A stretch of DNA of 64,000 nt, from positions 171,682 to 235,681 of IMG/VR virus record IMGVR_UViG_3300009108_000751, one strand, 5' to 3'. The position numbers were made by a program, and so were the translations under genes. This document shows, piece after piece, positions 1 through 64,000 of this stretch; within the stretch, counting starts at the first letter, position 1; each line of letters begins with the position of its first letter. The DNA comes from a virus. The notes beneath the pieces were generated by a model, which saw only the letters and a program-made list of their open reading frames with translations, was not told the origin of the DNA and ran no database searches.

Positions 1-102
1 GTAAAGATCACGGGTGATTTTATCGTAGGTGGCTTGGAATCTGCGTTCCAGAAGAACGAAAGCCTTCTCAGGAACTACGTTAAAGCTATTCTTAAATCTT
101 AA
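1..102 (+). CDS. C-terminal end of an unidentified protein (partial)
   Basis: The frame is open from base 1 and ends at a TAA at 100-102, giving the last 33 residues of a protein that starts before the window. The tail ends ESLLRNYVKAILKS, an amphipathic helix-like stretch faintly similar to the tag found in other proteins here. Its stop overlaps the stop of the convergent gene on the other strand by four bases. Function unknown. Confidence 0.6.
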   Translation, partial: VKITGDFIVGGLESAFQKNESLLRNYVKAILKS

Positions 103-770
103 TCGATCGCGGTTCGGATGAACGCGCGCAACAGGCTTTCCTGTAAAGCTTTCCCAGATAGGATGTCAAAGATCGCCTGCTTTGAAGCATCACTCAGCTG
201 GAAGGGAAGCATGTCTTTAAATGCCTCTTCATTCCCGTCAACCAGGTGGCGCCGCATATCGGTGCCGCTTACTGGGACAGTTTCATTGCGATCAAGGGCG
301 ACTTTGTCCAGCTTCTCAAGTACGAAATCTTGATCCAAATACCTCAGCAACTGTTCTTCGCTGTAGTTGTTTTCGATATCAACTGGGTCCGAGTAGATAG
401 TAAAGTGATCTTCAGAGTTTTGCTCAGAGGAATTCTGTAGAAGCTCATACGCTTTGCGAATAGGCGCGCCCCCGGTGCCTAGAAGATGAAGCGTGACGTT
501 GCTAGGTAGTATTTTGCCTAGATGATCCTCCCAGACTTTTCGCATGTCATCTCCGTAGATCGGGTGCACCCCGGGCTTCGGTACTTCGATTTTTCTTGCG
601 CCCTGCTTGACCGTCCGCGTGTCGCTTGGATCTTTAATCTTTCTAACGCCCCTGCTAGACAGAGAGACGAAGAGCTCCACTTTGTCGTTTTCCTTTGCAG
701 CCTTTTCGACCATAGCATGATGCCCGGCGTGATAAGGCTTAAAACTACCTGCGACTATTCCGACTTTCAT
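99..770 (-). CDS. Cytidylyltransferase-like nucleotidyltransferase (NMN adenylyltransferase-like)
   Basis: The 223-residue protein opens with a Rossmann-type nucleotidyltransferase motif, GSFKPYHAGHHAMVEKA (residues 8-24), where the HxGH signature binds the nucleotide triphosphate. Near residue 170 is SGTDMRR, matching the S-[ST]-x-x-R phosphate-binding motif of this superfamily. Family knowledge points to NMN adenylyltransferase (NadM/NadR-like) activity in NAD synthesis or salvage, but pantetheine-phosphate or glycerol-3-phosphate substrates cannot be excluded. The start is supported by a GGAG Shine-Dalgarno eight bases upstream. It is one of few minus-strand genes and is transcribed divergently from the polymerase operon. 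Confidence 0.75.
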   Translation of the reverse strand: MKVGIVAGSFKPYHAGHHAMVEKAAKENDKVELFVSLSSRGVRKIKDPSDTRTVKQGARKIEVPKPGVHPIYGDDMRKVWEDHLGKILPSNVTLHLLGTGGAPIRKAYELLQNSSEQNSEDHFTIYSDPVDIENNYSEEQLLRYLDQDFVLEKLDKVALDRNETVPVSGTDMRRHLVDGNEEAFKDMLPFQLSDASKQAIFDILSGKALQESLLRAFIRTAID

Positions 771-784
771 AATGAAACTCCAGG

Positions 785-794
785 CATAAATATT
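785..794 (-). promoter_or_regulatory. ATATTTAT-type upstream motif
   Basis: On the minus strand the sequence reads AATATTTATG, 24 bases before the start codon of the adenylyltransferase-like gene and just before its Shine-Dalgarno. It matches the ATATTTAT-like motif found in front of several tagged or secreted genes in this window. A promoter role is inferred only from this recurrence. Confidence 0.35.
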
Positions 795-854
795 GAATCG
801 AATTTATTATAACACACGTATGTAGATTTACACGGTCCGGGGTAGTATTAATAC

Positions 855-1091
855 ATGTCTAAAAAGAGAAGATTTAAACCGGGTGACATGGTCCAGGTTT
901 TGTCTGGGGATGATCATGAAAAATACAAGAAAGACGATGTAGGCTTAGTGCTCCCCGGGAAAATGGCGTGGCCCTTGTCAAGGGCACACTCAAACGGAAA
1001 AAGAACCCTTATGTATTCAGTCTTAATATTCGGAACTAAGCACTGGATAGATGGAAAAGCACTTCGATTGATTGAGAAGGTAAATGGATAG
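855..1091 (+). CDS. Small GDLV-family (SH3/KOW-like) protein
   Basis: A 78-residue basic protein starting with a Lys/Arg patch and then KPGDMVQVL, the hallmark of a family repeated about 21 times in this window. The pattern is a GDxV turn, several short hydrophobic strands (GLVLPG, YSVLIFG) and a terminal strand near ALRLIEKV. This resembles a small SH3 or KOW-type beta barrel, which in known proteins often binds RNA, ribosomes or RNA polymerase. That function is not demonstrated here. Its end overlaps the next family member by eight bases. Confidence 0.7.
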   Translation: MSKKRRFKPGDMVQVLSGDDHEKYKKDDVGLVLPGKMAWPLSRAHSNGKRTLMYSVLIFGTKHWIDGKALRLIEKVNG

Positions 1092-1275
1092 AGATCTCAC
1101 TTATCTAAGAGAAGGAGATCTAGTCTGTATTCCCATGCAGGAACCGCCCGTCGTAGGATTCGTTGCCAGAACTCCACCCCCAACTGCCACTTTTGTCCGG
1201 ATCCTTGTTGACGGGAAGCTTGACTGGTGGCACATAACCGACTGCGATATTATAAGTTGTGTAAATCCAGAATAG
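1084..1275 (+). CDS. Small GDLV-family (SH3/KOW-like) protein
   Basis: A 63-residue protein with LREGDLVCIP at residues 8-17, then strands around VVGFVAR and FVRILVDGKLDWW. It shows the family layout: GDLV start, mid strand ending in V/I-DG, and an aromatic third strand. It overlaps the preceding GDLV gene by eight bases, so the two are probably translated together. The promoter of the polymerase gene begins inside its last codons. Function unknown. Confidence 0.65.
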   Translation: MDRDLTYLREGDLVCIPMQEPPVVGFVARTPPPTATFVRILVDGKLDWWHITDCDIISCVNPE

Positions 1276-1287
1276 GTGTTTTATAAT
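1259..1287 (+). promoter_or_regulatory. Class A promoter candidate, GTGTAA-17-TATAAT
   Basis: GTGTAA (1259-1264) is followed after exactly 17 bases by a perfect TATAAT (1282-1287). Transcription would start just before the GGAG at 1297-1300 of the DNA polymerase gene. The same arrangement recurs near 21973, 27824, 40558, 43578 and 49300. It probably uses host sigma-70-like polymerase. Confidence 0.6.
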
Positions 1288-1307
1288 CTTAGCACCGGAG
1301 ATAAAAA

Positions 1308-4300
1308 GTGTCATTTGACGATTTCAAGAAACCTAATCGATTCGTAGGCATGCACGGCCACGATGGTTATTCCACTTACGATGGCCTAGGATACCCAGCA
1401 GATCACCTGGACTTTGTCTTGGAGAACGGCATGGATGCCCTCTCTATTACCAACCACGGTAACTGCAACTCCCTCCCTTTCCTCTGGAAGCACGGCGAGA
1501 AACTACGCAAGCAAGGTCGAAATGTTAGAACCATCTCAGGATGTGAGTTCTATTTTGTTCCATCGCTTAAGGAGTGGGAGAAGCAGTATCAAAACCATCG
1601 AGATCGAGTAAAGGCGGAACGGGATGCTAAAAAGCAAGAAGCCCTATCTAAGATCGATGTCAATAAAGATGCCGAGGATGATGAGGCTCAGGGGGGCCAC
1701 GTTATTGAGGATGAGGAAGCCAGCAAGACTTACGACCCCGACGCCTTGGATTGGAAGCGCCGGTATCACTTAGTTGTCACAGCGCGGAACTTGACCGGCC
1801 TGCAAAACCTCTTCAGGTTAATCAAGCGCTCGTACAAGGAAGGGTTTTATCGGTTTCCACGCATTGACTTTGAAATGTTGAAGGAGCACGGGGAAGGGCT
1901 CCAGGTGTCGTCTGCCTGTCTGGCAGGCATCGCCACTGGAACCGTCTTTAAGGGGCAGGCTCACAAGAAAGATTTTGAGGAGATCATGCGGGATCTCGGT
2001 AATCTCACAGATCGCTTTCATGATGCGCTAAGTCCGGATCGTTTCTTCTGGGAGATCCAGTTCAACTCCTTGGACGCACAACACACCACAAATCACTACC
2101 TGCTAGAGATGGCCAAACGCCACAACCTTCCTCTCATCGCCACCGCAGACAGTCACTATCCACGACCGGACCTGTGGGAAGCCCGGGAGCTCTACAAGAA
2201 GCTCGGCTGGATGCGTGATAAGCCCACCCCTCTCCCCACCTTCGACGAGCTCAAGTGTGAGCTTTATCCCAAGAACGCGGAACAGATGTGGGAGGAGTAC
2301 GGAAGGCATTACACTCAGCACGACTTCTACAATGGCACCGAAGACATGGTCCGGCAAGCAATCGAGCGTACACATGACCTGACCTGGAACGAGTTCGAGG
2401 ACGTCTGGATCGACAGCAAAGCCAAGCTGCCTAACTACGCCAATCCCCAGCGTTCACACGCGTGCTATCCCGAGCCGCCTGAGGACACCCCGTTCCAGCA
2501 GCTAGCTAAGCTGGTCAAGGCGGCGATGATCCGCGAGGGCCTAGGTGACAAGCCCGAGTACGTCGCGCGTGTCAAGGAGGAGATGGACGACATCAAGTTC
2601 CTGGGCTTCGAGAACTACTTCCTGACCATGTATGACGTGTTCCATCTCGCAGAGAAGAAGACGCTGTTCGGGCCGGCCCGTGGTTCGGGTGGTGGCTCGC
2701 TGGTCAACTACCTGCTGGGCATCACGCAGATCGACCCCCTCCCGTTTGGCCTGCTGTGGTCGCGCTTCCTGGGCCGCCACCGCACGTCCTGGCCTGACAT
2801 CGACTCTGACGCGGGAGACCGCGACGCGCTGATCGATGCAGCTCGAGTCCTCTTTGGAGAGGATGCGGTCATTCCCGTGTCCAACTTCAACACGCTGAAA
2901 CTCAAGTCCATCGTTAAGGATGTGGCCAAGTTCTACCAGATCGACTTCGCCGAAGTGAACCGGATCACTGGTCCCCTCCAGGGTGAGGTGGAACCCTTCG
3001 CCCGAGATGCCAACACCGAGAAGTCCGTCTTTGTGCTCAAGCACGACGACTGTATGAAGTACTCCGATAACTACCGGACCTTTATGGAGAAGTATCCGCA
3101 CGTGGAGAAGCACGTGAGCACGTTGTTTATGGAACAACGAGCCATCGGCCGACATGCTGGGGGCGTCCTCATCGCTGATGAGAATGAGTTAGCCGAGACC
3201 ATGCCCCTGATCGGTGTGCGTGGTGAGCTCCAGACCCCCTGGACCGAGGGTATGAACTTCCGGAACCTGGAAGACAACGGTTTCATCAAGTTCGACTTCC
3301 TCGGCCTAACCCTAATGAAGGATGTGGAGAACTGCATCAAGCGCGTCCTGCGGACGCCTGACAATCCTCAGCCTAGCTTTGCGCAGATTAAAGAGTATTT
3401 TGACGAGCATCTTAACTGCCGATATGTCAAGCAGGATGACCCTAAGGTGTGGGAGCACTCCTATCACCATCAGAATTTCGCCCCGGGCCTCTTTCAGTTT
3501 ACGGCTCAGGGAGCTCGCAACTTCTGTCAGCAGGCTAAACCCGATAACATTGAGGAACTAGCGGCCATTACTGCTATCTATCGCCCGGGCCCACTCAAGG
3601 CTAATGTCCACATCAAGTACGTGGAAGCCAAGAACGACCGGGACAACATTGTCTACGACCACCCCGTGATCGAGCGCGTCCTCGGCCCCACCTGCGGTTT
3701 CATCACCTTTCAGGAGCAGTTCATGACCCTGGCAGTCGAGCTCGCAGGGTTTACTCCCGGTGAGTCTGACAAGATGCGTAAGACGCTGGTGAAGAAGTCC
3801 TTAGACACCATCGGTAAGAAGGGTTCCGAACGTGACCAGCTGCGTAAGCAATTCGTGGAAGGTGCTCAACGCCTCCATGACCTAGATCCCAAGATCACTC
3901 ACGCGCTTTTCGATAAGATCGAGTTCTTCTCCCTTTATGGTTTCAATAAGTCGCACGCCGTGGCTTACGCCATCGATAGCTACTACGCCGCCTGGCTCTA
4001 CACCTACCATCCCAAGGAGTGGATCGCTACTGTGCTCCAGTCAGAGAACAACTCCCCTAACGGTCTGGCTAAGACCATCCGGGAGGTCAAGGTCCTGGGT
4101 TACAAGTTTGCACCATCGGATATCAACTACTCCGGTGAGGAGTGGGATTATAATCCTGAGCGAAAAGCCTTTGTACCTCCCCTGTCTTCTATTAAAGGTG
4201 TTGGTGGTAAAGCGATGGAGGAGATCATCGAGCATCGTCCTTTCCGCAATCTACGCGAGCTCTTCTTTAATGAGGAGGGTAAGTGGCGTCACTCCAAGGT

Positions 4301-5198
4301 AAATAAGACCTGCTTCGGTGCGCTCTGTCAGATTGAGGCTTTCACCTCGCTGCAGGAGTTCCAAGACGGTGACCTTGACAACCATCGCCAGCTCTACCAC
4401 TTGATCGTTGATAACTACGAGCAGATCCGAAAGTCGGATGAAGGTAAGAAGAAGTGGTTGGATAAGCTAGAAGCCATCGGTGACAAGAACCGCGAGGAGG
4501 TCGATAAGATCATCTCCGTCTACACCAAGACCAAGATGCCTGAGATGGAGGAAGCCGCTCGATCTCTCGTCCTTGATGCTAATGTGATGGACTGGACTTA
4601 CATCGATCACTTAGTAGATTCCCTCAAGACTATCGAGCACCCTAAACCTCGACGACAGCTCCAGATCGATCGCTGCTTCGAACGGATTGCAAAGAACGGC
4701 GATCGTCGTGAAAAGATCCTTGAGCGCATCGATGCTTTCTTCGATCTAGACGAGGCAATGGGTTCTGTTGCGCACATTGAAGACTGGTCGCGTGATGAGA
4801 AGATTCGTCTCTACCAGGAGATCACGTCTGCTATCAATAATGCGTTGGTCTTTCCTGCCGAGGTGATGAAGCGAATCACCAAGACTGATATGCCCTCTGT
4901 CTGTGAGATCCCTGGCGGGGAGAAGGCTGTTGCTTGGGGTTGCGCCGCCGAGATCCAGAAGAAGACCACCAAGAAGGGTAAAGAGTTCTATCGCCTTCGA
5001 ATGATCGATGACCAGAACAGATCTTGCTGGCTTCGAGTATGGGGTAAGTTCTTCGAGTGGGGTGAGGAGCGCGGACAAAAGCTCTACTACGAACCACCCG
5101 ATTTCTCCTACTGGTTGATGGAGGTGGATGTAGATCCTAACTGGGGCGCTTCCACCGCAGCCTTTAAGATGCGCAGGATCCCCCTAGCCGATGATTAA
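1308..5198 (+). CDS. dnaE: DNA polymerase III alpha subunit (DnaE-type replicase)
   Basis: A full-length 1296-residue C-family replicative polymerase. An N-terminal PHP domain begins at residue 12 (MHGHDGYS, then ITNHGN and TADSHYP), keeping several metal-binding histidines. The palm has GPARGSGGGSL near residue 454, the aspartates PDIDSD near 496, and KFDFLGL near 661 as the third acidic position. Later come IYRPGPL, FNKSHAVAY, a helix-hairpin-helix (IKGVGGKA) and a C-terminal OB fold. The GTG start has a GGAG seven bases upstream and a strong promoter. No separate epsilon proofreading gene is seen nearby. Most phages use A- or B-family polymerases, so this choice is unusual. Confidence 0.95.
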   Translation: MSFDDFKKPNRFVGMHGHDGYSTYDGLGYPADHLDFVLENGMDALSITNHGNCNSLPFLWKHGEKLRKQGRNVRTISGCEFYFVPSLKEWEKQYQNHRDRVKAERDAKKQEALSKIDVNKDAEDDEAQGGHVIEDEEASKTYDPDALDWKRRYHLVVTARNLTGLQNLFRLIKRSYKEGFYRFPRIDFEMLKEHGEGLQVSSACLAGIATGTVFKGQAHKKDFEEIMRDLGNLTDRFHDALSPDRFFWEIQFNSLDAQHTTNHYLLEMAKRHNLPLIATADSHYPRPDLWEARELYKKLGWMRDKPTPLPTFDELKCELYPKNAEQMWEEYGRHYTQHDFYNGTEDMVRQAIERTHDLTWNEFEDVWIDSKAKLPNYANPQRSHACYPEPPEDTPFQQLAKLVKAAMIREGLGDKPEYVARVKEEMDDIKFLGFENYFLTMYDVFHLAEKKTLFGPARGSGGGSLVNYLLGITQIDPLPFGLLWSRFLGRHRTSWPDIDSDAGDRDALIDAARVLFGEDAVIPVSNFNTLKLKSIVKDVAKFYQIDFAEVNRITGPLQGEVEPFARDANTEKSVFVLKHDDCMKYSDNYRTFMEKYPHVEKHVSTLFMEQRAIGRHAGGVLIADENELAETMPLIGVRGELQTPWTEGMNFRNLEDNGFIKFDFLGLTLMKDVENCIKRVLRTPDNPQPSFAQIKEYFDEHLNCRYVKQDDPKVWEHSYHHQNFAPGLFQFTAQGARNFCQQAKPDNIEELAAITAIYRPGPLKANVHIKYVEAKNDRDNIVYDHPVIERVLGPTCGFITFQEQFMTLAVELAGFTPGESDKMRKTLVKKSLDTIGKKGSERDQLRKQFVEGAQRLHDLDPKITHALFDKIEFFSLYGFNKSHAVAYAIDSYYAAWLYTYHPKEWIATVLQSENNSPNGLAKTIREVKVLGYKFAPSDINYSGEEWDYNPERKAFVPPLSSIKGVGGKAMEEIIEHRPFRNLRELFFNEEGKWRHSKVNKTCFGALCQIEAFTSLQEFQDGDLDNHRQLYHLIVDNYEQIRKSDEGKKKWLDKLEAIGDKNREEVDKIISVYTKTKMPEMEEAARSLVLDANVMDWTYIDHLVDSLKTIEHPKPRRQLQIDRCFERIAKNGDRREKILERIDAFFDLDEAMGSVAHIEDWSRDEKIRLYQEITSAINNALVFPAEVMKRITKTDMPSVCEIPGGEKAVAWGCAAEIQKKTTKKGKEFYRLRMIDDQNRSCWLRVWGKFFEWGEERGQKLYYEPPDFSYWLMEVDVDPNWGASTAAFKMRRIPLADD

Positions 5199-5394
5199 TC
5201 CGGGACAACTTGTCAGAATCACAAAGACAGCTGTGCAGGACAGTCGCCATCTAAATAAGTTGGGTGTCTTGCTGAAGGATAATGGTGTGGACGATTGTGG
5301 CATTCCAGAAGTATATATTTTAGTCGATGGTGATAGAATATGGGTATACCCAGACGGATATGAGGTGATTGATGATCAAGTTTCCGATCTCTAA
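5191..5394 (+). CDS. Small GDLV-family (SH3/KOW-like) protein
   Basis: A 67-residue protein starting MINPGQLVRITK, where GQLV replaces GDLV. A mid strand VYILVDGDRIWVYPDGYEVI matches the 'lvdG..w' pattern of the family. It overlaps the polymerase stop by eight bases and the next gene by more than 20, suggesting translational coupling in one operon. Function unknown. Confidence 0.65.
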   Translation: MINPGQLVRITKTAVQDSRHLNKLGVLLKDNGVDDCGIPEVYILVDGDRIWVYPDGYEVIDDQVSDL

Positions 5395-6280
5395 GGTCGT
5401 TCTAGAGGGTTGCGACCTAAGTGGCAAGACCTCGCTCTATAACTCCATTCATAAGCGATCTGGATTCCGATGGAACATTGATGATAGGTCATCTTTGTCA
5501 ATGTGCGTCTACGCTAATCAATATGATCGGGATGATTACTACCTTAGAAAGAACCTCACGATGGAGCTATCTAACCTGAACAATCACTTTGTTCTTCTCC
5601 ATCCTGACCTGGACGTGATTCATAACAGATATCTCGACCGAGGAGATGAGTTCCAGGATGTCGACTCTCTGATCGACCTGCACACAAGGTTCAGCAAGGA
5701 GTTTGAAAAGATCTGCATGTTACCTAACGTTCATGCCTTCACTTCAGGGACGCTGAAGGACCAGGCCGATCGATTGATGAGTAACTTCTCTGACTGGGAA
5801 GCAAGGACACCTGAACAGATCGGTCGTTTGGCCTATGAGTTCGCCAAGTTCAGCCCGAACCGTGAGTGCACAACGATGCAGTTCCACTTCTACGATGACG
5901 GAACCTTTGAGGAGGTGAATGACAATATTGAATTTACTCCTGGCGAGGAAGTGTACTACGCTCGAATCAGAGGCAAACTGATCGGAAAGATAGAAGATGA
6001 GCTTCGCGGCCGAAACCCTTATAAGCGCAAGGAGACAGACCAGTCACGAAGGTTTGTGTTCTCCGGAGAGGAATGCATCTCCTTCATCCAGGTTCTCGTT
6101 CGGGATGGTTTGATGGATGTCCACGCTGTATTTCGAAGTTCTGATACAGAGCGCAAGACAGCCACCGACATTCAGCTAATCCATTACCTAGGCAGAGAGG
6201 CCTTTAGGTTGCTCAGATTGAACCCAGATGAATATAAAGTTCGCTTCCGGTTTAACATAAACAGTGCTCACGTACTTTAA
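5372..6280 (+). CDS. P-loop NTPase, thymidylate-kinase-like N-terminus
   Basis: A 302-residue protein with a Walker A motif LEGCDLSGKTSL (residues about 11-22), as in thymidylate and deoxynucleoside kinases. It also has a candidate lid/base region around LDVIHNRYLDRGDEF. The last 150 residues, after about position 150, do not resemble any kinase I recognise. I chose ATG 5372, with GAGG six bases upstream, over the TTG one codon earlier. It lies directly after the replicase, fitting a role in nucleotide supply, but the substrate is uncertain. Confidence 0.6.
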   Translation: MIKFPISKVVLEGCDLSGKTSLYNSIHKRSGFRWNIDDRSSLSMCVYANQYDRDDYYLRKNLTMELSNLNNHFVLLHPDLDVIHNRYLDRGDEFQDVDSLIDLHTRFSKEFEKICMLPNVHAFTSGTLKDQADRLMSNFSDWEARTPEQIGRLAYEFAKFSPNRECTTMQFHFYDDGTFEEVNDNIEFTPGEEVYYARIRGKLIGKIEDELRGRNPYKRKETDQSRRFVFSGEECISFIQVLVRDGLMDVHAVFRSSDTERKTATDIQLIHYLGREAFRLLRLNPDEYKVRFRFNINSAHVL

Positions 6281-6356
6281 TCTTAAACAAATCAAAATTT
6301 TTATCTAGAATACCTTATCATTAACTTACGTTCAAGGCACAGAAAGGAAAATAATA

Positions 6357-6701
6357 ATGCGCCTAGCACTAGTAACAATGTTCGCAATCGGTCTGATGGG
6401 TTGTCCCGACGACAAGGCAGCCACCACGGCTGCTGCAACCACCACAACCGGTACCGCCACAATGGCAACTGGTAATGAAGGTACGACTAATACGGAGACC
6501 ACTGAGGGAACCGAAACGAATACCGAAAATACCAACAACACTGGTAGCACCACCAATACAGAAGGTGCTGCTACTGAGACCAATGCAGCCGCGGCCAACG
6601 AAGCTGCTGCAGCAGCACCAACCACGGCAACGGAGGAAACTCCTGCCGCAACGAACACCAACACCGATGAGACGAAAACTACTAACAATAGTAACGACTA
6701 A
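6357..6701 (+). CDS. Thr/Ala/Asn/Glu-rich low-complexity lipoprotein
   Basis: A 114-residue protein with a short lipoprotein signal, MRLALVTMFAIGLMGC, whose lipobox Cys is residue 16. The rest is almost entirely Thr, Ala, Asn, Glu and Gly with no hydrophobic core, so it is probably an unfolded surface or periplasmic brush anchored by lipid. It stands as a single-gene unit followed by a strong terminator. Superinfection exclusion or receptor masking is possible, but nothing in the sequence proves it. The reverse-strand frame here is a low-complexity shadow. Confidence 0.75.
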   Translation: MRLALVTMFAIGLMGCPDDKAATTAAATTTTGTATMATGNEGTTNTETTEGTETNTENTNNTGSTTNTEGAATETNAAAANEAAAAAPTTATEETPAATNTNTDETKTTNNSND

Positions 6702-6723
6702 TCAAATCGATTTTGGTAATCGT

Positions 6724-6754
6724 GAAGGGGGCCTCTGTGCCCCCTTCTTTATTT
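6724..6754 (+). terminator. Rho-independent terminator
   Basis: A perfect nine-base-pair G+C-rich stem (GAAGGGGGC at 6724-6732 with GCCCCCTTC at 6739-6747) encloses a six-base loop. It is followed by TTTATTT. It lies just after the low-complexity lipoprotein gene and before the epimerase Shine-Dalgarno, so it separates two transcription units. Confidence 0.9.
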
Positions 6755-6764
6755 GGAGACAAAA

Positions 6765-7694
6765 ATGACAAGACATGCGCTGGTGACGGGAGCCGCTGGG
6801 TTTATAGGATCTAATCTTTGCCGCAAGCTTTTGCAAGAAGGCTGGAAGGTTACAGGAGTAGACGATCTGAGCAGCGGCCATCTTGAGCTTGTCCAGGGAT
6901 TAAAAGGGCTGACATTGGTCGTAAATGACTTCGCTTCTGAACCCATTGTAGAAGCTGTGGAGTCAGGAGACTTTGACGTAGTATTTCACGTCGCCGCAGT
7001 GCCACGCGTAAGCTATTCAGTCGAAAATCCATCAGATACAACTCTTAATAACGTGGCTAAGACAGTAAAGTTAATGGAGTCTTGCAGGGGAAAGATCGAT
7101 AGGTTTGTATTCTCTTCGTCTTCGTCAGTCTACGGGGGCGCCGAAGTAATGCCCACACCTATAGATCAGCCTCGAGATCCAAAGTCTCCTTATGCTTGGC
7201 AGAAGTCTTCTGTAGAAGATCTGCTTAGAATGTTTGGTAATCTATACGATTTCGACTCCGTGTGCCTGCGCTACTTTAATGTGTTTGGACCTAATCAATA
7301 CGGTGACTCACCCTACTCCACAGCCATCTCCGCATGGTGTCACGCTGTAAAAGAAGGATTACCTCTTCGAAAAGACGGCACAGGTGAACAGAGTCGTGAT
7401 ATGTGCTATGTTGACAATGTTGTAGATGTTAATATACGAGCAGCCAACCACGAAGGTGCACTTAAAGGTGAGGCTTTCAACGTCGCATGCGGTGATCGAA
7501 CTAGCAACAATGAGATCTTGGCTGCTTTCGAGTCCCGATTTGGAGATATCGACGTAAAGCAGGCTCCATTTCGACCCGGAGATGTCATGCACACTCAGGC
7601 AGATATTTCCGAGACAGAAAGAGTATTTGGTTACAAGCCCCTTGTAAGATTTTGGGACGGTCTTGAAAAGACGTTTGACTGGTGGGGAATATAG
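6765..7694 (+). CDS. NAD-dependent sugar-nucleotide epimerase/dehydratase
   Basis: A 309-residue extended short-chain dehydrogenase. GAAGFIGSNL near residue 8 is the NAD-binding glycine motif, SSSSSVYG supplies the catalytic Ser/Thr region, and YAWQK is the YxxxK catalytic pair. LRYFNVFGPNQYG and SRDMCYVDNV are typical of UDP-glucose or UDP-GlcNAc 4-epimerases. The exact sugar cannot be read from sequence. ATG 6765 has GGAGA just upstream. It may act with the phosphomannomutase at 31845 in sugar-nucleotide synthesis for glycan or DNA decoration (inference). Confidence 0.88.
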   Translation: MTRHALVTGAAGFIGSNLCRKLLQEGWKVTGVDDLSSGHLELVQGLKGLTLVVNDFASEPIVEAVESGDFDVVFHVAAVPRVSYSVENPSDTTLNNVAKTVKLMESCRGKIDRFVFSSSSSVYGGAEVMPTPIDQPRDPKSPYAWQKSSVEDLLRMFGNLYDFDSVCLRYFNVFGPNQYGDSPYSTAISAWCHAVKEGLPLRKDGTGEQSRDMCYVDNVVDVNIRAANHEGALKGEAFNVACGDRTSNNEILAAFESRFGDIDVKQAPFRPGDVMHTQADISETERVFGYKPLVRFWDGLEKTFDWWGI

Positions 7695-7705
7695 CAGTAG
7701 ACCAT

Positions 7706-7715
7706 CATATTTATT
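7706..7715 (+). promoter_or_regulatory. ATATTTAT-type upstream motif
   Basis: CATATTTATT lies 36 bases before the ATG of the tagged protein at 7742. The same decamer occurs at 13755 and 17964, also before likely virion genes. It could be the core of a late promoter. This is inference from recurrence alone. Confidence 0.45.
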
Positions 7716-7741
7716 CCTGATAGTGCACCCGGAGTGTTTTT

Positions 7742-8368
7742 ATGAATCTCACTGAAAATGATTTACGCCTTCTGGTTCGCAGTATTCTACGGGAAGAATC
7801 AGCAAAACCTGGCCCGTCCAGCGTGAACAAAGCAGATTTTTATCAGAAGCTCCCTGTGGAGAAGCAAGATGATCTGCAAAAAGCTGTCGATAAGTTTGCT
7901 AAAGCACAAGTCCCCACGCTTGTCAATGTCGCAAAAAACATGTCAGGAAAGTCAGGTAAAAAAAGCTCAGAAGTACTCGCATCTTTTCTAAAAAATCCTA
8001 CGCTTAAAATTCCTCCAATGAAGCTAGGAAGAAATTTAAAACTAGGTGGTGAGTTTGGAGCTGGTAATAATTCAAAAGTAAAAGCTGTCGTTGAAAAGGG
8101 AAAGCTCAAAGGGTTTACGTTCTCAGGCGAGCTTGGCCCAGGCTTGGAAATTAAAAATGTTTTCGTACAGACCCCTACGATCTCTCTCAGCAAAGAAGCG
8201 ACAGCCGAGCTAGACATGGGTCTAACGCAGGACATGGCTAGCGCAAAAGCAGGCCTAAACTATAAGATTCCAGGCGGATCTATAACAGGTGCAGCAGCAG
8301 GAAATATAGCTCTCGATTCATCCAAGTCCGATTATGAATTCTCTATTGGCTTAAGCAAGAAGTTCTAA
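7742..8368 (+). CDS. Tagged putative virion protein
   Basis: A 208-residue protein whose first 19 residues, MNLTENDLRLLVRSILREE, are the recurrent amphipathic tag. A Ser/Lys-rich linker follows, then a domain of alternating Gly-rich strands after residue 95 (LKLGGEFGAG, FTFSGELGPGLEI, AELDMGL, FSIGLSKKF). The alternation resembles a small beta barrel or curved sheet and ends in a terminal Phe. There is no signal peptide. The family is not recognised. The leader and tag are nearly duplicated in the next gene. Confidence 0.7.
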   Translation: MNLTENDLRLLVRSILREESAKPGPSSVNKADFYQKLPVEKQDDLQKAVDKFAKAQVPTLVNVAKNMSGKSGKKSSEVLASFLKNPTLKIPPMKLGRNLKLGGEFGAGNNSKVKAVVEKGKLKGFTFSGELGPGLEIKNVFVQTPTISLSKEATAELDMGLTQDMASAKAGLNYKIPGGSITGAAAGNIALDSSKSDYEFSIGLSKKF

Positions 8369-8395
8369 AATGAGAAAATCTACAGGAATTTGTTG

Positions 8396-8405
8396 CATAT
8401 CTATT
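8396..8405 (+). promoter_or_regulatory. ATATTTAT-type upstream motif (one mismatch)
   Basis: CATATCTATT occurs 33 bases before the start of the next tagged gene and differs from the motif at 7706 by one base. Position and spacing match the other copies. Confidence 0.35.
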
Positions 8406-8428
8406 AAAATAGATCACGGAGTGTTTTT

Positions 8429-9835
8429 ATGAAGCTCACTGAAAACGATTTACGCCTTCTGATTCGCAACATCCTGCGCGAGCAGGACGAAGAAGAAGTT
8501 GAAGAAGAAACCGAAGAAGAGGCTGAGGCCGAAGAAGCGGTCGTTGAACCCGAAGTCAAAGAACCCGAGGTTGATCCTGAGCTCCAGTCCCTAGCAAAGG
8601 AATATGAAGACGCAAGTTCATTTAAAGCGAAAGCTGAGGCTATAGCTAATATCTTGCGTCGCCCTGAGTTCTTTGGAACTGATATCGTAGGGCCCACCAA
8701 AGGGAAGCAGGTAAAAGGCAAGAATTCCATGCGGTTCGGAGTAGGTGCAGGTGCAAAAGACAAGCATGATTTTAAAGACATCGCTGATAAGATCTATGCT
8801 GTCTTGGCTCCAGAAAAAGTAAATCCAGTTCGCGTGTTCGGTCCCGATACTGGCCCCAATGAGAGCGGAACTTACACATCTTATGTTCTTCCTGACCTGG
8901 ACAACCTAATGTTCACGTTCGGAGGAGCAGGTGAGACATCTGGACAACGCAAAGGTGGCTACGAATATGAGATGAACGTGATCTTCCCGAACCTGAAGGA
9001 TGCAGGTTTAGAAGCAGAGCTTGGCGCAGATAATACAATCTCAGATGTTTACGTTGTGACTAAGGATGGCAAGCTTGGTATTGAGGTAAAACTCCCTGAC
9101 GCACAGCTCGGTGAACCCACACTCAAGTATAATATTAAAGATAAATCTTTCTTCCCGTCAGTTGAGAAGGGCATTAACGTAGATGTAGCTAATCTGATCA
9201 ATGCTGACGACACAAGCACAGACGCTTATAACCGAATGGTGATTATTCGTGATAAGGTCAACACACAAAGATCAGCTGACGGAGAAGATTCTGAGCTTTC
9301 ACCCTTCCAGGACATTATCGATAAGATCACTAGAGCCGAGTATGACCAGATTGTTAAGCCTGCCCTGCGCGCAGACACAGAAGCAGGAAGTGATATCAGC
9401 GGAGTGAAGATCGGTGAGTTTAAGATCGGTTCTGACCGCATGAGGGACTACTACCTTGGAAAGAAAGCAGGCCTAGTTCAAGTGAAGGGTAAGGGACTCT
9501 ATCATTTGCATCCGGATTTTGAGATCAAGATTAAAGACGAGGATGGCAACGAGAAGAGAACCATCCTCTTCGACTTCAGTGATCAAGTCTCAGGCGGAGT
9601 CCAGTTTCGAAACATGAAGGGCAACCGATATGGCATCAGATCAGACACAAGAAGTGCTCCTCTTAAAAAGATCCGACAGTCCCCCATCGATCTTGACAGC
9701 GAAGCTGACAGAGAGGCATTCGCAGCAGTTGTGCCTGACATGACCTTTCCAGATCCAAAATCTTTGATGGATGACAAATCCCTAGCAGAGTCAGTTCAAA
9801 ACCGCTGGCAACTTTTGGCCGGCATAAAAGAATAA
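8429..9835 (+). CDS. Tagged acidic putative virion protein
   Basis: A 468-residue protein beginning MKLTENDLRLLIRNILREQ, almost the same tag as the previous gene. A run rich in Glu follows (residues about 20-48), then a folded region with mixed alpha/beta character (LDNLMFTFGGAGE, GIEVKLPDAQ, ILFDFSDQV). I do not recognise the fold. GIEVK faintly recalls a PD-(D/E)XK core but the flanking acidic motif is not convincing. A tag, acidic linker and soluble cargo-like domain would suit a protein packaged inside the capsid (inference). Confidence 0.68.
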   Translation: MKLTENDLRLLIRNILREQDEEEVEEETEEEAEAEEAVVEPEVKEPEVDPELQSLAKEYEDASSFKAKAEAIANILRRPEFFGTDIVGPTKGKQVKGKNSMRFGVGAGAKDKHDFKDIADKIYAVLAPEKVNPVRVFGPDTGPNESGTYTSYVLPDLDNLMFTFGGAGETSGQRKGGYEYEMNVIFPNLKDAGLEAELGADNTISDVYVVTKDGKLGIEVKLPDAQLGEPTLKYNIKDKSFFPSVEKGINVDVANLINADDTSTDAYNRMVIIRDKVNTQRSADGEDSELSPFQDIIDKITRAEYDQIVKPALRADTEAGSDISGVKIGEFKIGSDRMRDYYLGKKAGLVQVKGKGLYHLHPDFEIKIKDEDGNEKRTILFDFSDQVSGGVQFRNMKGNRYGIRSDTRSAPLKKIRQSPIDLDSEADREAFAAVVPDMTFPDPKSLMDDKSLAESVQNRWQLLAGIKE

Positions 9836-9858
9836 ATTTCACCGCGTTGTGTTATAAT
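9830..9858 (+). promoter_or_regulatory. Probable class A promoter (weaker -35)
   Basis: A perfect TATAAT at 9853-9858 sits 17 bases after GAATAA (9830-9835), which overlaps the previous gene's stop codon. The -35 part matches GTGTAA only partly. It would drive the IMPDH/GMP reductase-like gene, whose GGAGAG lies about 15 bases downstream. Confidence 0.45.
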
Positions 9859-9881
9859 CCATAGTAAGCAACGGAGAGAGC

Positions 9882-10907
9882 GTGAAGATCCCTGAAACAC
9901 TATCCTACGACGACGTGCTACTGGTTCCGCAATACAGCGAAATCAGATCCCGCGAGGAGTGCGACACTTCCACAGTGCTCGGACCTGGTGTGGAGCTAAA
10001 GATACCGATCATCTCATCCTGCATGGACACTGTGACAGAGGCAGAGATGGCAGCGGTACTGGCTAGGATGGGTGGATTAGGCATCATTCACCGCTACAAC
10101 ACACCCAAAGATCAGGCTGAGCTCGTGAGGAGAGCAGTTGAGCATGCAGAGGGTGGCCCCGTTGCTGCAGCTATTGGAGTGACAGGTGACTATTTCAAAC
10201 GCGCAAGCTTACTACTGGATGCTGGAGCCTCTGCTCTTTGTGTCGATGTGGCACACGGCCACCATATCCTTGTGAAAGAGGTGCTGGAGGAGCTACGTGC
10301 AACTCACGGAGAAGAGCTCTGCATCATCGCAGGAAACGTGGCAACCAAGCAAGGCATTAATGACTTAGCAGATTGGGGAGCAAATGCCGTACGATGCAAC
10401 ATTGGTGGAGGCTCTATATGCAGCACTCGAATCCAAACGGGACACGGTGTTCCGGGCTTTGAGACGATTTTACGATGCTACCAGACAGACCGGAACGTAG
10501 CGATCATTGCTGATGGCGGCATTCGAAACAGCGGCGATATCGTTAAGTCCATTGCTGCAGGATCTGACTGCGTGATGCTAGGCTCTCTTCTTTCTGGAAC
10601 TGATGAGTCACCCGGTGATTTCGTGTATGTTAACGGAGAAAAGCGCAAGGTCTATAGAGGCATGGCTAGCCAAGAAGCACAGTTCGACTGGCGAGGAAGA
10701 GCTAGCAGTCTAGAAGGTGTATCCGCCACTGTACCTTACAAAGGATCTGCCGATTTAATACTTAATAATCTGGTGCAAGGTTTGCGGAGCGGCATGTCTT
10801 ATTCCGGGGCAAGAACTCTCAAGGAGTTGCAGCACCGCGCACAATTTATCAAGCAGACTTCTGCAGGAGAGACCGAAAGTGGAACGCATATTCTCTCTAA
10901 TCGTTAA
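9882..10907 (+). CDS. IMP dehydrogenase / GMP reductase family enzyme, no CBS domains
   Basis: A 341-residue TIM-barrel enzyme. The start [16 protein letters not shown], the catalytic loop GGGSICSTR with its nucleophilic Cys (near residue 184), [13 protein letters not shown] and [15 protein letters not shown] are family hallmarks. It lacks the two CBS domains of most IMP dehydrogenases and has a short flap ([12 protein letters not shown]), nearer to GMP reductase. It therefore interconverts GMP and IMP or makes XMP; sequence alone does not settle the direction. The GTG start follows GGAGAG. It overlaps the endolysin gene. Confidence 0.88.
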
Positions 10908-11610
10908 AGTAATCTTGCAAGCACTGGGTTCAAGCATGAAGCCCACACCTGATCCGGAGCCTGAAGAACCCGTACAGGTAAAGGAAGAACTCACGCCTGA
11001 ACCCGTCAAGGAGAAGAAAGTGACACATCAAAAGAAGTATTTGTGGCTGTTAGACAATGGACACGGAGAGACAACGCCCGGTAAGAGATCACCGAAGTTC
11101 GATGATGGAACGCGGATGTTTGAATACGAGTTCAATCGTGCTGTTGTGGCAAGGATTAAGAATCGACTTGATGAGATAGGTGTGGCTTACCTCGACCTTG
11201 TTCCAGGGGACAGCGACGTATCTCTGAGTGACCGTGTGTCCCTAGCTAAATCTTGTGATGATCAAGGCCTTGAAAAGGTTTACATCTCAGTGCACGGCAA
11301 TGCAGCAACTGATGATTGGTCATCTGCGAATGGCATCGAAACCTTCTGTTACCCAGGATCTACCACGGGTCATAGGCTTGGTGATGTGTTCCAGAAACAC
11401 TTGATCGACCAGACGGGGTGGAGAGATAGAGGGGTAAAAGAAGCCAAGTTCTATGTGCTTCGAAAAACTACTATGCCAGCTATCTTAACTGAAAACGGAT
11501 TCTTTAGCAATAAACAACAATGTGAACAAATGCTCTCGGCAGAGTATAGAGATAAGATAGCCGAAGCACACGTTCAAGCTATCCTCGAAATAGAAAAGGA
11601 CAGTATCTAA
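10879..11610 (+). CDS. N-acetylmuramoyl-L-alanine amidase (Amidase_3), probable endolysin
   Basis: A 243-residue protein. Residues 1-20 are hydrophobic and could be a signal-anchor. A Pro/Glu/Lys linker follows, then a zinc amidase domain from about residue 55. Zinc ligands are visible in LLDNGHGE, in FEYEFN and in ISVHGNA, and the catalytic Glu in ILTENGF. It cleaves the amide bond between MurNAc and L-Ala in peptidoglycan. The GTG start overlaps the upstream gene by 29 bases and is preceded by AGGAGA. The N-terminal hydrophobic stretch suggests export or membrane release. Confidence 0.9.
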   Translation: MERIFSLIVKVILQALGSSMKPTPDPEPEEPVQVKEELTPEPVKEKKVTHQKKYLWLLDNGHGETTPGKRSPKFDDGTRMFEYEFNRAVVARIKNRLDEIGVAYLDLVPGDSDVSLSDRVSLAKSCDDQGLEKVYISVHGNAATDDWSSANGIETFCYPGSTTGHRLGDVFQKHLIDQTGWRDRGVKEAKFYVLRKTTMPAILTENGFFSNKQQCEQMLSAEYRDKIAEAHVQAILEIEKDSI

Positions 11611-11804
11611 TGATCGAGATCGACAATGTAAACATCCTGCGGATCGCTATTGCCAAGTTTTTGGCAGGCTTTCCTGAGAAGACGATTAATCTTCACTCGC
11701 ACGCAGCGATAAAGATCCTCTCCGGTGAACTTTCTGAGCATCTAAAATCTGAGTTCAGCTCCGATAGCGTCGAGCAGCTCCAGTTTGATTTTGACGGTGA
11801 GTAG
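11610..11804 (+). CDS. Hypothetical 64-residue protein
   Basis: Begins at an ATG sharing one base with the amidase stop codon (TAATG) and ends directly against the thymidine kinase start. It is predicted helical with acidic C-terminal residues (EQLQFDFDGE). No known family is recognised. The tight spacing supports real translation as part of the endolysin-kinase operon. Confidence 0.55.
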   Translation: MIEIDNVNILRIAIAKFLAGFPEKTINLHSHAAIKILSGELSEHLKSEFSSDSVEQLQFDFDGE

Positions 11805-12377
11805 ATGCCCACACCGGAGTTTAAGATATACTGCGGTCCAATGTTTGGATCTAAAACAACACGCCTAATGGCTGCTGTTGACAGGTATCGATACCAGAAT
11901 CGAAATGTTATAGCTTTCAAACCTAGGCTAGACGATCGATATGATGAATCAGATATTGTCACTCATAACGGGGGCAAGATCCCTGCAGTAACAGTTTTCG
12001 ACGCGGAAGATATCTATAAACATCTGGCCGAGTCCGACGAAGTCTATGACGTCGTTGCTGTGGATGAAGCCTTTCTCATCGAGGGTGTGTCCGATGTGCT
12101 CCGGTGGCTGTATAGCAAAGGAGTGACTATCGTGGTATCTACGCTAGATCTTTCTGCTGCTTGCAATCCTTTTGATGAAGTACAACAAATGATGCCTTGG
12201 GCAACCCATGTTGAGAAGTGCCCAGCCGTTTGTCCCGTCTGCAGTAAGGATGCCTACTACACTTACAAGAAGAATGATGACGGAATTGAGATCGCGATCG
12301 GGGGAGCCGAGCTTTATGAGCCTCGCTGCTTTGATCATCACCCTTTAATGAACCAGCGAGAAGCTCATGATTCCTAA
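11805..12377 (+). CDS. tdk: Thymidine kinase
   Basis: A 190-residue TK1-type enzyme that phosphorylates thymidine with ATP. It shows the P-loop GPMFGSKTTRL (residues 11-21), the Walker B-like VAVDEAFL, the STLDLS segment corresponding to GLDxDF, and a zinc site from CPVC and a C-terminal YEPRCFDHH. The usual DEAQF reads DEAFL, a mild variation. It overlaps the DHH gene by 11 bases and belongs with the nearby dCMP deaminase to pyrimidine nucleotide supply. Confidence 0.92.
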   Translation: MPTPEFKIYCGPMFGSKTTRLMAAVDRYRYQNRNVIAFKPRLDDRYDESDIVTHNGGKIPAVTVFDAEDIYKHLAESDEVYDVVAVDEAFLIEGVSDVLRWLYSKGVTIVVSTLDLSAACNPFDEVQQMMPWATHVEKCPAVCPVCSKDAYYTYKKNDDGIEIAIGGAELYEPRCFDHHPLMNQREAHDS

Positions 12378-13260
12378 TCCGCGCGACGTAGATCTCGTCA
12401 TCTACCATAAAAATTGCACTGATGGATTTGGTGCTGCATATTCAGCATGGAGACTTCTAGGCAATAGAGCCGAGTATCTTGCATGCTCTCACGGTGAAGA
12501 TCCACCCAATGTTAAAGGCAAGAATGTTGCCATCTGCGACTTTTCATTTAAAAATGACGTCACAAAGAAGATGATCGAGGACGCTGACTCCCTGGTTATT
12601 CTTGACCACCACAAATCAGCAATGGTCGAGTTGCACGATATTCCTGACGCCATCTTCAATATGGAGAAATCAGGAGCTGTGATTACCTGGGAGTTTTTCC
12701 ATCCGGGCAAGGACGTTCCAAAGTTTGTCCAGTATATTGAGGATAGAGATTTGTGGAAGTGGGAGCTTCCTTACTCACGTGAGTTCGCTGCAGCATTTGA
12801 TATGGTCCAGTTTAACTTCGAAGATTTCGACAAATTCGTTGACGATTCTGTCTTTGACGATGCAGTGAAACGTGGATCTTACATTCTCGCTTATTCAAAG
12901 ACTGTTGTGAAGAAGATTGCAGCAAAGGCTATCCCACGAAAACTTGCCGGACACGAAGCCCTCGTGGTCAATGCATCACATTGGATGTCTGAGGTTGGAA
13001 ATGCGCTGTCTCCTCATTGTGATCTTGCGATGATCTGGTTTCACGATCACGAGGATAAGAAGATCAAGGTAAGCCTAAGAGCTTTCCACGACAACATCGA
13101 CGCGTCAGAGATTGCCAAGAAGTACGGCGGCGGAGGTCACAAGTCAGCAGCAGGGTTTACTTGGGAAAAAGGTATCGAGGAGCTATTTGACAAGCCAAAA
13201 CCGAAGCGCAAAAGATCTACTAAAAAGACTGATTCTGCAAAATCAAAAGACAGCTCATGA
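12367..13260 (+). CDS. DHH/DHHA1-family phosphoesterase
   Basis: A 297-residue protein. YHKNCTDGFGAA near residue 14 and ILDHHKS near residue 80 form the DHH metal-binding motifs, and GGGGHKSAAG near residue 258 is the DHHA1 substrate-binding loop. Relatives include RecJ, nanoRNases and cyclic-dinucleotide phosphodiesterases. A lysine-rich tail of about 25 residues may bind nucleic acid. Degradation of short oligonucleotides or of cyclic-dinucleotide alarm signals are both plausible. It joins the deaminase gene through an ATGA overlap. Confidence 0.85.
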   Translation: MIPNPRDVDLVIYHKNCTDGFGAAYSAWRLLGNRAEYLACSHGEDPPNVKGKNVAICDFSFKNDVTKKMIEDADSLVILDHHKSAMVELHDIPDAIFNMEKSGAVITWEFFHPGKDVPKFVQYIEDRDLWKWELPYSREFAAAFDMVQFNFEDFDKFVDDSVFDDAVKRGSYILAYSKTVVKKIAAKAIPRKLAGHEALVVNASHWMSEVGNALSPHCDLAMIWFHDHEDKKIKVSLRAFHDNIDASEIAKKYGGGGHKSAAGFTWEKGIEELFDKPKPKRKRSTKKTDSAKSKDSS

Positions 13261-13739
13261 TCGACGTTGAATGCGGAAATTGTGGATGCAACACCACGCC
13301 AGCATGCCCTGAGCATGAAAAAGATGGTAGGCCTTCCTGGGACAAAGTTTGGATGCGTGTGGCGCATACTATTGCTGAGAGGTCTGTCGATCCTCGACAC
13401 CAGGTGGGAACAATCATCGTGACGGAGGATAACACCCAGCTTCTTTCTCTAGGCTATAATGGCAACTACAAAGGTGGGCCAAACAAAGTAGAATCAGAGG
13501 TCCCTGGCCAATCTGGTCTCATTCACGCAGAGCAGAACGCATTAATAAAACTAGATTACAATAATCCCAAGAAAAAGAAGATGTATGTGACATTGTCACC
13601 TTGCAGTCACTGTGCTAAGATGATAGTTAACGCAAACGTAAATGAAGTGATTTATGATGATCTATACAGAGATTCCACAGGAATAGAAATCATGAAGTCC
13701 GCAGGATTAACTGTTAGAAGATTTTCTCAGCCTAAGTAA
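13257..13739 (+). CDS. dCMP deaminase (zinc cytidine/deoxycytidylate deaminase family)
   Basis: A 160-residue enzyme with the zinc motif HAEQNAL (His90, catalytic Glu92) and PCSHCAK (two Cys, near residues 115-119). An N-terminal extension contains CGNCGC and CPEH and may bind a second zinc. It would convert dCMP to dUMP, feeding thymidylate synthesis. No thymidylate synthase is seen in this window. The start overlaps the DHH stop (ATGA). Confidence 0.9.
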   Translation: MIDVECGNCGCNTTPACPEHEKDGRPSWDKVWMRVAHTIAERSVDPRHQVGTIIVTEDNTQLLSLGYNGNYKGGPNKVESEVPGQSGLIHAEQNALIKLDYNNPKKKKMYVTLSPCSHCAKMIVNANVNEVIYDDLYRDSTGIEIMKSAGLTVRRFSQPK

Positions 13740-13754
13740 TAAGCTGAAAGAGTT

Positions 13755-13764
13755 CATATTTATT
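13755..13764 (+). promoter_or_regulatory. ATATTTAT-type upstream motif
   Basis: CATATTTATT followed by ACAGC lies 28 bases before the ATG at 13783. The 14-base ATATTTATTACAGC core is shared exactly with the copy upstream of the tagged polyprotein gene at 51904, with identical spacing to its start. Confidence 0.5.
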
Positions 13765-13782
13765 ACAGCATGGGAGTGCTCT

Positions 13783-14067
13783 ATGTCTAATCCGCTTACT
13801 CACGAAAAAGTTTTGGCAATCATCGCCGAGGAAAGACAAAAGATACAAGATGATCTTTGCAATAGCAAGAAGCACTCCCTAGGAAAGAAGGCAGATCTAA
13901 TCAGCAAAGGATTACGAGTCTGCTGCAAGAAATCTAATAAGGATTACTACGTTGCCAAAAGGAAAAAAGTAGGCAAAAACATGATGTTCATACTGGTAGA
14001 CCCAGAGGGAAATAGCCTAGATCCCATGCCAGCTGAACAACTTTTAAAAGGTTATAGGTTAGATTAA
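13783..14067 (+). CDS. Hypothetical small basic protein
   Basis: A 94-residue Lys-rich protein. The N-terminal helix LTHEKVLAIIAEERQKI is loosely like the tag. The C-terminal half (DYYVAKRKKV, MMFILVDPEGN) resembles the strand pattern of the GDLV family. It is preceded by an ATATTTAT motif and a GGGAG ribosome site, and it leads into the SOD-like gene two bases later. No family is assigned. Confidence 0.55.
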   Translation: MSNPLTHEKVLAIIAEERQKIQDDLCNSKKHSLGKKADLISKGLRVCCKKSNKDYYVAKRKKVGKNMMFILVDPEGNSLDPMPAEQLLKGYRLD

Positions 14068-14068
14068 T

Positions 14069-14755
14069 ATGAAGAAGAAAGATGTGGCAAAAAATATCCG
14101 TGAATCTTTGGGTATGAGAAATACTGAGAGCCTCGATGAGGCGCTAGTAGTTCAAGCAAAGCCGTTTGCTATTCCAACAGAAGCCCTCTCAGGCGAAAAC
14201 ATTAGAAATCATTACAGCCTGTACGAGACTTACGCAAAAGATTTTAACAAAATAAGCGCAGAACTCGATGGTGCAGACAGATCTAATGCTTCATCAAATC
14301 ACTCAGCGTTTAGAAGCTTGAAAATAGATGAAGTCTACAATTTAAATGCCACGTATTTGCACGAGCTTTACTTTGCTAACATCGGTGATTTGCAGAGCGA
14401 AATTACAATGGATACGCTTTCTTTCATGCGCCTTGAAAGAGACTTCGGTTCTTTTGACGCATGGCAAATGGATTTTCTTGCTTGCGCAAAGTCATCTCGC
14501 TGCGGCTGGGTTATCACTGGATTTAATGTTTTTACTCACACTTACATGAACTATGTTGTTGATCTTCATTCTCTTAACATGCCCGTTGGTGTCATTCCCG
14601 TAATTGTTCTGGATGTCTGGCAGCATGCTTACTACAAGGACTACTTAAAGGATGTATCTGCATATACAGTCAACATGATGAAGGAATTAAACTGGAACGT
14701 GATTGAGCAGAGGTTTGGGCGAACTGATAAGATCGCCCAGGTTATGAGAGGTTAA
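14069..14755 (+). CDS. Iron/manganese superoxide dismutase-like protein
   Basis: The 228-residue sequence follows the Fe/Mn-SOD layout. It has NHYSLYETYA (His48), YLHELYF (His98), a GSFDAWQMDF...GWVITGF segment, and DVWQHAYYKDY (Asp182 and His186). All four expected metal ligands are present. The family destroys superoxide. The sequence is divergent: the usual HHxxY has one His, and WxWL is changed. It lies between putative virion genes, so it may be packaged or structural rather than a normal cytoplasmic enzyme (inference). Confidence 0.78.
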   Translation: MKKKDVAKNIRESLGMRNTESLDEALVVQAKPFAIPTEALSGENIRNHYSLYETYAKDFNKISAELDGADRSNASSNHSAFRSLKIDEVYNLNATYLHELYFANIGDLQSEITMDTLSFMRLERDFGSFDAWQMDFLACAKSSRCGWVITGFNVFTHTYMNYVVDLHSLNMPVGVIPVIVLDVWQHAYYKDYLKDVSAYTVNMMKELNWNVIEQRFGRTDKIAQVMRG

Positions 14756-14756
14756 G

Positions 14757-15383
14757 ATGAACGACAAAGATCTAAGAAAATTGATTGCAGAGGAATTTGC
14801 TGCAATAATATCAGAACAAGAAACTCAAGAAGTGCCTACAGGTGATGAACCTGATGTGCCTGCCCCAGATTCAGTAGATGTCCAGATTGATGAGCTTTTG
14901 CTGCAATATGAAAAGCTTTCTCTTCCTGACGAAGAAGAGGTTCTTGAAGAAGTTTTGACTACTACTTCTCTTCGGTTTATTTTAGAACAAGAAGAAGTTG
15001 ATGTTGAAGTCGACGTCGAAGAAGAGGGCGAAGAAGAAGGCGACGATGAGGGTGGAGAAGAAGCTGAAGCTGAAGAGGAAGATGAAGAAGTAGAGGTTGA
15101 GGAAAAAATGCCTAAGCTTGACGTCATTACTTTTGCAACTAAAGTGGCACGCCTCGCAGAGATCCCTGAGAAGGTTTTAGATCTAAAAGACGCGATCATC
15201 AATCGCGCTATACATTATCTTCAGACAAATTACGATGAGAATGTCGCAAAAGAATTTGAGACTGCTCTAATGGACAAGTTTCAGCTGGCCGTGCCGGAAG
15301 AAGAAGTTGAAAAGCTTGTTGCTTCTGATTTACCCGCACCTCCAGCAGTTGGAGCAGGCCCAGGAGGCGGCGCCGGAGGCTGA
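14757..15383 (+). CDS. Tagged, highly acidic putative virion/scaffold-like protein
   Basis: A 208-residue protein starting with the tag MNDKDLRKLIAEEFAAIISE. A second tag-like segment SLRFILEQEE lies near residue 75. A Glu/Val/Asp-rich run (residues about 80-120), a helical domain (LDVITFATKVARLAEIP) and a Gly-rich C-terminus follow. The acidic middle is typical of scaffold or internal-head linkers. It starts one base after the SOD stop. Function unknown. Confidence 0.65.
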   Translation: MNDKDLRKLIAEEFAAIISEQETQEVPTGDEPDVPAPDSVDVQIDELLLQYEKLSLPDEEEVLEEVLTTTSLRFILEQEEVDVEVDVEEEGEEEGDDEGGEEAEAEEEDEEVEVEEKMPKLDVITFATKVARLAEIPEKVLDLKDAIINRAIHYLQTNYDENVAKEFETALMDKFQLAVPEEEVEKLVASDLPAPPAVGAGPGGGAGG

Positions 15384-15665
15384 GTGGCTAAGTACAAGGA
15401 CTTTGATCGACGCAAGTCTATCCATGTAAAGCTTTATACCGAGACTCATGCAGCATTCAGAGTTGAACTCATGAAAAAGAAGCTGTCTATGCAGGAAGTC
15501 TTTGAGGATTTTGCTCAAAGGGTTGTGTCTGGAGACGGTTTTGCCCATCGGGTCCTAGAGACAATTGAGAAAAGAAAGAGAAATCGGGAGATTGAAAAGC
15601 TTTCTGAGACAGACGTTGAATCTCTTTTTGATGCAATAGAAGATAATCAAAGTTATGAGGGATGA
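15384..15665 (+). CDS. Ribbon-helix-helix-like protein
   Basis: A 93-residue protein. KSIHVKLYTETHAAFR followed by a helix and LSMQEVFEDFAQRV has the strand-helix-helix spacing of Arc/CopG ribbon-helix-helix DNA-binding domains. The second half is charged and helical. It might bind DNA as a dimer, although its place in a structural region also allows a virion role. GTG start directly after the previous stop; ends in an ATGATG overlap with the next gene. Confidence 0.5.
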   Translation: MAKYKDFDRRKSIHVKLYTETHAAFRVELMKKKLSMQEVFEDFAQRVVSGDGFAHRVLETIEKRKRNREIEKLSETDVESLFDAIEDNQSYEG

Positions 15666-15889
15666 TGTTTAGAAACGCTAGGAAGATAAAAGATCTTGAA
15701 GCTGAAGTGAGAGACCTAAAGCTGCTTTGCACTCAACTAACCAACAACGCTATTTCTCTAATGAAAGAGCAGGCGATGCTTGCAGATGTTTTAAAAAAAG
15801 TACTTGAACATCAAAAAGTCATTGATAGGCTTATAAATACTAAATACACGATCACTACGGCGAACGACGATGATGACATCATCCACTAG
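15662..15889 (+). CDS. Short coiled-coil protein
   Basis: A 75-residue protein with heptad-like leucines (KIKDLEAEVRDLKLLCTQL and onwards to residue 55) and an acidic end (NDDDDIIH). The start overlaps the previous stop. It lies directly before the holin-like and spanin-like genes. No specific function can be assigned. Confidence 0.55.
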   Translation: MMFRNARKIKDLEAEVRDLKLLCTQLTNNAISLMKEQAMLADVLKKVLEHQKVIDRLINTKYTITTANDDDDIIH

Positions 15890-15897
15890 GGCGAAAA

Positions 15898-16086
15898 ATG
15901 GTACAATCACTTCTAGACTCAAAGCTTAAAAAATTCATCTCACGAAAGTTTCTTGTGTGGCTTTCTTCTACTTCCTTGCTAATGTATGGCAAAATCACCG
16001 GTGAACAGTGGGTTTACATCTCAATGATTTATATTGGAACGCAGGCGGTCATCGACTCCTTCCTCCAGTGGAAAGGTAAATCCTAG
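15898..16086 (+). CDS. Small membrane protein, holin candidate
   Basis: A 62-residue protein with a cationic start (SKLKKFISRKF). Two hydrophobic stretches follow, FLVWLSSTSLLMYG and WVYISMIYIGTQAVID, around the turn KITGEQ. This size and layout suits small class II holins that make holes in the inner membrane for the endolysin. It overlaps the next gene by one base (TAGTG). The endolysin is about 4 kb upstream, so the holin role is inferred. Confidence 0.5.
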   Translation: MVQSLLDSKLKKFISRKFLVWLSSTSLLMYGKITGEQWVYISMIYIGTQAVIDSFLQWKGKS

Positions 16087-16490
16087 TGATTTTTCTCTCT
16101 AAGGCATGGGCGTGGATCAAAAAGTCCTGGAAGTTGGTTGTCGGTCTCATTGTAGGATTCCTCGCCGCATTTTTTGCGCTAAGGGAAGGTCCTGTCTCCG
16201 AGGGTTTCAGGGCACTCATGAAGATACGCAAGGACGAAGAAGAGCTAGAAGAAAAGATTGAAGATGAACTTTCATCTCAATCTGAAAAAGAAAAGAGAAT
16301 CGACGAGGAAACACAAAAGCGCCTCGCAGAGATAGAAGAGCAGTTCAGGGAAAAGAATCAAGAACTTGAACAAGACAAAAAAGAAGAAGTAAAAAGAATA
16401 GTACGGGAAACCGACGGTGATCCGAGTGAGCTAGCAAGGCGACTCAGTGAATTGACAGGTTTATCCGTAGCTAGTAACGATGTAGAATAG
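16086..16490 (+). CDS. Membrane-anchored coiled coil, inner spanin-like
   Basis: A 134-residue protein with an N-terminal membrane segment (LVVGLIVGFLAAFFAL, residues about 17-32) followed by a long charged coiled coil (residues about 45-115). This is the shape of an Rz-type inner spanin, which spans the periplasm and helps disrupt the outer membrane. No lipoprotein outer spanin is adjacent, though several phage lipoproteins occur elsewhere. GTG start coupled to the holin candidate. Confidence 0.5.
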   Translation: MIFLSKAWAWIKKSWKLVVGLIVGFLAAFFALREGPVSEGFRALMKIRKDEEELEEKIEDELSSQSEKEKRIDEETQKRLAEIEEQFREKNQELEQDKKEEVKRIVRETDGDPSELARRLSELTGLSVASNDVE

Positions 16491-16507
16491 ATTGATATGG
16501 AGATATC

Positions 16508-17530
16508 ATGAGCGAATTTGATTTTATTGATGATTATGCTGAGCCTCAAGCTAATCTTGAGACTCTTGCTGAGAATGCTGCAGAGTCAGCCATTAACATT
16601 GCCTTCATTGGCGTCGGCGGCGGAGGATGCAAGATTGCCAAGGCTTTCTTAGATCTAGGCTTTACCAAGACAATCCTGCTGAACACAACAACTAAGGATT
16701 TCCAGACAGGTATTAATGAGGACCACCTTGTTGCTCTCCCTGGTGCTGATGGTCTGGCAAAGAACATTGAGCTCGGTCGACAAGTTCTGTCTGAGAACAG
16801 CGCCTTTGTAGAAGACGCTCTTCGTACGAAGTTAGGTAAAGTTGATTGGCTCTTCGTCTGTGCAGGCGGAGGTGGTGGTACAGGATCATCTGCTTACACT
16901 CTGGACCCCGTTTTCAAGAGATTCCTAGAAACCAATGAGGCAACTGGTAAAGTTGTCTACGTTATCTCCCAGCCTACTGCACAAGAGAAGCTTAATTCTA
17001 CCATCAAGAAAAATGCAGCATCCCTTCTGAAGGATGTTCAAAAAGATCCCTACGTTGTTCTTGACAATGAGAAACAGCTCAATGCTTTCCGCGGCCGCGT
17101 TGGTGTTCTAGGTCTTTACCCGGCAGCAAATAAAGCTTTTGCCAAGATGTTTTGGCAGCTTCTTCGTCTTGCTGACGAACCCTCACCCGTTCAAGTGTTT
17201 GACGGCAAGGATCTTGAGAGATTTTTAAGCTCACCCGGCCGTATGGTTGTAGGTTCTTCGATTTGTGCACCAGGACCTAACTTAGGTGTGCAGCTCTACC
17301 AGACTTGCCTAAATAATTCTCCTTGCCCGACGCCAAAGGGGCATGCTGAGACAGGTGTTCTTCTGCAAGTAATCACTGAAGATCATGCTAACGATGTAAG
17401 TATCAGCGGTCACCTTGAAGCATCAACTGCCTACGTGGGCGGAAGAACCAATACGCTTTTCTCAGGCATTTATGTTCGTGATGATCTTCCGGGACTCGTG
17501 ACAGTATTAGCTTTAGGCGGCTTGAAGTGA
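16508..17530 (+). CDS. FtsZ/tubulin-superfamily GTPase
   Basis: A 340-residue protein with two glycine motifs of the FtsZ/tubulin fold: IGVGGGGCKIA near residue 36 and CAGGGGGTGSSA near residue 118, the latter being the tubulin signature. FDGKDLERFL is in the right place for the T7-loop acidic residue that completes the next subunit's GTP site. Jumbo phages use the tubulin PhuZ to centre the phage nucleus. This protein looks closer to FtsZ/TubZ by its N-terminus, so a similar role is inferred, not shown. GGAG precedes the ATG; it is followed by a 4-base overlap. Confidence 0.82.
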   Translation: MSEFDFIDDYAEPQANLETLAENAAESAINIAFIGVGGGGCKIAKAFLDLGFTKTILLNTTTKDFQTGINEDHLVALPGADGLAKNIELGRQVLSENSAFVEDALRTKLGKVDWLFVCAGGGGGTGSSAYTLDPVFKRFLETNEATGKVVYVISQPTAQEKLNSTIKKNAASLLKDVQKDPYVVLDNEKQLNAFRGRVGVLGLYPAANKAFAKMFWQLLRLADEPSPVQVFDGKDLERFLSSPGRMVVGSSICAPGPNLGVQLYQTCLNNSPCPTPKGHAETGVLLQVITEDHANDVSISGHLEASTAYVGGRTNTLFSGIYVRDDLPGLVTVLALGGLK

Positions 17531-17952
17531 GATTTCTCTTAGCTGCAGCACTGATTGTTGCACCGCAGCTATCTTATGCTGAGTGTGCTGATCTGACCCC
17601 GCTTAATCAAGGGCAAACAGCGCCGTGTGACGGCGTGCATGTAAAAGCAGCAGCGATGGCTAAGATTGTAGTTGATATAGAAAATGCTAAGAAGCAGTGT
17701 GATCTTCGGGTAGATGAGCAAAAGAAAAAATCCGATGCTATATGCACCGGAGAGCTTGGTAAGCGCGATGTTGAGATCCTCACAATAAAGAATATTCACG
17801 AGTTAAAAGAGGATATGCGGAAGAAGCAGATTAACTTTCTTGTAACTCAACTTGATAAGTCACAGCGCCCTGGCTGGTATTTCGTTGCAGGTACTGTAGC
17901 AGGAATTGCAGTCACTATGGCATCTGCTTGGACTTTAAACCAGATAAAATAG
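17527..17952 (+). CDS. Exported coiled-coil protein with C-terminal membrane anchor
   Basis: A 141-residue protein. Residues 1-18 (MRFLLAAALIVAPQLSYA) form a cleavable signal peptide. A Cys-containing segment and a charged coiled coil follow, and a membrane segment (WYFVAGTVAGIAVTMASAW) lies at the C-terminus. Most of the protein would be periplasmic and tethered by its tail. It could belong to the lysis genes just upstream. GTG start overlaps the tubulin stop. Confidence 0.6.
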   Translation: MRFLLAAALIVAPQLSYAECADLTPLNQGQTAPCDGVHVKAAAMAKIVVDIENAKKQCDLRVDEQKKKSDAICTGELGKRDVEILTIKNIHELKEDMRKKQINFLVTQLDKSQRPGWYFVAGTVAGIAVTMASAWTLNQIK

Positions 17953-17963
17953 CAGTGCAAGAC

Positions 17964-17973
17964 CATATTTATT
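17964..17973 (+). promoter_or_regulatory. ATATTTAT-type upstream motif
   Basis: CATATTTATT lies 36 bases before the ATG at 18000, the same spacing as the copy at 7706. The next gene again encodes a tagged protein. Confidence 0.45.
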
Positions 17974-17999
17974 TCGACTCACTGTTACCGGAGTAGATA

Positions 18000-19814
18000 A
18001 TGGCCGTTAAGATCACTGAAACTGCCTTGCGAGAATTTGTAAGGAACATGCTTCTAGAAGAAGCAGGAGACGATGCTCCCGCAGAGGAGACAAATCCACC
18101 TGCAGTATCTGAAATACCGATGGATAAACCGGATACTCCTTTAGAGGCAGATCCCCAAGTTGTTGATAATGAGCTTGGACCACCCACTGCAGATCCTTCC
18201 TACGTTCCCGATGGAATGCCTGAGTTAAAAGTTGCAGTTGGAAAACTTCTAGATGATGTTCCTGACTCTGCAATCGGAACTGCTTATAAAATAGTTCGAA
18301 AATCCCTGGATAACCTGCACAGCGTTCTGAGGCAAAGGTCTGAGATCAGCCCGGGAGTAGAAGTTGTCATACCCGGTAGCTTCGAGCCTGGTGATCCTAT
18401 TTCTACTGAGGAACCCGCTGATATCCTTGACTTAAGCGAAAGCACAAGCCTGGAAAGATTAGTATACTTTATTTCTGAAGCACCTTATGAGCCCGGCCGA
18501 GTAAGCATGGATAGCTCTTTAGTTAAAGGAGTTTCCGATCCCACAGATCCTTTTGCGAACATAGAATTCGCCGAAGAAGATGAAGAGTTCGAAGAAGAAG
18601 AAATAGAAGTTTCTCCCGCATCCCCGGGCCCTCGAAGAGTTGTAGATGCTCCAAAGGGAGATGTAACAGCGGCCGGATTCGGCACTGATGACGAACAACC
18701 CGATTCTGATCTTGAAAAAATGATCGGAAGCCAAATGTCCTCAGCGCAAGCTGAAAAGATGCGAAAAGATCAGGAGGCTGCAGAAAAAGCTCAGGCTGTT
18801 ATTGATAAAGAACAGGGTGTAGTTTCTCAGATGCTAGTAGATAAAAGCCTAGCTAAGAGAATCGAGATCGCAAAAGAAATGTTTGCCAGCAAGGCAAGTG
18901 CTATAGATGCAGCACTCGCGAAAGGTGACGATCTAGATACAGTTCTTGATTTTGACGAGCTTGAGAGAGTTCAAGAAGAGCTTGAGTCAACTGATGCGTT
19001 CACCCAGTCAATGCAGGCAGGATCAGCAAAGTTTAGTGAAATGTCTGACGAGCTTAAGTCACGCTATGCAGATGTTTTTCTCGGCGGTGGTGAGCCAATG
19101 AAGTCTAGTGTGTTTAGAAACCTTCAAGATTCTGCATTCATGAAATTTATGCTGGGCTTAGCTATTGGTCCCGATGTATTTGATGAGAAGTTTGTTGAAT
19201 TTATAATCTCTCCCCCAGAGGATGCTAAGAAAATTAGAAGCTTCCTGATAAAGCACACTGATGTGGCGAGAATAATGTCGAACCCCACAGCAGGCGGTGT
19301 CGAAAAAGTCTTGGACCAGCTTCGTGAAAAATCCGCTGGGAGCGACCTAGTCGACCAGTACAAACATCTTGTAACTCTTTACTTGGCTAATGATATTGAT
19401 TTCCCTGGAGCAAAATCTTCAAAGTTTCACTTCAACAAAAAAGTTGGAAACGATGCTCTAGAGAAAGCAGTATCTGGCCTTATTCGGAGGGGCGAAAAAG
19501 AAGCCTACGATAATCTTGAACAGCTTCTTAACGATCCAAAGAACAAGAAGACAGTTGCAGGCCACTTAGGCAAGGGCTGGAAGATTGAACCCTGGCGGTC
19601 CAAAGAAGCTGAAGAGGAAGTACCAGCCCTAGAACCCCAGCCGGACGCTAGTCCTGCCGCGACAATTAAACGCTCAGCAGGCGGCAGAACTTTCCGCCGA
19701 CGAGCAGCATCTGAGATATCTGAATCCATGACACCTGCAGATGCTATCTTGCAATCTGCTCCGGTAAATCCCGACCTAGACAAAGCCCTCCTTCTTGTGA
19801 AGGGCATTGCATGA
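18000..19814 (+). CDS. Large tagged putative virion protein
   Basis: A 604-residue protein. The tag MAVKITETALREFVRNMLLEE is at the start, and a second tag-like element SLERLVYFISEAP lies near residue 150 after an acidic Pro-rich region. An acidic block (about 185-205) and a long helical region (240-540) follow. The C-terminus carries DAILQSAPVNPDLDKAL, a peptide that recurs in the basic protein at 34883. No enzyme motif is seen. The build suggests a structural or packaged protein that may be processed. Confidence 0.65.
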   Translation: MAVKITETALREFVRNMLLEEAGDDAPAEETNPPAVSEIPMDKPDTPLEADPQVVDNELGPPTADPSYVPDGMPELKVAVGKLLDDVPDSAIGTAYKIVRKSLDNLHSVLRQRSEISPGVEVVIPGSFEPGDPISTEEPADILDLSESTSLERLVYFISEAPYEPGRVSMDSSLVKGVSDPTDPFANIEFAEEDEEFEEEEIEVSPASPGPRRVVDAPKGDVTAAGFGTDDEQPDSDLEKMIGSQMSSAQAEKMRKDQEAAEKAQAVIDKEQGVVSQMLVDKSLAKRIEIAKEMFASKASAIDAALAKGDDLDTVLDFDELERVQEELESTDAFTQSMQAGSAKFSEMSDELKSRYADVFLGGGEPMKSSVFRNLQDSAFMKFMLGLAIGPDVFDEKFVEFIISPPEDAKKIRSFLIKHTDVARIMSNPTAGGVEKVLDQLREKSAGSDLVDQYKHLVTLYLANDIDFPGAKSSKFHFNKKVGNDALEKAVSGLIRRGEKEAYDNLEQLLNDPKNKKTVAGHLGKGWKIEPWRSKEAEEEVPALEPQPDASPAATIKRSAGGRTFRRRAASEISESMTPADAILQSAPVNPDLDKALLLVKGIA

Positions 19815-20197
19815 ATAAGCGCTTCTTAAAGGAGCTTAGTAGTGAACTTAGGCAGGGTGCTGCTGAAAAGCAGCAGTATACTTCGAGGCTTCTTTCTGAG
19901 ATGCCAATGCCTGTCCTTCCTAGAGAAAATTTTAGATCAAGATGGGAAGTTTTGGAGTCACCAAAGCGTCTTGCACGATCATATAGCTTCCTAAGTAGCA
20001 AAAAAATGCAGGAATTTATAAATGAGCTTTTAGAATATCAGGGAAAAACAAATCACGCTGGTGACATTAGAATCAATCATGGCGATGTAATGATTGAAGT
20101 CTATACCAAGGACTTGAACTGCCTTACAGAGCTAGATTATGAGTACGCCAAGATGGCTGATCTTATCTACCAGGACCTGGAGTATTACGGTGATTAA
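19811..20197 (+). CDS. Pterin-4a-carbinolamine dehydratase-like fold protein
   Basis: A 128-residue protein. From residue 45 the order W-x-V ... SYSFLSSKKMQEFINELL ... NHAGDI ... VMIEVYTKDLNCLTELDYEYAKMAD follows the alpha/beta pattern of pterin dehydratases (PCD/DCoH). NHAGD takes the place of the active-site HHP. Since the second His and the Pro are altered, catalysis is doubtful and a structural or chaperone-like role is equally possible. Four-base overlap with the preceding virion gene. Confidence 0.55.
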   Translation: MNKRFLKELSSELRQGAAEKQQYTSRLLSEMPMPVLPRENFRSRWEVLESPKRLARSYSFLSSKKMQEFINELLEYQGKTNHAGDIRINHGDVMIEVYTKDLNCLTELDYEYAKMADLIYQDLEYYGD

Positions 20198-20558
20198 TCA
20201 GAACGAAGAGAGGTTTTTCGCTTCCGAAAGCCTCCAGGGAACTTTGACACCCGATTTACTAGAAGGAAGATCTACAGCAGGTTCTTTTGCGTTAATGGCA
20301 GGAGGCCAGGAATATGAGCTTCATTCTTATGATGAAGGGCCAACCGGCGTCACTATGATTTTTAATTGCAGCGCTGATATGTTGCCGGCAATACTTGACG
20401 CAAATGCATCGGGTATTAATTTGCGCTGCGGAAAAAATGAAATAACCCGGGATCTTTCGAGATATGAGATCAGCTGGGATATAATTAGAATTGGGTCATC
20501 TAACTACAAGGTGACACTATCTTTTTCGAAGAACCAGGCAGGAATAATAAATGGCTAA
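20190..20558 (+). CDS. Hypothetical beta-rich protein
   Basis: A 122-residue protein from GTG 20190, supported by GGAG seven bases upstream and an eight-base overlap with the previous stop. Short strands alternate (SFALMAGGQEYELHSY, VTMIFNCSA, YKVTLSFSKN). No family is recognised. Likely cotranslated with its neighbours in the putative virion operon. Confidence 0.55.
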   Translation: MINQNEERFFASESLQGTLTPDLLEGRSTAGSFALMAGGQEYELHSYDEGPTGVTMIFNCSADMLPAILDANASGINLRCGKNEITRDLSRYEISWDIIRIGSSNYKVTLSFSKNQAGIING

Positions 20559-20769
20559 CGAGAAATCAAATCCAAAGCCCGCTGAAAAAAATACGCAGGC
20601 CACTCCTCCGGGACCGTTTGATAAGTTTATTGATGACCAGCTCAAGAGAGAGCAGAAGAATATAGCGCGCCACAAAAGCGTAGCCGATCAAGGTGAAACA
20701 CCGCAGCAGAAATACAACAGGCTTTACCGAGAAAATCCCGGTAACAAGACGGTCTGGAGAAAAAAATGA
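20551..20769 (+). CDS. Small Pro/Lys/Gln-rich protein
   Basis: A 72-residue, mostly disordered basic protein (PKPAEKNTQATPPGPFDKF, then a helix with LKREQKNIARHKS). Eight-base overlap upstream and ATGA-type overlap downstream support expression. No function can be assigned. Confidence 0.5.
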   Translation: MANEKSNPKPAEKNTQATPPGPFDKFIDDQLKREQKNIARHKSVADQGETPQQKYNRLYRENPGNKTVWRKK

Positions 20770-21443
20770 GTAAGAAGATAACAACAGGATCTCAGCTTGA
20801 GAAGTTCCTGAAGCGCCTTGTAAGTGAGAGCATGGACCAGGCCCAGGAAGAGCTTGAAAACTTAAGCGAAAATTCTATTCCGCATCTTCGAGAGCAAGAA
20901 GAAGCCGAAGAAGAAGTTGAGGAAGAAGAAGTTGAGGAAGAAGAAGTTGAGGAAGAACCTGCTGAAGAAGATGAAGTAGACGTTGATGTTGAAGATGAAG
21001 AATCGGAGGAAGTAGAAGTCGACGTAAGTGTAGATGAAAAAGATCCAATGCAGCGTCCATCCGCAGAAGATCGTGCTCCTAAGAAGCCAGAATCTGGGGG
21101 AGAAGTCACCCTTGGAAACATCCTGTACAATATCAATCACATTCGAAGCGGGCGATCTCTTAAAGACCCAGAAGTTCGGAGCAATCTCCAGGACTATTTT
21201 AATCGCCTGAGCAACCCAGAGAGAATGGCACTCTCAGAATTCTTAGAAGGGCTCACTGATGTTATTGTCAAGGGAGTTCCTGCAGAGGATGCAGAAGATC
21301 CTGGCGATGAAGTCAAGATGAGCGAGCCTGGTGCTGATTCGAGCACCGAAGAAGTTGAAACTGAAGACGAAGTCGAAGTCGAAGAAAAAACTGCTGAAAA
21401 GCCAGCAGAAGATTTAACCCCACCAATCCAAGTACGGAGATAA
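20766..21443 (+). CDS. Tagged acidic repeat protein
   Basis: A 225-residue protein. Residues 8-24 (SQLEKFLKRLVSES) form a tag-like helix. Residues about 42-95 are Glu/Val/Asp-rich, including an imperfect repeat of EEEVEE. A small helical domain at about 115-170 (NILYNINHIRSGRSL, FLEGLTDVI) is followed by another acidic tail. The make-up matches scaffold or internal head proteins. Not recognised by family. Confidence 0.62.
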   Translation: MSKKITTGSQLEKFLKRLVSESMDQAQEELENLSENSIPHLREQEEAEEEVEEEEVEEEEVEEEPAEEDEVDVDVEDEESEEVEVDVSVDEKDPMQRPSAEDRAPKKPESGGEVTLGNILYNINHIRSGRSLKDPEVRSNLQDYFNRLSNPERMALSEFLEGLTDVIVKGVPAEDAEDPGDEVKMSEPGADSSTEEVETEDEVEVEEKTAEKPAEDLTPPIQVRR

Positions 21444-21444
21444 G

Positions 21445-21642
21445 ATGAAGACCACAACTATTACGTTGGGAAATGGAAGTGTTTTAGAAGTGCAACATAC
21501 GCCGGAGTTTATAACAAAGGTGTCAGAATGGAAAGGCATCCAAAAGGAAAGGATTAGCCCGCTCGATATAAAGGATTTCATTAGGTCGTCATTTAAGATT
21601 GCAATGGATGAGGGAACCTTAGAAAAGGTTGAGGCTATCTAA
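21445..21642 (+). CDS. Hypothetical 65-residue protein
   Basis: A short protein starting one base after the preceding stop. Two strands (TTTITLGNGSVLEVQ) precede a helical half (LDIKDFIRSSFKIAMDEGTLE). It resembles small chaperone or regulator-size phage proteins, without a known family. Immediately followed by a tagged protein. Confidence 0.5.
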   Translation: MKTTTITLGNGSVLEVQHTPEFITKVSEWKGIQKERISPLDIKDFIRSSFKIAMDEGTLEKVEAI

Positions 21643-21957
21643 GTGAACGAGAAGCTACTCAGACAGATCATTCGCCAGGAGCTCCAGACGCTCTCAGAGG
21701 CAAGAATGATGAAAACTCGAGAGGGATCTCGTGTTGACTATGTGTCTGAGGAGTACATCGCGGAGCTTGAGAAAGATCTTGAAGAGCTTGTAAACATGAG
21801 AAAGCGTAGAGGCATGCGTGAGAGAGAGCGATATGTTCTATCGCGAGCCGTAGATCATGTCAGAACAAGCCTGAAGAGAGCCACCAAAGCCCTGGAAAAG
21901 AGAAATGCTCTTCGCAAAGCCGCAGAGACAGATCTCATCACAGATAGCGAAAAGTAA
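21643..21957 (+). CDS. Tagged small helical protein
   Basis: A 104-residue protein with the classic tag MNEKLLRQIIRQELQTLSEA at the N-terminus, then a highly charged helical body (EYIAELEKDLEELVNMRKRRG). GTG start. It closes the 18-22 kb tagged-gene run, just before a new promoter. Confidence 0.6.
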   Translation: MNEKLLRQIIRQELQTLSEARMMKTREGSRVDYVSEEYIAELEKDLEELVNMRKRRGMRERERYVLSRAVDHVRTSLKRATKALEKRNALRKAAETDLITDSEK

Positions 21958-21972
21958 AAAATACCTTTATAG

Positions 21973-22001
21973 GTGTAAACTTTCTAGTAATGTTGTATTA
22001 T
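21973..22001 (+). promoter_or_regulatory. Class A promoter candidate, GTGTAA-17-TATTAT
   Basis: GTGTAA (21973-21978) and TATTAT (21996-22001) are separated by 17 bases. An AGGAGG ribosome site and an ATG follow within 23 bases. It would drive the nuclease operon at 22024-23217. Confidence 0.6.
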
Positions 22002-22023
22002 AGACATACTAGGAGGTGCCCTA

Positions 22024-22377
22024 ATGGCCGAAGAGAAAAAGAACTGGATCCCAGAGATCATGTACGAGGAGAGCTCCGGAGATGGCTCTTCAAATCTGCC
22101 TTTCATCCAAGTCCCGCAAGACGAGGAGATGCCCAAGCTTTTGTTCATGTTTGAAAGTCGTCAAACTGAGGACGTAGAGCCTGGACCTGAAGGGGAAGAT
22201 CTACCTGTTTTTGAGTGGGATCTTCACCAGTATGCGAACATGGCAGTGCTGAAAGAAGCTCTTCGCCCTGAACTGTTCGATGAGGTCCGGGTCTCACTTG
22301 GCTTGCAGACTATGGCTGAAGCAGTCACCGCCGGCCAGCAGATCTCCCAAAACGTCAGAAATACGCTGGAAGATTAA
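22024..22377 (+). CDS. Hypothetical acidic protein
   Basis: A 117-residue acidic protein behind an excellent promoter and AGGAGG ribosome site, so it is probably well expressed. KLLFMFESRQT and FEWDLHQYANM are its hydrophobic parts. It abuts the PD-(D/E)XK nuclease gene with no gap (TAAATG) and could be a partner or inhibitor of it. The family is not recognised. Confidence 0.6.
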   Translation: MAEEKKNWIPEIMYEESSGDGSSNLPFIQVPQDEEMPKLLFMFESRQTEDVEPGPEGEDLPVFEWDLHQYANMAVLKEALRPELFDEVRVSLGLQTMAEAVTAGQQISQNVRNTLED

Positions 22378-23217
22378 ATGGCATACATCACACGAGAAGA
22401 TGTTCGATCCACGCTTGTCGATATGCAAGGCTTCTATCAGGAGCTCAAGCAAGTTTTTCAGAGCAGCGGGATGAATATCGAGGATAATCTAGGTCGGCGC
22501 AATATTCTTATGTCACAGGTGCAAGAGGAGTTCCTCGCTCGAGCTCTTAGCAAGCGCTATGAGAATGTCATAGCTGATGGCGCCCCAGGAAAAGCTGATA
22601 TCTACATTGCTGACCATGACCGTGAGATCGAGTGTAAATTGACCACTATAAACAAATCAGGTGCAATCAGCCTTCAATCTGATTACGAAACCCTCAAGCA
22701 GAAGGGTAGCTTGGATTATGTTTATTTCATTGCGTCACCTGACTTTGAAAGCTTCGCAGTGCTTTACTTCCAGGGTTTGACAGTAGATGATTTTAGAACG
22801 CTGTCTAACGGTTCCCGGGGCAAGGTCGCTATGAAGAAGCACGCAGGAATGGAGAAGGCTGAGATTCTCTGGGGCGGTGTTCAAAAGAAGAATGATCTAG
22901 AGCTTGATAAGCTGGCTATTCTTTTTGAAGAAGAGACAGAACGCCATAGATCGAACATGCACCGAGTAAACTTCCTCAAGAATGAGATCACCCAGAAGAT
23001 CTCTACAAAAAAACACATCTCAGGAAAAAGCCTGTCAGATCGCGATCTGAAGTCTGCAAGTGCCCAGTTTGAAAAGCTATTCGAGAGGCAAGAGCGTGAG
23101 CGATCGCGCCATTCAAAAAAAGTAAGAGGATTACTCGATAGAAAAACCTACTGGTTGTCACAGCCCGGGAAGTACTCATTCTTGCTTGAAAAAGTGTCAC
23201 ATTCTATTGCTGAGTGA
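22378..23217 (+). CDS. PD-(D/E)XK nuclease-like protein
   Basis: A 279-residue protein. GKADIYIADHDREIECKL (residues 71-88) supplies Asp74, Glu85 and Lys87 in the D-x10-ExK arrangement of restriction-like endonucleases. A helix before it (QEEFLARALSKRY) and the strand LDYVYFIASPDF after it fit that fold. The C-terminal 80 residues are basic and helical and could bind DNA. Possible roles include host-DNA degradation, recombination or a restriction-type activity. No methyltransferase is adjacent. Confidence 0.68.
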   Translation: MAYITREDVRSTLVDMQGFYQELKQVFQSSGMNIEDNLGRRNILMSQVQEEFLARALSKRYENVIADGAPGKADIYIADHDREIECKLTTINKSGAISLQSDYETLKQKGSLDYVYFIASPDFESFAVLYFQGLTVDDFRTLSNGSRGKVAMKKHAGMEKAEILWGGVQKKNDLELDKLAILFEEETERHRSNMHRVNFLKNEITQKISTKKHISGKSLSDRDLKSASAQFEKLFERQERERSRHSKKVRGLLDRKTYWLSQPGKYSFLLEKVSHSIAE

Positions 23218-23258
23218 TATTTAAACTACGCATAGACATTTATGCAAGGAGATCAATC

Positions 23259-24206
23259 ATGGATTTTAACGCCAAGCGTTTAGCACTCTTAGCCGGCGTC
23301 GGTAACCCCGAGGACCGCCACGCAATCGTTCAGGAACAAGCACAGCAGCTTAATGAGTCTATCGAAGCTCGCCAGACAAGTTCAGACGAAGAAGACGTCC
23401 GCAAGGCGGTCCGCCGTACAATCCAAAAGATGGTCTCCGAAGGCGCGATCAACCTCCAAGAAGACAGTATCGCACGTGAGCTCGAACATCTTAGAGCAAA
23501 TATTCAAGCTGATCATGATCACATCGCTGCTCTAGTTGATGATATGCACGATGACAAAGATGAGATCGAGAGAGCTGAGCACCACCGCGAAGAAATGCAC
23601 GAAGAAGAAGGCTACGGCATCACGGGCGGAGCAATGCACGTCTTTGAAGACGAAGACACAGTTTCCGACGCTGATCTTGCAGACGACCCACAATACGATG
23701 ATGATGAAGACGAGGACGAGGAATACGATCTCACAGAAGAAGAAGATCGTAAGGCTCCTTCCAAAGAAGATCTTGAGCGCATGAGAAAGTCTCTTGAGGC
23801 AGCAGAGGCAGAAGCCAAGCGCCGAGAGCAACAGAAGAATAAGCAAAACGAAAGCCTTAGCGAAAACGACGCCAACCTCATGAGACTGCAGAAGCTTGCA
23901 GGCCTCCAGATTCTCTCAGAAGGACACCACGGTGATCACATGGAAGAGGATGAGCTTGAAGAAGACGTGATGGGAACTCAGGGCTTCAACCGAGCTGAGC
24001 TGAAAAATTCTGCACCTACAGATGCCACTCTGGATCCTCAAACCGACCAGGACATTGACGAAGAAGAGGAAGCTAATCTTTACGAGATGGAAGACGGCAC
24101 CCTTCAGATGCAGATCGGTGAAAAGCGTTACGTGATGCAAGAGCTTGAAGAAGTTGATGCTGTAGAGTTCACTGACGAAGACGGCAATACCTGGGCAAAG
24201 CAATAA
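23259..24206 (+). CDS. Very acidic scaffold-like protein with tag-like elements
   Basis: A 315-residue protein from ATG 23259, chosen because AAGGAG lies seven bases upstream. It is rich in Glu/Asp/His. VRKAVRRTIQKMVSEGA (near 50) and NLMRLQKLAGLQILSEG (near 210) are tag-like amphipathic helices ending in SEG. A long acidic run lies near 140-165, and a compact C-terminal piece (LQMQIGEKRYVMQELEE) ends the protein. Features suit a prohead scaffold or core protein, without homology proof. Confidence 0.6.
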   Translation: MDFNAKRLALLAGVGNPEDRHAIVQEQAQQLNESIEARQTSSDEEDVRKAVRRTIQKMVSEGAINLQEDSIARELEHLRANIQADHDHIAALVDDMHDDKDEIERAEHHREEMHEEEGYGITGGAMHVFEDEDTVSDADLADDPQYDDDEDEDEEYDLTEEEDRKAPSKEDLERMRKSLEAAEAEAKRREQQKNKQNESLSENDANLMRLQKLAGLQILSEGHHGDHMEEDELEEDVMGTQGFNRAELKNSAPTDATLDPQTDQDIDEEEEANLYEMEDGTLQMQIGEKRYVMQELEEVDAVEFTDEDGNTWAKQ

Positions 24207-24252
24207 GTAAACATCTGATTCTATCATGTTAGAATAAGCTCGGAGGTCCAAA

Positions 24253-24444
24253 ATGAGACTACACCCGAGTGCTGTTAAGCGGCTATTGAAGATTTATGAC
24301 ACCTACGGCGGTTACCGCGAGGAAACCAAGTTGCGTCAAGAGCTAGAGAAGCTCGACCTGTCTGCGTACCAGCAGCAGCAACCACCCAACAATGAAGTGC
24401 TCGTGTGCACTGATGAGCTCCAGGCGGCCCTAAGGAATTTGTAA
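24253..24444 (+). CDS. Hypothetical 63-residue protein
   Basis: A small helical protein (HPSAVKRLLKIYDTYGGY) with a Gln/Pro-rich centre. It is preceded by CGGAGG and by a possible promoter (GTAAAC-17-TAGAAT at 24207-24235). It precedes the next gene by one base. No known family. Confidence 0.5.
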   Translation: MRLHPSAVKRLLKIYDTYGGYREETKLRQELEKLDLSAYQQQQPPNNEVLVCTDELQAALRNL

Positions 24445-24445
24445 T

Positions 24446-24862
24446 ATGCCGTCTTATGATGTCGGTCAAGTTGTTTACGTTGTTTCGTCCCAAAAAATGC
24501 AAGTTCTTCCGTTTGTTATTTCGGAAGAGGTAGTTAGAAAGACTCTTGCAGGTCAGGATGTTACTTATCTAGTCAAGAGAGACAAGACGAACAAGACGTA
24601 TAACCTTGCCGATATCCAGGGTGATGTCTATGAGGACATTGACGACGTGCGTAATTCGCTCATCATTAATGCTACTAATGCTATCGAAAAGATCTGTGAT
24701 CAATCACGTCGCAAAGGCGAAGCTTTGACATCTGCGTCGAGACAGTCTAAGCCGAAGTCGCCCTCTAAAGAGACTGTCGTCAATGTACCCACTGACGAGG
24801 ATCTAAAAAGTTTCGTTTTAGATGACGGAACACGCGTCAGAGTGAATTTACAAGATATGTAG
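24446..24862 (+). CDS. Hypothetical protein with GDLV-like first strand
   Basis: A 138-residue protein. YDVGQVVYVVSSQKMQVLPFVISEE recalls the opening of the GDLV beta-barrel family, with further strands (VTYLVKRD) and a helical Lys/Ser-rich C-terminal half ending in VRVNLQDM. It sits directly before the ClpB-like gene. The similarity is weak and function is unknown. Confidence 0.5.
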   Translation: MPSYDVGQVVYVVSSQKMQVLPFVISEEVVRKTLAGQDVTYLVKRDKTNKTYNLADIQGDVYEDIDDVRNSLIINATNAIEKICDQSRRKGEALTSASRQSKPKSPSKETVVNVPTDEDLKSFVLDDGTRVRVNLQDM

Positions 24863-24880
24863 TCTCTAGAGGGGATTTAC

Positions 24881-27487
24881 ATGCAGCTTGATGAATTTAC
24901 CGACGTCGCCGGCGACATTATCATGTCGTCGATCCAGAAGGCAAAAAGCTTAAATAAAGCTCCAGTGCCTGAGTTCATACTTGAAGGTGTCATAGAGCAC
25001 GCAGATAGCCCTGTGTCTGCAATGATGATCAGCCACAAGATAGACAAGGAAAAGGTTCTTAGGGAGACTAAGGAATATTTGTCTACGCTCCCTGATGCGC
25101 CAGATGTTCATTCGTCTGAAGCGGGCGTTATTACTGTTCACCCGAGACTTGCGGCGCTTTTAGAGCGCGCCAAGAAGTCAGCTAACGACACCGGGGATGC
25201 TTATGTTGATACGCTTACTGTCTTCAAGCAGTTTTACACAGAGGGAACAGACAACAAGGGTACCCATCTTCTCACTTCTAACGGGATGTCGATGGAGAAA
25301 GCAGTATCTTCTTTCAAGAAGATCAGGGGCAACAAGAAGGTCAAGACTCGAAAAGAGAGGCTAGACTCTAAGGTCCTTGAAAAATACTGCACCAACATGG
25401 TTAAGGCTGCTTCATTGGGAGAATTCTCTCCCGTAATCGGTAGAGAGTTTGAGACTCGAAGAATCATCCAGATCTTATGTAGAAAATCCAAGAACAATCC
25501 AATCATTATCGGTGAGTCTGGAGTTGGCAAGACTGCAGTAGTTGAAGGATTGGCACAGCGGATACACAGAGGTGACGTCCCTGATTTCCTACAGGACTCT
25601 GAGCTTTATGAGCTAAGGATATCATCCCTTGTCGGAGGTGCTAAGCACAGAGGGGATTTAGAGGAGAGGGTAACTGAGCTCATGGACGTGATCTCCAGCC
25701 TTCCCAAGAACATCGTCCTGTTTATCGATGAGATCCACAGCATTGGTAGCACTGGGAGCGAGACAAGCCTCTCAGACCTTTTTAAACCTGCTCTTAGCAG
25801 AAACAAGATTAGGATTATTGGTGCCACTACCCTTGATGAGTACAGAAACTTTATTGAAAAAGATAAGGCTTTGGAGCGAAGACTCCAGTCTGTCTTTGTA
25901 GAGCCGCCAAGTGTTCGTGAGACTGTCGGAATCTTGCGAGGCCTCAGAGATACATACGAAGCCTTTCACGGTTTGCACATAAAGGATGCATCGCTTATTA
26001 CGGCATCTGAGCTATCTGATCGCTATATAACTTTTCGAAATCTTCCTGACAAAGCTATTGACCTTATTGACGAAGCTGCAGCAAGAGTAAGAGCAGAGAA
26101 CGAGATGACGCCTGCTGTAATGTCTGACCTTTCACAGAAGCTCTTAATGATCGACATTGAACTTGACTCTCTTCGAAAAGAATCAGATGATGATGCTAAG
26201 GAAGAGATTAATGAGCTTGAGAAAGAGCGTGCCAACGCCCAGGAAAAACTTAGTACACTCCAGCGAAAATTTGACACGGAAAAAGGTGTGATTGATCGAT
26301 ATCGAAAGGCTAAGGCGGCAAAACTAAAAGTAGAATCCAGGTTGGCAGATGCTCAAGCCGGCGGCGCTGATAGAGATGACTATTTCCGCATGAAAGTGGA
26401 GGATCTACCCAAAGTAGAAGAAGATCTTAGAGATGCCCAGCAAGCTTTCCACCAACTCCGCCAGTCAGGTGAACTAATGGTAAAAGAGGAGATAAGCCCA
26501 CTCGAGATAGCTCAAGTGATCTCAGATTGGATCGGTATTCCAGCTGAGAACTTATCTAAGTCTGATCGAGAGAAGCTCGCAACGCTAAGGGAGGATATCG
26601 AGGCACAAGTTTACGGTCAGCCCGATGCTGTGAAAGGCGTATCAGATGCGATCATTCGTTCTCGTGCAGGCCTCTCAGATGAGTCAAGACCGATCGGATC
26701 TTTTCTGTTCTTGGGCCCATCAGGTGTAGGAAAGACATGGCTTGCTAAATGTTTAGCGAAACTGATGTTCGATGACTACGAGCACATGATTAGAATTGAC
26801 ATGTCAGAATACGGTGAAAAGCATTCTGTGTCTCGCTTGGTAGGCGCTCCTCCAGGGTACGTCGGTTTTGAACAAGGCGGCCAGCTGACTGAAGCAGTTA
26901 GAAGACGACCGTATTCTATTGTACTACTTGATGAGATCGAGAAGGCACACCCAGAAGTGTTTGATGTTTTGCTTCAGGTCTTAGATGACGGAAGGCTTAC
27001 GGACGGACAAGGTCGAGTAGTAAACTTTAAGAATACCATTATCATCATGACATCCAATATCGGATCGCATCTTTTGCTCGAAGCATTATCCTCGACAGGC
27101 GAGGTGTCTAATGCCGTTCGTGAGCAAGTCATCACTTTGCTTCGAGCCAAGTATAGACCTGAGATCTTGAACAGAATCGATGAGATCGTTGTGTTCAATC
27201 CACTATCCAAAGATCTTCTAGGAAAGATCGCGATCACCTGCTTAGAAGAAGTTAGAGATAGGCTGTCTAAGAAGAAGATAAAGATTGAGTGGACAGACCA
27301 GCTAATACAATATTTGAACAGCCAGCAGTATGACCCATCCCAAGGTGCTCGAGGAATGAAGTCCTTTGTCAAGAAGCACGTTGAGACAGATATCGCCTCT
27401 GCCATCGTTCATAATCATGACGTGTCAAGCTTTAAGATTGATGTAGTGGATGATAAAGTGCAAATTCAACCCGTAGAGAATAATTAG
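24881..27487 (+). CDS. ClpB/ClpC-type double AAA+ unfoldase
   Basis: An 868-residue Hsp100 protein. The N-terminal domain is divergent. Module 1 has GESGVGKT (near residue 211) and VLFIDEIH. A charged coiled-coil middle domain lies at about 410-530. Module 2 has GPSGVGKT (near 612), GAPPGYVG, IVLLDEIEKAHP and an intact sensor region (EILNRIDEIV). I see no IGF/IGL loop in module 2, which argues for a ClpB-like disaggregase or assembly factor rather than a ClpP partner. It may remodel virion or replication complexes. Confidence 0.92.
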   Translation: MQLDEFTDVAGDIIMSSIQKAKSLNKAPVPEFILEGVIEHADSPVSAMMISHKIDKEKVLRETKEYLSTLPDAPDVHSSEAGVITVHPRLAALLERAKKSANDTGDAYVDTLTVFKQFYTEGTDNKGTHLLTSNGMSMEKAVSSFKKIRGNKKVKTRKERLDSKVLEKYCTNMVKAASLGEFSPVIGREFETRRIIQILCRKSKNNPIIIGESGVGKTAVVEGLAQRIHRGDVPDFLQDSELYELRISSLVGGAKHRGDLEERVTELMDVISSLPKNIVLFIDEIHSIGSTGSETSLSDLFKPALSRNKIRIIGATTLDEYRNFIEKDKALERRLQSVFVEPPSVRETVGILRGLRDTYEAFHGLHIKDASLITASELSDRYITFRNLPDKAIDLIDEAAARVRAENEMTPAVMSDLSQKLLMIDIELDSLRKESDDDAKEEINELEKERANAQEKLSTLQRKFDTEKGVIDRYRKAKAAKLKVESRLADAQAGGADRDDYFRMKVEDLPKVEEDLRDAQQAFHQLRQSGELMVKEEISPLEIAQVISDWIGIPAENLSKSDREKLATLREDIEAQVYGQPDAVKGVSDAIIRSRAGLSDESRPIGSFLFLGPSGVGKTWLAKCLAKLMFDDYEHMIRIDMSEYGEKHSVSRLVGAPPGYVGFEQGGQLTEAVRRRPYSIVLLDEIEKAHPEVFDVLLQVLDDGRLTDGQGRVVNFKNTIIIMTSNIGSHLLLEALSSTGEVSNAVREQVITLLRAKYRPEILNRIDEIVVFNPLSKDLLGKIAITCLEEVRDRLSKKKIKIEWTDQLIQYLNSQQYDPSQGARGMKSFVKKHVETDIASAIVHNHDVSSFKIDVVDDKVQIQPVENN

Positions 27488-27491
27488 TAAC

Positions 27492-27824
27492 ATGGCAAGC
27501 ACACGCATCATAAATGAACAGGCTTTCGGTCGATCAGACCTGATACGCCCATCTGAAGCGCACTACATCCTTGTTTACCCAAAGGGAGTGCTTCTTAATA
27601 ACGTTCTCACAAACATTCGAATCCTGCGAGGTGTCGCTACTGTGTACCAGCGTGACACAATTACGAAGTCTGGTAATCGCTCATTCGTACCGATTGAGAT
27701 TGGATTCATCGTCCCGGAAGGGTATGGCGGACGTGAGAAGTTTGAAGAAGATATGACAGCTTCGATCAAGAAGATCAAGGGTGTTTCCGAGCTGAGAAAG
27801 CACAAAGCTAACCCCAAGAAATAG
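27492..27824 (+). CDS. Hypothetical protein, ferredoxin-like fold possible
   Basis: A 110-residue protein with two similar units, IRILRGVATVYQRD and IKKIKGVSELRKH, separated by a strand (VPIEIGFIVPEG). This hints at a beta-alpha-beta duplication as in small regulatory domains. The Lys-rich end may bind nucleic acid. Its stop codon overlaps the first base of the next promoter. Not recognised. Confidence 0.55.
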   Translation: MASTRIINEQAFGRSDLIRPSEAHYILVYPKGVLLNNVLTNIRILRGVATVYQRDTITKSGNRSFVPIEIGFIVPEGYGGREKFEEDMTASIKKIKGVSELRKHKANPKK

Positions 27825-27852
27825 TGTAAATCACGATCTCGTATGATATAAT
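27824..27852 (+). promoter_or_regulatory. Class A promoter candidate, GTGTAA-17-TATAAT
   Basis: GTGTAA (27824-27829) and a perfect TATAAT (27847-27852) are 17 bases apart, with extended similarity GTGTAAATCAC shared with the copy at 43578. The flap nuclease start follows 18 bases after the -10 box. Confidence 0.62.
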
Positions 27853-27869
27853 CTCTGCGGAGATAATCA

Positions 27870-28688
27870 ATGCGTGTACTCATTCTTGACGGCCACAATC
27901 TTATCCATCGTGCCCGAGCCGGCTACCATCGAGGCGACCACTCAGTAACGTTCATGTTCTTTAGGTCTCTTCGGCCCCTTGTGGAGAAGATGAACCCTGA
28001 CAAGGTCTACTTTGTCCTGGAGGGAAGTCCCAAGAAGCGGATCGCAACCGACGCCAACTACAAGGCCAATCGAAAGATCGACGAGACAGATCCTAAGTGG
28101 CAGGCGATGCAGGACTTCTTTAGGCAGAAAGACGAATGCGTGGAGCTCCTTTACAAAGCGTTCCCGTTCAGCATTGTCCGCCATCCTGATTTTGAAGCAG
28201 ACGACATCATTGCTCACTACGCAAGGTTGCACAAGGAAGATGACGTCATCATCGCCTCAGGTGATTCTGATTTCATTCAGCTGCTAACGGATGAGAACCC
28301 GCAGATCAAGCTTTACCATCCGATTAAAAAAGACTTCGTCATCCCTCCTGACTACAACTATCTGGAGTGGAAGGCTATTCGTGGTGATGCCACAGACAAT
28401 GTGCCCGGGATTCCTCGCCACGGTGACAAGACTGCTGAGAAGATCATGCGTGATCCGGAGCTCTTTGCTAAGAAGATGGAGGATCCTGAGTGGAAAGCAC
28501 ACTTCGAACTCAATCTCAGCTTGATCCGAATCGATCCCTTGACAGAAGATGAGATTGCCGGCATTCACGTTGTTGAACCGGGCTTACATCCAGGCTTAAT
28601 CCAAGAGCAGTTTCAGACTTGGGAGTTTAGCTTTGCGTCTAAAGAGAAGCCTTGGAATACCTTCGTCCAGACGTTTTCTGCTGTATAA
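27870..28688 (+). CDS. 5'-3' exonuclease / flap endonuclease
   Basis: A 272-residue FEN-family nuclease. The metal-binding acids are in LILDGHNLIHRA, EADDIIA, SGDSDF and RGDATDNVPGI, the last lying in the helix-hairpin-helix that grips DNA. It matches phage T5/T4-type and PolI N-terminal nucleases that remove RNA primers and flaps during lagging-strand synthesis. It thus complements the C-family polymerase at 1308, which lacks this activity. Own promoter and GGAG ribosome site. Confidence 0.92.
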   Translation: MRVLILDGHNLIHRARAGYHRGDHSVTFMFFRSLRPLVEKMNPDKVYFVLEGSPKKRIATDANYKANRKIDETDPKWQAMQDFFRQKDECVELLYKAFPFSIVRHPDFEADDIIAHYARLHKEDDVIIASGDSDFIQLLTDENPQIKLYHPIKKDFVIPPDYNYLEWKAIRGDATDNVPGIPRHGDKTAEKIMRDPELFAKKMEDPEWKAHFELNLSLIRIDPLTEDEIAGIHVVEPGLHPGLIQEQFQTWEFSFASKEKPWNTFVQTFSAV

Positions 28689-28728
28689 TTGAACATTTGA
28701 CAAAGATTGTGATACATAATAGCTGCCT

Positions 28729-28995
28729 ATGAATAATCTTAAAAAACTTTTTAAAGCCTCCACCCGAGAGATAAAAATCGGGGACACACTTCAAACCGTT
28801 AAAACTTACCAGTGCAAGAAAGGGTGCGGATACAACAATTCTCGCCCCGATCCTGATAAAAAGACTTGCCCTGGATGCGACTACAAAGAGAAGATTGAGA
28901 AGCAGATAGCTGCCGAAGGCACTCTGCGAACCAAGTCTGGTGCCCCCAAAAGAAAAGGCGGCAACTTTCGTGAAGTAAATAAGGGTGATGATTAG
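28729..28995 (+). CDS. Small zinc-ribbon protein
   Basis: An 88-residue basic protein with CKKGCGYN and CPGCDYKE (residues about 25-50), four cysteines spaced like a zinc ribbon. A Lys/Arg-rich tail follows. Such ribbons often bind DNA or RNA polymerase. It lies nine bases before the Fpg-like gene, which itself lacks the usual zinc finger. That is an intriguing but unproven pairing. Confidence 0.65.
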   Translation: MNNLKKLFKASTREIKIGDTLQTVKTYQCKKGCGYNNSRPDPDKKTCPGCDYKEKIEKQIAAEGTLRTKSGAPKRKGGNFREVNKGDD

Positions 28996-29003
28996 GAGGG
29001 CGA

Positions 29004-29807
29004 ATGCCTGAAGGTCCTGAGTGTAGGCGCATGGCGCTCCAGCTATCTGAAGAAGTTTCAAACAAAAGATTGATCGATATCGTCGTGGAAAGCGGCAGAT
29101 ACACCAAGAAACCCATAGTAGGGATTGATGAGATTCTACAAGAGACACCTTTGAAAATTCAGGGTGCCGGAGTTCACGGTAAGTTTATCTTTTTTCTACT
29201 GGATAACGAGTGGTCGATCTGGAACACTTTAGGAATGTCCGGTCGATGGTCTAGAAACCACGAAAAGCACTCGCGAGTAAGGCTTGTTCTTGATGACGGC
29301 CCAGTATTTTTTAATGATACCAGAAATTTTGGGACGCTTAAGTTCGTTCATGGAAAACAGCCCATTATTGATAAGCTTAACTCTCTTGGTCCGGACTTGT
29401 TAGCAGAAGAATGCACTGATGAAATGTTTATTAAGAGTCTAAGAAGAAAAGATAAAAAGACCATAGTAGAAGCTTTGATGGACCAGTCAGTGGTATCAGG
29501 TATTGGAAACTATGTCAAAGCTGAAGTCCTGTACTTGTGCAAGCTTTCTCCTCACCGCGTCGTCTCTTCGCTGACTGACATGGACCTCAAGAATTTAAAT
29601 CTTGCAACTAGGTCTGTCCTAGTTAGTTCTTTTGATAGCGGAGGGGCAACAATCCAGTCATATAGAAATTTTTATGGAGAGGCAGGAGATGCCTCTCAAA
29701 AATTTGCCGTGTATGGTCGAAAGAATGATCCTCAAGGAAGAGGGGTAATTAAAGAGCAGACTAAGGATGGAAGAACAACGCACTGGGTTCCGGAAGTTCA
29801 AAAGTGA
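29004..29807 (+). CDS. Fpg/Nei-family DNA glycosylase, zincless
   Basis: A 267-residue base-excision repair enzyme. MPEGPE supplies the catalytic Pro2 and Glu3; LGMSGRW, FNDTRNFGTL and SGIGNYVKAEVLY are family motifs, the last being the helix-two-turn-helix. The C-terminal finger (VYGRKNDPQGRG to GRTTHWVPEVQ) keeps its shape but the four zinc-binding Cys are replaced. It is therefore a zincless finger as known in NEIL1 and some viral Nei enzymes. It would remove oxidised bases. Perfect AGGAGG ribosome site. Confidence 0.92.
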   Translation: MPEGPECRRMALQLSEEVSNKRLIDIVVESGRYTKKPIVGIDEILQETPLKIQGAGVHGKFIFFLLDNEWSIWNTLGMSGRWSRNHEKHSRVRLVLDDGPVFFNDTRNFGTLKFVHGKQPIIDKLNSLGPDLLAEECTDEMFIKSLRRKDKKTIVEALMDQSVVSGIGNYVKAEVLYLCKLSPHRVVSSLTDMDLKNLNLATRSVLVSSFDSGGATIQSYRNFYGEAGDASQKFAVYGRKNDPQGRGVIKEQTKDGRTTHWVPEVQK

Positions 29808-29843
29808 CATTTACTTAGCCACACGTCTAAGATAATATCACAT

Positions 29844-30072
29844 ATGATTAACGTAGCCCACATAGGGTCAGGATCTATCTCAGAATACCAGATCGTGACT
29901 ATGAAAAGCTCTTCCTTTAAAAAGGTCGCCGACTTTGAAGCTCTTGATACTAATATGGCTTCTTTTTACAAGACTTATAGGCAGGTTTTGTCTGTGACCT
30001 ATGGGCTCAAACCTCGAGAACTTATACTTTTGCCGAAAGTAAGCAGTATGTTAAAACTATGGAGATCAGCAA

Positions 30073-30086
<14 letters not shown>
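29844..30086 (+). CDS. Hypothetical 80-residue protein
   Basis: A small protein, possibly helical after residue 25 (FKKVADFEALDTNMASFYKTY). It is preceded by an AT-rich stretch with GATAAT and overlaps the next gene by 14 bases. No family is known. It is the first of a coupled series leading to GroEL. Confidence 0.45.
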
Positions 30087-32600
<2,514 letters not shown>

Positions 32601-32611
32601 TATGTACTTAC

Positions 32612-32791
32612 ATGAAAGACAAGTTCTTAAGATTTTATCCTATCATGATCTCTTTCTGGGGATCCTGCCTTATTCTTGACATTATTTTTCTGCCTTTTAC
32701 AGGGATGCGACTCGCCTGGCCTATTTGCATGGCCTATTATGCGATGAGGTGGCACGACATGAAAGACTGGAGCGATAAATTAGATGAGTGA
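32612..32791 (+). CDS. Small two-helix membrane protein
   Basis: A 59-residue protein. Hydrophobic stretches IMISFWGSCLILDIIFLPF and LAWPICMAYYAM suggest two membrane helices with a short charged tail (MKDWSDKLDE). Its end overlaps the next gene's ATG by eight bases, typical of this genome, which supports translation. Function unknown. Confidence 0.5.
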   Translation: MKDKFLRFYPIMISFWGSCLILDIIFLPFTGMRLAWPICMAYYAMRWHDMKDWSDKLDE

Positions 32792-33221
32792 TTGGCGATG
32801 TTTAGAGGGCGCGCCAAGAGATATTAAATCTCATTTGTCAAAATTTCTTAATAAGGGATATGAGCTGCACGTAGGCTGTGATTCCCACCAGTACTCTGAC
32901 TACACACGCCTTGTCTCAGTTATCTGCCTTCGAAAAGGACCAAATGGTGTAATAACTTTTCGAACTGTCCTCAACGAAAAGCCTTCATCTAGCATATACC
33001 TAAAACTTCAACGCGAAGTATTAAAAGCGATCGAGATCGCTCAGCTTGCCGGGGATCTGGGATACGAAAACATTACAGTGCATCTAGATATCAACCCAGA
33101 TGACAAGTATATTTCTAACAAATTTTATAAAGAGTTTGTAAACATGGTGAAAGGATGTGGGTATAAATGCATTACGAAACCAGATGCATTTGCAGCATCC
33201 ATAGCAGATATGTTTACGTGA
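32784..33221 (+). CDS. YkuK-like (DUF458) RNase H-fold protein
   Basis: A 145-residue protein. ELHVGCDSHQYS, a middle helix (LQREVLKAIEIAQL), TVHLDINPDDKYIS and ITKPDAFAASIADM follow the pattern of the YkuK/DUF458 family. That family has a ribonuclease H-like fold with conserved acidic residues. Activity is not established for the family. It starts inside the end of the membrane-protein gene. Confidence 0.65.
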   Translation: MSDWRCLEGAPRDIKSHLSKFLNKGYELHVGCDSHQYSDYTRLVSVICLRKGPNGVITFRTVLNEKPSSSIYLKLQREVLKAIEIAQLAGDLGYENITVHLDINPDDKYISNKFYKEFVNMVKGCGYKCITKPDAFAASIADMFT

Positions 33222-33228
33222 GGTACAT

Positions 33229-33618
33229 GTGAAAAAACTACTACAGACAACAAGACAGAGAATTGATGCCCTTACAGCTCTTCAAGACATCACCCTTCAG
33301 CAGAGAGAGAACGTAGTCCAGGCAGGACAAAGCCATGCAGACAGTGCTTCAAATCAGACTGCCATCCAGGTATCTGAAAAATGGGCAAATCTTCGAGCAT
33401 CCGATGCATTCTCTCGAGGCAAATCTCTTGGGTATGCAAATGCATGTAATGATTTCCTGGCAATGCTTGATGCGTTGGCGTCGTCAATATCTTCTGAGGC
33501 CGCTCATCTCGAAGAGCTTTTTGTGAAAATGGAATCATTTATTGAATCCGAACCAGAGGATGATGCCAGCGAGGACGACTTGGTCCCTTTGGGCTTAGGC
33601 GAGAGCTCTACAGGCTAG
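33229..33618 (+). CDS. Hypothetical helical protein
   Basis: A 129-residue, largely helical protein rich in Gln, Ala and Ser, with an acidic C-terminus (SEPEDDASEDD). GTG start eight bases after the previous stop. After it, bases 619-785 of this kilobase hold no gene I can defend. No family recognised. Confidence 0.5.
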   Translation: MKKLLQTTRQRIDALTALQDITLQQRENVVQAGQSHADSASNQTAIQVSEKWANLRASDAFSRGKSLGYANACNDFLAMLDALASSISSEAAHLEELFVKMESFIESEPEDDASEDDLVPLGLGESSTG

Positions 33619-33785
33619 ATCTCATAAAGCGCGCATACCTAGCCCTTTTCAGTTTGCCAGATTACAAAAGATCGATGCTACAGCAAGAGGTAGTCCGAGT
33701 TAGAAATAGAATTCGGTACTTTGAAAATCAATCTTAGAAGTTTCCTTTTTGATCCTCTATTTATATGCGTAAGGATATCTTGTAA

Positions 33786-34202
33786 ATGAGTAGTCAGTTT
33801 TCACCTGCAGCCGGAGTCGTGATCTTAAAGCATATGGACGGAGATTATCATGTTCTTTGTCTTAAGACAAAAAGTGGCAAATATGATTTAACCAAGGGGA
33901 TTATCGACCCGGGTGAAGATCCTTTTGAGACCGCCCTGCGCGAAGCCTACGAAGAAGCAAACATCTCAGAGATCGATTTTCCTTTTGGTAGGCAGTCCCT
34001 TCACCATGATGCATGTGAGATGTTTGTAGGGATAACAACAGAAGAACCTGAGATACGCCCAAACCCCCACAACGGAGTGCTTGAGCATACTGGCTACAGG
34101 TGGATCCCCATCTTAGATGCAGTAAATTCAGACAGGATCAAGGGATTTCTGCAACCTTCTGTTATGTTTGCTTACAACCTCATTAGAGATAAACAACTTT
34201 AA
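33786..34202 (+). CDS. Nudix hydrolase
   Basis: A 138-residue enzyme with the Nudix box GIIDPGEDPFETALREAYEEANI (residues about 39-61, starting G and containing REAYEE). The penultimate position holds Ala-Asn instead of Gly. It hydrolyses nucleoside diphosphates linked to another group, such as oxidised dNTPs, ADP-ribose, NADH or Ap4A. Closeness to two DNA glycosylases suggests a nucleotide-pool cleansing role, but NAD metabolism is also possible. Preceded by a TCTATTTAT motif. Confidence 0.88.
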   Translation: MSSQFSPAAGVVILKHMDGDYHVLCLKTKSGKYDLTKGIIDPGEDPFETALREAYEEANISEIDFPFGRQSLHHDACEMFVGITTEEPEIRPNPHNGVLEHTGYRWIPILDAVNSDRIKGFLQPSVMFAYNLIRDKQL

Positions 34203-34222
34203 AATTTAATGTAATATCGTGC

Positions 34223-34648
34223 ATGGATACTTGGAAGCCACCTCGATCGCCCTACAAGCTTATTCAAGAGGATCTTTATGATGACCCTTGGAAAGTGCTG
34301 GTTGCTTGCGTCTTTTGCAACCTTACAAGGCGGAATACAGCAGAGCCCTTGCTTTGGCAGTTCTTCTCTGACTATCCTACACCCTTTGCTGCATCTAGTG
34401 CAGATATCAAGCAACTTGAAAATCTGCTCAAGCCAATAGGCCTCAGTTCACGCCGGGCAAAAACGCTTAAGAAGATGTCTAGCGAGTATATTTCTATTGA
34501 CTGGAAAGAGCCGATTGAGCTTTACGGCATAGGAAAATACGGTAACGATGCATGGAAAATATTTTGCACGAATGACTGGAAAAGCGTTACACCTAAAGAT
34601 CATGCGCTAAGCTGGTATCATACGTGGTTATTGGAAAATTTCAACTAA
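34223..34648 (+). CDS. MBD4-like helix-hairpin-helix DNA glycosylase
   Basis: A 141-residue protein aligned by eye, end to end, with the catalytic domain of animal MBD4. It has PPRSPYKLIQEDLYDDPWKV, LLKPIGLSSRRAKTL, PIELYGIGKYGNDAW (the helix-hairpin-helix) and TPKDHALSWYHTWL. Asp126 in KDH is the expected catalytic aspartate. There is no iron-sulfur cluster. MBD4 removes T or U opposite G and 5-hydroxymethyluracil. A phage copy could repair deaminated methylcytosine or act on modified bases. Confidence 0.85.
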   Translation: MDTWKPPRSPYKLIQEDLYDDPWKVLVACVFCNLTRRNTAEPLLWQFFSDYPTPFAASSADIKQLENLLKPIGLSSRRAKTLKKMSSEYISIDWKEPIELYGIGKYGNDAWKIFCTNDWKSVTPKDHALSWYHTWLLENFN

Positions 34649-34675
34649 ATTCATAATTAAGATAGGAATACTAAG

Positions 34676-34861
34676 ATGAACGACCAGGAAATTAAGAACC
34701 TAATACAGATTAGAAAATACATTATTGAGTGTCACGATAGTCTCGACGGCGCCGGACACCCAACAAGCGCTATGGTAAAACAGTCTGATGTTGCGCATGA
34801 ATACACACAGCTTGTCAAGATGCTTGACGGTCTACTGAAACCATATGTTAATTTTAATTAA
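34676..34861 (+). CDS. Hypothetical 61-residue protein
   Basis: A small helical protein (EIKNLIQIRKYIIECHDSL, then VAHEYTQLVKMLDGLL) with an intervening GAGHPTSA turn. An AGGA-type ribosome site lies upstream. No family recognised. It lies between the MBD4-like gene and the basic Lys/Ala-rich gene. Confidence 0.5.
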   Translation: MNDQEIKNLIQIRKYIIECHDSLDGAGHPTSAMVKQSDVAHEYTQLVKMLDGLLKPYVNFN

Positions 34862-34882
34862 AGCATAGCAGGAGAAAAGAAG

Positions 34883-35266
34883 ATGCCCTCAACCACATCT
34901 AGGTCAATGAAAGTGTCAGGAAAGCGCTCCCCAAGAAAACCTGAAGTCGCAAGAGATCCCGATCCCTTGCCACAAGACAAGAAGAAAAAGCCTGCAGCCA
35001 CGAAACCAGCTGCAAAACCTGCAGCTCAGAAGAAGAGCCGCGCCAAAAAGAAAGTAACTTCTCCCGAGGATGCTATTCTGATGTCCTCTGCTGTCAATCC
35101 TGACCTTGAAAAAGCTGTTAAGCCTAAAAAGAAAGCGCCAGCAAAAGCTTCTACGAAAAAGGCCACATCTAAGAAATCAGCAGAGAAGAAGCCAGGATCC
35201 AAGAAATCTGCCGCGGGGACTAAAGCTAAAAAACGCACAACGAAAAAGTCTTCTAAGAAGTCATGA
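34883..35266 (+). CDS. Lys/Ala-rich histone H1-like basic protein
   Basis: A 127-residue, very basic low-complexity protein built of KKPAATKPAAK-like and KKSAEKK-like units. It resembles histone H1 tails and bacterial AlgP/Hc-type DNA-condensing proteins. It would bind DNA non-specifically, perhaps in the packaged genome. In the middle (residues about 60-80) is an unrelated peptide, PEDAILMSSAVNPDLEKAV. That peptide nearly matches the C-terminus of the virion protein at 18000, which suggests a shared docking or processing signal. Confidence 0.72.
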   Translation: MPSTTSRSMKVSGKRSPRKPEVARDPDPLPQDKKKKPAATKPAAKPAAQKKSRAKKKVTSPEDAILMSSAVNPDLEKAVKPKKKAPAKASTKKATSKKSAEKKPGSKKSAAGTKAKKRTTKKSSKKS

Positions 35267-35278
35267 TGTGAGAGGTAA

Positions 35279-35746
35279 ATGAAGGTTCAGATTGCTTTTT
35301 ACAAAGCAGAACCGGAGAATTGGAGAACACGCTTCATCCGATGGTGGACACAGAGTCCATATTTGCATGCTGAGCTCATTATTCAAGATCACTTTGCAGT
35401 CGGCATAAGCCCAGAAGATGACTCAGAAGTGAGAATGAAGCATATTATCATCGACTCAGACTGGGAAACCCTAGATATTCATCTCGCAGACGATCAGTAT
35501 TTTAACATCCTGAGATTTTTCGAAAAGACCAAGGGGCAGAAATATGATTGGGTTGGCATGCTCCTCTCGCAGTTTACACCTTTTTCTATAAAGCATGATC
35601 GAAAATGGTACTGCTCACAGTGGATAGCTCATGCGCTAATGATCGCAGGCGTCTTTCCAGTCACATATGAAAAGATTACTCCGGCAAAATTACACAGTAT
35701 GTTGCTGGAGACAAGCCCTGCAGAGATCTCTAAAGATCCCCCTTAG
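35279..35746 (+). CDS. Permuted papain-like (NlpC/P60 superfamily) hydrolase
   Basis: A 155-residue protein. The conserved His is in SPYLHAELII and the catalytic Cys in KWYCSQWIAHAL, in the His-before-Cys order of the circularly permuted NlpC/P60 (YiiX-like) class. IRWWTQSPY and YDWVGML are also typical. Members cut peptidoglycan peptides or lipid amides. It has no signal peptide. It might be a virion-associated or auxiliary lysis enzyme. Confidence 0.72.
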   Translation: MKVQIAFYKAEPENWRTRFIRWWTQSPYLHAELIIQDHFAVGISPEDDSEVRMKHIIIDSDWETLDIHLADDQYFNILRFFEKTKGQKYDWVGMLLSQFTPFSIKHDRKWYCSQWIAHALMIAGVFPVTYEKITPAKLHSMLLETSPAEISKDPP

Positions 35747-35760
35747 GCTCTAAGGGATTT
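35740..35760 (+). terminator. Weak hairpin, possible terminator
   Basis: CCCTTA (35740-35745) pairs with TAAGGG (35751-35756) around a five-base loop, overlapping the stop codon and followed by ATTTACT. The stem is short and the T-run poor, so this is only a possible terminator. Confidence 0.3.
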
Positions 35761-35778
35761 ACTAGGAATGTTTAGCGG

Positions 35779-36120
35779 ATGAAACTAAGCCTTCACAACC
35801 TAAAGCACAAGATTGCCTTTTGGGCTTCAGCAAATCTTAAGCGCCTATGGAAGCGTTACGGGCTTCCCTTGTTGATTATCTTCGTTGTGTGGGAGATCAT
35901 CGAGGACGTCATCTTCCCTTTGATCTTCGCGTGGCTTGGTGCCAATGTTAATCCCGCTTTCTTTGCAGGTATACCAGTAGCTTGGCTGCTGTGCCTGCAC
36001 CCTATCGCCGTGCCGCTCATCTGGTGGCTCTACTGCTTCGTTCTACGAAAAGATAAGTGTGAGCACGGCAAAGCCAAAAATATATGTCAGGAATGCTTAT
36101 CACATGAAATACGTAGCTGA
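35779..36120 (+). CDS. Membrane protein with C-terminal zinc-binding motif
   Basis: A 113-residue protein with two hydrophobic helices (LPLLIIFVVWEIIEDVIFPL and WLLCLHPIAVPLIWWLYCF). A cytoplasmic tail holds CEHGKAKNICQEC, three cysteines and a histidine able to bind zinc. Function unknown. Its last 17 bases overlap the PEP synthase start. Confidence 0.6.
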   Translation: MKLSLHNLKHKIAFWASANLKRLWKRYGLPLLIIFVVWEIIEDVIFPLIFAWLGANVNPAFFAGIPVAWLLCLHPIAVPLIWWLYCFVLRKDKCEHGKAKNICQECLSHEIRS

Positions 36121-38548
36121 TCTTAGTAGCCTCCGCCTCGAAGATATTGACAAGGTGGGTGGAAAATCCGCATCACTTGGAGAGATGATCCAGGAGCTAA
36201 CACAGTTAGGGGTCAACATTCCCGGCGGCTTCGCGGTCACTGTTGATGCTTATCGAGAGTTTATCACTGCTAACGGGCTGGAAGATGAGATACGTCGCCT
36301 GATCGGTGAGTGCGATGTTAATGATCTTGTCCAACTTCGAAAGACAGGCTCCCGGATCCGTGAGATCATTCGTGAAGGTGAGTTTCCTGAGCACATCCGC
36401 GAGGAAATCAAGACCGCCTATCATAACCTGTCGCAGCGTTATGGCAACGAGATCACCGATGTTGCAGTGCGCTCATCAGCCACAGCAGAAGATCTACCCG
36501 ATGCATCCTTCGCAGGCCAGCAGGAAACGTTTCTCAATGTTCGTGGCTGGAAAGGCGTCCTCACCGCGGTGCGAAACTGCTTTGCTTCGCTCTTCACAGA
36601 CAGGGCGATATCTTATAGGGACAACTTTGGTTACGATCACTTCGATGTAGCTCTGTCAGCCTGCATCCAGAAGATGGTGCGCTCTGACTTAGGCGCCTCA
36701 GGCGTGGCTTTCTCACTGGACACTGAGTCAGGTTTCCCAGATGTTGTCCTAATCAACGGCTCCTGGGGATTGGGCGAGATGGTAGTGCAAGGTGCTGTGT
36801 CACCTGATGAGTTCTTGGTTTTCAAACCTACCCTCAAGAAAGGCCACTCCTCCATCATCGAGAAGAAGATGGGCGAGAAGGATCAAAAGATGATCTACTC
36901 AGACAATCCTGGTGACAGGACAAAGATCATCAACACCAACCCTGAGCTAAGAGATAACTTCTGCATTCCTGATGAGACAGCTCTGCAGTTGGCTGACTGG
37001 GTGTGCAAGATCGAGGATTACTACACAGGCATGAAGGGCCACTGGTGCCCGATGGATGTGGAGTGGGCAGTGGACGGACTAAGCGGCAATCTTTACATTG
37101 TTCAGGCCCGCCCCGAAACCATACACTCTCAAAAGCGAAAAGATCACTTGGTCGAATATAAGATCAATGATGACAATCGAGAATCGCGCTTGGTCGGGCA
37201 CGGTGTTGCAGTTGGTGACGGGATTTCTTCTGGGAAGGTGCGCGTCATGTATTCTCTGGACGGTCGCGATGGCACGATGGACGAGAAAGACTTCGAGGAC
37301 GGGGATGTGCTGGTCACTGAGATGACCGACCCTGACTGGGAACCCATCATGAAGAAAGCCTCAGGCATCATCACCAACAAGGGCGGTCGAACCTGTCACG
37401 CAGCTATTGTGGCACGAGAGATGGGCATTCCTGCCATCGTGGGTGCAAAAGGCTTGGACGGAAAGCCGGGAACCGAGCGTTTAAACACCGGACAAATTGT
37501 GACAGTGTCTTGCGCTGAAGGTGATGTGGCGAACATCTACGACGGCATCGTGCTTTACGATGTGGAAAAGACAGATCTCGCGGATCTTCCCAAGACAAGA
37601 ACACCGATCATGATGAACGTTGGCTCGCCCGACCAGGCTTTCAAGTTCTCTTCCATTCCCAATGCTGGAGTAGGCCTGGCTCGGGAAGAGTTTATCATCA
37701 ACAACTACATTCAGGCCCACCCACTGGCGCTGCTGCAGCACAGAGACATGGATGACCCTGAGCTGACCGAGAAGATTGAAGCACTGACGCAAGGCTATGA
37801 CGATGAAGAAACGTTCTTCGTGAAGCGCCTTTCCTACGGTATTGCCAAAATCGGAGCAGCCTTCTATCCCAATGAAGTTATCGTACGCTTCAGCGATTTC
37901 AAATCCAATGAGTATCGAGGCTTGCTAGGTGGTGAGCACTTTGAACCTGAGGAAGAGAACCCAATGCTCGGTTGGCGCGGTGCGTCACGCTACTACTCCC
38001 CGGAATACCGAGAAGCATTTGGCTTGGAGTGCAAAGCGATCCGTCGAGTCAGAGAAAAGATGGGATTGAAGAACGTCACAGTGATGATCCCTTTCTGCAG
38101 GACAGTTGGGGAGCTTCATAAAGTTTATGATGTCATGAAAGTGTACGGCTTGGAACGAGGCAAAGAAGATCTTCGTGTGTTCTTGATGGCAGAGCTACCT
38201 TCCAACGTGATCATGGCGACAGAGTTTGCCAAGCATGTGGACGGATTCTCGATTGGTAGCAATGATCTTACGCAGCTTACCCTAGGGCTTGACAGAGATT
38301 CTGAGCTTGTCCAGCACTTGTACGACGAGAGAGATCAAGCAGTAAAGACGATGCTGTCAATGGTGATCTGTCAAGGCAAGGCATCCGGCGTGAAGGTTGG
38401 AATATGTGGTCAAGGACCATCTGACTTTCCGGACCTGGCACAGTTCCTGGTCGAGCAAGAGATAGACTCTATCTCAGTTACTCCTGACAGCGTGCTTAAA
38501 ACAACACGCGCCATTTATGAGATAGAAAATACTGAAATAATCCGATAG
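36104..38548 (+). CDS. ppsA: Phosphoenolpyruvate synthase (pyruvate, water dikinase)
   Basis: A complete 814-residue enzyme making PEP from pyruvate and ATP. The N-terminal ATP-binding domain has GGKSASLGEM and AVRSSATAEDLPDASFAGQQ. The swivelling domain has GGRTCHAAI with the phosphorylated His near residue 432. The C-terminal PEP domain has NAGVGLAREEF, ENPMLGWRG, FSIGSNDLTQ and GICGQGPSD with the catalytic Cys. ATG 36104 was chosen by homology, with AGGA 10 bases upstream. In a phage it would act as an auxiliary metabolic gene steering carbon toward PEP. Confidence 0.93.
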   Translation: MKYVADLSSLRLEDIDKVGGKSASLGEMIQELTQLGVNIPGGFAVTVDAYREFITANGLEDEIRRLIGECDVNDLVQLRKTGSRIREIIREGEFPEHIREEIKTAYHNLSQRYGNEITDVAVRSSATAEDLPDASFAGQQETFLNVRGWKGVLTAVRNCFASLFTDRAISYRDNFGYDHFDVALSACIQKMVRSDLGASGVAFSLDTESGFPDVVLINGSWGLGEMVVQGAVSPDEFLVFKPTLKKGHSSIIEKKMGEKDQKMIYSDNPGDRTKIINTNPELRDNFCIPDETALQLADWVCKIEDYYTGMKGHWCPMDVEWAVDGLSGNLYIVQARPETIHSQKRKDHLVEYKINDDNRESRLVGHGVAVGDGISSGKVRVMYSLDGRDGTMDEKDFEDGDVLVTEMTDPDWEPIMKKASGIITNKGGRTCHAAIVAREMGIPAIVGAKGLDGKPGTERLNTGQIVTVSCAEGDVANIYDGIVLYDVEKTDLADLPKTRTPIMMNVGSPDQAFKFSSIPNAGVGLAREEFIINNYIQAHPLALLQHRDMDDPELTEKIEALTQGYDDEETFFVKRLSYGIAKIGAAFYPNEVIVRFSDFKSNEYRGLLGGEHFEPEEENPMLGWRGASRYYSPEYREAFGLECKAIRRVREKMGLKNVTVMIPFCRTVGELHKVYDVMKVYGLERGKEDLRVFLMAELPSNVIMATEFAKHVDGFSIGSNDLTQLTLGLDRDSELVQHLYDERDQAVKTMLSMVICQGKASGVKVGICGQGPSDFPDLAQFLVEQEIDSISVTPDSVLKTTRAIYEIENTEIIR

Positions 38549-38584
38549 AACGACAGCTGAGTATAATGCTGTAGTCTAAGACAT

Positions 38585-38598
38585 AGTTATTAATAACT
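38585..38598. promoter_or_regulatory. Palindrome upstream of ftsH
   Basis: AGTTATTAATAACT is a perfect 14-base palindrome, flanked by further complementary bases, 10 bases before the FtsH start. A TATAAT at 38561-38566 lies just upstream. It could be an operator or a leader hairpin near the ribosome site. Its role is unknown. Confidence 0.35.
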
Positions 38599-38608
38599 GT
38601 GAGGTCAA

Positions 38609-40444
38609 ATGAGAAGATTTCGTCTCGGTAACACACCACCACAAACTCTTGCGATCTGGGCGCTAGCGCTCGGGCTGATCTTTATTTTGATAGCGCTCCC
38701 TGGCGCTCCGCGCAACCAAGCAAGACACGTTAGCTATACTGAAATGATCCAGTATGTCAAGGAGCTTCCTTCTGATAGGGAGGGCTCTGCAAAGCTTATC
38801 ATTAGCGGAGACAAGTGGGAGCTGCACCAGAAAGACGACCCGCTTGTCATAAAGACAACTGGGCCTGTCACCGAAAGCCTTCTAGAGCTAGCTCAAAAAC
38901 AGCATCCAGGATTGCGCTTGGTTATCAAGCCCGCAGAGCCACCATCTGCCTTTTGGTCGTTAATTATTGCCATCTTACCTTTCCTCTTCCTTGGCTTGCT
39001 GTTTTGGTTCTTCATGCGAGGCATGATGAAAGGGCAGGGAAGAGCTATGGACTTCAACAAGAGCAAACATACTCTGATGGCACCAGGGGAGAATGACAAG
39101 CGCTTCACTGACGTTGCGGGTTGTGATGAAGCCAAGCAAGATCTGGAAGAGATAGTTGAATATCTCAGAGAGCCTGCTAAGTTCTACAAGATCGGTGCTA
39201 AGCTTCCAAAAGGTATGCTTCTAGTCGGCCCACCAGGCACAGGCAAGACACTGCTGGCGAAGGCACTGGCTGGCGAAGCAGGTGTGCACTTCCTCACTAT
39301 CTCAGGTTCCGACTTTGTGGAGATGTTTGTAGGTGTTGGCGCCGCGCGCGTACGCGATCTATTTAAAGACGCTTCCTCTTTCGCACCCGCCATTGTTTTC
39401 ATCGACGAGATCGATGCCGTAGGCCGCCAACGAGGTGCAGGTATGGGCGGAGGCCACGACGAACGTGAGCAGACACTCAATCAGCTCCTGGTGGAGATGG
39501 ACGGTTTCGCTGAGAACAGTGGTATCATTGTCCTAGCCGCATCTAACCGACCCGATGTCCTGGATCCTGCCCTGCTCAGGCCCGGTCGCTTCGATCGTCG
39601 TGTAACTGTTGGACGCCCTGACATAAAAGGCCGCGCAGAGATCCTGAGAATACATCTGAGGGACATTCCTCTGTCCCCGTTGGTGGATATTCAAGTTGTG
39701 GCTCGTTCCACACCAGGAATGACAGGAGCAGATTTAGCTAATCTGTGCAACGAGGCAGCACTCGCTGCAGCCCGGGAAAGCCGTGAAAAGGTGGAGCCGC
39801 AAGATTTTGAGCTAGCTCGAGACAAGGTCACGATGGGATCTCCTCGCAAGTCGATGGTGATGTCCGACGAGCAGAAGCTGGCGACCGCCCGACATGAAGC
39901 CGGTCATACTGTCGTAGCTTTCCACACCAAAACGTCAGATCCCTTGCACAAGGTGACCATCATTCCACACGGAGGTGCCTTGGGATTGACGATGCAGTTA
40001 CCCGAAGAGGACAAGTATTGCGCCACTCAGGAAGAGTATGAGGACAGGATCAAGGTGCTGCTGGGCGGATATCTGGCCGAGAAGATGTACTACGGTGACA
40101 AAGGATCTACTACAGGTGTAAAGAATGACCTGCAAAGAGCCAAAGCGATCGCAGCTGGCATGGTTAAAGAGTTTGGCATGTCTGAGCTTGGACCAATCTA
40201 CAACTCCTCAGGAAATGACAATGTGTTCTTGGGCAGAGAGATGTCTATGTCTAGGAGAGGTGATATCAGTGAAGAGGTATCGTCTTCAATTGACCGTGAA
40301 ATCAGAAGCATTATTGAGGCATGCATGGATAAGGCCAAGGGCATCTTGCTGCACAACAAGATCGCAATGGACAAGCTCGTGGATGATCTAATGGAGCATG
40401 AGACATTAAACGCCGAGCAGATCAGCGAAGTATTATCCAGCTAA
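38609..40444 (+). CDS. ftsH: FtsH-type membrane AAA+ zinc protease
   Basis: A 611-residue membrane protease. Two membrane helices (residues about 14-31 and 112-137) flank a small periplasmic domain. The AAA module has [18 protein letters not shown] (near 207), IVFIDEIDA and the second region of homology ([10 protein letters not shown]). The protease has HEAGH near residue 428. All catalytic motifs are intact. It could degrade host membrane proteins or repressors, or (as in cyanophages) protect membrane complexes during infection. Confidence 0.95.
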
Positions 40445-40449
40445 CATTT

Positions 40450-40537
40450 GGAGAGTTGACCGAGAGGCCGATGGTGGTCGCCTGGAACGCGGCTGTAGAG
40501 CAATCTACCGAGGGTTCGAATCCCTCACTCTCCTCCA
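40450..40537 (+). tRNA. tRNA-Ser (anticodon GGA)
   Basis: Acceptor stem GGAGAGT (40450-40456) pairs fully with ACTCTCC (40527-40533). The anticodon stem GTCGC/GCGGC encloses loop CTGGAAC, giving anticodon GGA for UCC/UCU serine codons. A long variable arm (GTAGA-GCAA-TCTAC) marks a class II tRNA, and the T arm is GAGGG-TTCGAAT-CCCTC. The 3' CCA is encoded, and the discriminator is T instead of the common G. It is the only tRNA I find. Confidence 0.95.
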
Positions 40538-40557
40538 TATACAATCCGGATAGCTTT

Positions 40558-40585
40558 GTGTATCTTTAAAAGCTACCTTTATAAT
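40558..40585 (+). promoter_or_regulatory. Class A promoter candidate, GTGTAT-16-TATAAT
   Basis: GTGTAT (40558-40563) and TATAAT (40580-40585) are 16 bases apart. The predicted transcript would begin almost at the GGAG ribosome site of the protease gene (start 40598), giving a very short leader. Confidence 0.5.
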
Positions 40586-40597
40586 GCGACTGGAGAT

Positions 40598-41422
40598 ATG
40601 TTGAAGAAGATTAATCTTAATCAAATCGAAGTGATTACCATTTTAGGTATTTTGTCTTGTGTTGCACTAATACTAATGTTTGCAACTGGCTGTGCTAAAC
40701 AACCAGAGGTTACTGACGTAGTTCCATCCCCATCAGCGTTCGAAAAGAGAATGGCTTCTGAGTATGAAGGAACTGTGGTTCCTGCCGCGAGGCTTAATCG
40801 AGCTGAGCGCAGAGGGCGAGCAGGTGCAGTCAAGGTTTTTACCCCGGGCTCCGGTCGCGGCAGTGGGTGCTATGTGACTTACAAGGGTGCCCATCTAGTT
40901 GTAACTGCAGCCCATGTATTTGATGATTCTTCCGCCAATTGGGTGTGGGTCGTCAGGGGAGGCAAGAAAATCAAAGCCCACCCGGTCTATTTTGACAAGG
41001 GTGAAGATATCGGTCTGCTTGCCACCAAGCCTATGGACATGGTGACACCTACAAAACTAAACGTTAGAACCCCTTACCCGCCTGTAGGGGAAGAATTAAC
41101 ATACTCAGGTTATCCCGGTCGACATGATTTACTGACCATTCGAGGCGAGGTTGTAGGATATCAAAAAATCTGGGACCAGAGAGAAAAGATTGTAATCCAT
41201 ACCTATGGCTGGCCAGGAGCATCTGGCTCTTGCTTCTTTGATAAGCGGGGAAGGATGGCAGGCGTCCTCGTTGCTATACCGATCGGCCGAGGATATGTGC
41301 CCCAGCTTTTGGAAAGCATGATCTTTGCAACTCCAATCAAAGTCTTAGATCTGGACAAGCTGGATAAGAATCTTTGCACACTGCAACCTGATATTCGCCC
41401 TAGCTTCTGTTCGAAAAAGTAA
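40598..41422 (+). CDS. Trypsin-like serine protease, lipoprotein
   Basis: A 274-residue protein from ATG 40598 (GGAG upstream). A basic start and hydrophobic helix end in a lipobox FATGC near residue 34. The chymotrypsin-fold domain has GRGSGCYV, the catalytic His in VTAAHVF (near 106), Asp in GEDIGLL and Ser in GASGSCFF. It would be a lipid-anchored envelope protease, perhaps processing host surface proteins or degrading receptors. It follows the tRNA gene and overlaps the next gene by one base. Confidence 0.82.
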   Translation: MLKKINLNQIEVITILGILSCVALILMFATGCAKQPEVTDVVPSPSAFEKRMASEYEGTVVPAARLNRAERRGRAGAVKVFTPGSGRGSGCYVTYKGAHLVVTAAHVFDDSSANWVWVVRGGKKIKAHPVYFDKGEDIGLLATKPMDMVTPTKLNVRTPYPPVGEELTYSGYPGRHDLLTIRGEVVGYQKIWDQREKIVIHTYGWPGASGSCFFDKRGRMAGVLVAIPIGRGYVPQLLESMIFATPIKVLDLDKLDKNLCTLQPDIRPSFCSKK

Positions 41423-41772
41423 TGTTCAAGGTAATACTTCTTCTCGCTGGTCTTCCTTTCTTTCATCCGGAGAAAGAGATTAAGTGCCCGAAGTATATGC
41501 CTGGATCAAACATTCCTGTACCCAACGGTGTTGTATTTCAATACACGCGCGAGCAGTGGCGAAACAACCAGATGAGATGCTACTGTGAGACTGTTAAGCA
41601 TGTTGAAGACATGTGCATTCGAGCAGGATATAATAAGTCACGATGTGTCGCAAAAACAAACGTGTGGATACAAGAGAACTTTCCCGTAATCCCTAATCCA
41701 GATGGAGGCGGAGGCAATAATGAAAGAGATGGCCGCGCAAACTTTATCCTTAACATCAGGACCGTTCCGTAA
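41422..41772 (+). CDS. Small Cys-containing, probably exported protein
   Basis: A 116-residue protein with a short hydrophobic start (MFKVILLLAGLPFF) that may be a signal peptide. Several cysteines (IKCPKY, MRCYCETV, DMCIRAGY, SRCVAK) suggest disulfides. A Gly/Asn-rich linker follows. It sits between a secreted protease and a pilin-like gene (TAATG overlap upstream). No family recognised. Confidence 0.55.
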   Translation: MFKVILLLAGLPFFHPEKEIKCPKYMPGSNIPVPNGVVFQYTREQWRNNQMRCYCETVKHVEDMCIRAGYNKSRCVAKTNVWIQENFPVIPNPDGGGGNNERDGRANFILNIRTVP

Positions 41773-42190
41773 GCGAGGAATGGCGCTCGCCATCACTCTG
41801 ATGATGCTCGTGGTTATCTCCATGAGCGCAGTGATGCTGTGGAATAGTACTTATTTAGAGACTCTAATTGCAGGCAATCGACGCAGAGCGATGCATGCAA
41901 AACACTCAGCAATGTCAGGTATCAACCACTTCATGGCGATGAAAGTTTACGACTCCGACGTTCGAAATATGCTGGGTGATCGAAGCAAGGGTGAGCTTAT
42001 AGAGCTTACTCATATCCCGGGAACGAAGCAATTCTATAAAGTAGAAGTCAGTACTTGCTGCGACCGCAATGGGCAAATTTTACCTGAAGATATGTTCAGA
42101 GTGATCTCCACGGGTTATTATGGAACCAAACCTAATGTGATGGCCGAATCTGTTGTCGAGGCCTTCATTCAAACTAGAGAAGAGAGATAA
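41720..42190 (+). CDS. PilX-like type IV minor pilin / prepilin-like protein
   Basis: A 156-residue protein from ATG 41720 (GGAGG five bases upstream). FRKRGMALAITLMMLVVISM is a prepilin-like leader and helix, with cleavage expected after the Gly. STYLETLIAGNRRRAMHAKHSAM matches the conserved T-x-LE-x-x-(M/I)AGN...A segment of PilX/PilV minor pilins. The usual Glu5 is not present. Such pilins cap or start type IV pili. A phage copy might alter pilus assembly to block competitors or aid entry and release (inference). Confidence 0.75.
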   Translation: MKEMAAQTLSLTSGPFRKRGMALAITLMMLVVISMSAVMLWNSTYLETLIAGNRRRAMHAKHSAMSGINHFMAMKVYDSDVRNMLGDRSKGELIELTHIPGTKQFYKVEVSTCCDRNGQILPEDMFRVISTGYYGTKPNVMAESVVEAFIQTREER

Positions 42191-42191
42191 C

Positions 42192-43031
42192 GTGAATCAA
42201 ATTGAAATCAAGCTGCTGCCCTGGTATTACCACTTATGTGAGTACTATGGTGTTTCCCCTGAACAAGCCCTAAAACTCGGCACTAGATCTAATGGTCGCA
42301 AACCTAGTCTTCCTGGGTCTTCAACGTGCCAAGCAGTTTCTGACATGACACTTGAGGATATCTGGGAAAGCCGGGAAAGAAAATCCATAGAAGACGTGTT
42401 CCAGTTTTATAAAGACCAGGGATCTTGGAGTACTTTTAGGCAGTGTGTCCGGCACAAAGATCTGATCCAGCTGCACATGTCGCTTTTATCACAAACTGTG
42501 CCTCTAGGCGGTCACGTTTGTGAGTACGGATCCGGAGTTGCACCTTACATGAATACTTTATTGCAAGCAGTACCCGCAGATTCACAGCTAGATGTCTCTA
42601 TTGTTGATGTTGATTGTGAACATTTTACTTTCGGTCAGTGGCGCCTGAATGACATTAAGGAAAAGAGAGGCATGACTAATGTGTCCATACAGGCACATGA
42701 AGCTCAAGTTGACTCTCTTCCTACTTTTCACAAGCCGCTCGACGCCGCGTTTTTGTTTGAAGTTATTGAGCATACTCCAGATCCAGTCGCTCTGATATCT
42801 AACTTGCACGCACAGATGAATCCAGGAGCATGTCTGGTTGAGAACTTCATCCTGGCGAATGACGTCTTAGATGCGCCTGAGTTTGATGGGCCTGACCTGA
42901 GGTCTGCAGCTTTGCTTAGAGATGATTATCTAAGCTTCATAAAAGATAATTTTGTTCTCCTCAGCGATGCTGATCCCGACCAAAGTTTTAAAGAGAATCC
43001 TAACGCTACCCGCGCCTGGAGAAAGAAGTAG
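42192..43031 (+). CDS. SAM-dependent methyltransferase-like protein
   Basis: A 279-residue protein with the GTG start at 42192. VCEYGSGVAPYMNTLL (near residue 112) is motif I for S-adenosylmethionine binding, DVSIVDVD is the following acidic strand and FLFEVIEHTPDP is typical of class I methyltransferases. The acceptor is unknown; a sugar or lipid is as likely as nucleic acid. It starts one base after the pilin-like gene stop. Confidence 0.75.
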   Translation: MNQIEIKLLPWYYHLCEYYGVSPEQALKLGTRSNGRKPSLPGSSTCQAVSDMTLEDIWESRERKSIEDVFQFYKDQGSWSTFRQCVRHKDLIQLHMSLLSQTVPLGGHVCEYGSGVAPYMNTLLQAVPADSQLDVSIVDVDCEHFTFGQWRLNDIKEKRGMTNVSIQAHEAQVDSLPTFHKPLDAAFLFEVIEHTPDPVALISNLHAQMNPGACLVENFILANDVLDAPEFDGPDLRSAALLRDDYLSFIKDNFVLLSDADPDQSFKENPNATRAWRKK

Positions 43032-43034
43032 CCA

Positions 43035-43583
43035 TTGAACATCTTTGTCCTTGATCGAGATCCTGAGATCGCAGCCAAATACCACTGCAACAAGCACGTC
43101 GTGAAGATGATCTTGGAAAGTGGGCAAATGCTGTGCGGTGCTCACTGGCTCTCATTCCTGCATAAGAACGGCAAGGATCTTAAATCTTTCAAGAGGGTGC
43201 GTGATGCGCAAGCTTGGTTGTGGGAGAACATGCCCAAGCACAAGCAACCACCCTGGAAACTGTCACACGCCAACCACCCATGCTCAGCCTGGACGAGAGA
43301 GTCAAAAGACAACTACCGCTGGCACTGTGAGCTTGGGCTGGAGCTGTGTGCTGAATACACCCGGCGCTACGGTAAGATCCACAAGTCAGAACAGCTTCAC
43401 AACTGGCTGACCGACAATGTGCCTGACATTCCTGATATCGGTCGCACTGAGCATCCAGCATGCATGCCTGATGAGTGCAAGGTCGATAGCGTGGTGGAGT
43501 CATATAAGAACTACTACCGCGAATACAAGAAGCGCCTTGCAGTGTGGGAACCCAGGGCAACTACCCCATCGTGGTTTGTGTAA
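43035..43583 (+). CDS. Conserved phage protein of the 'CNKHVVKM' type
   Basis: A 182-residue protein from a TTG start. FVLDRDPEIAAKYHCNKHVVKMILES, NHPCSAWTRESKDNYRWH, EYTRRYGKIHKSE and MPDECKVDSVVESYKNYY are conserved in a family common in marine phages. I recall annotations of this family as pyrimidine-dimer glycosylase-like, but I cannot verify that. No nuclease motif is decisive. The stop codon overlaps the next promoter's -35 element. Confidence 0.65.
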   Translation: MNIFVLDRDPEIAAKYHCNKHVVKMILESGQMLCGAHWLSFLHKNGKDLKSFKRVRDAQAWLWENMPKHKQPPWKLSHANHPCSAWTRESKDNYRWHCELGLELCAEYTRRYGKIHKSEQLHNWLTDNVPDIPDIGRTEHPACMPDECKVDSVVESYKNYYREYKKRLAVWEPRATTPSWFV

Positions 43584-43605
43584 ATCACAGGGAAATTGAT
43601 ATAAT
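43578..43605 (+). promoter_or_regulatory. Class A promoter candidate, GTGTAA-16-TATAAT
   Basis: GTGTAA (43578-43583) and TATAAT (43600-43605) are 16 bases apart, with the extended GTGTAAATCAC identical to the copy at 27824. A TGGAGG ribosome site and TTG start follow. It launches the small GDLV gene array. Confidence 0.62.
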
Positions 43606-43622
43606 AGTTTTGGAGGAATACC

Positions 43623-43799
43623 TTGCCACGCGAACCTAAGTTCAAGACGGGAGACACTGTCACCGCACGCTACGGAAAGAAAGTAATCAGATCTGCAGAG
43701 ATCATGGCTTATAACAAGAATAACAACTACTACTGGCTCAAGATTAATGAAGAGTTTATGTGGTTGCCAGAATGCACTCTGATACTCAACAAGGTCTAA
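43623..43799 (+). CDS. Small GDLV-family (SH3/KOW-like) protein
   Basis: A 58-residue protein with a TTG start supported by GGAGG six bases upstream and a good promoter. FKTGDTVTARYGKK opens the barrel, and YYWLKINEEFMWLPECTLI forms later strands. It is the first gene of the small-gene array, ending one base before the next start. Function unknown. Confidence 0.62.
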   Translation: MPREPKFKTGDTVTARYGKKVIRSAEIMAYNKNNNYYWLKINEEFMWLPECTLILNKV

Positions 43800-43973
43800 A
43801 TGGATATTCCGCACTTAATGCCTGGCATGCTTGTCCGGACTAATATTCTAGAGCTTGAGACTGTGTGCGGAACTCCGGGCAAGATCATTGAATATGACGG
43901 AAAAGGCTTCTACAAGATTGATTTTTCGGGAATGATTAGGACTATACATTACAAGGGATTAATAGGATGGTGA
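43800..43973 (+). CDS. Small GDLV-family (SH3/KOW-like) protein
   Basis: A 57-residue protein: LMPGMLVRTNILELE, then GTPGKIIEYDGKGFYKIDFSG and IRTIHYKGL. It follows the family strand order with GMLV for GDLV. It overlaps the next member by seven bases. Function unknown. Confidence 0.58.
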   Translation: MDIPHLMPGMLVRTNILELETVCGTPGKIIEYDGKGFYKIDFSGMIRTIHYKGLIGW

Positions 43974-44269
43974 AGCCACCGGGCAGAAAAATCCAGTTGC
44001 GCCCACTGAATCTTAATGCAGGAGATCTCGTAAAGTATGTCGCCGTAAGAGGCTTCAACAGTATGTCAGGCAAGAAGGGCTTTGTCATCAAGAAGACGCA
44101 GTCCCGCTCGCCCCACCGGACAGATGTGTATCTAGTAAAGTTTCAGAACGAGGATCCAAGCGAAGTTGATGAGAGATGGTTGCAGAGAATATTTAGCAAC
44201 GAGGATGTGAGCAATGATAATCTGCATATGCAACGTGATCAGCGACAAGGACATTCGGAAAGCGATTGA
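43967..44269 (+). CDS. GDLV-family (SH3/KOW-like) protein
   Basis: A 100-residue member with a 20-residue basic N-terminal extension, then LNAGDLVKYV, GKKGFVIKKTQSRSPHRTDVYLVKF and a hydrophilic tail. The tail is read over the start of the Bfd-like gene, so its last 18 residues may be a by-product of overlap. Function unknown. Confidence 0.6.
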   Translation: MVKPPGRKIQLRPLNLNAGDLVKYVAVRGFNSMSGKKGFVIKKTQSRSPHRTDVYLVKFQNEDPSEVDERWLQRIFSNEDVSNDNLHMQRDQRQGHSESD

Positions 44270-44405
44270 TGATGGAGCCTCTGATTTCAATGAGTTCGCT
44301 AAGAAGTCAGGCATAGGAGATGACTGCGGAAGTTGTCACAAGTTTGCGCGCACATTTTTTGAAAAGTACTATGTTAAACAAGTTCAACCCCGGCGATCTC
44401 GTTAG
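44214..44405 (+). CDS. Bacterioferritin-associated ferredoxin (Bfd)-like [2Fe-2S] protein
   Basis: A 63-residue protein. MIICICNVISDKDIRKAI and GDDCGSCHKFARTFFE reproduce the Bfd pattern, with Cys4, Cys6, Cys38 and Cys41 as the cluster ligands and the typical helix between them. Bfd releases iron from bacterioferritin; related domains occur in NirB and NifU-like proteins. A phage copy could tap host iron stores. Both ends overlap GDLV genes, and its last residues (RRSR) are read over PGDLVR in another frame. Confidence 0.82.
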   Translation: MIICICNVISDKDIRKAIDDGASDFNEFAKKSGIGDDCGSCHKFARTFFEKYYVKQVQPRRSR

Positions 44406-44547
44406 AATAAAAAAGCACTGTAAAATAGGCGGCCAAGTCGGTATAATCTTTAAGAGTTATTACGGCATGGAACATGACCTCTTGATGTCATCAGGTCAGA
44501 AGATCCGGGCTCTTGAAATGAATATTGAGCCTGTTAATGAAAGCTAG
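44371..44547 (+). CDS. Small GDLV-family (SH3/KOW-like) protein
   Basis: A 58-residue protein, a clear family example: [47 protein letters not shown] 44371 was chosen because it places GDLV about nine residues from the start, as in relatives. It overlaps the Bfd-like gene by 35 bases. Confidence 0.65.
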   Translation: MLNKFNPGDLVRIKKHCKIGGQVGIIFKSYYGMEHDLLMSSGQKIRALEMNIEPVNES

Positions 44548-44821
44548 CGGATGGAAGTATGCGATGATCTTAGTAGACATCGATGAGTTCGATCAAGAAG
44601 TGTGCCAGCTTTCAGAGCTTTACAATATAGAGGGTTCCCCTGCATTTTGCAAGACTGATCTTCTCTCTTCATGGGAGTTGATGCAAGCTGCTAAAGACGT
44701 CCAGCGAGACGGCGTCAATCGATGGTTTTATGAGAACGGAACTTTCTCGTGGGAGAAAGAAGAAGGAATGAGCAAGTATTCTTGGGACTGGGCTCCCAAT
44801 GAAACGGGAAATAATGAGTAA
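44537..44821 (+). CDS. Hypothetical protein in the small-gene array
   Basis: A 94-residue acidic, Trp-rich protein (WKYAMILVDIDEFD, WFYENGTFSWEKEEG, YSWDWAPNE). It overlaps its neighbours by 11 and 8 bases. An internal ATG at 44564 is an alternative start. Family unknown. Confidence 0.5.
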   Translation: MKASGWKYAMILVDIDEFDQEVCQLSELYNIEGSPAFCKTDLLSSWELMQAAKDVQRDGVNRWFYENGTFSWEKEEGMSKYSWDWAPNETGNNE

Positions 44822-45065
44822 AGTCTACGTCAAAGACCTCGAGCCTGGAAAAGTTTACACCTTCAGTTACTGGCTTCACTCTTCCGCTGGGATCGTGCAA
44901 TACATCGGCCCATATCAGGAACCGTTCGCAAACGGCAAGACGTGGAAAGCTCACAGGTTTCTGTGGGTCAAGAAGCCAAGAGGATACGGCGAAGGTCAAT
45001 CAGTTGTATCACTTTACGGTGACAACATTAGAGGAACGATAGGGTGGTACAATGAAAAAGGGTGA
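44814..45065 (+). CDS. GDLV-like small protein
   Basis: An 83-residue protein. VKDLEPGKVYTFSYWL, AGIVQYIGPYQ and HRFLWVKKPRG resemble the barrel strands of the GDLV family, with GKVY replacing GDLV. It overlaps the next member by 14 bases. Function unknown. Confidence 0.55.
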   Translation: MSKVYVKDLEPGKVYTFSYWLHSSAGIVQYIGPYQEPFANGKTWKAHRFLWVKKPRGYGEGQSVVSLYGDNIRGTIGWYNEKG

Positions 45066-45411
45066 TCTTGTCAGGGTTAAAGCATCTGAGTTTGATGACT
45101 GGGGTAGACACCCACAGGGTTTTCGTTCGACTACGCGAGAAGAGCGAGACCAGTGGCGCCGGCAATTAAGCAGTGATATCGACGCTGGGCTCACTGAGTG
45201 GCACGACTCTGCGGGAGAACCTAGGCTTGCTCCGCAGTCTCACTATATCGATCTTAACATGGGTGACGCATACTTGGTGCTCAGAGCGAGAGCACATGCT
45301 CGTGTAGGCTGGGGCAACGGTGTTCCCAAGTGCGTTTATCTTGCCTGCCCGAAAACCGGTGAGAAGTTCTACATGCATCGGGAAGAGGTTGAGGTGGTGA
45401 GTGAGCGCTGA
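45052..45411 (+). CDS. GDLV-family protein with insertion
   Basis: A 119-residue member: MKKGDLVRVKASEFDDWG, then a charged insertion of about 45 residues, then AYLVLRARAHARVG and CVYLACPKTGEKFYMHREEVEVV. The barrel strands before and after the insertion match shorter relatives. Overlaps the GIY-YIG gene by 11 bases. Confidence 0.62.
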   Translation: MKKGDLVRVKASEFDDWGRHPQGFRSTTREERDQWRRQLSSDIDAGLTEWHDSAGEPRLAPQSHYIDLNMGDAYLVLRARAHARVGWGNGVPKCVYLACPKTGEKFYMHREEVEVVSER

Positions 45412-45655
45412 TTGGCTCATGTACGTGGTGGAGTGCGCAGATGGCACCTACTACACAGGTATAACTACTGATATCACCAGGCGCCTTCACGAGCACAATC
45501 ACACTAAACGGGCCGCTAAGTACACACGAGCTCGCCGACCCGTGGGCCTAATTTACTGTGAGAGATATGCTGATCGATCGGAGGCTTCAAAAGCCGAGGC
45601 TGCTTTTAAAAAGCTAACACGGAAACAAAAGGAAGCCTACATTGACTGGAATTAA
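45401..45655 (+). CDS. GIY-YIG domain nuclease (YhbQ-like)
   Basis: An 84-residue single-domain protein: MYVVECADGTYYTGITTDITRRLHEHN corresponds to the GIY...YIG strands and the conserved Arg, and a Glu follows later (YADRSEASKAEAAFKKL). It matches the UPF0213/YhbQ small GIY-YIG group. Members nick DNA or act in repair. No intron or homing context is seen. GTG start inside the previous gene. Confidence 0.82.
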   Translation: MSADWLMYVVECADGTYYTGITTDITRRLHEHNHTKRAAKYTRARRPVGLIYCERYADRSEASKAEAAFKKLTRKQKEAYIDWN

Positions 45656-45848
45656 GCTAGGTGACCTTGTCCGTGTTAAAGAAGGCTCGCGACTTGATGC
45701 CCGTGATCCTTTGTCGATGCCCCCTAGCGCTGGGATCGTTATAGATCTGATTGAAGATGATGTAGGATACACACATGCTTACGTGCTCTTTCAAGAGCAA
45801 AAGTGGTGGATCTTCTCAAACTTGCTGGAGGTGGTAGATGACGTATGA
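45642..45848 (+). CDS. Small GDLV-family (SH3/KOW-like) protein
   Basis: A 68-residue protein with a TTG start: MTGIKLGDLVRVKEGSRLD, SAGIVIDLIEDD, AYVLFQEQKWWIFSNLLEVV. A textbook family member with the aromatic 'w.i...LevV' end. It overlaps both neighbours. Confidence 0.65.
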   Translation: MTGIKLGDLVRVKEGSRLDARDPLSMPPSAGIVIDLIEDDVGYTHAYVLFQEQKWWIFSNLLEVVDDV

Positions 45849-46176
45849 CTTTCGGCACTACATGCTCAGCCTAAAGTCTGGAAGGACTAATGCTCACTTG
45901 CCCCTTCGAGATGGAATGATCCTGTCAATCCAGACCGGAAAGCGAAACTACTCAGAACCTCGTCTTGACGGATTATCGCCCTATGACTACGAGTCGTTTG
46001 AGGTTGGTATTTTCTCAAAAGACGGAGCGTGGCTCAACCCGTTCATGGAGGCTGACATGAGACACAAAGAGTGGAGCTCACACTGGTCAGAGTATGAGGA
46101 TGTCGCCGGATGGGTTCCAGCTGAAGTCGTGCAGCAGATCTACGACGATCTTCGGGAGCCAGATGAAACCCGGTGA
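45838..46176 (+). CDS. Hypothetical 112-residue protein
   Basis: A mixed protein with Tyr/Trp-rich segments (YDFRHYMLSLKSG, FEVGIFSKDGAWLNPF, GWVPAEVVQQIYDDL). The pattern could be a virus-specific metabolic regulator or structural accessory, but no family is recognised. Overlaps GDLV genes at both ends. Confidence 0.5.
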   Translation: MTYDFRHYMLSLKSGRTNAHLPLRDGMILSIQTGKRNYSEPRLDGLSPYDYESFEVGIFSKDGAWLNPFMEADMRHKEWSSHWSEYEDVAGWVPAEVVQQIYDDLREPDETR

Positions 46177-46366
46177 TCTCGTCAGAATAATCGCAAGAGA
46201 CGGAGAATGCACGGGACATGGTGTGTATTTATACGATGAGGAATACCCAATATTAGACAAGGTTTGCCCGCTAATATTTTATCGAGACAAAGAGAGCGCA
46301 AGGTGGTCTTTTGGCCATTTTGATGAACCCTGGTGGTACTTGGAGGTAGTAGATGAAGATCGGTGA
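46163..46366 (+). CDS. Small GDLV-family (SH3/KOW-like) protein
   Basis: A 67-residue protein beginning MKPGDLVRIIARDGE, then GHGVYLYDEEYPILD and ARWSFGHFDEPWWYLEVV. ATG 46163 was preferred because it has CGGGAG upstream and puts GDLV at residue 4. Overlaps both neighbours. Confidence 0.65.
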   Translation: MKPGDLVRIIARDGECTGHGVYLYDEEYPILDKVCPLIFYRDKESARWSFGHFDEPWWYLEVVDEDR

Positions 46367-46520
46367 TGAAGTAACAGTGATCGGCAAACCGGAGTTTGGA
46401 TCCGGAAAGATCGTTAGATTCTATGCTAATCAAAGCACAATCCTTGTTGATTTTGAGAACGAGGACAGATTGACCTACTGTGACTACGAAAGCGTCGAAT
46501 TCAGTGACCGCCAGCAGTAA
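46353..46520 (+). CDS. Small GDLV-like (Tudor/KOW-like) protein
   Basis: A 55-residue protein: MKIGDEVTVIGKPEFGSGKIVRFYA, ILVDFENEDRLTYCDYESVE. This is the most canonical five-strand barrel of the set, similar in layout to CarD- or Tudor-type domains. Begins inside the previous gene. Function unknown. Confidence 0.6.
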   Translation: MKIGDEVTVIGKPEFGSGKIVRFYANQSTILVDFENEDRLTYCDYESVEFSDRQQ

Positions 46521-46824
46521 ACTCTGGTCGTGGATGAATGCTCACATGTATATCACTGTGTTCGTCCTCACTGTCATTACGGATTTCTGGGCCAACTGGT
46601 ATAGTTACGCCATCGTGCATGACTGGATCGTGGTGCAGGCGTTTCTAGGATTGGCCCTACCTTTCTTAAATCTTCCCAGCATCTTGTTCTTCATCGATCA
46701 AAAAGACATGAAGATCAGGCTCCGGCTGTGTGCTGTCTCTGCTGTTGCCATGATGATCGGCTCAACCGCAATGCTCCTCATGATCCGTGCTGGTATCGGT
46801 GTGGGCAAGGACATGATCCCATGA
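46480..46824 (+). CDS. Multi-span small membrane protein
   Basis: A 114-residue protein with three hydrophobic helices (MYITVFVLTVITDFWANW, VVQAFLGLALPFLNLP, LCAVSAVAMMIGSTAMLLM). The start is uncertain: GTG 46480 gives full length, and GTG 46504 or an ATG near 46534 are possible. Overlaps its neighbours on both sides. Not recognised. Confidence 0.5.
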   Translation: MTTKASNSVTASSKLWSWMNAHMYITVFVLTVITDFWANWYSYAIVHDWIVVQAFLGLALPFLNLPSILFFIDQKDMKIRLRLCAVSAVAMMIGSTAMLLMIRAGIGVGKDMIP

Positions 46825-47126
46825 AACTAAGCGATTGGGAGAAAACATTCTGGGAAGATGAAAAAGGAAACAGGGTCACAATCCAAGATGTTCTGTCAGC
46901 ATTGCAAGATGAACCGATTGTTTCGCTGGAAGTTGAACCACTGACCCAGATATCTAACGTGATCATTGAACAGCATCGGAAGGAAACCGCAGACTTATCT
47001 TTTCCGATCATCGCAGTAGAGCAAGAAGGAGAGATCCAGTGCGTTCTTGACGGACATCATCGGTTGCAAAGAGCAGTAGACGAAAACAGGACACACATTC
47101 TTGCAAAGGTTCTGGTGATCTCGTGA
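46821..47126 (+). CDS. ParB/sulfiredoxin-fold-like protein
   Basis: A 101-residue protein. VSLEVEPL, FPIIAVEQEGEIQCVLDGHHRLQRAVDENRTHILAKVLVIS follows the ParB-N/Srx pattern, with DGHHRLQ as the phosphate-binding loop (consensus DGxHRxxA). Such domains bind or hydrolyse nucleotides. A partition role is unlikely for so short a protein. ATGA overlap upstream, GTGA overlap downstream. Confidence 0.62.
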   Translation: MKLSDWEKTFWEDEKGNRVTIQDVLSALQDEPIVSLEVEPLTQISNVIIEQHRKETADLSFPIIAVEQEGEIQCVLDGHHRLQRAVDENRTHILAKVLVIS

Positions 47127-47311
47127 AAGCTGGAGATCTCGTCAGTCGAAAGAGATCACCTCGTCGATATCTCGGTTTCGTCGTACGATTGTTTGACCTG
47201 GAAGTCCCGTCAATGCTCAATGAGCCGTTACCTGTCGCAGAGTTAATGACAAGTGAAGGTTTGCGAGTGTGGAAGATCAGAAAGCTAAAGGTGATGTGTG
47301 AAAGTCGGTGA
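47123..47311 (+). CDS. Small GDLV-family (SH3/KOW-like) protein
   Basis: A 62-residue basic protein: MKAGDLVSRKRSPRRYLGFVVRLFDLEV, VAELMTSEGLRVWKIRKLKVM. Arg/Lys-rich first loop. GTG start in a GTGA overlap; overlaps the next member by 14 bases. Confidence 0.63.
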   Translation: MKAGDLVSRKRSPRRYLGFVVRLFDLEVPSMLNEPLPVAELMTSEGLRVWKIRKLKVMCESR

Positions 47312-47486
47312 CCTTGTCTATGATACCTCCATTAACAAGCATGGAATGATCATTGCTGCAGGTATCGAATGGACGGATCACAACGATCAAACTTACGAGT
47401 GGGATTACGAAGTGCTCTACTCAGATGGCATGCGCGCCTATGCTGATACCATCGAACTTTTCCCTGCGATAGATGCTCCTAAATAG
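47298..47486 (+). CDS. Small GDLV-family (SH3/KOW-like) protein
   Basis: A 62-residue protein: MKVGDLVYDTSINKHGMIIAAGIEW, WDYEVLYSDGMRAYADTIELF. The 'vlysdG...y...lelf' end is typical. It is the last of the first dense GDLV array, before an A-rich spacer. Confidence 0.63.
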   Translation: MKVGDLVYDTSINKHGMIIAAGIEWTDHNDQTYEWDYEVLYSDGMRAYADTIELFPAIDAPK

Positions 47487-47496
47487 CTGCTTTTCC

Positions 47497-47530
47497 AAAA
47501 AAAATAAAAAAAAGTGAAAAAAAGAGGAAA
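47497..47530 (+). promoter_or_regulatory. A-rich tract before the secretion-like cassette
   Basis: About 34 bases that are nearly all A, broken by T and G, flanked by two copies of CTTTTCC. Long A-tracts bend DNA and can act as upstream promoter elements. The following 60 bases include GTAATAGATATAGGAC. It separates the small-gene array from the distinct cassette at 47590-49305. Confidence 0.4.
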
Positions 47531-47589
47531 CTTTTCCGTAAAACTACCGGTAATAGATATAGGACACCCAAAAATGAAAGGTCCTTTAG

Positions 47590-48411
47590 ATGGTAAACGG
47601 CATAAACTCACTTGGAACGCGCCTTAACAAGGCATTAGACAACCTTGGATACCCGGACGCGGTAGGTGACGTCGCAGGCGCGCAGCTCGACCTGGCAACA
47701 TTCAACGTCTCAGGCGCAGTTCAAAACTGGAAAGATCTCTTCTCAGGTCAAACCACGCAGCAGTTTTTAACCAAACCGTCGCAGGCATTAGCAAGATCAC
47801 GTAGGCTTCACGGTCACACATACGCGCAGAATACTGCACGCACCACGATGAACTCCGCTCTCCAGGCAATGGACGGTGAGATCATGAACCTTATGCGCGC
47901 AGCAGGCGAGACAGGTGCTGATCTACTCAGAGGCCAGATCCGCAAGCAGGGCGGTGACATGGAGTCGCTGGTCGGCCCCGGTGCCTCCTTTGAGGACATG
48001 CTTGCAGCGTTCCTCTTCAAGCAGATGCGCGACTCCGAGAAAGAGCTTAAGTCACTCATGCAAAAGTATGAGTCACTGAAGAAGGGCAAGAAGAAGGGTG
48101 GCATCTTCGGCGGCATCAAGTCCGCGTTCAAGTCACTCGCTTCGAAGGCTGTCTCCCTCGGCGGCGGCATGCTCGGCGGCCTGGTTGGTGGCCCGATCGG
48201 CTCACGACTTGGTGCTGCTTTTGGCGGAGGAATAGGTAACTCCCTCTTCGGCAAGAAGAAAGCTTCCGGTGACGTCGATCACAGCCGTTCAGTGATCAAC
48301 TTCAAGATCCAGCAAGCGATGAACAAGCGCAAGGAGATGTATGACATGATCTCTAACGTTCTGAAGACGATGCACGATATGAGCATGACTTCCATTAGAA
48401 ACATCAAGTAA
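47590..48411 (+). CDS. Glycine-zipper protein, possible secretion/translocator-type substrate
   Basis: A 273-residue protein. The helical N-terminal half (residues 60-180) contains AARTTMNSAL-like helices and a Lys cluster. Next comes a Gly-rich hydrophobic zone (VSLGGGMLGGLVGGPIGSRLG, near 200-225) able to insert in membranes. The C-terminal helix ends MISNVLKTMHDMSMTSIRNIK. The same ending motif occurs in the next protein. It heads a three-gene cassette whose third gene resembles a type III secretion rod. No signal peptide. Codons look richer in C/G endings than in neighbours. Confidence 0.6.
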   Translation: MVNGINSLGTRLNKALDNLGYPDAVGDVAGAQLDLATFNVSGAVQNWKDLFSGQTTQQFLTKPSQALARSRRLHGHTYAQNTARTTMNSALQAMDGEIMNLMRAAGETGADLLRGQIRKQGGDMESLVGPGASFEDMLAAFLFKQMRDSEKELKSLMQKYESLKKGKKKGGIFGGIKSAFKSLASKAVSLGGGMLGGLVGGPIGSRLGAAFGGGIGNSLFGKKKASGDVDHSRSVINFKIQQAMNKRKEMYDMISNVLKTMHDMSMTSIRNIK

Positions 48412-48421
48412 GGAAATAGAG

Positions 48422-48904
48422 ATGACTGCAATTAACAGGCTTAACAACGGCGGCTCAATCCGAATCAACTCCGCACCAGCAACCACACGACAAACTCCGC
48501 GTAACGACTTCGGAGCAATGATAGGTCGAGGCGTGGCAAACGGCGCAGGTGCAGTAGCAGGCGCAGTTGGAGTTGCAGCTCCCTTCATCCCTGGAGGAGC
48601 AGTCGTAAGTTCCACCGTCAGTCAGGCAGCCGGCGCGATCGGCAACTACGCTAACGATGGTGCGATGAACGTGCCCGGTCAAGCTCCTGGCTTGAACACT
48701 CCGATGGGACAAGGCGGAGGATCCTCCACACAATCCCTGATGGACCAGACGAAGCAGATGCAGGAGATGCAGATGAGCTTCAACTTGCAGTATCTCAACC
48801 TGCAGAACAAGATGCAAGGCGAGAACCGTCAATACAGCACGATCTCCAACGTGCTCAAGACCAAGCACGACACCACCAAGAACTCGATTAACAACATTCG
48901 ATAA
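48422..48904 (+). CDS. Gly/Ala-rich protein, paralogous C-terminus with preceding gene
   Basis: A 160-residue protein with a hydrophobic Gly/Ala zone (GAGAVAGAVGVAAPFIPGG, near residue 42) and a Met/Gln-rich helix (TKQMQEMQMSFNLQYLNLQ). The C-terminus STISNVLKTKHDTTKNSINNI nearly repeats that of the previous protein. To my recollection this tail occurs in proteins encoded beside type III secretion genes of delta-group bacteria; I could not check it. TAATG overlap with the rod-like gene. Confidence 0.6.
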   Translation: MTAINRLNNGGSIRINSAPATTRQTPRNDFGAMIGRGVANGAGAVAGAVGVAAPFIPGGAVVSSTVSQAAGAIGNYANDGAMNVPGQAPGLNTPMGQGGGSSTQSLMDQTKQMQEMQMSFNLQYLNLQNKMQGENRQYSTISNVLKTKHDTTKNSINNIR

Positions 48905-49305
48905 TGGATATTCCAGGCATAAACATCCAGCTACCCCAGGCTAATCAAGCAATTAAGCCCCAGAATGCCGCTAAGAGTTTCCAGGATGTCCTGCAGCAAA
49001 CTTCCTCCCCAGCAGGGATGGATAACTCCATTTCCACGCAGAAGACCACAGAGATCAAGCAGGATCTTCCGGTGGAAAAGACAAGAGACACACAGCTAAC
49101 CAAGGTTCTAAACAGCGTAATGTCCGGCCAGGACAAGATGAGCAAGATCATCAAGCTAGCAACCTCAGGCCGATCATTCACCCCTACAGAGTTACTTGCA
49201 GTACAAGCAGGCGTGTATAAGTTCAGCCAAGAGCTAGAACTGACCTCTAAGGTTGTTGAGAAAGCCACTGACGGCGTGAAGCAGACTCTGCAAACGCAGG
49301 TTTAA
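48904..49305 (+). CDS. Type III secretion inner-rod-like protein (SctI/YscI family)
   Basis: A 133-residue protein. The disordered, polar first half contains NAAKSFQDVLQQ. The second half is FTPTELLAVQAGVYKFSQELELTSKVVEKATDGVKQTLQTQ. This follows the SctI/YscI C-terminal consensus (SPxELLxxQ, Y-x-x-x-x-E-L, K-V-V-x-K-A-x-x-G-V-x-x-L-x-x-Q). SctI forms the inner rod of the injectisome. No injectisome ATPase, ring or export-gate genes are present, so the phage copy may mimic or poison a host apparatus, or build a phage structure. Confidence 0.62.
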   Translation: MDIPGINIQLPQANQAIKPQNAAKSFQDVLQQTSSPAGMDNSISTQKTTEIKQDLPVEKTRDTQLTKVLNSVMSGQDKMSKIIKLATSGRSFTPTELLAVQAGVYKFSQELELTSKVVEKATDGVKQTLQTQV

Positions 49306-49328
49306 ATCTTTGTTATTTAAGATATACT
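49300..49328 (+). promoter_or_regulatory. Class A promoter candidate, GTTTAA-17-TATACT
   Basis: GTTTAA (49300-49305, overlapping the rod-like gene's stop) and TATACT (49323-49328) are 17 bases apart. The overlapping ATACTTAT at 49324-49331 also resembles the second motif class. It would drive the tagged gene at 49357. Confidence 0.45.
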
Positions 49329-49356
49329 TATAGATGCTCACGCCAGGAGTGCATAA

Positions 49357-49827
49357 ATGAAGATAACAGCATCAAAATTACGCCAGATTATTCGCGAAGA
49401 AGTAAGCCGAATCCGCGAAGAAGACGATCATGAGCATGAACATGACATGATTTATGACCAAGCATATGAGATGCTACAGGGAGCTTTATCTCCTGATGAA
49501 ATGAAGAAATTTTTAGGCTTAACGTGGCTTTACACAGTCGATCTTAACGATGAGGATCTAAAGAAGGTTAAGAAGTGGCGCCTTATGCGGTCACAAGTAA
49601 AAAGGCTTTTGGTGTCTGCTGCGTTAGGAAAAAAAGTCAAGTCAATTAAAGCCCGCCATATACCTCGACTTTCGCCCTATTTGGATGAATATCTTAAGCT
49701 AACTAATAAGTCAATCGATGATATCCAAAACGACGGCAAGGATTCTTTTGTAGGCATATCTAAAGAGATCATGAGCAATGCTCTGAGTGCTAGCATTCTA
49801 AAAAGGCGTTGGCCAAAGCCCTCCTAA
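49357..49827 (+). CDS. Tagged putative virion protein
   Basis: A 156-residue protein with the tag MKITASKLRQIIREEVSRI at the start, then a His/Glu/Asp-rich stretch (DDHEHEHDMIYD). A helical, basic domain rich in Lys/Arg follows (KKVKKWRLMRSQVKRLL) and ends in RRWPKPS. No enzyme motif. AGGAG lies nine bases upstream. Confidence 0.62.
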   Translation: MKITASKLRQIIREEVSRIREEDDHEHEHDMIYDQAYEMLQGALSPDEMKKFLGLTWLYTVDLNDEDLKKVKKWRLMRSQVKRLLVSAALGKKVKSIKARHIPRLSPYLDEYLKLTNKSIDDIQNDGKDSFVGISKEIMSNALSASILKRRWPKPS

Positions 49828-49875
49828 AACAAACCCTACAAACCCAAGTATAATAGAACGTTCGGAGTTCTACTT

Positions 49876-50160
49876 GTGGATGTCAAAGACCGCGTCTTTA
49901 AAGTAGGTGATCTCGTGCGCTTCGCCGAGAGAGCAGACAAGTACGGCGGCCCTATACACTGGACAGGTAATGATGCTAGCGGTGAGCTCGTGAGCATTCC
50001 TGAGCTTACACCTGCAGTTGTTACAAAAGTTCACCCCGATGAGGAGGGTAATCCCATCATCGAAGTCCTGGTCATGAACAAGATTGTTCCAGGTTGGTAT
50101 GATACATCGTTTGAGGAGTGGTGGGATGCACATGAAAAAGACCGTAAGCGAGTGGAATAA
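49876..50160 (+). CDS. GDLV-family (SH3/KOW-like) protein
   Basis: A 94-residue member from GTG 49876 (GGAG upstream; TATAAT at 49849-49854). VFKVGDLVRFAERADKYGG, PAVVTKVHPDEEGNPIIEVLVMN and WYDTSFEEWWDAH form the barrel and an aromatic tail. It starts a second GDLV run and overlaps the next member by 35 bases. Confidence 0.65.
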   Translation: MDVKDRVFKVGDLVRFAERADKYGGPIHWTGNDASGELVSIPELTPAVVTKVHPDEEGNPIIEVLVMNKIVPGWYDTSFEEWWDAHEKDRKRVE

Positions 50161-50359
50161 AAGTTTCAGTCCCGGCGATCTCGTTCTTATTACAGCCCAA
50201 TTCGCAGACGGAAAATATCGCCAAGGTCTAATACTGGAAGTGGTAAAACATAGCACCGCTCCGGGATACCAGATCTTGATTGACGGTAAGAAGAGGTACT
50301 TCCCGCCGCACTTATTAAAAGCCATATCATGTAGAAAGAGAAGTGATGAGGATAGGTGA
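50126..50359 (+). CDS. Small GDLV-family (SH3/KOW-like) protein
   Basis: A 77-residue protein; ATG 50126 lies seven bases after GAGGAG. SFSPGDLVLITAQFADG, YRQGLILEVVKHS, YQILIDGKKRYFPPHLLKAI. Basic C-terminus (CRKRSDEDR). It overlaps both neighbouring members. Confidence 0.65.
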   Translation: MHMKKTVSEWNKSFSPGDLVLITAQFADGKYRQGLILEVVKHSTAPGYQILIDGKKRYFPPHLLKAISCRKRSDEDR

Positions 50360-50549
50360 CATGGTTCGGTTTCGAGATATCATCAATCATCGAACTCAAG
50401 AACTAACTGATTGGAAATACGGAGTGATCGTGGCTGAGTACCATACCTGGGAAAAGGTCGCGACTGTCCTGCACGAAGGAGAGCTTCGCCGGATCCGCGC
50501 TGAGTACATCCAGATACATCAGCGAGGCCACAGCAATAATGATCGTTGA
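50346..50549 (+). CDS. Small GDLV-family (SH3/KOW-like) protein
   Basis: A 67-residue protein: MRIGDMVRFRDIINHR, WKYGVIVAEYHTWEKVATVLHEG, RRIRAEYIQIH. GTG 50343 is a possible start one codon earlier. It overlaps the membrane-protein gene that follows by 11 bases. Confidence 0.63.
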   Translation: MRIGDMVRFRDIINHRTQELTDWKYGVIVAEYHTWEKVATVLHEGELRRIRAEYIQIHQRGHSNNDR

Positions 50550-50916
50550 GATCCTGGTCTGGGGTTATGTTATAACGCAGGCACTTAACTTCGTCATGTA
50601 CTATCCGGTGATCAAAGCGATCGTCGACTCTCCGACAGCAGATGCGATTAATGTGCCTGCTTGCTTCTGGTATTTCAGCACAGGAGCTCTCGCAGCTGTT
50701 TACATGGTTGTTCTTCACGGTGACTGGCTTGCTTGTGGCATTATTTGCGGCCACATATTCATCGGTAATCTTTCGCAGGGCATCCTCGCGCTTTACAAGC
50801 AGCGTAGACACAAGAGCATGATACTTATTAATAGCCATGAAACGCGGGGATCTCTTAAAGCACCGAATGACAGGAAAAGTGGTTCTTCTATTGAAGATCG
50901 AATCCCGCCTGTATAA
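50539..50916 (+). CDS. Membrane protein, PQ-loop/SWEET-like half
   Basis: A 125-residue protein with about three membrane helices. TQALNFVMYYPVIKAIVDSPTAD, then W-x-x-x-x-G-A-L-A and the helix IICGHIFIGNLSQ resemble one PQ-loop repeat, as in SWEET/SemiSWEET transporters (the usual PQ reads YP). The last 35 residues are polar. Transport of a sugar or other solute is possible. It overlaps the next small gene. Confidence 0.5.
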   Translation: MIVEILVWGYVITQALNFVMYYPVIKAIVDSPTADAINVPACFWYFSTGALAAVYMVVLHGDWLACGIICGHIFIGNLSQGILALYKQRRHKSMILINSHETRGSLKAPNDRKSGSSIEDRIPPV

Positions 50917-51013
50917 TAATGACGGAACGATGATATCCAGCAATCTTGTCGGATTAGTGCTCGAAGACGGTGAACCCCACTACGAAGAGCTTAAATACTT
51001 CCAGCCTATTTAG
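50837..51013 (+). CDS. Small GDLV-family (SH3/KOW-like) protein
   Basis: A 58-residue protein: MKRGDLLKHRMTGKVVLLLKIESR, NLVGLVLEDGEPHYEELKYF. It starts inside the membrane-protein gene. ATACTTATTAA lies 16 bases before the ATG and no clear Shine-Dalgarno is seen. It converges with the minus-strand methyltransferase, overlapping by eight bases. Confidence 0.58.
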   Translation: MKRGDLLKHRMTGKVVLLLKIESRLYNNDGTMISSNLVGLVLEDGEPHYEELKYFQPI

Positions 51014-51800
51014 GTTTTTGTGCTCTAAAGTAGATCCAGTGCGTGTGCGTCTCAGAGTCTTTGGGTATGGGATGCGACATTGAGTAGCTAAAATTTTCAA
51101 ACCCGGCACCATCTTCGATATCTTTCCGCAGATCTTCGGGATCGTCAATGCTCACGTCTCGCCTCCCATTAGTTTCTCGAGCTCCCCACGCATTTTCGTG
51201 ATAATCTACGGTGATACTATTTGATCTTGGGCCACGCCCAAATCCCATTTGCAGAGATATCCACCCACCGGGCTTTAGAACTCGAAAAAATTCTTTAAAG
51301 TATCTTAGGCGAAGTTTATGAATGGGAATGTGCTGCAAGACTATAGTGCTATAAACCATGTCGTACTGATCGCCCTTAATCTCAGCAAGATCTGCACCGT
51401 TGCACTGATACAAGTTAATTTCTTGATCTTCTTCAAACAGGTTCGCGTTCAGGTCAATCCAGATCTGAGCGTTTTCAAGATTTGTGAAGGCTATGTCAGC
51501 GCCATCAATTGCACTAAATTTAGGAGCTAATTTGACAATGTTCCTGCCAGGTCCACATCCGAAGTCTAGCATTTTCATATTGGCTGTGTCAAATCCTTCT
51601 AGCATCACATCGTAGCAGCTTGCTTCATTGTGCTCATCAAACAATCCCACCACGTGGTTTCGAGATTTAGTGGTCCAGGCCGAAGCTCTTGTTTGATAAT
51701 AGTCATGCTGCAGCTTTGTGTAAGGTTCTGCCTCGTCCTGCAGGCCTCGAAATCCCCGACCTTCAGAGGCGCGCCCCAGTTTATGTAATATAACTTTCAT
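51006..51800 (-). CDS. SAM-dependent methyltransferase
   Basis: A 264-residue protein; ATG 51800 (MKVILHKLGRAS) was chosen over longer frames because of the purine-rich site upstream and the divergent promoter region. MLDFGCGPGRN (near residue 78) is motif I, STIVLQHIP and LRVLKPGGWISL-like segments are later class I motifs. It could methylate a small molecule, lipid or sugar. It is one of only a few minus-strand genes, convergent to the GDLV run. Confidence 0.8.
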   Translation of the reverse strand: MKVILHKLGRASEGRGFRGLQDEAEPYTKLQHDYYQTRASAWTTKSRNHVVGLFDEHNEASCYDVMLEGFDTANMKMLDFGCGPGRNIVKLAPKFSAIDGADIAFTNLENAQIWIDLNANLFEEDQEINLYQCNGADLAEIKGDQYDMVYSTIVLQHIPIHKLRLRYFKEFFRVLKPGGWISLQMGFGRGPRSNSITVDYHENAWGARETNGRRDVSIDDPEDLRKDIEDGAGFENFSYSMSHPIPKDSETHTHWIYFRAQKPK

Positions 51801-51875
51801 TCTTCCGTAAACTCCATTGTTTATAATGCTGTCGTTATGTAGGCTCACGAGCTTTAAATACTTTGAGCCTTTGTG

Positions 51876-51885
51876 AATATTTATT
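51876..51885 (+). promoter_or_regulatory. ATATTTAT-type upstream motif
   Basis: AATATTTATT followed by ACAGC lies 28 bases before the TTG start at 51904. It shares 14 bases and the exact spacing with the copy at 13755. It lies in the 103-base divergent region between the methyltransferase and the polyprotein gene. Confidence 0.5.
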
Positions 51886-51903
51886 ACAGCTCCGGAGCTT
51901 AAA

Positions 51904-53823
51904 TTGAAAACACTTGCCCTTGAACAAGCTATTATTAAACGCCTCTTAGAGCAGGAGGAGCCCGTGAGCATTCAGCCTAACTCCACAATCTACGTTGATA
52001 TGGACGGGGTTGTCGTGGATTTTCACACACCCATGATCGGTGAGATAAACAGTATTCTTGCCAGGGGGCTGCCTGATTTTCTCCACGGTTCAAAGACGTC
52101 ACGAAGAGCTCTGAGAAAGATCAAGGAGCAGATGGGTGAGGAATATCGGGTCGGGACGAAAGCTGATCTGCACAATCCGCTTATACGTGACCTAACTTTC
52201 TCCATCATCAAGCGAAAGCCCTACGACTACTTCGTCAATCTCGGGCAGATGAAAGATGGGGTGGAGATGCTGTGGCCCTACGTCACGAGCTTGCCCCATC
52301 GCATTGAGATGCTAACAGCCTCAGTTCAGGGCCTGGATCCTGACAAGAAGACAGCCGAGGATGCAAAGAAAGATTGGGTTGCCACACATCTCGATCCACA
52401 GCCAGCAGCTGTCAATGTGGTCATGGGCGCAGCAAGAAAGATCCCATACGCAACCTCTAACGGCGTGCCAAACGTGCTGATCGATGACAGGTCAGACACT
52501 ATCGATAAGTGGAACGAAGCGGGAGGCATAGGCATACTGCACACAACAGGCAACTCCGCATCAACTGCCCGACGCTTAAAAGACATGGTGGCGCAGGTGC
52601 AAGAAGAAAATCTAAGACAGCTGATCCGCGAGGAGTTGCTAAGTGAACTTGACACGTCCTGGACCCACGCCAAAACAGATGAAGAAGACGAAGACCCGGG
52701 CGACCCACACACAGATTACTGGGATGCATTGAAAAACTCACTAAACCCGGTTGACTGGTGGAAAACAGCGGCGGCGTTTTGGGGTGACAAAGAGGATCCG
52801 AGGAAAGCCTTGGTGCATGACATTCTTACTGACTTGGAAAAGGTTCCCGGGGTCGCCTTTCCCGCGGGCCTCATGAATGCGCTTATTCATCACGCTAGGG
52901 GCGATCATACGAAAGCGGGCTTATCCCTAGGTTTCGCAGTTTCAGGTTTAGGTTTTGGTGCACTCGCGCAAAAAGCCATTGCGAATCCTGGCCTCGCGCA
53001 AAAGGTGTTCGCAAATATTGGCGATAAAGGCAGGCAGCTAGGAGGAAAGCTAAAGGGTCATGATTTGACTATTCTGCTTAGAAATGCTGACTCTGCCAAA
53101 AGAGCTCTTGCTGGAATGTCTCTGTTTACACCTGCAGCAGGAGAAACAGCGGAAAATTATATTGGTGGTTTGATCGATAATAAGGACGTCGTTGATGAAG
53201 TGAAACGGGAGATGGCGCGGTCACAAAAGCTTCATAACGACATAAAGGAGTTTAAAAAAGCTAGGTATAGACGATACGACGTGGAAACTGTACGTGCCAA
53301 GGATAAATCGGGCCAGATGCATCACGGCTTGGAAGATCATGGCAAGCAGATGTCTGTGCCGACCTCGGAGTCGGTTGTGGAATCTGTGATCAAGCGGCTT
53401 CTCAGCGAGCAACCTTACGAGACGCCAGGCCAGGAATATATCGCTCTATTTCTAGACGGCCGTTCCCGAGATAAGCTGACCGATATTCTTGATGACCCAC
53501 CCCCGGGCTGGACATTGCACGCTGATCACATGACTGTTAAGTTTGGCAATGAAGGTGTTCCAGCTCGCTACCTTGGGCCGGCCACGATAAGAGTTGTTGG
53601 AGTAGCTTTAAATGACAGAGTGATGACGGCAAAGGTTGAGACAGACGCCCCTACACAGAATGCCATTCCGCACATTACAATAGCTACTGCTCCTGGCGCT
53701 AAACCGCGTGAGTCAAATGACTTCTCTTTAGATGATTTCGACGATGTGGACCCGATCATCTTAAAAGGTGAGATAAGACCCAAATTCAGTGATACATTGC
53801 AAAAGAAAATGCCGAAGATCTAG
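51904..53823 (+). CDS. Three-module tagged protein: HAD phosphatase, unknown domain, 2H phosphoesterase
   Basis: A 639-residue protein from a TTG start (GGAG upstream). Tag 1, LALEQAIIKRLLEQEE, precedes a HAD domain (DMDGVVVDF, Asp32/Asp34; LTAS; LIDDRSDT). Tag 2, NLRQLIREELLSELD (near 236), precedes a domain with Gly/Ala-rich helices (SLGFAVSGLGFGALAQ). Tag 3, SVVESVIKRLLSEQP (near 490), precedes a domain with two HxT motifs, HADHMTVKFG and PHITIATAPG. Those HxT motifs are the 2H phosphodiesterase signature. A tag at each border suggests a polyprotein cut into three packaged enzymes, perhaps for RNA-end or cyclic-phosphate repair. Confidence 0.78.
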   Translation: MKTLALEQAIIKRLLEQEEPVSIQPNSTIYVDMDGVVVDFHTPMIGEINSILARGLPDFLHGSKTSRRALRKIKEQMGEEYRVGTKADLHNPLIRDLTFSIIKRKPYDYFVNLGQMKDGVEMLWPYVTSLPHRIEMLTASVQGLDPDKKTAEDAKKDWVATHLDPQPAAVNVVMGAARKIPYATSNGVPNVLIDDRSDTIDKWNEAGGIGILHTTGNSASTARRLKDMVAQVQEENLRQLIREELLSELDTSWTHAKTDEEDEDPGDPHTDYWDALKNSLNPVDWWKTAAAFWGDKEDPRKALVHDILTDLEKVPGVAFPAGLMNALIHHARGDHTKAGLSLGFAVSGLGFGALAQKAIANPGLAQKVFANIGDKGRQLGGKLKGHDLTILLRNADSAKRALAGMSLFTPAAGETAENYIGGLIDNKDVVDEVKREMARSQKLHNDIKEFKKARYRRYDVETVRAKDKSGQMHHGLEDHGKQMSVPTSESVVESVIKRLLSEQPYETPGQEYIALFLDGRSRDKLTDILDDPPPGWTLHADHMTVKFGNEGVPARYLGPATIRVVGVALNDRVMTAKVETDAPTQNAIPHITIATAPGAKPRESNDFSLDDFDDVDPIILKGEIRPKFSDTLQKKMPKI

Positions 53824-54077
53824 TGAAGATTGAGCTGATCACACCGCCTCACGAAGTATCAGAGATGTTTCTCGACTGGGCAGATCAGTGTTACGACATG
53901 GCAGACCACCACGCAGCAGCCGGCAACCACGAGGAAGTAGGTCGCTGGGCACACGCTGCGGTGGAGGTCCAAAAGGTAGGTTACAACTTCATCAAGGAGG
54001 CGTACGGGCACGTTCCGATGGTCGCAAGCTTACCTAGTGCCTTAGTGATTTTTGAACCTGGCGCGCCCAAGGATTGA
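53823..54077 (+). CDS. Hypothetical helical protein
   Basis: An 84-residue protein with a GTG start overlapping the polyprotein stop (TAGTG). Its helices are rich in His, Ala and Trp (MFLDWADQCYDMADHHAAAGNHEE) with TPR-like character. No family recognised. GTGTAAAA follows at 54107 but without a matching -10 box. Confidence 0.5.
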   Translation: MKIELITPPHEVSEMFLDWADQCYDMADHHAAAGNHEEVGRWAHAAVEVQKVGYNFIKEAYGHVPMVASLPSALVIFEPGAPKD

Positions 54078-54142
54078 TAAAGGCCCAAAAACAACAGCAT
54101 TTAACCGTGTAAAATGATACTTATGAACAGTGAGGTTTAGTA

Positions 54143-54622
54143 ATGCCCTTTAAGTCCAAAAAGCAAAGGCGCTGGATGTGGGCAAACGAACCTGAGATGG
54201 CCAAGAAATGGTCGGACGAAGAAAAGCAAGCCAAACGTAAGGAAGGCAAAACATTGAAGATCACAAAATCAAAACTTAGACAGATCATCCAGGAGGAGCT
54301 CGGCTCTCTCAATGAGCAACCTGCAAATCCTGCCGCGGAGTTTTACTCTGCCAAGATGGGAATGCTAAATCAGCTCATGGATAATCTTGATGAAGCACAC
54401 AACGCACTCGATTCAGTTGCTGAACTGGCTCAAAGCCTTGCAGCACATGAGCAATCGGCTGCAGCAGAAGACGGTGAGTTCATGGAGTACATGCTCGAAC
54501 TTGAAGAGAATGCTGTAAATCTTCGAGACAACAAGATTGATCCTACGATGAGGGATATCAAGGGTGAACTCGATGCAGTTCAGGCAATGGTGTCAATGGG
54601 GTCAGGCCCAGAAGACGAATGA
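54143..54622 (+). CDS. Tagged protein with phage 'KSKKQRRWMWAN' head
   Basis: A 159-residue protein. Residues 1-30 (MPFKSKKQRRWMWANEP) match a short motif common at the start of small phage proteins. The tag LKITKSKLRQIIQEELGSLNE begins at residue 38, followed by an acidic helical domain. A TTG at 54254, with AAGGAAGG before it, could restart translation exactly at the tag and yield a second, tag-first product. It heads a five-gene tagged cluster. Confidence 0.65.
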   Translation: MPFKSKKQRRWMWANEPEMAKKWSDEEKQAKRKEGKTLKITKSKLRQIIQEELGSLNEQPANPAAEFYSAKMGMLNQLMDNLDEAHNALDSVAELAQSLAAHEQSAAAEDGEFMEYMLELEENAVNLRDNKIDPTMRDIKGELDAVQAMVSMGSGPEDE

Positions 54623-54653
54623 AGATATCAGAGACGATCTATAAGGAAATAAC

Positions 54654-55103
54654 ATGAAGATCACAAAAAGAAAACTTCGCCAGATCATCAAGGAAGAGCT
54701 CGGCCTCCTCAACGAGACAGTTAGTCAAACCAAGCAGGATGATCTGCTCGACGCGATGAGAGCCATAGCTTATGACATGGATGATCCTGTGTGGGCAGCA
54801 GAATTTCTTCGAGGGGAAGTAGAGGGGTTCATCGAAGAGCTTGAAGACATGGCTGCCTCCCGCCCAGAAGGCGATCGCCTTGGGCCAGCACCAGACAAGG
54901 GTATGGACGATGCTCTACGCAAAGAGATCCAGCGATCTGTTGACACCCTGGCAAACGAAGAGGTCTTTCGAGATGCTAGCGCTGAAGACGTGGCTATGCA
55001 ATCTCTCGACTACGTTGACCATCCGCCCAGTCTTGCCGACGAGGCATATAAGGTTGCGCTAGCAGCCGCAGTCGGGATGGGCATCCCGCGTGAGGGAAGA
55101 TAA
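54654..55103 (+). CDS. Tagged acidic protein
   Basis: A 149-residue protein starting MKITKRKLRQIIKEELGLLNE, close to the tags of its neighbours even at DNA level. The body is acidic and helical (WAAEFLRGEVEGFIEELED). No known domain. Very likely a duplicate tag attached to a different cargo. Confidence 0.62.
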   Translation: MKITKRKLRQIIKEELGLLNETVSQTKQDDLLDAMRAIAYDMDDPVWAAEFLRGEVEGFIEELEDMAASRPEGDRLGPAPDKGMDDALRKEIQRSVDTLANEEVFRDASAEDVAMQSLDYVDHPPSLADEAYKVALAAAVGMGIPREGR

Positions 55104-55106
55104 AAG

Positions 55107-55640
55107 ATGAAGATCAAAAGAGGCAGATTGCAGCAGATCATTCGCGAAGAGCTCACACGAGTTCTGGCTGAAGCTGATAGCGACGGGGATGGCTCACTCG
55201 ACGCAGATGAACTAAGAGGTTTAGCAGACAAGCTCGACGGCGGCATGGTCGATGTAGTTAGTCGCGACACTGGAGAGGTTCTAAGAGCACCTGCTTCTGT
55301 GGTGGCTGACTTCATGAGAATTTCCAGTGATGATCCACGTCTAGCAGGTGATGACCCAGGCGTCGAGCTTGACGCTGACGAGTTCGACGACCTTCAGGTC
55401 CGCATGGAGCCTAAAAGACGACGCCCTGAAGATCTTTACGCTGAGCTCCAGTTCAATGCCAGGGGTGCACAATCTGAGATGGGCAGCATGGATTTACGCG
55501 ACGGTGCTCAAGCTATTCTCGACGGCAGCTTCAGTGCTGAGGAGCAACGATCTTTAATCAACCATTTGTTTGAACCTGGGTCTGATGAAGAGACCTTGAT
55601 CAACCACACAACAATTCTAATGCAAGAACCAGAGGGATAG
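55107..55640 (+). CDS. Tagged EF-hand calcium-binding-like protein
   Basis: A 177-residue protein with the tag MKIKRGRLQQIIREELTRVLAE, directly followed by an EF-hand loop, DSDGDGSLDADE, whose acidic positions 1, 3, 5 and 12 are intact. A weaker second loop (DPGVELDADEF) lies near residue 90. It probably binds calcium, which could matter for virion stability or for a calcium-triggered event on entry. Otherwise unknown. Confidence 0.68.
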   Translation: MKIKRGRLQQIIREELTRVLAEADSDGDGSLDADELRGLADKLDGGMVDVVSRDTGEVLRAPASVVADFMRISSDDPRLAGDDPGVELDADEFDDLQVRMEPKRRRPEDLYAELQFNARGAQSEMGSMDLRDGAQAILDGSFSAEEQRSLINHLFEPGSDEETLINHTTILMQEPEG

Positions 55641-55648
55641 ATAACATC

Positions 55649-56044
55649 ATGAAGATCACAAAAAGAAAACTACAACAGATCATTCAGGAAGAATTGAACC
55701 ACGTAAATGAATCGTGGGGAATGGCAGTTGAAACAGGCTCAGAGCTTATAGACTTTGCAAAGGCTTACGCATCACTTGGCACAGCTGTGCAGGAACAAGT
55801 CGACCAGATTGTTTCAGCTTACTACAGTAACGGTGAAGATGGCGATGGGTTCAAAGAAGCAGCATACGAAGTAAACCCAAATGCTCTTGATCTAGCAATG
55901 GAAAGACTGGCACGCCCACTTAGAATGATGGGTGGTGCAACTGAAGCAGAAGAGATATTGATCGCCATAGAGGAAGCACAAAAACTCCACAGCGAGGGCG
56001 ATGAAGAAGTTGAGTTAGATGCCCAAGCAGCGGGTGACAGATAA
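55649..56044 (+). CDS. Tagged helical protein
   Basis: A 131-residue protein starting MKITKRKLQQIIQEELNHVNE, then an acidic helical body (LIDFAKAYASLGTAVQEQVDQ). No recognised domain. Its start repeats the DNA sequence of the 54654 tag for about 24 bases, indicating recent duplication. Confidence 0.62.
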   Translation: MKITKRKLQQIIQEELNHVNESWGMAVETGSELIDFAKAYASLGTAVQEQVDQIVSAYYSNGEDGDGFKEAAYEVNPNALDLAMERLARPLRMMGGATEAEEILIAIEEAQKLHSEGDEEVELDAQAAGDR

Positions 56045-56048
56045 TAAC

Positions 56049-56903
56049 ATGAGGCTCACAGAGTCACAGTTAAGGTCCGTGATCCGCAAACTCTTGGTCG
56101 AGTGGACACCAGCCTTGAAGGCCGACACTGAGTGGGAAGATCTAACTGATGGTTCAGGCCCTATGCAGGGTTTGATGTCAGGCAAGACAGTTGATCAGGC
56201 GATCAAGGATCTTTACAGTCACTTGTCTGAACTAGAACCAGGCGAGCTCGAAGACCAGTTTCCCGAGCTGGATGCAAGCATCATAACGTCAGGTGACGAT
56301 GCTAAGGCACTTGATCACCTCAGAGTTGTAGTCACAGCAGTTCATGCTGAGAACGAGAAAGATTTTGACCGTGATGCAGTTCGACAAGATCTCATGTATT
56401 TCGCCACCAAGTCAAAACGCCCAGAGGTAAAAGCTTTGCAACAGCGTGTCCTTGATCCGAAGGAACCTGAGTATACGATCGACTCACTGGCATACGAAGA
56501 AGATTTAAAAGCAGTGCTTGGTAAACTTGAAGATGAGGTTGCTAGCTTATCAGATGAGGAAGCTAAAAGGTTGCGCAATATTCTGTCAGCTGAAGAAGAT
56601 GAGGACCGTTTTATGAGGCCCAGGCCTGAAGCTGACCCCAAGCTAGATCCTGACGCTGCTACAGTTCCCGGCATCAAGGAAGAAAATAAGATGAGAATTA
56701 CGGTGGGACAACTAAGAGAGATAATCCGTGAAGCTGTCAAGAGAAGACCCTCGGGATGGCTCCCAGCAACAGAGAAGAACCTTGATCTTGACAAGCCCTT
56801 CACAGCAGACAGCTGGATCACCAACCAGACAGGTGTCCCGGTAAACGTGCTGGTGAGGAACTACCTTAAGAGTATGGGTATGCTCGAAGAGGAAGACGAG
56901 TAA
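56049..56903 (+). CDS. Protein with two tags (N-terminal and internal)
   Basis: A 284-residue protein from ATG 56049. The N-terminal tag MRLTESQLRSVIRKLLVEW precedes an acidic helical region. A second complete tag, MRITVGQLREIIREAVKR, lies near residue 216. It leads into a short C-terminal domain (LPATEKNLDLDKPF, VNVLVRNYLKSMGML). The internal tag begins with Met, so either polyprotein cleavage or internal initiation is possible. Confidence 0.65.
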   Translation: MRLTESQLRSVIRKLLVEWTPALKADTEWEDLTDGSGPMQGLMSGKTVDQAIKDLYSHLSELEPGELEDQFPELDASIITSGDDAKALDHLRVVVTAVHAENEKDFDRDAVRQDLMYFATKSKRPEVKALQQRVLDPKEPEYTIDSLAYEEDLKAVLGKLEDEVASLSDEEAKRLRNILSAEEDEDRFMRPRPEADPKLDPDAATVPGIKEENKMRITVGQLREIIREAVKRRPSGWLPATEKNLDLDKPFTADSWITNQTGVPVNVLVRNYLKSMGMLEEEDE

Positions 56904-56945
56904 AAGCTCTCCCGTTGCTGCATATGTATGCTATATGGAGGCAGC

Positions 56946-57572
56946 ATGAGATATCTTGCTCTCGCACTAGTTTTAGTATTAGCATCTTGCGGTGAATCCC
57001 AGTCCGACCAAGCAGAACCCCTACCAGCGCCTGTTGAACCTGCACCCATAGCACATGAGTGTGTAGAGTTCGGAGACGGCAATCAGCCTGGTGACAAGAT
57101 CGCCAACGCAACTTTCCAGAACTGCCTGGGTGAAAGAGTTGAAGTACAATCGACTTGCGGACAGTATCCGCTTAAGGTCTTAGCAATAAGCACTGTCTGG
57201 TGCCCGGCATGTAAGTCATACCTTAGGTCTCTTACGTATGATCACCAGATATCAAGAGGCGCATGGGATTACATGATCCTTGTGGCACAAGACGCCCAGC
57301 GCGACAATGACGTCAGTCTCGATGAATGCATGGCATATGCTGAAGAGCTTGATGCTGATCCCGCAAAAGTCGTCATCGATCCCGGATTTAGAGGTTCCAT
57401 CTCCGGAGGGTTAATTGATAACTGTGGTAACGGCAGCATTTCCCTGCCCTTTATGGCTATTCTTGACGGGTGGGACCACACATATGAGTATAGCAGAGGC
57501 TGTGGCGGATCAGCTGCTAACGGCTACACCAACTGGCGTGATGCCTTTCTAGGAGAGATCTATGAAGACTGA
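56946..57572 (+). CDS. Thioredoxin-like lipoprotein (TlpA/AhpC-type)
   Basis: A 208-residue protein from ATG 56946 (GGAGG upstream). MRYLALALVLVLASC is a lipoprotein signal. The thioredoxin-fold domain has LAISTVWCPACKSYL (CPAC redox pair) and SLPFMAILD with the cis-Pro. It would reduce or oxidise disulfides in the periplasm. The protein two genes downstream resembles the N-terminal part of DsbD-type partners, hinting at a redox pair. Phage-encoded periplasmic redox lipoproteins are unusual. Confidence 0.8.
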   Translation: MRYLALALVLVLASCGESQSDQAEPLPAPVEPAPIAHECVEFGDGNQPGDKIANATFQNCLGERVEVQSTCGQYPLKVLAISTVWCPACKSYLRSLTYDHQISRGAWDYMILVAQDAQRDNDVSLDECMAYAEELDADPAKVVIDPGFRGSISGGLIDNCGNGSISLPFMAILDGWDHTYEYSRGCGGSAANGYTNWRDAFLGEIYED

Positions 57573-57753
57573 TGAAGAGGTCACAAGGGCTCAGCGTATA
57601 TTTTTGCGCTCTAAGGCTGAGCTCCACTTGTTGCGCCGCCTGCTCTGGGAGACGGTGACCCTAAAGCTACCCTGGCAATATTACGCTGTTGCAGCTTTTG
57701 TCTGGGCTGACGGCGTGTTTGCAGGATGGTTGTTGTGCTCCGATCTCTTTTAG
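57562..57753 (+). CDS. Small single-pass membrane protein
   Basis: A 63-residue protein with a charged N-terminus and one hydrophobic segment, YYAVAAFVWADGVFAGWLLC. It overlaps both the lipoprotein gene and the next gene, suggesting a coupled trio. Function unknown. Confidence 0.5.
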   Translation: MKTDEEVTRAQRIFLRSKAELHLLRRLLWETVTLKLPWQYYAVAAFVWADGVFAGWLLCSDLF

Positions 57754-58151
57754 CAATCAGTCTAGCGATAGCTGCTCTCGGGTTCTTCGCGATCCGATAC
57801 ACGCAACCAACCTATTCAGTGAGAATGTCTGGCCATCAATCGACGTGGGTGAATAACTACGCTCACTTGCGAATATCAGTTATTCCAGAAGAGGGGTGGA
57901 AGCTAAGCAAAGAAGCACCGACAAAGATAGTTCTTAAACACACAGATAATGTGACCCTAAGCAGAAATATTCTCACAATCTCTAGCGCTAAATGGGACAA
58001 GGATGATAGTGCACACTTTGACGTTATTGTTACAGGTACGAAGGCAGGTCTTGCCAGTATTGAGGCTGAGATGAACCTGTTTATTTGCAATGATAAGACA
58101 TGCAAGCGTGAGTGGTTTCGCATGACTAAGACCATAGCTGTTAAGCCTTGA
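57726..58151 (+). CDS. Exported beta-sandwich protein, DsbD-N-like
   Basis: A 141-residue protein with an N-terminal hydrophobic signal or anchor (LLAISLAIAALGFFAI). A beta-rich domain follows: LRISVIPEEGWKLSKEAPTKIVL and MNLFICNDKTCKREW. The C-x-x-x-x-C near the end recalls the alpha domain of DsbD, which accepts electrons in the periplasm. GTG 57735, with AGGA eight bases before it, is an alternative start. Probable partner of the thioredoxin-like lipoprotein. Confidence 0.55.
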   Translation: MVVVLRSLLAISLAIAALGFFAIRYTQPTYSVRMSGHQSTWVNNYAHLRISVIPEEGWKLSKEAPTKIVLKHTDNVTLSRNILTISSAKWDKDDSAHFDVIVTGTKAGLASIEAEMNLFICNDKTCKREWFRMTKTIAVKP

Positions 58152-58375
58152 GATACAATCCGGGCGACCTTGTTAGAATAGGAAGTTGTAGGGAGACAGT
58201 CTCTAAAAGGTCTTGGGAGATGTGGAAGGGCAAAGTAGGGGTCATCACTCGATCTCTAGATCCTTCTTTCCAGGTGGTATCCGCTGATGCAGGATTGGCA
58301 ACCTATGACTACGAGATCCTTCTTAGCGGAGAGTTCGTTTTCTTCCACGAGGAAGAGCTAGAAAAACTTACTTGA
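58148..58375 (+). CDS. Small GDLV-family (SH3/KOW-like) protein
   Basis: A 75-residue protein from a TTG start: [35 protein letters not shown] and [23 protein letters not shown] clear member located outside the main arrays, directly before DnaJ. TTGA overlap upstream. Confidence 0.65.
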
Positions 58376-58376
58376 G

Positions 58377-59402
58377 GTGGCAGTGTCCAAAGATTTTTAC
58401 AGTATTTTAGGCGTTGACAAGGATGCCTCACCAACACAGATTAAAAAAGCTTATCGAAAGCTAGCTAAGAAGTTTCATCCCGACACGTCAGATGAAGATA
58501 ACGCTGAGGACCGCTTCAAGGAGATTGCTGAGGCCTACTCTGTCTTGAGCGACCCAGACAAGAGATCACAGTATGACAATCCAAAACCTAGGGGCTTTCC
58601 GCAAGGAGGCGGCTTCGAGGATTTCTTTAGTCAGTTTGATGTTGGGATGGGTGACTTCTTCCCTGGTTCTGGCAGGCGAAGGAAGTCTAAGCCTCGACCT
58701 GGAAACCTTCGCTACAGGTTAAATCTAGATTTTATGGCTGCAGCCAAAGGCAGAGTCATCGATGTGAAAGTGGATCGAACTGTTCACTGCGATAGCTGCG
58801 ACTCAACCGGCAAGACTAATGAGACTGTCGAAGAGGTCTGCAACCAGTGCGGAGGAGCAGGTCAAATCACATTCTCGCAGGGTTTCTTTCAAATGGCCCA
58901 GACGTGCGCCCCCTGCGGAGGACAAGGAAAGAAAGTCAAGAACCCATGCCAGACCTGCAAAGGTCGTGGCTGCAAGGATAGTCAAGGCACTGTTAGCGTT
59001 AATATTCCCGCAGGAGTGGAAAGCGGAAACGTCATTCGTGTGCCCGGATGGGGGCATCAAAACGTGAAAGGCTCACCGGCAGGAGATCTGTTCTTAGAAG
59101 TAAGCGTCTCAGGGCACGGCCAGTTTAGACGGAACGGGAACGACATTCACACTGATGTTAAGATAACCATACCCGAAGCAGTGCTAGGTTGCAGGCGTGA
59201 GGTGAAAACCATTCACGACACCACTGAGCGTATTCTCATACCCGACTGCACGCAACCAGGCGACACTGTCAGGATCAAAGGGCAGGGAGTTGCAGGAGGA
59301 GATCACGTGGTCAACATTTACATCGCGTTTCCAAAGCACCTGCCCAGGGATCTAGAGGATGCATACGAAGGAGTTTATGCAGTAACCCATCCTGAAGGAT
59401 AG
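58377..59402 (+). CDS. dnaJ: DnaJ (Hsp40) co-chaperone
   Basis: A 341-residue type I DnaJ. The J domain (residues 6-70) has FHPDTS, whose HPD triggers Hsp70 ATPase. A Gly/Phe region ([11 protein letters not shown]) follows. Four zinc repeats ([36 protein letters not shown]) are intact. Two substrate-binding domains complete it. No DnaK is present in the window, so it probably redirects host DnaK to phage complexes. GTG 58377, or GTG 58383 as alternative. Confidence 0.94.
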
Positions 59403-59410
59403 GTATTAAC

Positions 59411-60220
59411 ATGCTAATATTTCTCGGAATCATCACGTTCGTCGTCTTTGTTCATGAGTTAGGTCACTACCTGATGGCAAAGTCTCTGGGTATACCCGTT
59501 AACGATTTCTCAATTGGGTTCGGTCCCAAGCTCTTCGGCTTTCACGCCCTCGGCACGCACTGGAAATTCTGCATTATTCCTCTCGGCGGCTATGTAAGGC
59601 TGCAGGGCGACCAGGATTACGAGAATGAAGCAGAAGATCCAAACTCTTTCTGGGGGTGTCATCCCTGGAAGAGGATCGCGATTGCGATTGCAGGCCCTGT
59701 GGTGAACCTTCTGCTACCACTTCTCCTCTTCTTCGGTTATTACTGGGGGCAAACTGTGGAGGTGCAGCATCATTATCCCCAGGGTGTGATGACAAAAGTT
59801 CACAAGGTTGATGCTAAGACTGCAGCCAAAGCTTCCTACTTGATGACTGAAAATATGTACACCGCTTTGGGGCGCGCAGTAGGCCACATCAAGAAACAGG
59901 GCGTTAAGAAGGAAGACCTGGGCGGTCCAGTCGCCATCTACCAGGAGACACAGAAGGCCGCTGAACGCTCAGAAAAGACGCAGGATTGGGGTTTCTTAAT
60001 CCAGTGGGTCGCGTTCTTCTCGATTAATCTGGGGATCATGAACCTACTACCTGTGCCACTACTTGACGGCGGGCATGTGATGCTCTCATCATACGAGGTG
60101 GTAACCAGAAAAAGGATATCGCTTAGTGTTAGGAGCAAGCTGCACTTTGCAGGCTTGATGTTTGTCTTCGCGCTGATGGCTTTTGCAGTCTACTCAGACG
60201 TCGTCCGTCTATGGGGGTGA
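59411..60220 (+). CDS. Site-2 (M50) membrane metalloprotease, RseP-like without PDZ
   Basis: A 269-residue intramembrane protease. VHELGHYLMAK near residue 15 holds the HExGH zinc site, GGYVRL is conserved in the RseP group, and NLLPVPLLDGGH near residue 217 supplies the third ligand Asp. About four membrane helices are seen. The PDZ domains of RseP (usual length about 450) are absent. It could cut host anti-sigma factors or clear signal peptides of the many phage lipoproteins. It ends overlapping the convergent MopE-vWA gene. Confidence 0.9.
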   Translation: MLIFLGIITFVVFVHELGHYLMAKSLGIPVNDFSIGFGPKLFGFHALGTHWKFCIIPLGGYVRLQGDQDYENEAEDPNSFWGCHPWKRIAIAIAGPVVNLLLPLLLFFGYYWGQTVEVQHHYPQGVMTKVHKVDAKTAAKASYLMTENMYTALGRAVGHIKKQGVKKEDLGGPVAIYQETQKAAERSEKTQDWGFLIQWVAFFSINLGIMNLLPVPLLDGGHVMLSSYEVVTRKRISLSVRSKLHFAGLMFVFALMAFAVYSDVVRLWG

Positions 60221-61498
60221 TCCCTCTTCGGGCGTTTCCCCACCAATACAGATATTAAGGAAGATCCTGCGCAGGGATTCGAACACCACCTCAGTTGTGG
60301 GATGATCTTCCAGCGCGTGGAAGTTGGCTTCCACACGAGTTATAGTATCGAATGCCCACAAGAACGCCCGTTCATTGTAGACGTGCACGATGAACGGCGA
60401 CGCTTCAATAATCTGTGCAACATCTGCCTCGCTAGTAGGCGGAACCTCAAAGGATTGTCCAGTCTCATCAGTCATAAGAATGATGACCTTGTTGGAATCT
60501 TGTCTATAGGTAAATCCGAAATCATTCCTTGCTACCCATGCGATGGCATCCCAGCTTGGTTCCTGTCCGCTGGTCGAACCCTCGGCAATACGCTTGGCTT
60601 CGTGTAGATGTTCAAGGAACTCATCTCGATCCACAAGATCAGTAACAACGCGCATGGTTCCGTTCATGTAATCTATGCCAGGTTCTCTTTTGTGCCCGAT
60701 CACCACCAAGCCAAACCTGAAGTTCCGGGTGATCTCATCTTCTAGCAGCGGGGCGATCCCATAGATAGTTCTTTCAATCTCAGCGCGGAAGGATCCTGAG
60801 ACGTCGATCACGAACACAACATCTACGTTTGAGGTGTCAAAACCTTCATCGATCTCACCGTCACAGTCGTTATCCTTGCCGTCGCAAAGCTCGGGAGCGG
60901 GTAGCACCTGCCCGATGCATTCCGACTGCATTGAGCCATCCACGCAATAACGAATACCGGGTTTACACTCACCTACTAGAATAGTTTCTTGGGCAGCATC
61001 GTAGCAGACTTCCATCGTGGCGTTAGGTAGCTGGTCATCGACCACTCCGTTGCAGTCATTGTCAATACTGTCGCAAACTTCGCCGACCGGACCAACGTGG
61101 CCTTCACATCTGAGATATCCCTCTTCGCACATCCAAACACCGGGGGTGCAGATACCAACTCCATAGTTGATGTTTTCCTGCATACCGCAGAGCTGGTTCT
61201 TCTCTGGGAACTCATCATCCACCCGACCGTTGCAATCATTGTCACGCCCGTCACAAACCTCAGTTTCAGGGCCTTGAGCACCGATGCACTCACCCCATCC
61301 ATCAAAGCTGCAGTGTTGTTGTCCGTAGGAGCAGATACCGTTTCGCACCTGGCTTGATAGATTTGGGTCTAGAGTATTGCCGTTCTCATCACAGTCTCTT
61401 ACTTCGCCCGGCGAGCATTCTAGCCTGACTAGCATTTCATCTTCGCAGCCCATGCCTGTCATTGTCGTACACAGCACGAAGAAAAGAAGGCGTTTCAC
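60209..61498 (-). CDS. Lipoprotein with MopE-type metal-binding repeats and a von Willebrand A domain
   Basis: A 429-residue protein from GTG 61498 (GGGAGGA upstream). MKRLLFFVLCTTMTGMGC is a lipoprotein signal. Three repeats of the type CDGRDNDCNGRVDDE lie at about residues 75-215; they are PF11617-like putative metal-binding repeats common in Myxococcota and related bacteria. A vWA domain follows, with MIDAS motif DVVFVIDVSGSF, used for protein adhesion. It probably sits on the infected cell's surface. Unusual for a phage and a strong host hint. Confidence 0.85.
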   Translation of the reverse strand: MKRLLFFVLCTTMTGMGCEDEMLVRLECSPGEVRDCDENGNTLDPNLSSQVRNGICSYGQQHCSFDGWGECIGAQGPETEVCDGRDNDCNGRVDDEFPEKNQLCGMQENINYGVGICTPGVWMCEEGYLRCEGHVGPVGEVCDSIDNDCNGVVDDQLPNATMEVCYDAAQETILVGECKPGIRYCVDGSMQSECIGQVLPAPELCDGKDNDCDGEIDEGFDTSNVDVVFVIDVSGSFRAEIERTIYGIAPLLEDEITRNFRFGLVVIGHKREPGIDYMNGTMRVVTDLVDRDEFLEHLHEAKRIAEGSTSGQEPSWDAIAWVARNDFGFTYRQDSNKVIILMTDETGQSFEVPPTSEADVAQIIEASPFIVHVYNERAFLWAFDTITRVEANFHALEDHPTTEVVFESLRRIFLNICIGGETPEEGSPP

Positions 61499-61962
61499 TT
61501 CGCATCCTCCCAGTTCCGATTCAGACACCTCTCTTTACTAGCGAAGAGAGGAACCGTTAACAACGTGCTGTCAAGCCACCTAAACCTGATATCTTGCACG
61601 GGGAAGGAAAAACCCTTGAGGCTTGCAGTCATCACCACGGGGAGTGACTGCTCTCTGTTGGAAAGCGTGTACGAGAGCATGGCAGTGTCGTCATGAACCT
61701 GTAGGACTGCTCTAATAGATCCGCCTTTTTGTGCCGAAGGCACACCTATGTGAACTTCAGCAAAACTACCGGGCACATTGGTAACGTCTTCAGTGACGTA
61801 AGCTATCCAGTCACAGCGCTTGTTTTTTCCGGGAATGTAGTAGGTAGTGTCACCCTTGAAGATGACGACAGGCTTAGGGTCCTGTGAAATGTAATATGTG
61901 GCGACGGCACCCACCAAGACGCCGAGCAGAAGAATGATCTTAGAGTATCTGTGCCGGAGCAT
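61495..61962 (-). CDS. Membrane-anchored exported protein
   Basis: A 155-residue protein with an N-terminal anchor (IILLLGVLVGAVATYYI) and a beta-rich periplasmic domain (PVVIFKGDTTYYIPG, SFAEVHIGVP). Two cysteines (KRCDW, ERCLN) may form a disulfide. GTGA overlap with the MopE-vWA gene and a one-base overlap with the gene before it indicate one operon. Family unknown. Confidence 0.65.
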   Translation of the reverse strand: MLRHRYSKIILLLGVLVGAVATYYISQDPKPVVIFKGDTTYYIPGKNKRCDWIAYVTEDVTNVPGSFAEVHIGVPSAQKGGSIRAVLQVHDDTAMLSYTLSNREQSLPVVMTASLKGFSFPVQDIRFRWLDSTLLTVPLFASKERCLNRNWEDAK

Positions 61963-62243
61963 TAATCCTCACTTGCCGGGAGCTCCACAGTGATGAAAGG
62001 CATCTTCTCTAACTTAACTCGAACTAGGTTGTCCACAGATATTGGTCCTATTTTCTGTAGAAAGACTTGATGTTTCGCCTTTGGCTTTTGCTGAACGACT
62101 GACCACTTCCCGTTGACAACCTGCCAAAGCTGTGGAAGCTTGACCATTTCGGGGGCTGTTGTAGTATCGTTTGCCATCGCCGTGGCACTCATCGAGAAAA
62201 CGACCAGGCCTGTTGCCAGTGCCTTCGTAAGTTTCGCGTACAT
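61962..62243 (-). CDS. Small secreted protein
   Basis: A 93-residue protein with a cleavable signal peptide (MYAKLTKALATGLVVFSMSATAMA) and a short mature domain (LPQLWQVVNGKWSVVQQ, LVRVKLEKMPFITVELP). It is the first gene of the minus-strand secreted operon. TAGGAG lies upstream with a CATATTTACT motif further back. Function unknown. Confidence 0.65.
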   Translation of the reverse strand: MYAKLTKALATGLVVFSMSATAMANDTTTAPEMVKLPQLWQVVNGKWSVVQQKPKAKHQVFLQKIGPISVDNLVRVKLEKMPFITVELPASED

Positions 62244-62278
62244 GCTTGTGAGCTCCTATCGCCTACGCGTGCCTGTAA

Positions 62279-62288
62279 GTAAATATGG
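62279..62288 (-). promoter_or_regulatory. ATATTTAT-type upstream motif
   Basis: On the minus strand CATATTTACT followed by TACAG lies about 45 bases before the secreted-operon start. On the plus strand CATACTTATT (62309-62318) precedes the divergent protease gene, so both directions carry the motif. Confidence 0.35.
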
Positions 62289-62325
62289 GCACGTAAGCTA
62301 TTCGACAACATACTTATTAACTGTG

Positions 62326-63171
62326 ATGATAAAAAACCTTTTTAAATACGGCATTGCATCAATCTTTTTACTCTCTGCAACAGGGTGTGCGTCTTCTTAT
62401 TACTCTTACAAGAAGGCAGCGACTCCTGTAGAGGAAAGCCTCCCCCGCAAGTCCTTCGCGATGATACAAAATTCCATTGAAATGGAAGCTTGCATAGAAA
62501 AAAATGGGACAAAAGAGAAAATATGTCACTCGGGTAAAGTGGGTACAACATCATCTGGAATGTTTGTCGCAAGGAGTGAGGTCGACGAAGGTGTTTCATA
62601 CGTTTTGACAGCAGGGCACTCGTGCGATACAAAGACCTTTCAAGAGAGGTTCACAAATACAGGCGTTACAACCAAGGTTCTTGGACACCAAATGTCAGTT
62701 GTCACTTATTACGGCAAAAAATACCCAGCAACTATTGTTAAGATCGAACGTCAATACGACATGTGCTTGTTACAGGTGCACGGAGTCATGAGGCACCCGA
62801 AGCCAATAAAGGTAGCCAAGGCTCCGCCTCGACTTGGGCAAAGGGTCTATAATCTCGCTGCACCTCTTGGTATTTTCTCACCCAAAGCTGTTCTTACTTT
62901 CGAGGGTTTGTTCGCAGGATACAACAGTAAAGGCTTCGGGCTTTTTACCTTGCCTACGAAGCCAGGATCTAGTGGATCTTCTATTGTCAACGCCAATGGT
63001 GAGATAGTTGGAATGATCTTCGCAGGTTTCAGGCAGATTGAAAATATCGCTATTACTTCTCCTCACGAAGCTATTCGAATCTTTATCAACAAGACTGTAG
63101 CCATCGGCGAGATGGCCTTGTTTAATGAAAAGAAGCTCGTTGAGCAGCGGATCATTGAGCTGATCAAGTAA
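62326..63171 (+). CDS. Second trypsin-like serine protease, lipoprotein
   Basis: A 281-residue protein from ATG 62326, chosen because it yields a proper lipoprotein signal (MIKNLFKYGIASIFLLSATGC). The protease domain has the catalytic His in VLTAGHSCD, Asp in QYDMCLLQV and Ser in KPGSSGSSIVN. It is only distantly like the protease at 40598. Extra cysteines suggest disulfides. It faces the divergent MopE-vWA operon and may act on the same envelope. Confidence 0.82.
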   Translation: MIKNLFKYGIASIFLLSATGCASSYYSYKKAATPVEESLPRKSFAMIQNSIEMEACIEKNGTKEKICHSGKVGTTSSGMFVARSEVDEGVSYVLTAGHSCDTKTFQERFTNTGVTTKVLGHQMSVVTYYGKKYPATIVKIERQYDMCLLQVHGVMRHPKPIKVAKAPPRLGQRVYNLAAPLGIFSPKAVLTFEGLFAGYNSKGFGLFTLPTKPGSSGSSIVNANGEIVGMIFAGFRQIENIAITSPHEAIRIFINKTVAIGEMALFNEKKLVEQRIIELIK

Positions 63172-63221
63172 GATACATTTCCCACATCAAAGATAGAATC
63201 AAGCATCTAAATGGATGCTGC

Positions 63222-63422
63222 ATGGAATCTGGATATAAGGCTGCCCTCCCTGGTGAGCTGATATTTTACCGGCCGATCTTGGAGATAATCCGAGAGGCGA
63301 GGACACCTGCTGTTGTAATCAGCGCTAAGCCGTGCACGATAGAACCATACAAACTACTTCTTGGCGGTAAAGTAATAAGCGCCATGCACCAAGAAGTCTG
63401 GGAGGTGGAAGATGGGATTTAG
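63222..63422 (+). CDS. GDLV-like small protein (divergent)
   Basis: A 66-residue protein: ALPGELIFYRPILEII, TPAVVISAKPC, YKLLLGGKVISAMHQEVWEVEDG. The strand order and 'lLlgGk.....vwev' end match the GDLV family, with GELI for GDLV. It overlaps the next gene by 11 bases. Confidence 0.52.
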   Translation: MESGYKAALPGELIFYRPILEIIREARTPAVVISAKPCTIEPYKLLLGGKVISAMHQEVWEVEDGI

Positions 63423-63780
63423 AGTAGTTAAATCGACGGGCAAAGAAGACAAGGTTAAAACCAATCGTCTCAAGCGTCAGTTGCGAAAATCCTGTGACAA
63501 GATCACGAAGACAATCACAGAAGAGGTTGCAAAGTTTCGTGAAGCGGCTAACCAAGAAGAGCTTGAAGATGCTTTCTGGATGCATGCTGCTCATCGTGCC
63601 ATGCTCTATATTTCTGCCAAGAACGAAGATAGTTTTCTAGCAGCTGAGCTCGGAGATCTTTTTGCCCTAGACGATTTTTCCTCTACTGAGCGGTTCAATA
63701 CAATCGTCGACATCGACCGCCTGGACAAGGCGAAAGAGAAAGAGCTGAAGAAGCTTAGGGCTAAAGAGGATAACCAGTGA
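63412..63780 (+). CDS. Hypothetical charged helical protein
   Basis: A 122-residue Lys/Glu-rich helical protein (KTNRLKRQLRKSCDKITKTI; C-terminal KAKEKELKKLRAKEDNQ). Four-base GTGA overlap with the next GDLV gene. No family recognised. Confidence 0.52.
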   Translation: MGFRVVKSTGKEDKVKTNRLKRQLRKSCDKITKTITEEVAKFREAANQEELEDAFWMHAAHRAMLYISAKNEDSFLAAELGDLFALDDFSSTERFNTIVDIDRLDKAKEKELKKLRAKEDNQ

Positions 63781-63992
63781 GGGGGCCAAAACCTGGTGAC
63801 CTGGTAGAGGTCTTGATCTACGAGCAAGGCCCAAACGATCCCGTTTGGAAGAGTGGTGTTCTGCTACCCTTCCCGCAACACACAGAATTTGACAACCTCC
63901 TCTGGGTGGAGGTGCTAATAGAAGGACAGAAAGTGATGACTTCACCAAAACAGGTGGAGATTATAAGGAGTAATGATGTCACAAGCGCTTAA
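63777..63992 (+). CDS. Small GDLV-family (SH3/KOW-like) protein
   Basis: A 71-residue protein from GTG 63777: MRGPKPGDLVEVLIYEQG, VWKSGVLLPFPQH and LLWVEVLIEGQKVMTSPKQVEII. Contains the typical 'wvevLieG' strand. Overlaps the gene that runs off the window. Confidence 0.65.
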   Translation: MRGPKPGDLVEVLIYEQGPNDPVWKSGVLLPFPQHTEFDNLLWVEVLIEGQKVMTSPKQVEIIRSNDVTSA

Positions 63993-64000
63993 AGAAGACG
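63976..64000 (+). CDS. Start of an unidentified gene (partial)
   Basis: ATG 63976 (or 63973) follows AAGGAG and opens MSQALKED before the window ends. Too short to identify. Confidence 0.5.

Follow-up and report, generated by a model that had tools for sequence, protein, structure and literature searches.

What would a large bacteriophage do with the axial parts of its host's type III secretion system (T3SS)? The question is raised by three consecutive genes, hereafter g1, g2 and g3, in a window of 64,000 nt, that is the whole stretch of DNA analysed here and the final 64 kb of a virus record of 235,681 bases. As argued below, the best explanation for this cassette, with a probability of roughly 0.6, is that its axial subunits were acquired from the T3SS of a Myxococcota host, are regulated and exported by that host, and replace or poison its rod and filament.

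The phage and its three-gene cassette

The source contig is that of a large, contractile-tailed, T4-like myophage, among whose products a portal, a tail sheath and baseplate proteins could be recognized and whose portal and capsid have distant T4-like relatives. The virion genes identified occupy ~68-132 kb of the record and the cassette is located at 219.3-221.0 kb amid small genes, more than 70 kb away from them. On the plus strand of the window, the cassette comprises g1 (47590..48411; 273 aa), with an N-terminal region common with cellular T3SS proteins, a glycine-rich hydrophobic zone and an SctF-like C-terminus, g2 (48422..48904; 160 aa), with an SctF-like C-terminal helix and, in cells, a rod gene adjacent or near, and g3 (48904..49305; 133 aa), of which the C-terminal 75 residues are conserved. 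An A-rich spacer lies 5' of the block on the same strand (about 47487..47526), a similar A-rich stretch being present upstream in the contigs L002 and L009. An earlier note on this DNA had described the three open reading frames (ORFs), the glycine-rich hydrophobic zones, the matching C-termini of g1 and g2 and the spacer, all of which were seen again. Its impression of a preference for C/G-ending codons is borne out in part, the GC content at the third position being 0.66, 0.63 and 0.58 in g1, g2 and g3, respectively, vs. 0.45 +/- 0.09 in the phage ORFs (97th, 93rd and 88th percentile).

The three-gene block is kept in other viral contigs (L002/L003, L004/L005 and L006). Between the window and L002, dN/dS amounts to 0.055, 0.067 and 0.097 for g1, g2 and g3, respectively, which are rough values as dS is high, and purifying selection acts on the three genes. 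Chance resemblance to T3SS genes was ruled out by the cellular homologues, the synteny and the independent capture presented below. As the earlier note had also stated, no injectisome machinery accompanies the cassette: neither T3SS machinery nor T3SS chaperone is detectable by homology in the phage, and the other products of cellular T3SS loci that were examined have no T3SS-type homologue among the phage ORFs.

Regarding the surroundings, the cassette is flanked by many small ORFs (43967-50549) with a common start like MKxGDLV, apparently forming a paralogous family. Several phage proteins display an MKITxxxLRQIIREEL-like N-terminal motif (window starts 7742, 8429, 21643, 49357, 54654, 55107 and 55649), including the product of the gene directly 3' of the cassette, and this motif is perhaps a packaging or targeting tag. 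In one of the related contigs (L004:8544-9506), a 320-aa ORF, HNH-endonuclease-like by eye, separates g1 from g2 and is absent from this place in the window. On the same contig, an IMP dehydrogenase-like gene is apparently split by an intein-like stretch (L004:12876-13718), the window copy (9882-10907) being 341 aa long. The phage further carries chaperone and protease genes (24881-27487, 30257-31852, 38609-40444, 58377-59402 and 59411-60220), namely ClpA/B-like (40% to a bacterial homologue) and GroEL-like ones and, by eye, FtsH-, DnaJ- and RseP-like ones.

g3 and the inner rod protein SctI

On sequence grounds, g3 is considered a homologue of the T3SS inner rod SctI, a component reported for the T3SS of Myxococcales (PMC3459982). 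The relation to the SctI family put forward in the earlier note is supported. In the two family searches, both with scores under the cut-offs, the rod family PF17001 was the sole family reported from Pfam (E 0.0038; 18.1 bits, below the cut-off of 32.4 bits), with an alignment extending to the last profile position, and SctI the sole one from NCBIfam (E 0.0099, below cut-off). The closest relatives (77% over 75 aa) are situated in Myxococcota T3SS loci, and scanning genomes with a profile of the phage g3 gave homologues in three Myxococcota/Deltaproteobacteria MAGs (68-77% identity). The g3 family is present in 154 of 195 Myxococcota genomes. When these same genomes were searched with PF17001, 102 gave matches, the best reaching 29.9 bits and none exceeding the 32.4-bit cut-off, and the places of the matches listed are largely those of the g3 family; 23 out of 31 family members match NCBIfam SctI at E<=0.1. 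In one cellular locus (L097), the rod gene comes after g2 inside a cluster that also contains SctQ, R, S, T, U and V, and in another (L096), whose cluster includes SctQ and R, it stands before SctJ. Such a setting is found for the cellular homologues of g3 but not for the phage copy. The product of g3 has in common with the Myxococcales-type SctI (PF17001; YscI/HrpB family) the C-terminal domain, whose cellular homologues belong to T3SS clusters, but differs by being encoded by a phage, by a shorter N-terminal part and by a score under the curated cut-off.

g1, g2 and the needle-type C-terminus

The C-termini of g1 and g2 are nearly identical (ISNVLKTMHDMSMTSIRNIK and ISNVLKTKHDTTKNSINNIR) and, as far as sequence comparison goes, are part of a superfamily that includes the SctF needle domains. 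The link to SctF runs via cellular relatives, members of which match needle models: two genomes contain cellular g1-like paralogues that score above the PF09392 cut-off, and one such paralogue (L104) matches TIGR02105 over positions 7-72 out of 72 (E 5.8e-6, under the model cut-off). In profile-profile comparison with the cellular needle-type set, E was 1.3e-12 for g2 (97.8%) and 5e-9 for g1 (95.9%). Searched directly, the phage g2 gave no SctF match with Pfam and NCBIfam, and the phage g1 matched the NCBIfam needle model weakly (TIGR02105, E 0.069). Other weak Pfam/NCBIfam matches of g1 and g2 (C19orf12, PdsO and Arg_decarb_HB) seem to reflect sequence composition and were set aside. The earlier note had called for a search of the common C-terminus and would have abandoned its reading had no profile match to SctI been obtained and had this C-terminus been confined to phage tail proteins; T3SS loci of Myxococcota contain it and phage tail proteins do not, so that the refutation foreseen there did not come about. 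Profile comparison revealed no relation between g2 and the rod family, PDB sequence searches returned nothing relevant, and the AF2 models are of low confidence (mean pLDDT of 44 for g1 and 54 for g2).

With 273 and 160 aa, respectively, instead of about 70-80 residues for the needle subunit SctF (PF09392 / TIGR02105), g1 and g2 are classed as needle-domain proteins rather than as SctF, from which their long glycine-rich N-terminal parts also distinguish them. In cells, g2 lies 5' of the rod gene, either immediately adjacent or separated by a few genes. As for g1, which is multi-copy in cells, its nearest homologue (G006) comes after SctU and two genes of 143 and 144 aa, and another one (G007) is also near SctU. 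Compared with their cellular homologues, the phage subunits exhibit 72-87% identity over the last 60 residues vs. 36-59% over the remainder, and the phage g1 is devoid of an internal block of ~80-100 residues present in all five cellular homologues aligned.

The Myxococcota T3SS has been described as lacking the SctF needle, the secretin and the translocon (PMC3459982, PMC10433427, PMC12075869). Considering this "needleless" description together with an SctF-like C-terminus encoded near sctI, g2 is a candidate for the absent filament, that is the putative filament subunit of the Myxococcota T3SS, perhaps overlooked as a needle-like part because of its long N-terminal extension. Besides, Myxococcota genomes harbour a large and variable family of proteins ending in the needle-type motif (L103-L116), with several copies per genome.

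Origin and repeated capture

A Myxococcota source, already suspected in the earlier note, is supported by the location of the closest homologues in Myxococcota T3SS loci. The rods of the window-type phages group beside that of MAG ANT-56 (L030), the joint clade having a bootstrap of 99-100%; the window-type g2 sequences alone are not resolved as one clade. Most likely, the window phage infects predatory Myxococcota. A second phage of 174 kb (L123), whose gene core is distantly related to that of the window phage (portal 47%/408 aa, capsid region 59%/258 aa), carries g2 and g3, no separate g1 having been found on its contig. A gene of genome G076 shares 77% identity with the g2 of L123, whose rod belongs to another rod clade, so that the pair appears to derive from a different Myxococcota lineage than the window cassette. 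A single phage clade was rejected for both g2 (p-AU 9.9e-6) and the rod (p-AU 1.7e-4), which implies at least two captures from host to phage, or one capture followed by a later replacement. Among 50,697 records of named phages, queries with g2 and g3 yielded no credible homologue, the first tblastn against phages having returned only weak streptococcal phage matches (E 0.4) that were discounted, and plasmids searched with a cellular rod gave no homologue.

A putative promoter box in common with cellular T3SS genes

Between the A-rich spacer and g1 lies a putative FliA/sigma28-like promoter box, GAAAC-N16-CGGTAAT (47527..47554, plus strand), which departs at two positions from the cellular consensus GCAAC-N16-CGATAAT. 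Aligning the upstream regions of the five phage cassettes revealed AAC-N15-CCG(A/G)TAA at -59 to -62 (counted from AAC), and all five boxes have 0-2 mismatches to the cellular consensus. Taken alone, the window box is not distinctive, with 25 sites having <=2 mismatches in the 235-kb phage genome, and a spacer-weighted matrix did not place it among the top-ranked sites of that genome; L123 has an exact box, of which there is no second exact copy in its 174 kb. Since the pattern was derived from phage sequences, the independent test lies in bacterial genomes, where the box (GCAAC-N16-CGATAAT, <=1 mismatch) occurs 5' of 27 out of at most 80 cellular g1, g2 or rod genes vs. 18 out of 401 control ORFs, an enrichment whose p of ~1e-12 is nominal only, the g1, g2 and rod genes being related. 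At the scale of whole genomes, the exact consensus is present in 112/195 vs. 6/195 for the reversed pattern.

The sigma28 (FliA) promoter has a -10 box CCGATAA and a -35 box TAAA, with which the box described here agrees for the -10 and the spacing but not for the -35, GCAAC differing from TAAA. A gene for a FliA/WhiG-family sigma factor sits between g2 and the rod gene in three cellular loci (L030, L031 and L096), and we infer that a T3SS-linked sigma factor of the FliA family reads the box. The cassette is apparently switched on by a control signal of the host. The phage has hardly any copies of the T4-type late promoter TATAAATA. In Myxococcota, the ORFs behind GCAAC-N16-CGATAAT (L141-L170) include homologues of g1, g2 and the rod as well as several further proteins whose N-termini are of low complexity, among them L155, which is peptidoglycan-binding/hydrolase-like by eye, and could possibly represent a list of T3SS substrates.

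What the cassette would do in the host

The identities of the parts are well supported, and their effect on the host is what we infer as follows. During infection, the host's T3SS-linked FliA-family sigma factor would direct RNA polymerase to transcribe the cassette and the host export apparatus would secrete the phage subunits, whose conserved C-termini would let them enter the rod and the filament and displace the host's own, while the shortened g1 and the diverged N-terminal parts would give an altered or blocked filament. Of all these steps, the direction in which the system is affected is the least secure: the lean towards blockage comes solely from the missing g1 block and the short N-termini, and no separate g1 was found in L123. 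Jamming or re-dressing the host T3SS, which could serve to exclude other phages or to halt predatory secretion, nonetheless appears somewhat more likely than boosting it.

Such boosting, in which rod and filament subunits supplied by the phage would keep or extend T3SS-driven predation in the course of infection and thereby gain nutrients, could draw on the same genes, promoter box and purifying selection, and the T3SS* of M. xanthus is indeed required for prey lysis (PMC12075869, PMC10433427); yet the phage supplies no chaperone or machinery genes and its g1 is shortened, which makes this explanation unlikely, if still worth considering. Far less probable is a role in the phage particle, whether as a conduit, as the earlier note had also envisaged for the rod, or as an injected component. 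The cassette products are small helical proteins that presumably self-assemble, but the distance of more than 70 kb to the virion genes identified and the nature of every close homologue, that is a cellular T3SS gene, led to the rejection of a tail or conduit role, and the lack of credible homologues of g2 and g3 in named phages as well as a promoter box of cellular T3SS type also speak against it. The least probable explanation, T3SS genes acquired by chance and currently functionless, would fit the elevated third-position GC of the cassette within this phage, a feature to be anticipated in captured genes, but is already disfavoured by the dN/dS of 0.055-0.097, the gene order maintained in diverged phages, the retained promoter box and the capture of the same gene pair twice.

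Returning to captured subunits that replace or poison the host's own, a wider proposal is more tentative and falls a little short of an even chance: large phages of predatory Myxococcota would have repeatedly captured T3SS axial subunits, would keep them under control of the T3SS-linked sigma factor of the host and would rebuild or plug the injectisome with them, while SctF-domain proteins of the g2 type would form a filament in the "needleless" T3SS* of myxobacteria.

Known systems and significance

Two kinds of phage genes offer a parallel. T3SS effectors encoded by prophages, for example SopE (PMC7380047), likewise feed into the host T3SS, but those are cargo, whereas the cassette encodes axial components of the secretion machine. 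Phage proteins inhibiting type IV pili, thereby preventing superinfection (PMC8764522), provide an analogy for the proposed effect since a phage gene disables or alters a surface filament of the host, but they target a different machine, whereas the cassette products are homologues of the filament subunits themselves. In the literature, phage-borne T3SS effectors are known and no report of a phage-borne rod and filament was found.

Altogether, the cassette suggests that a phage exchanges or jams the injection channel of its host during infection, which, if true, would be a new route for subverting a host secretion machine. It also bears on an open question in the field, as the T3SS* of myxobacterial predation is described without needle and translocon (PMC12075869, PMC10433427), yet a conserved gene with an SctF-like C-terminus adjoins or lies near sctI. 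Finally, the promoter box common to the cassette and the cellular genes provides a handle for listing the substrates of the Myxococcota T3SS.
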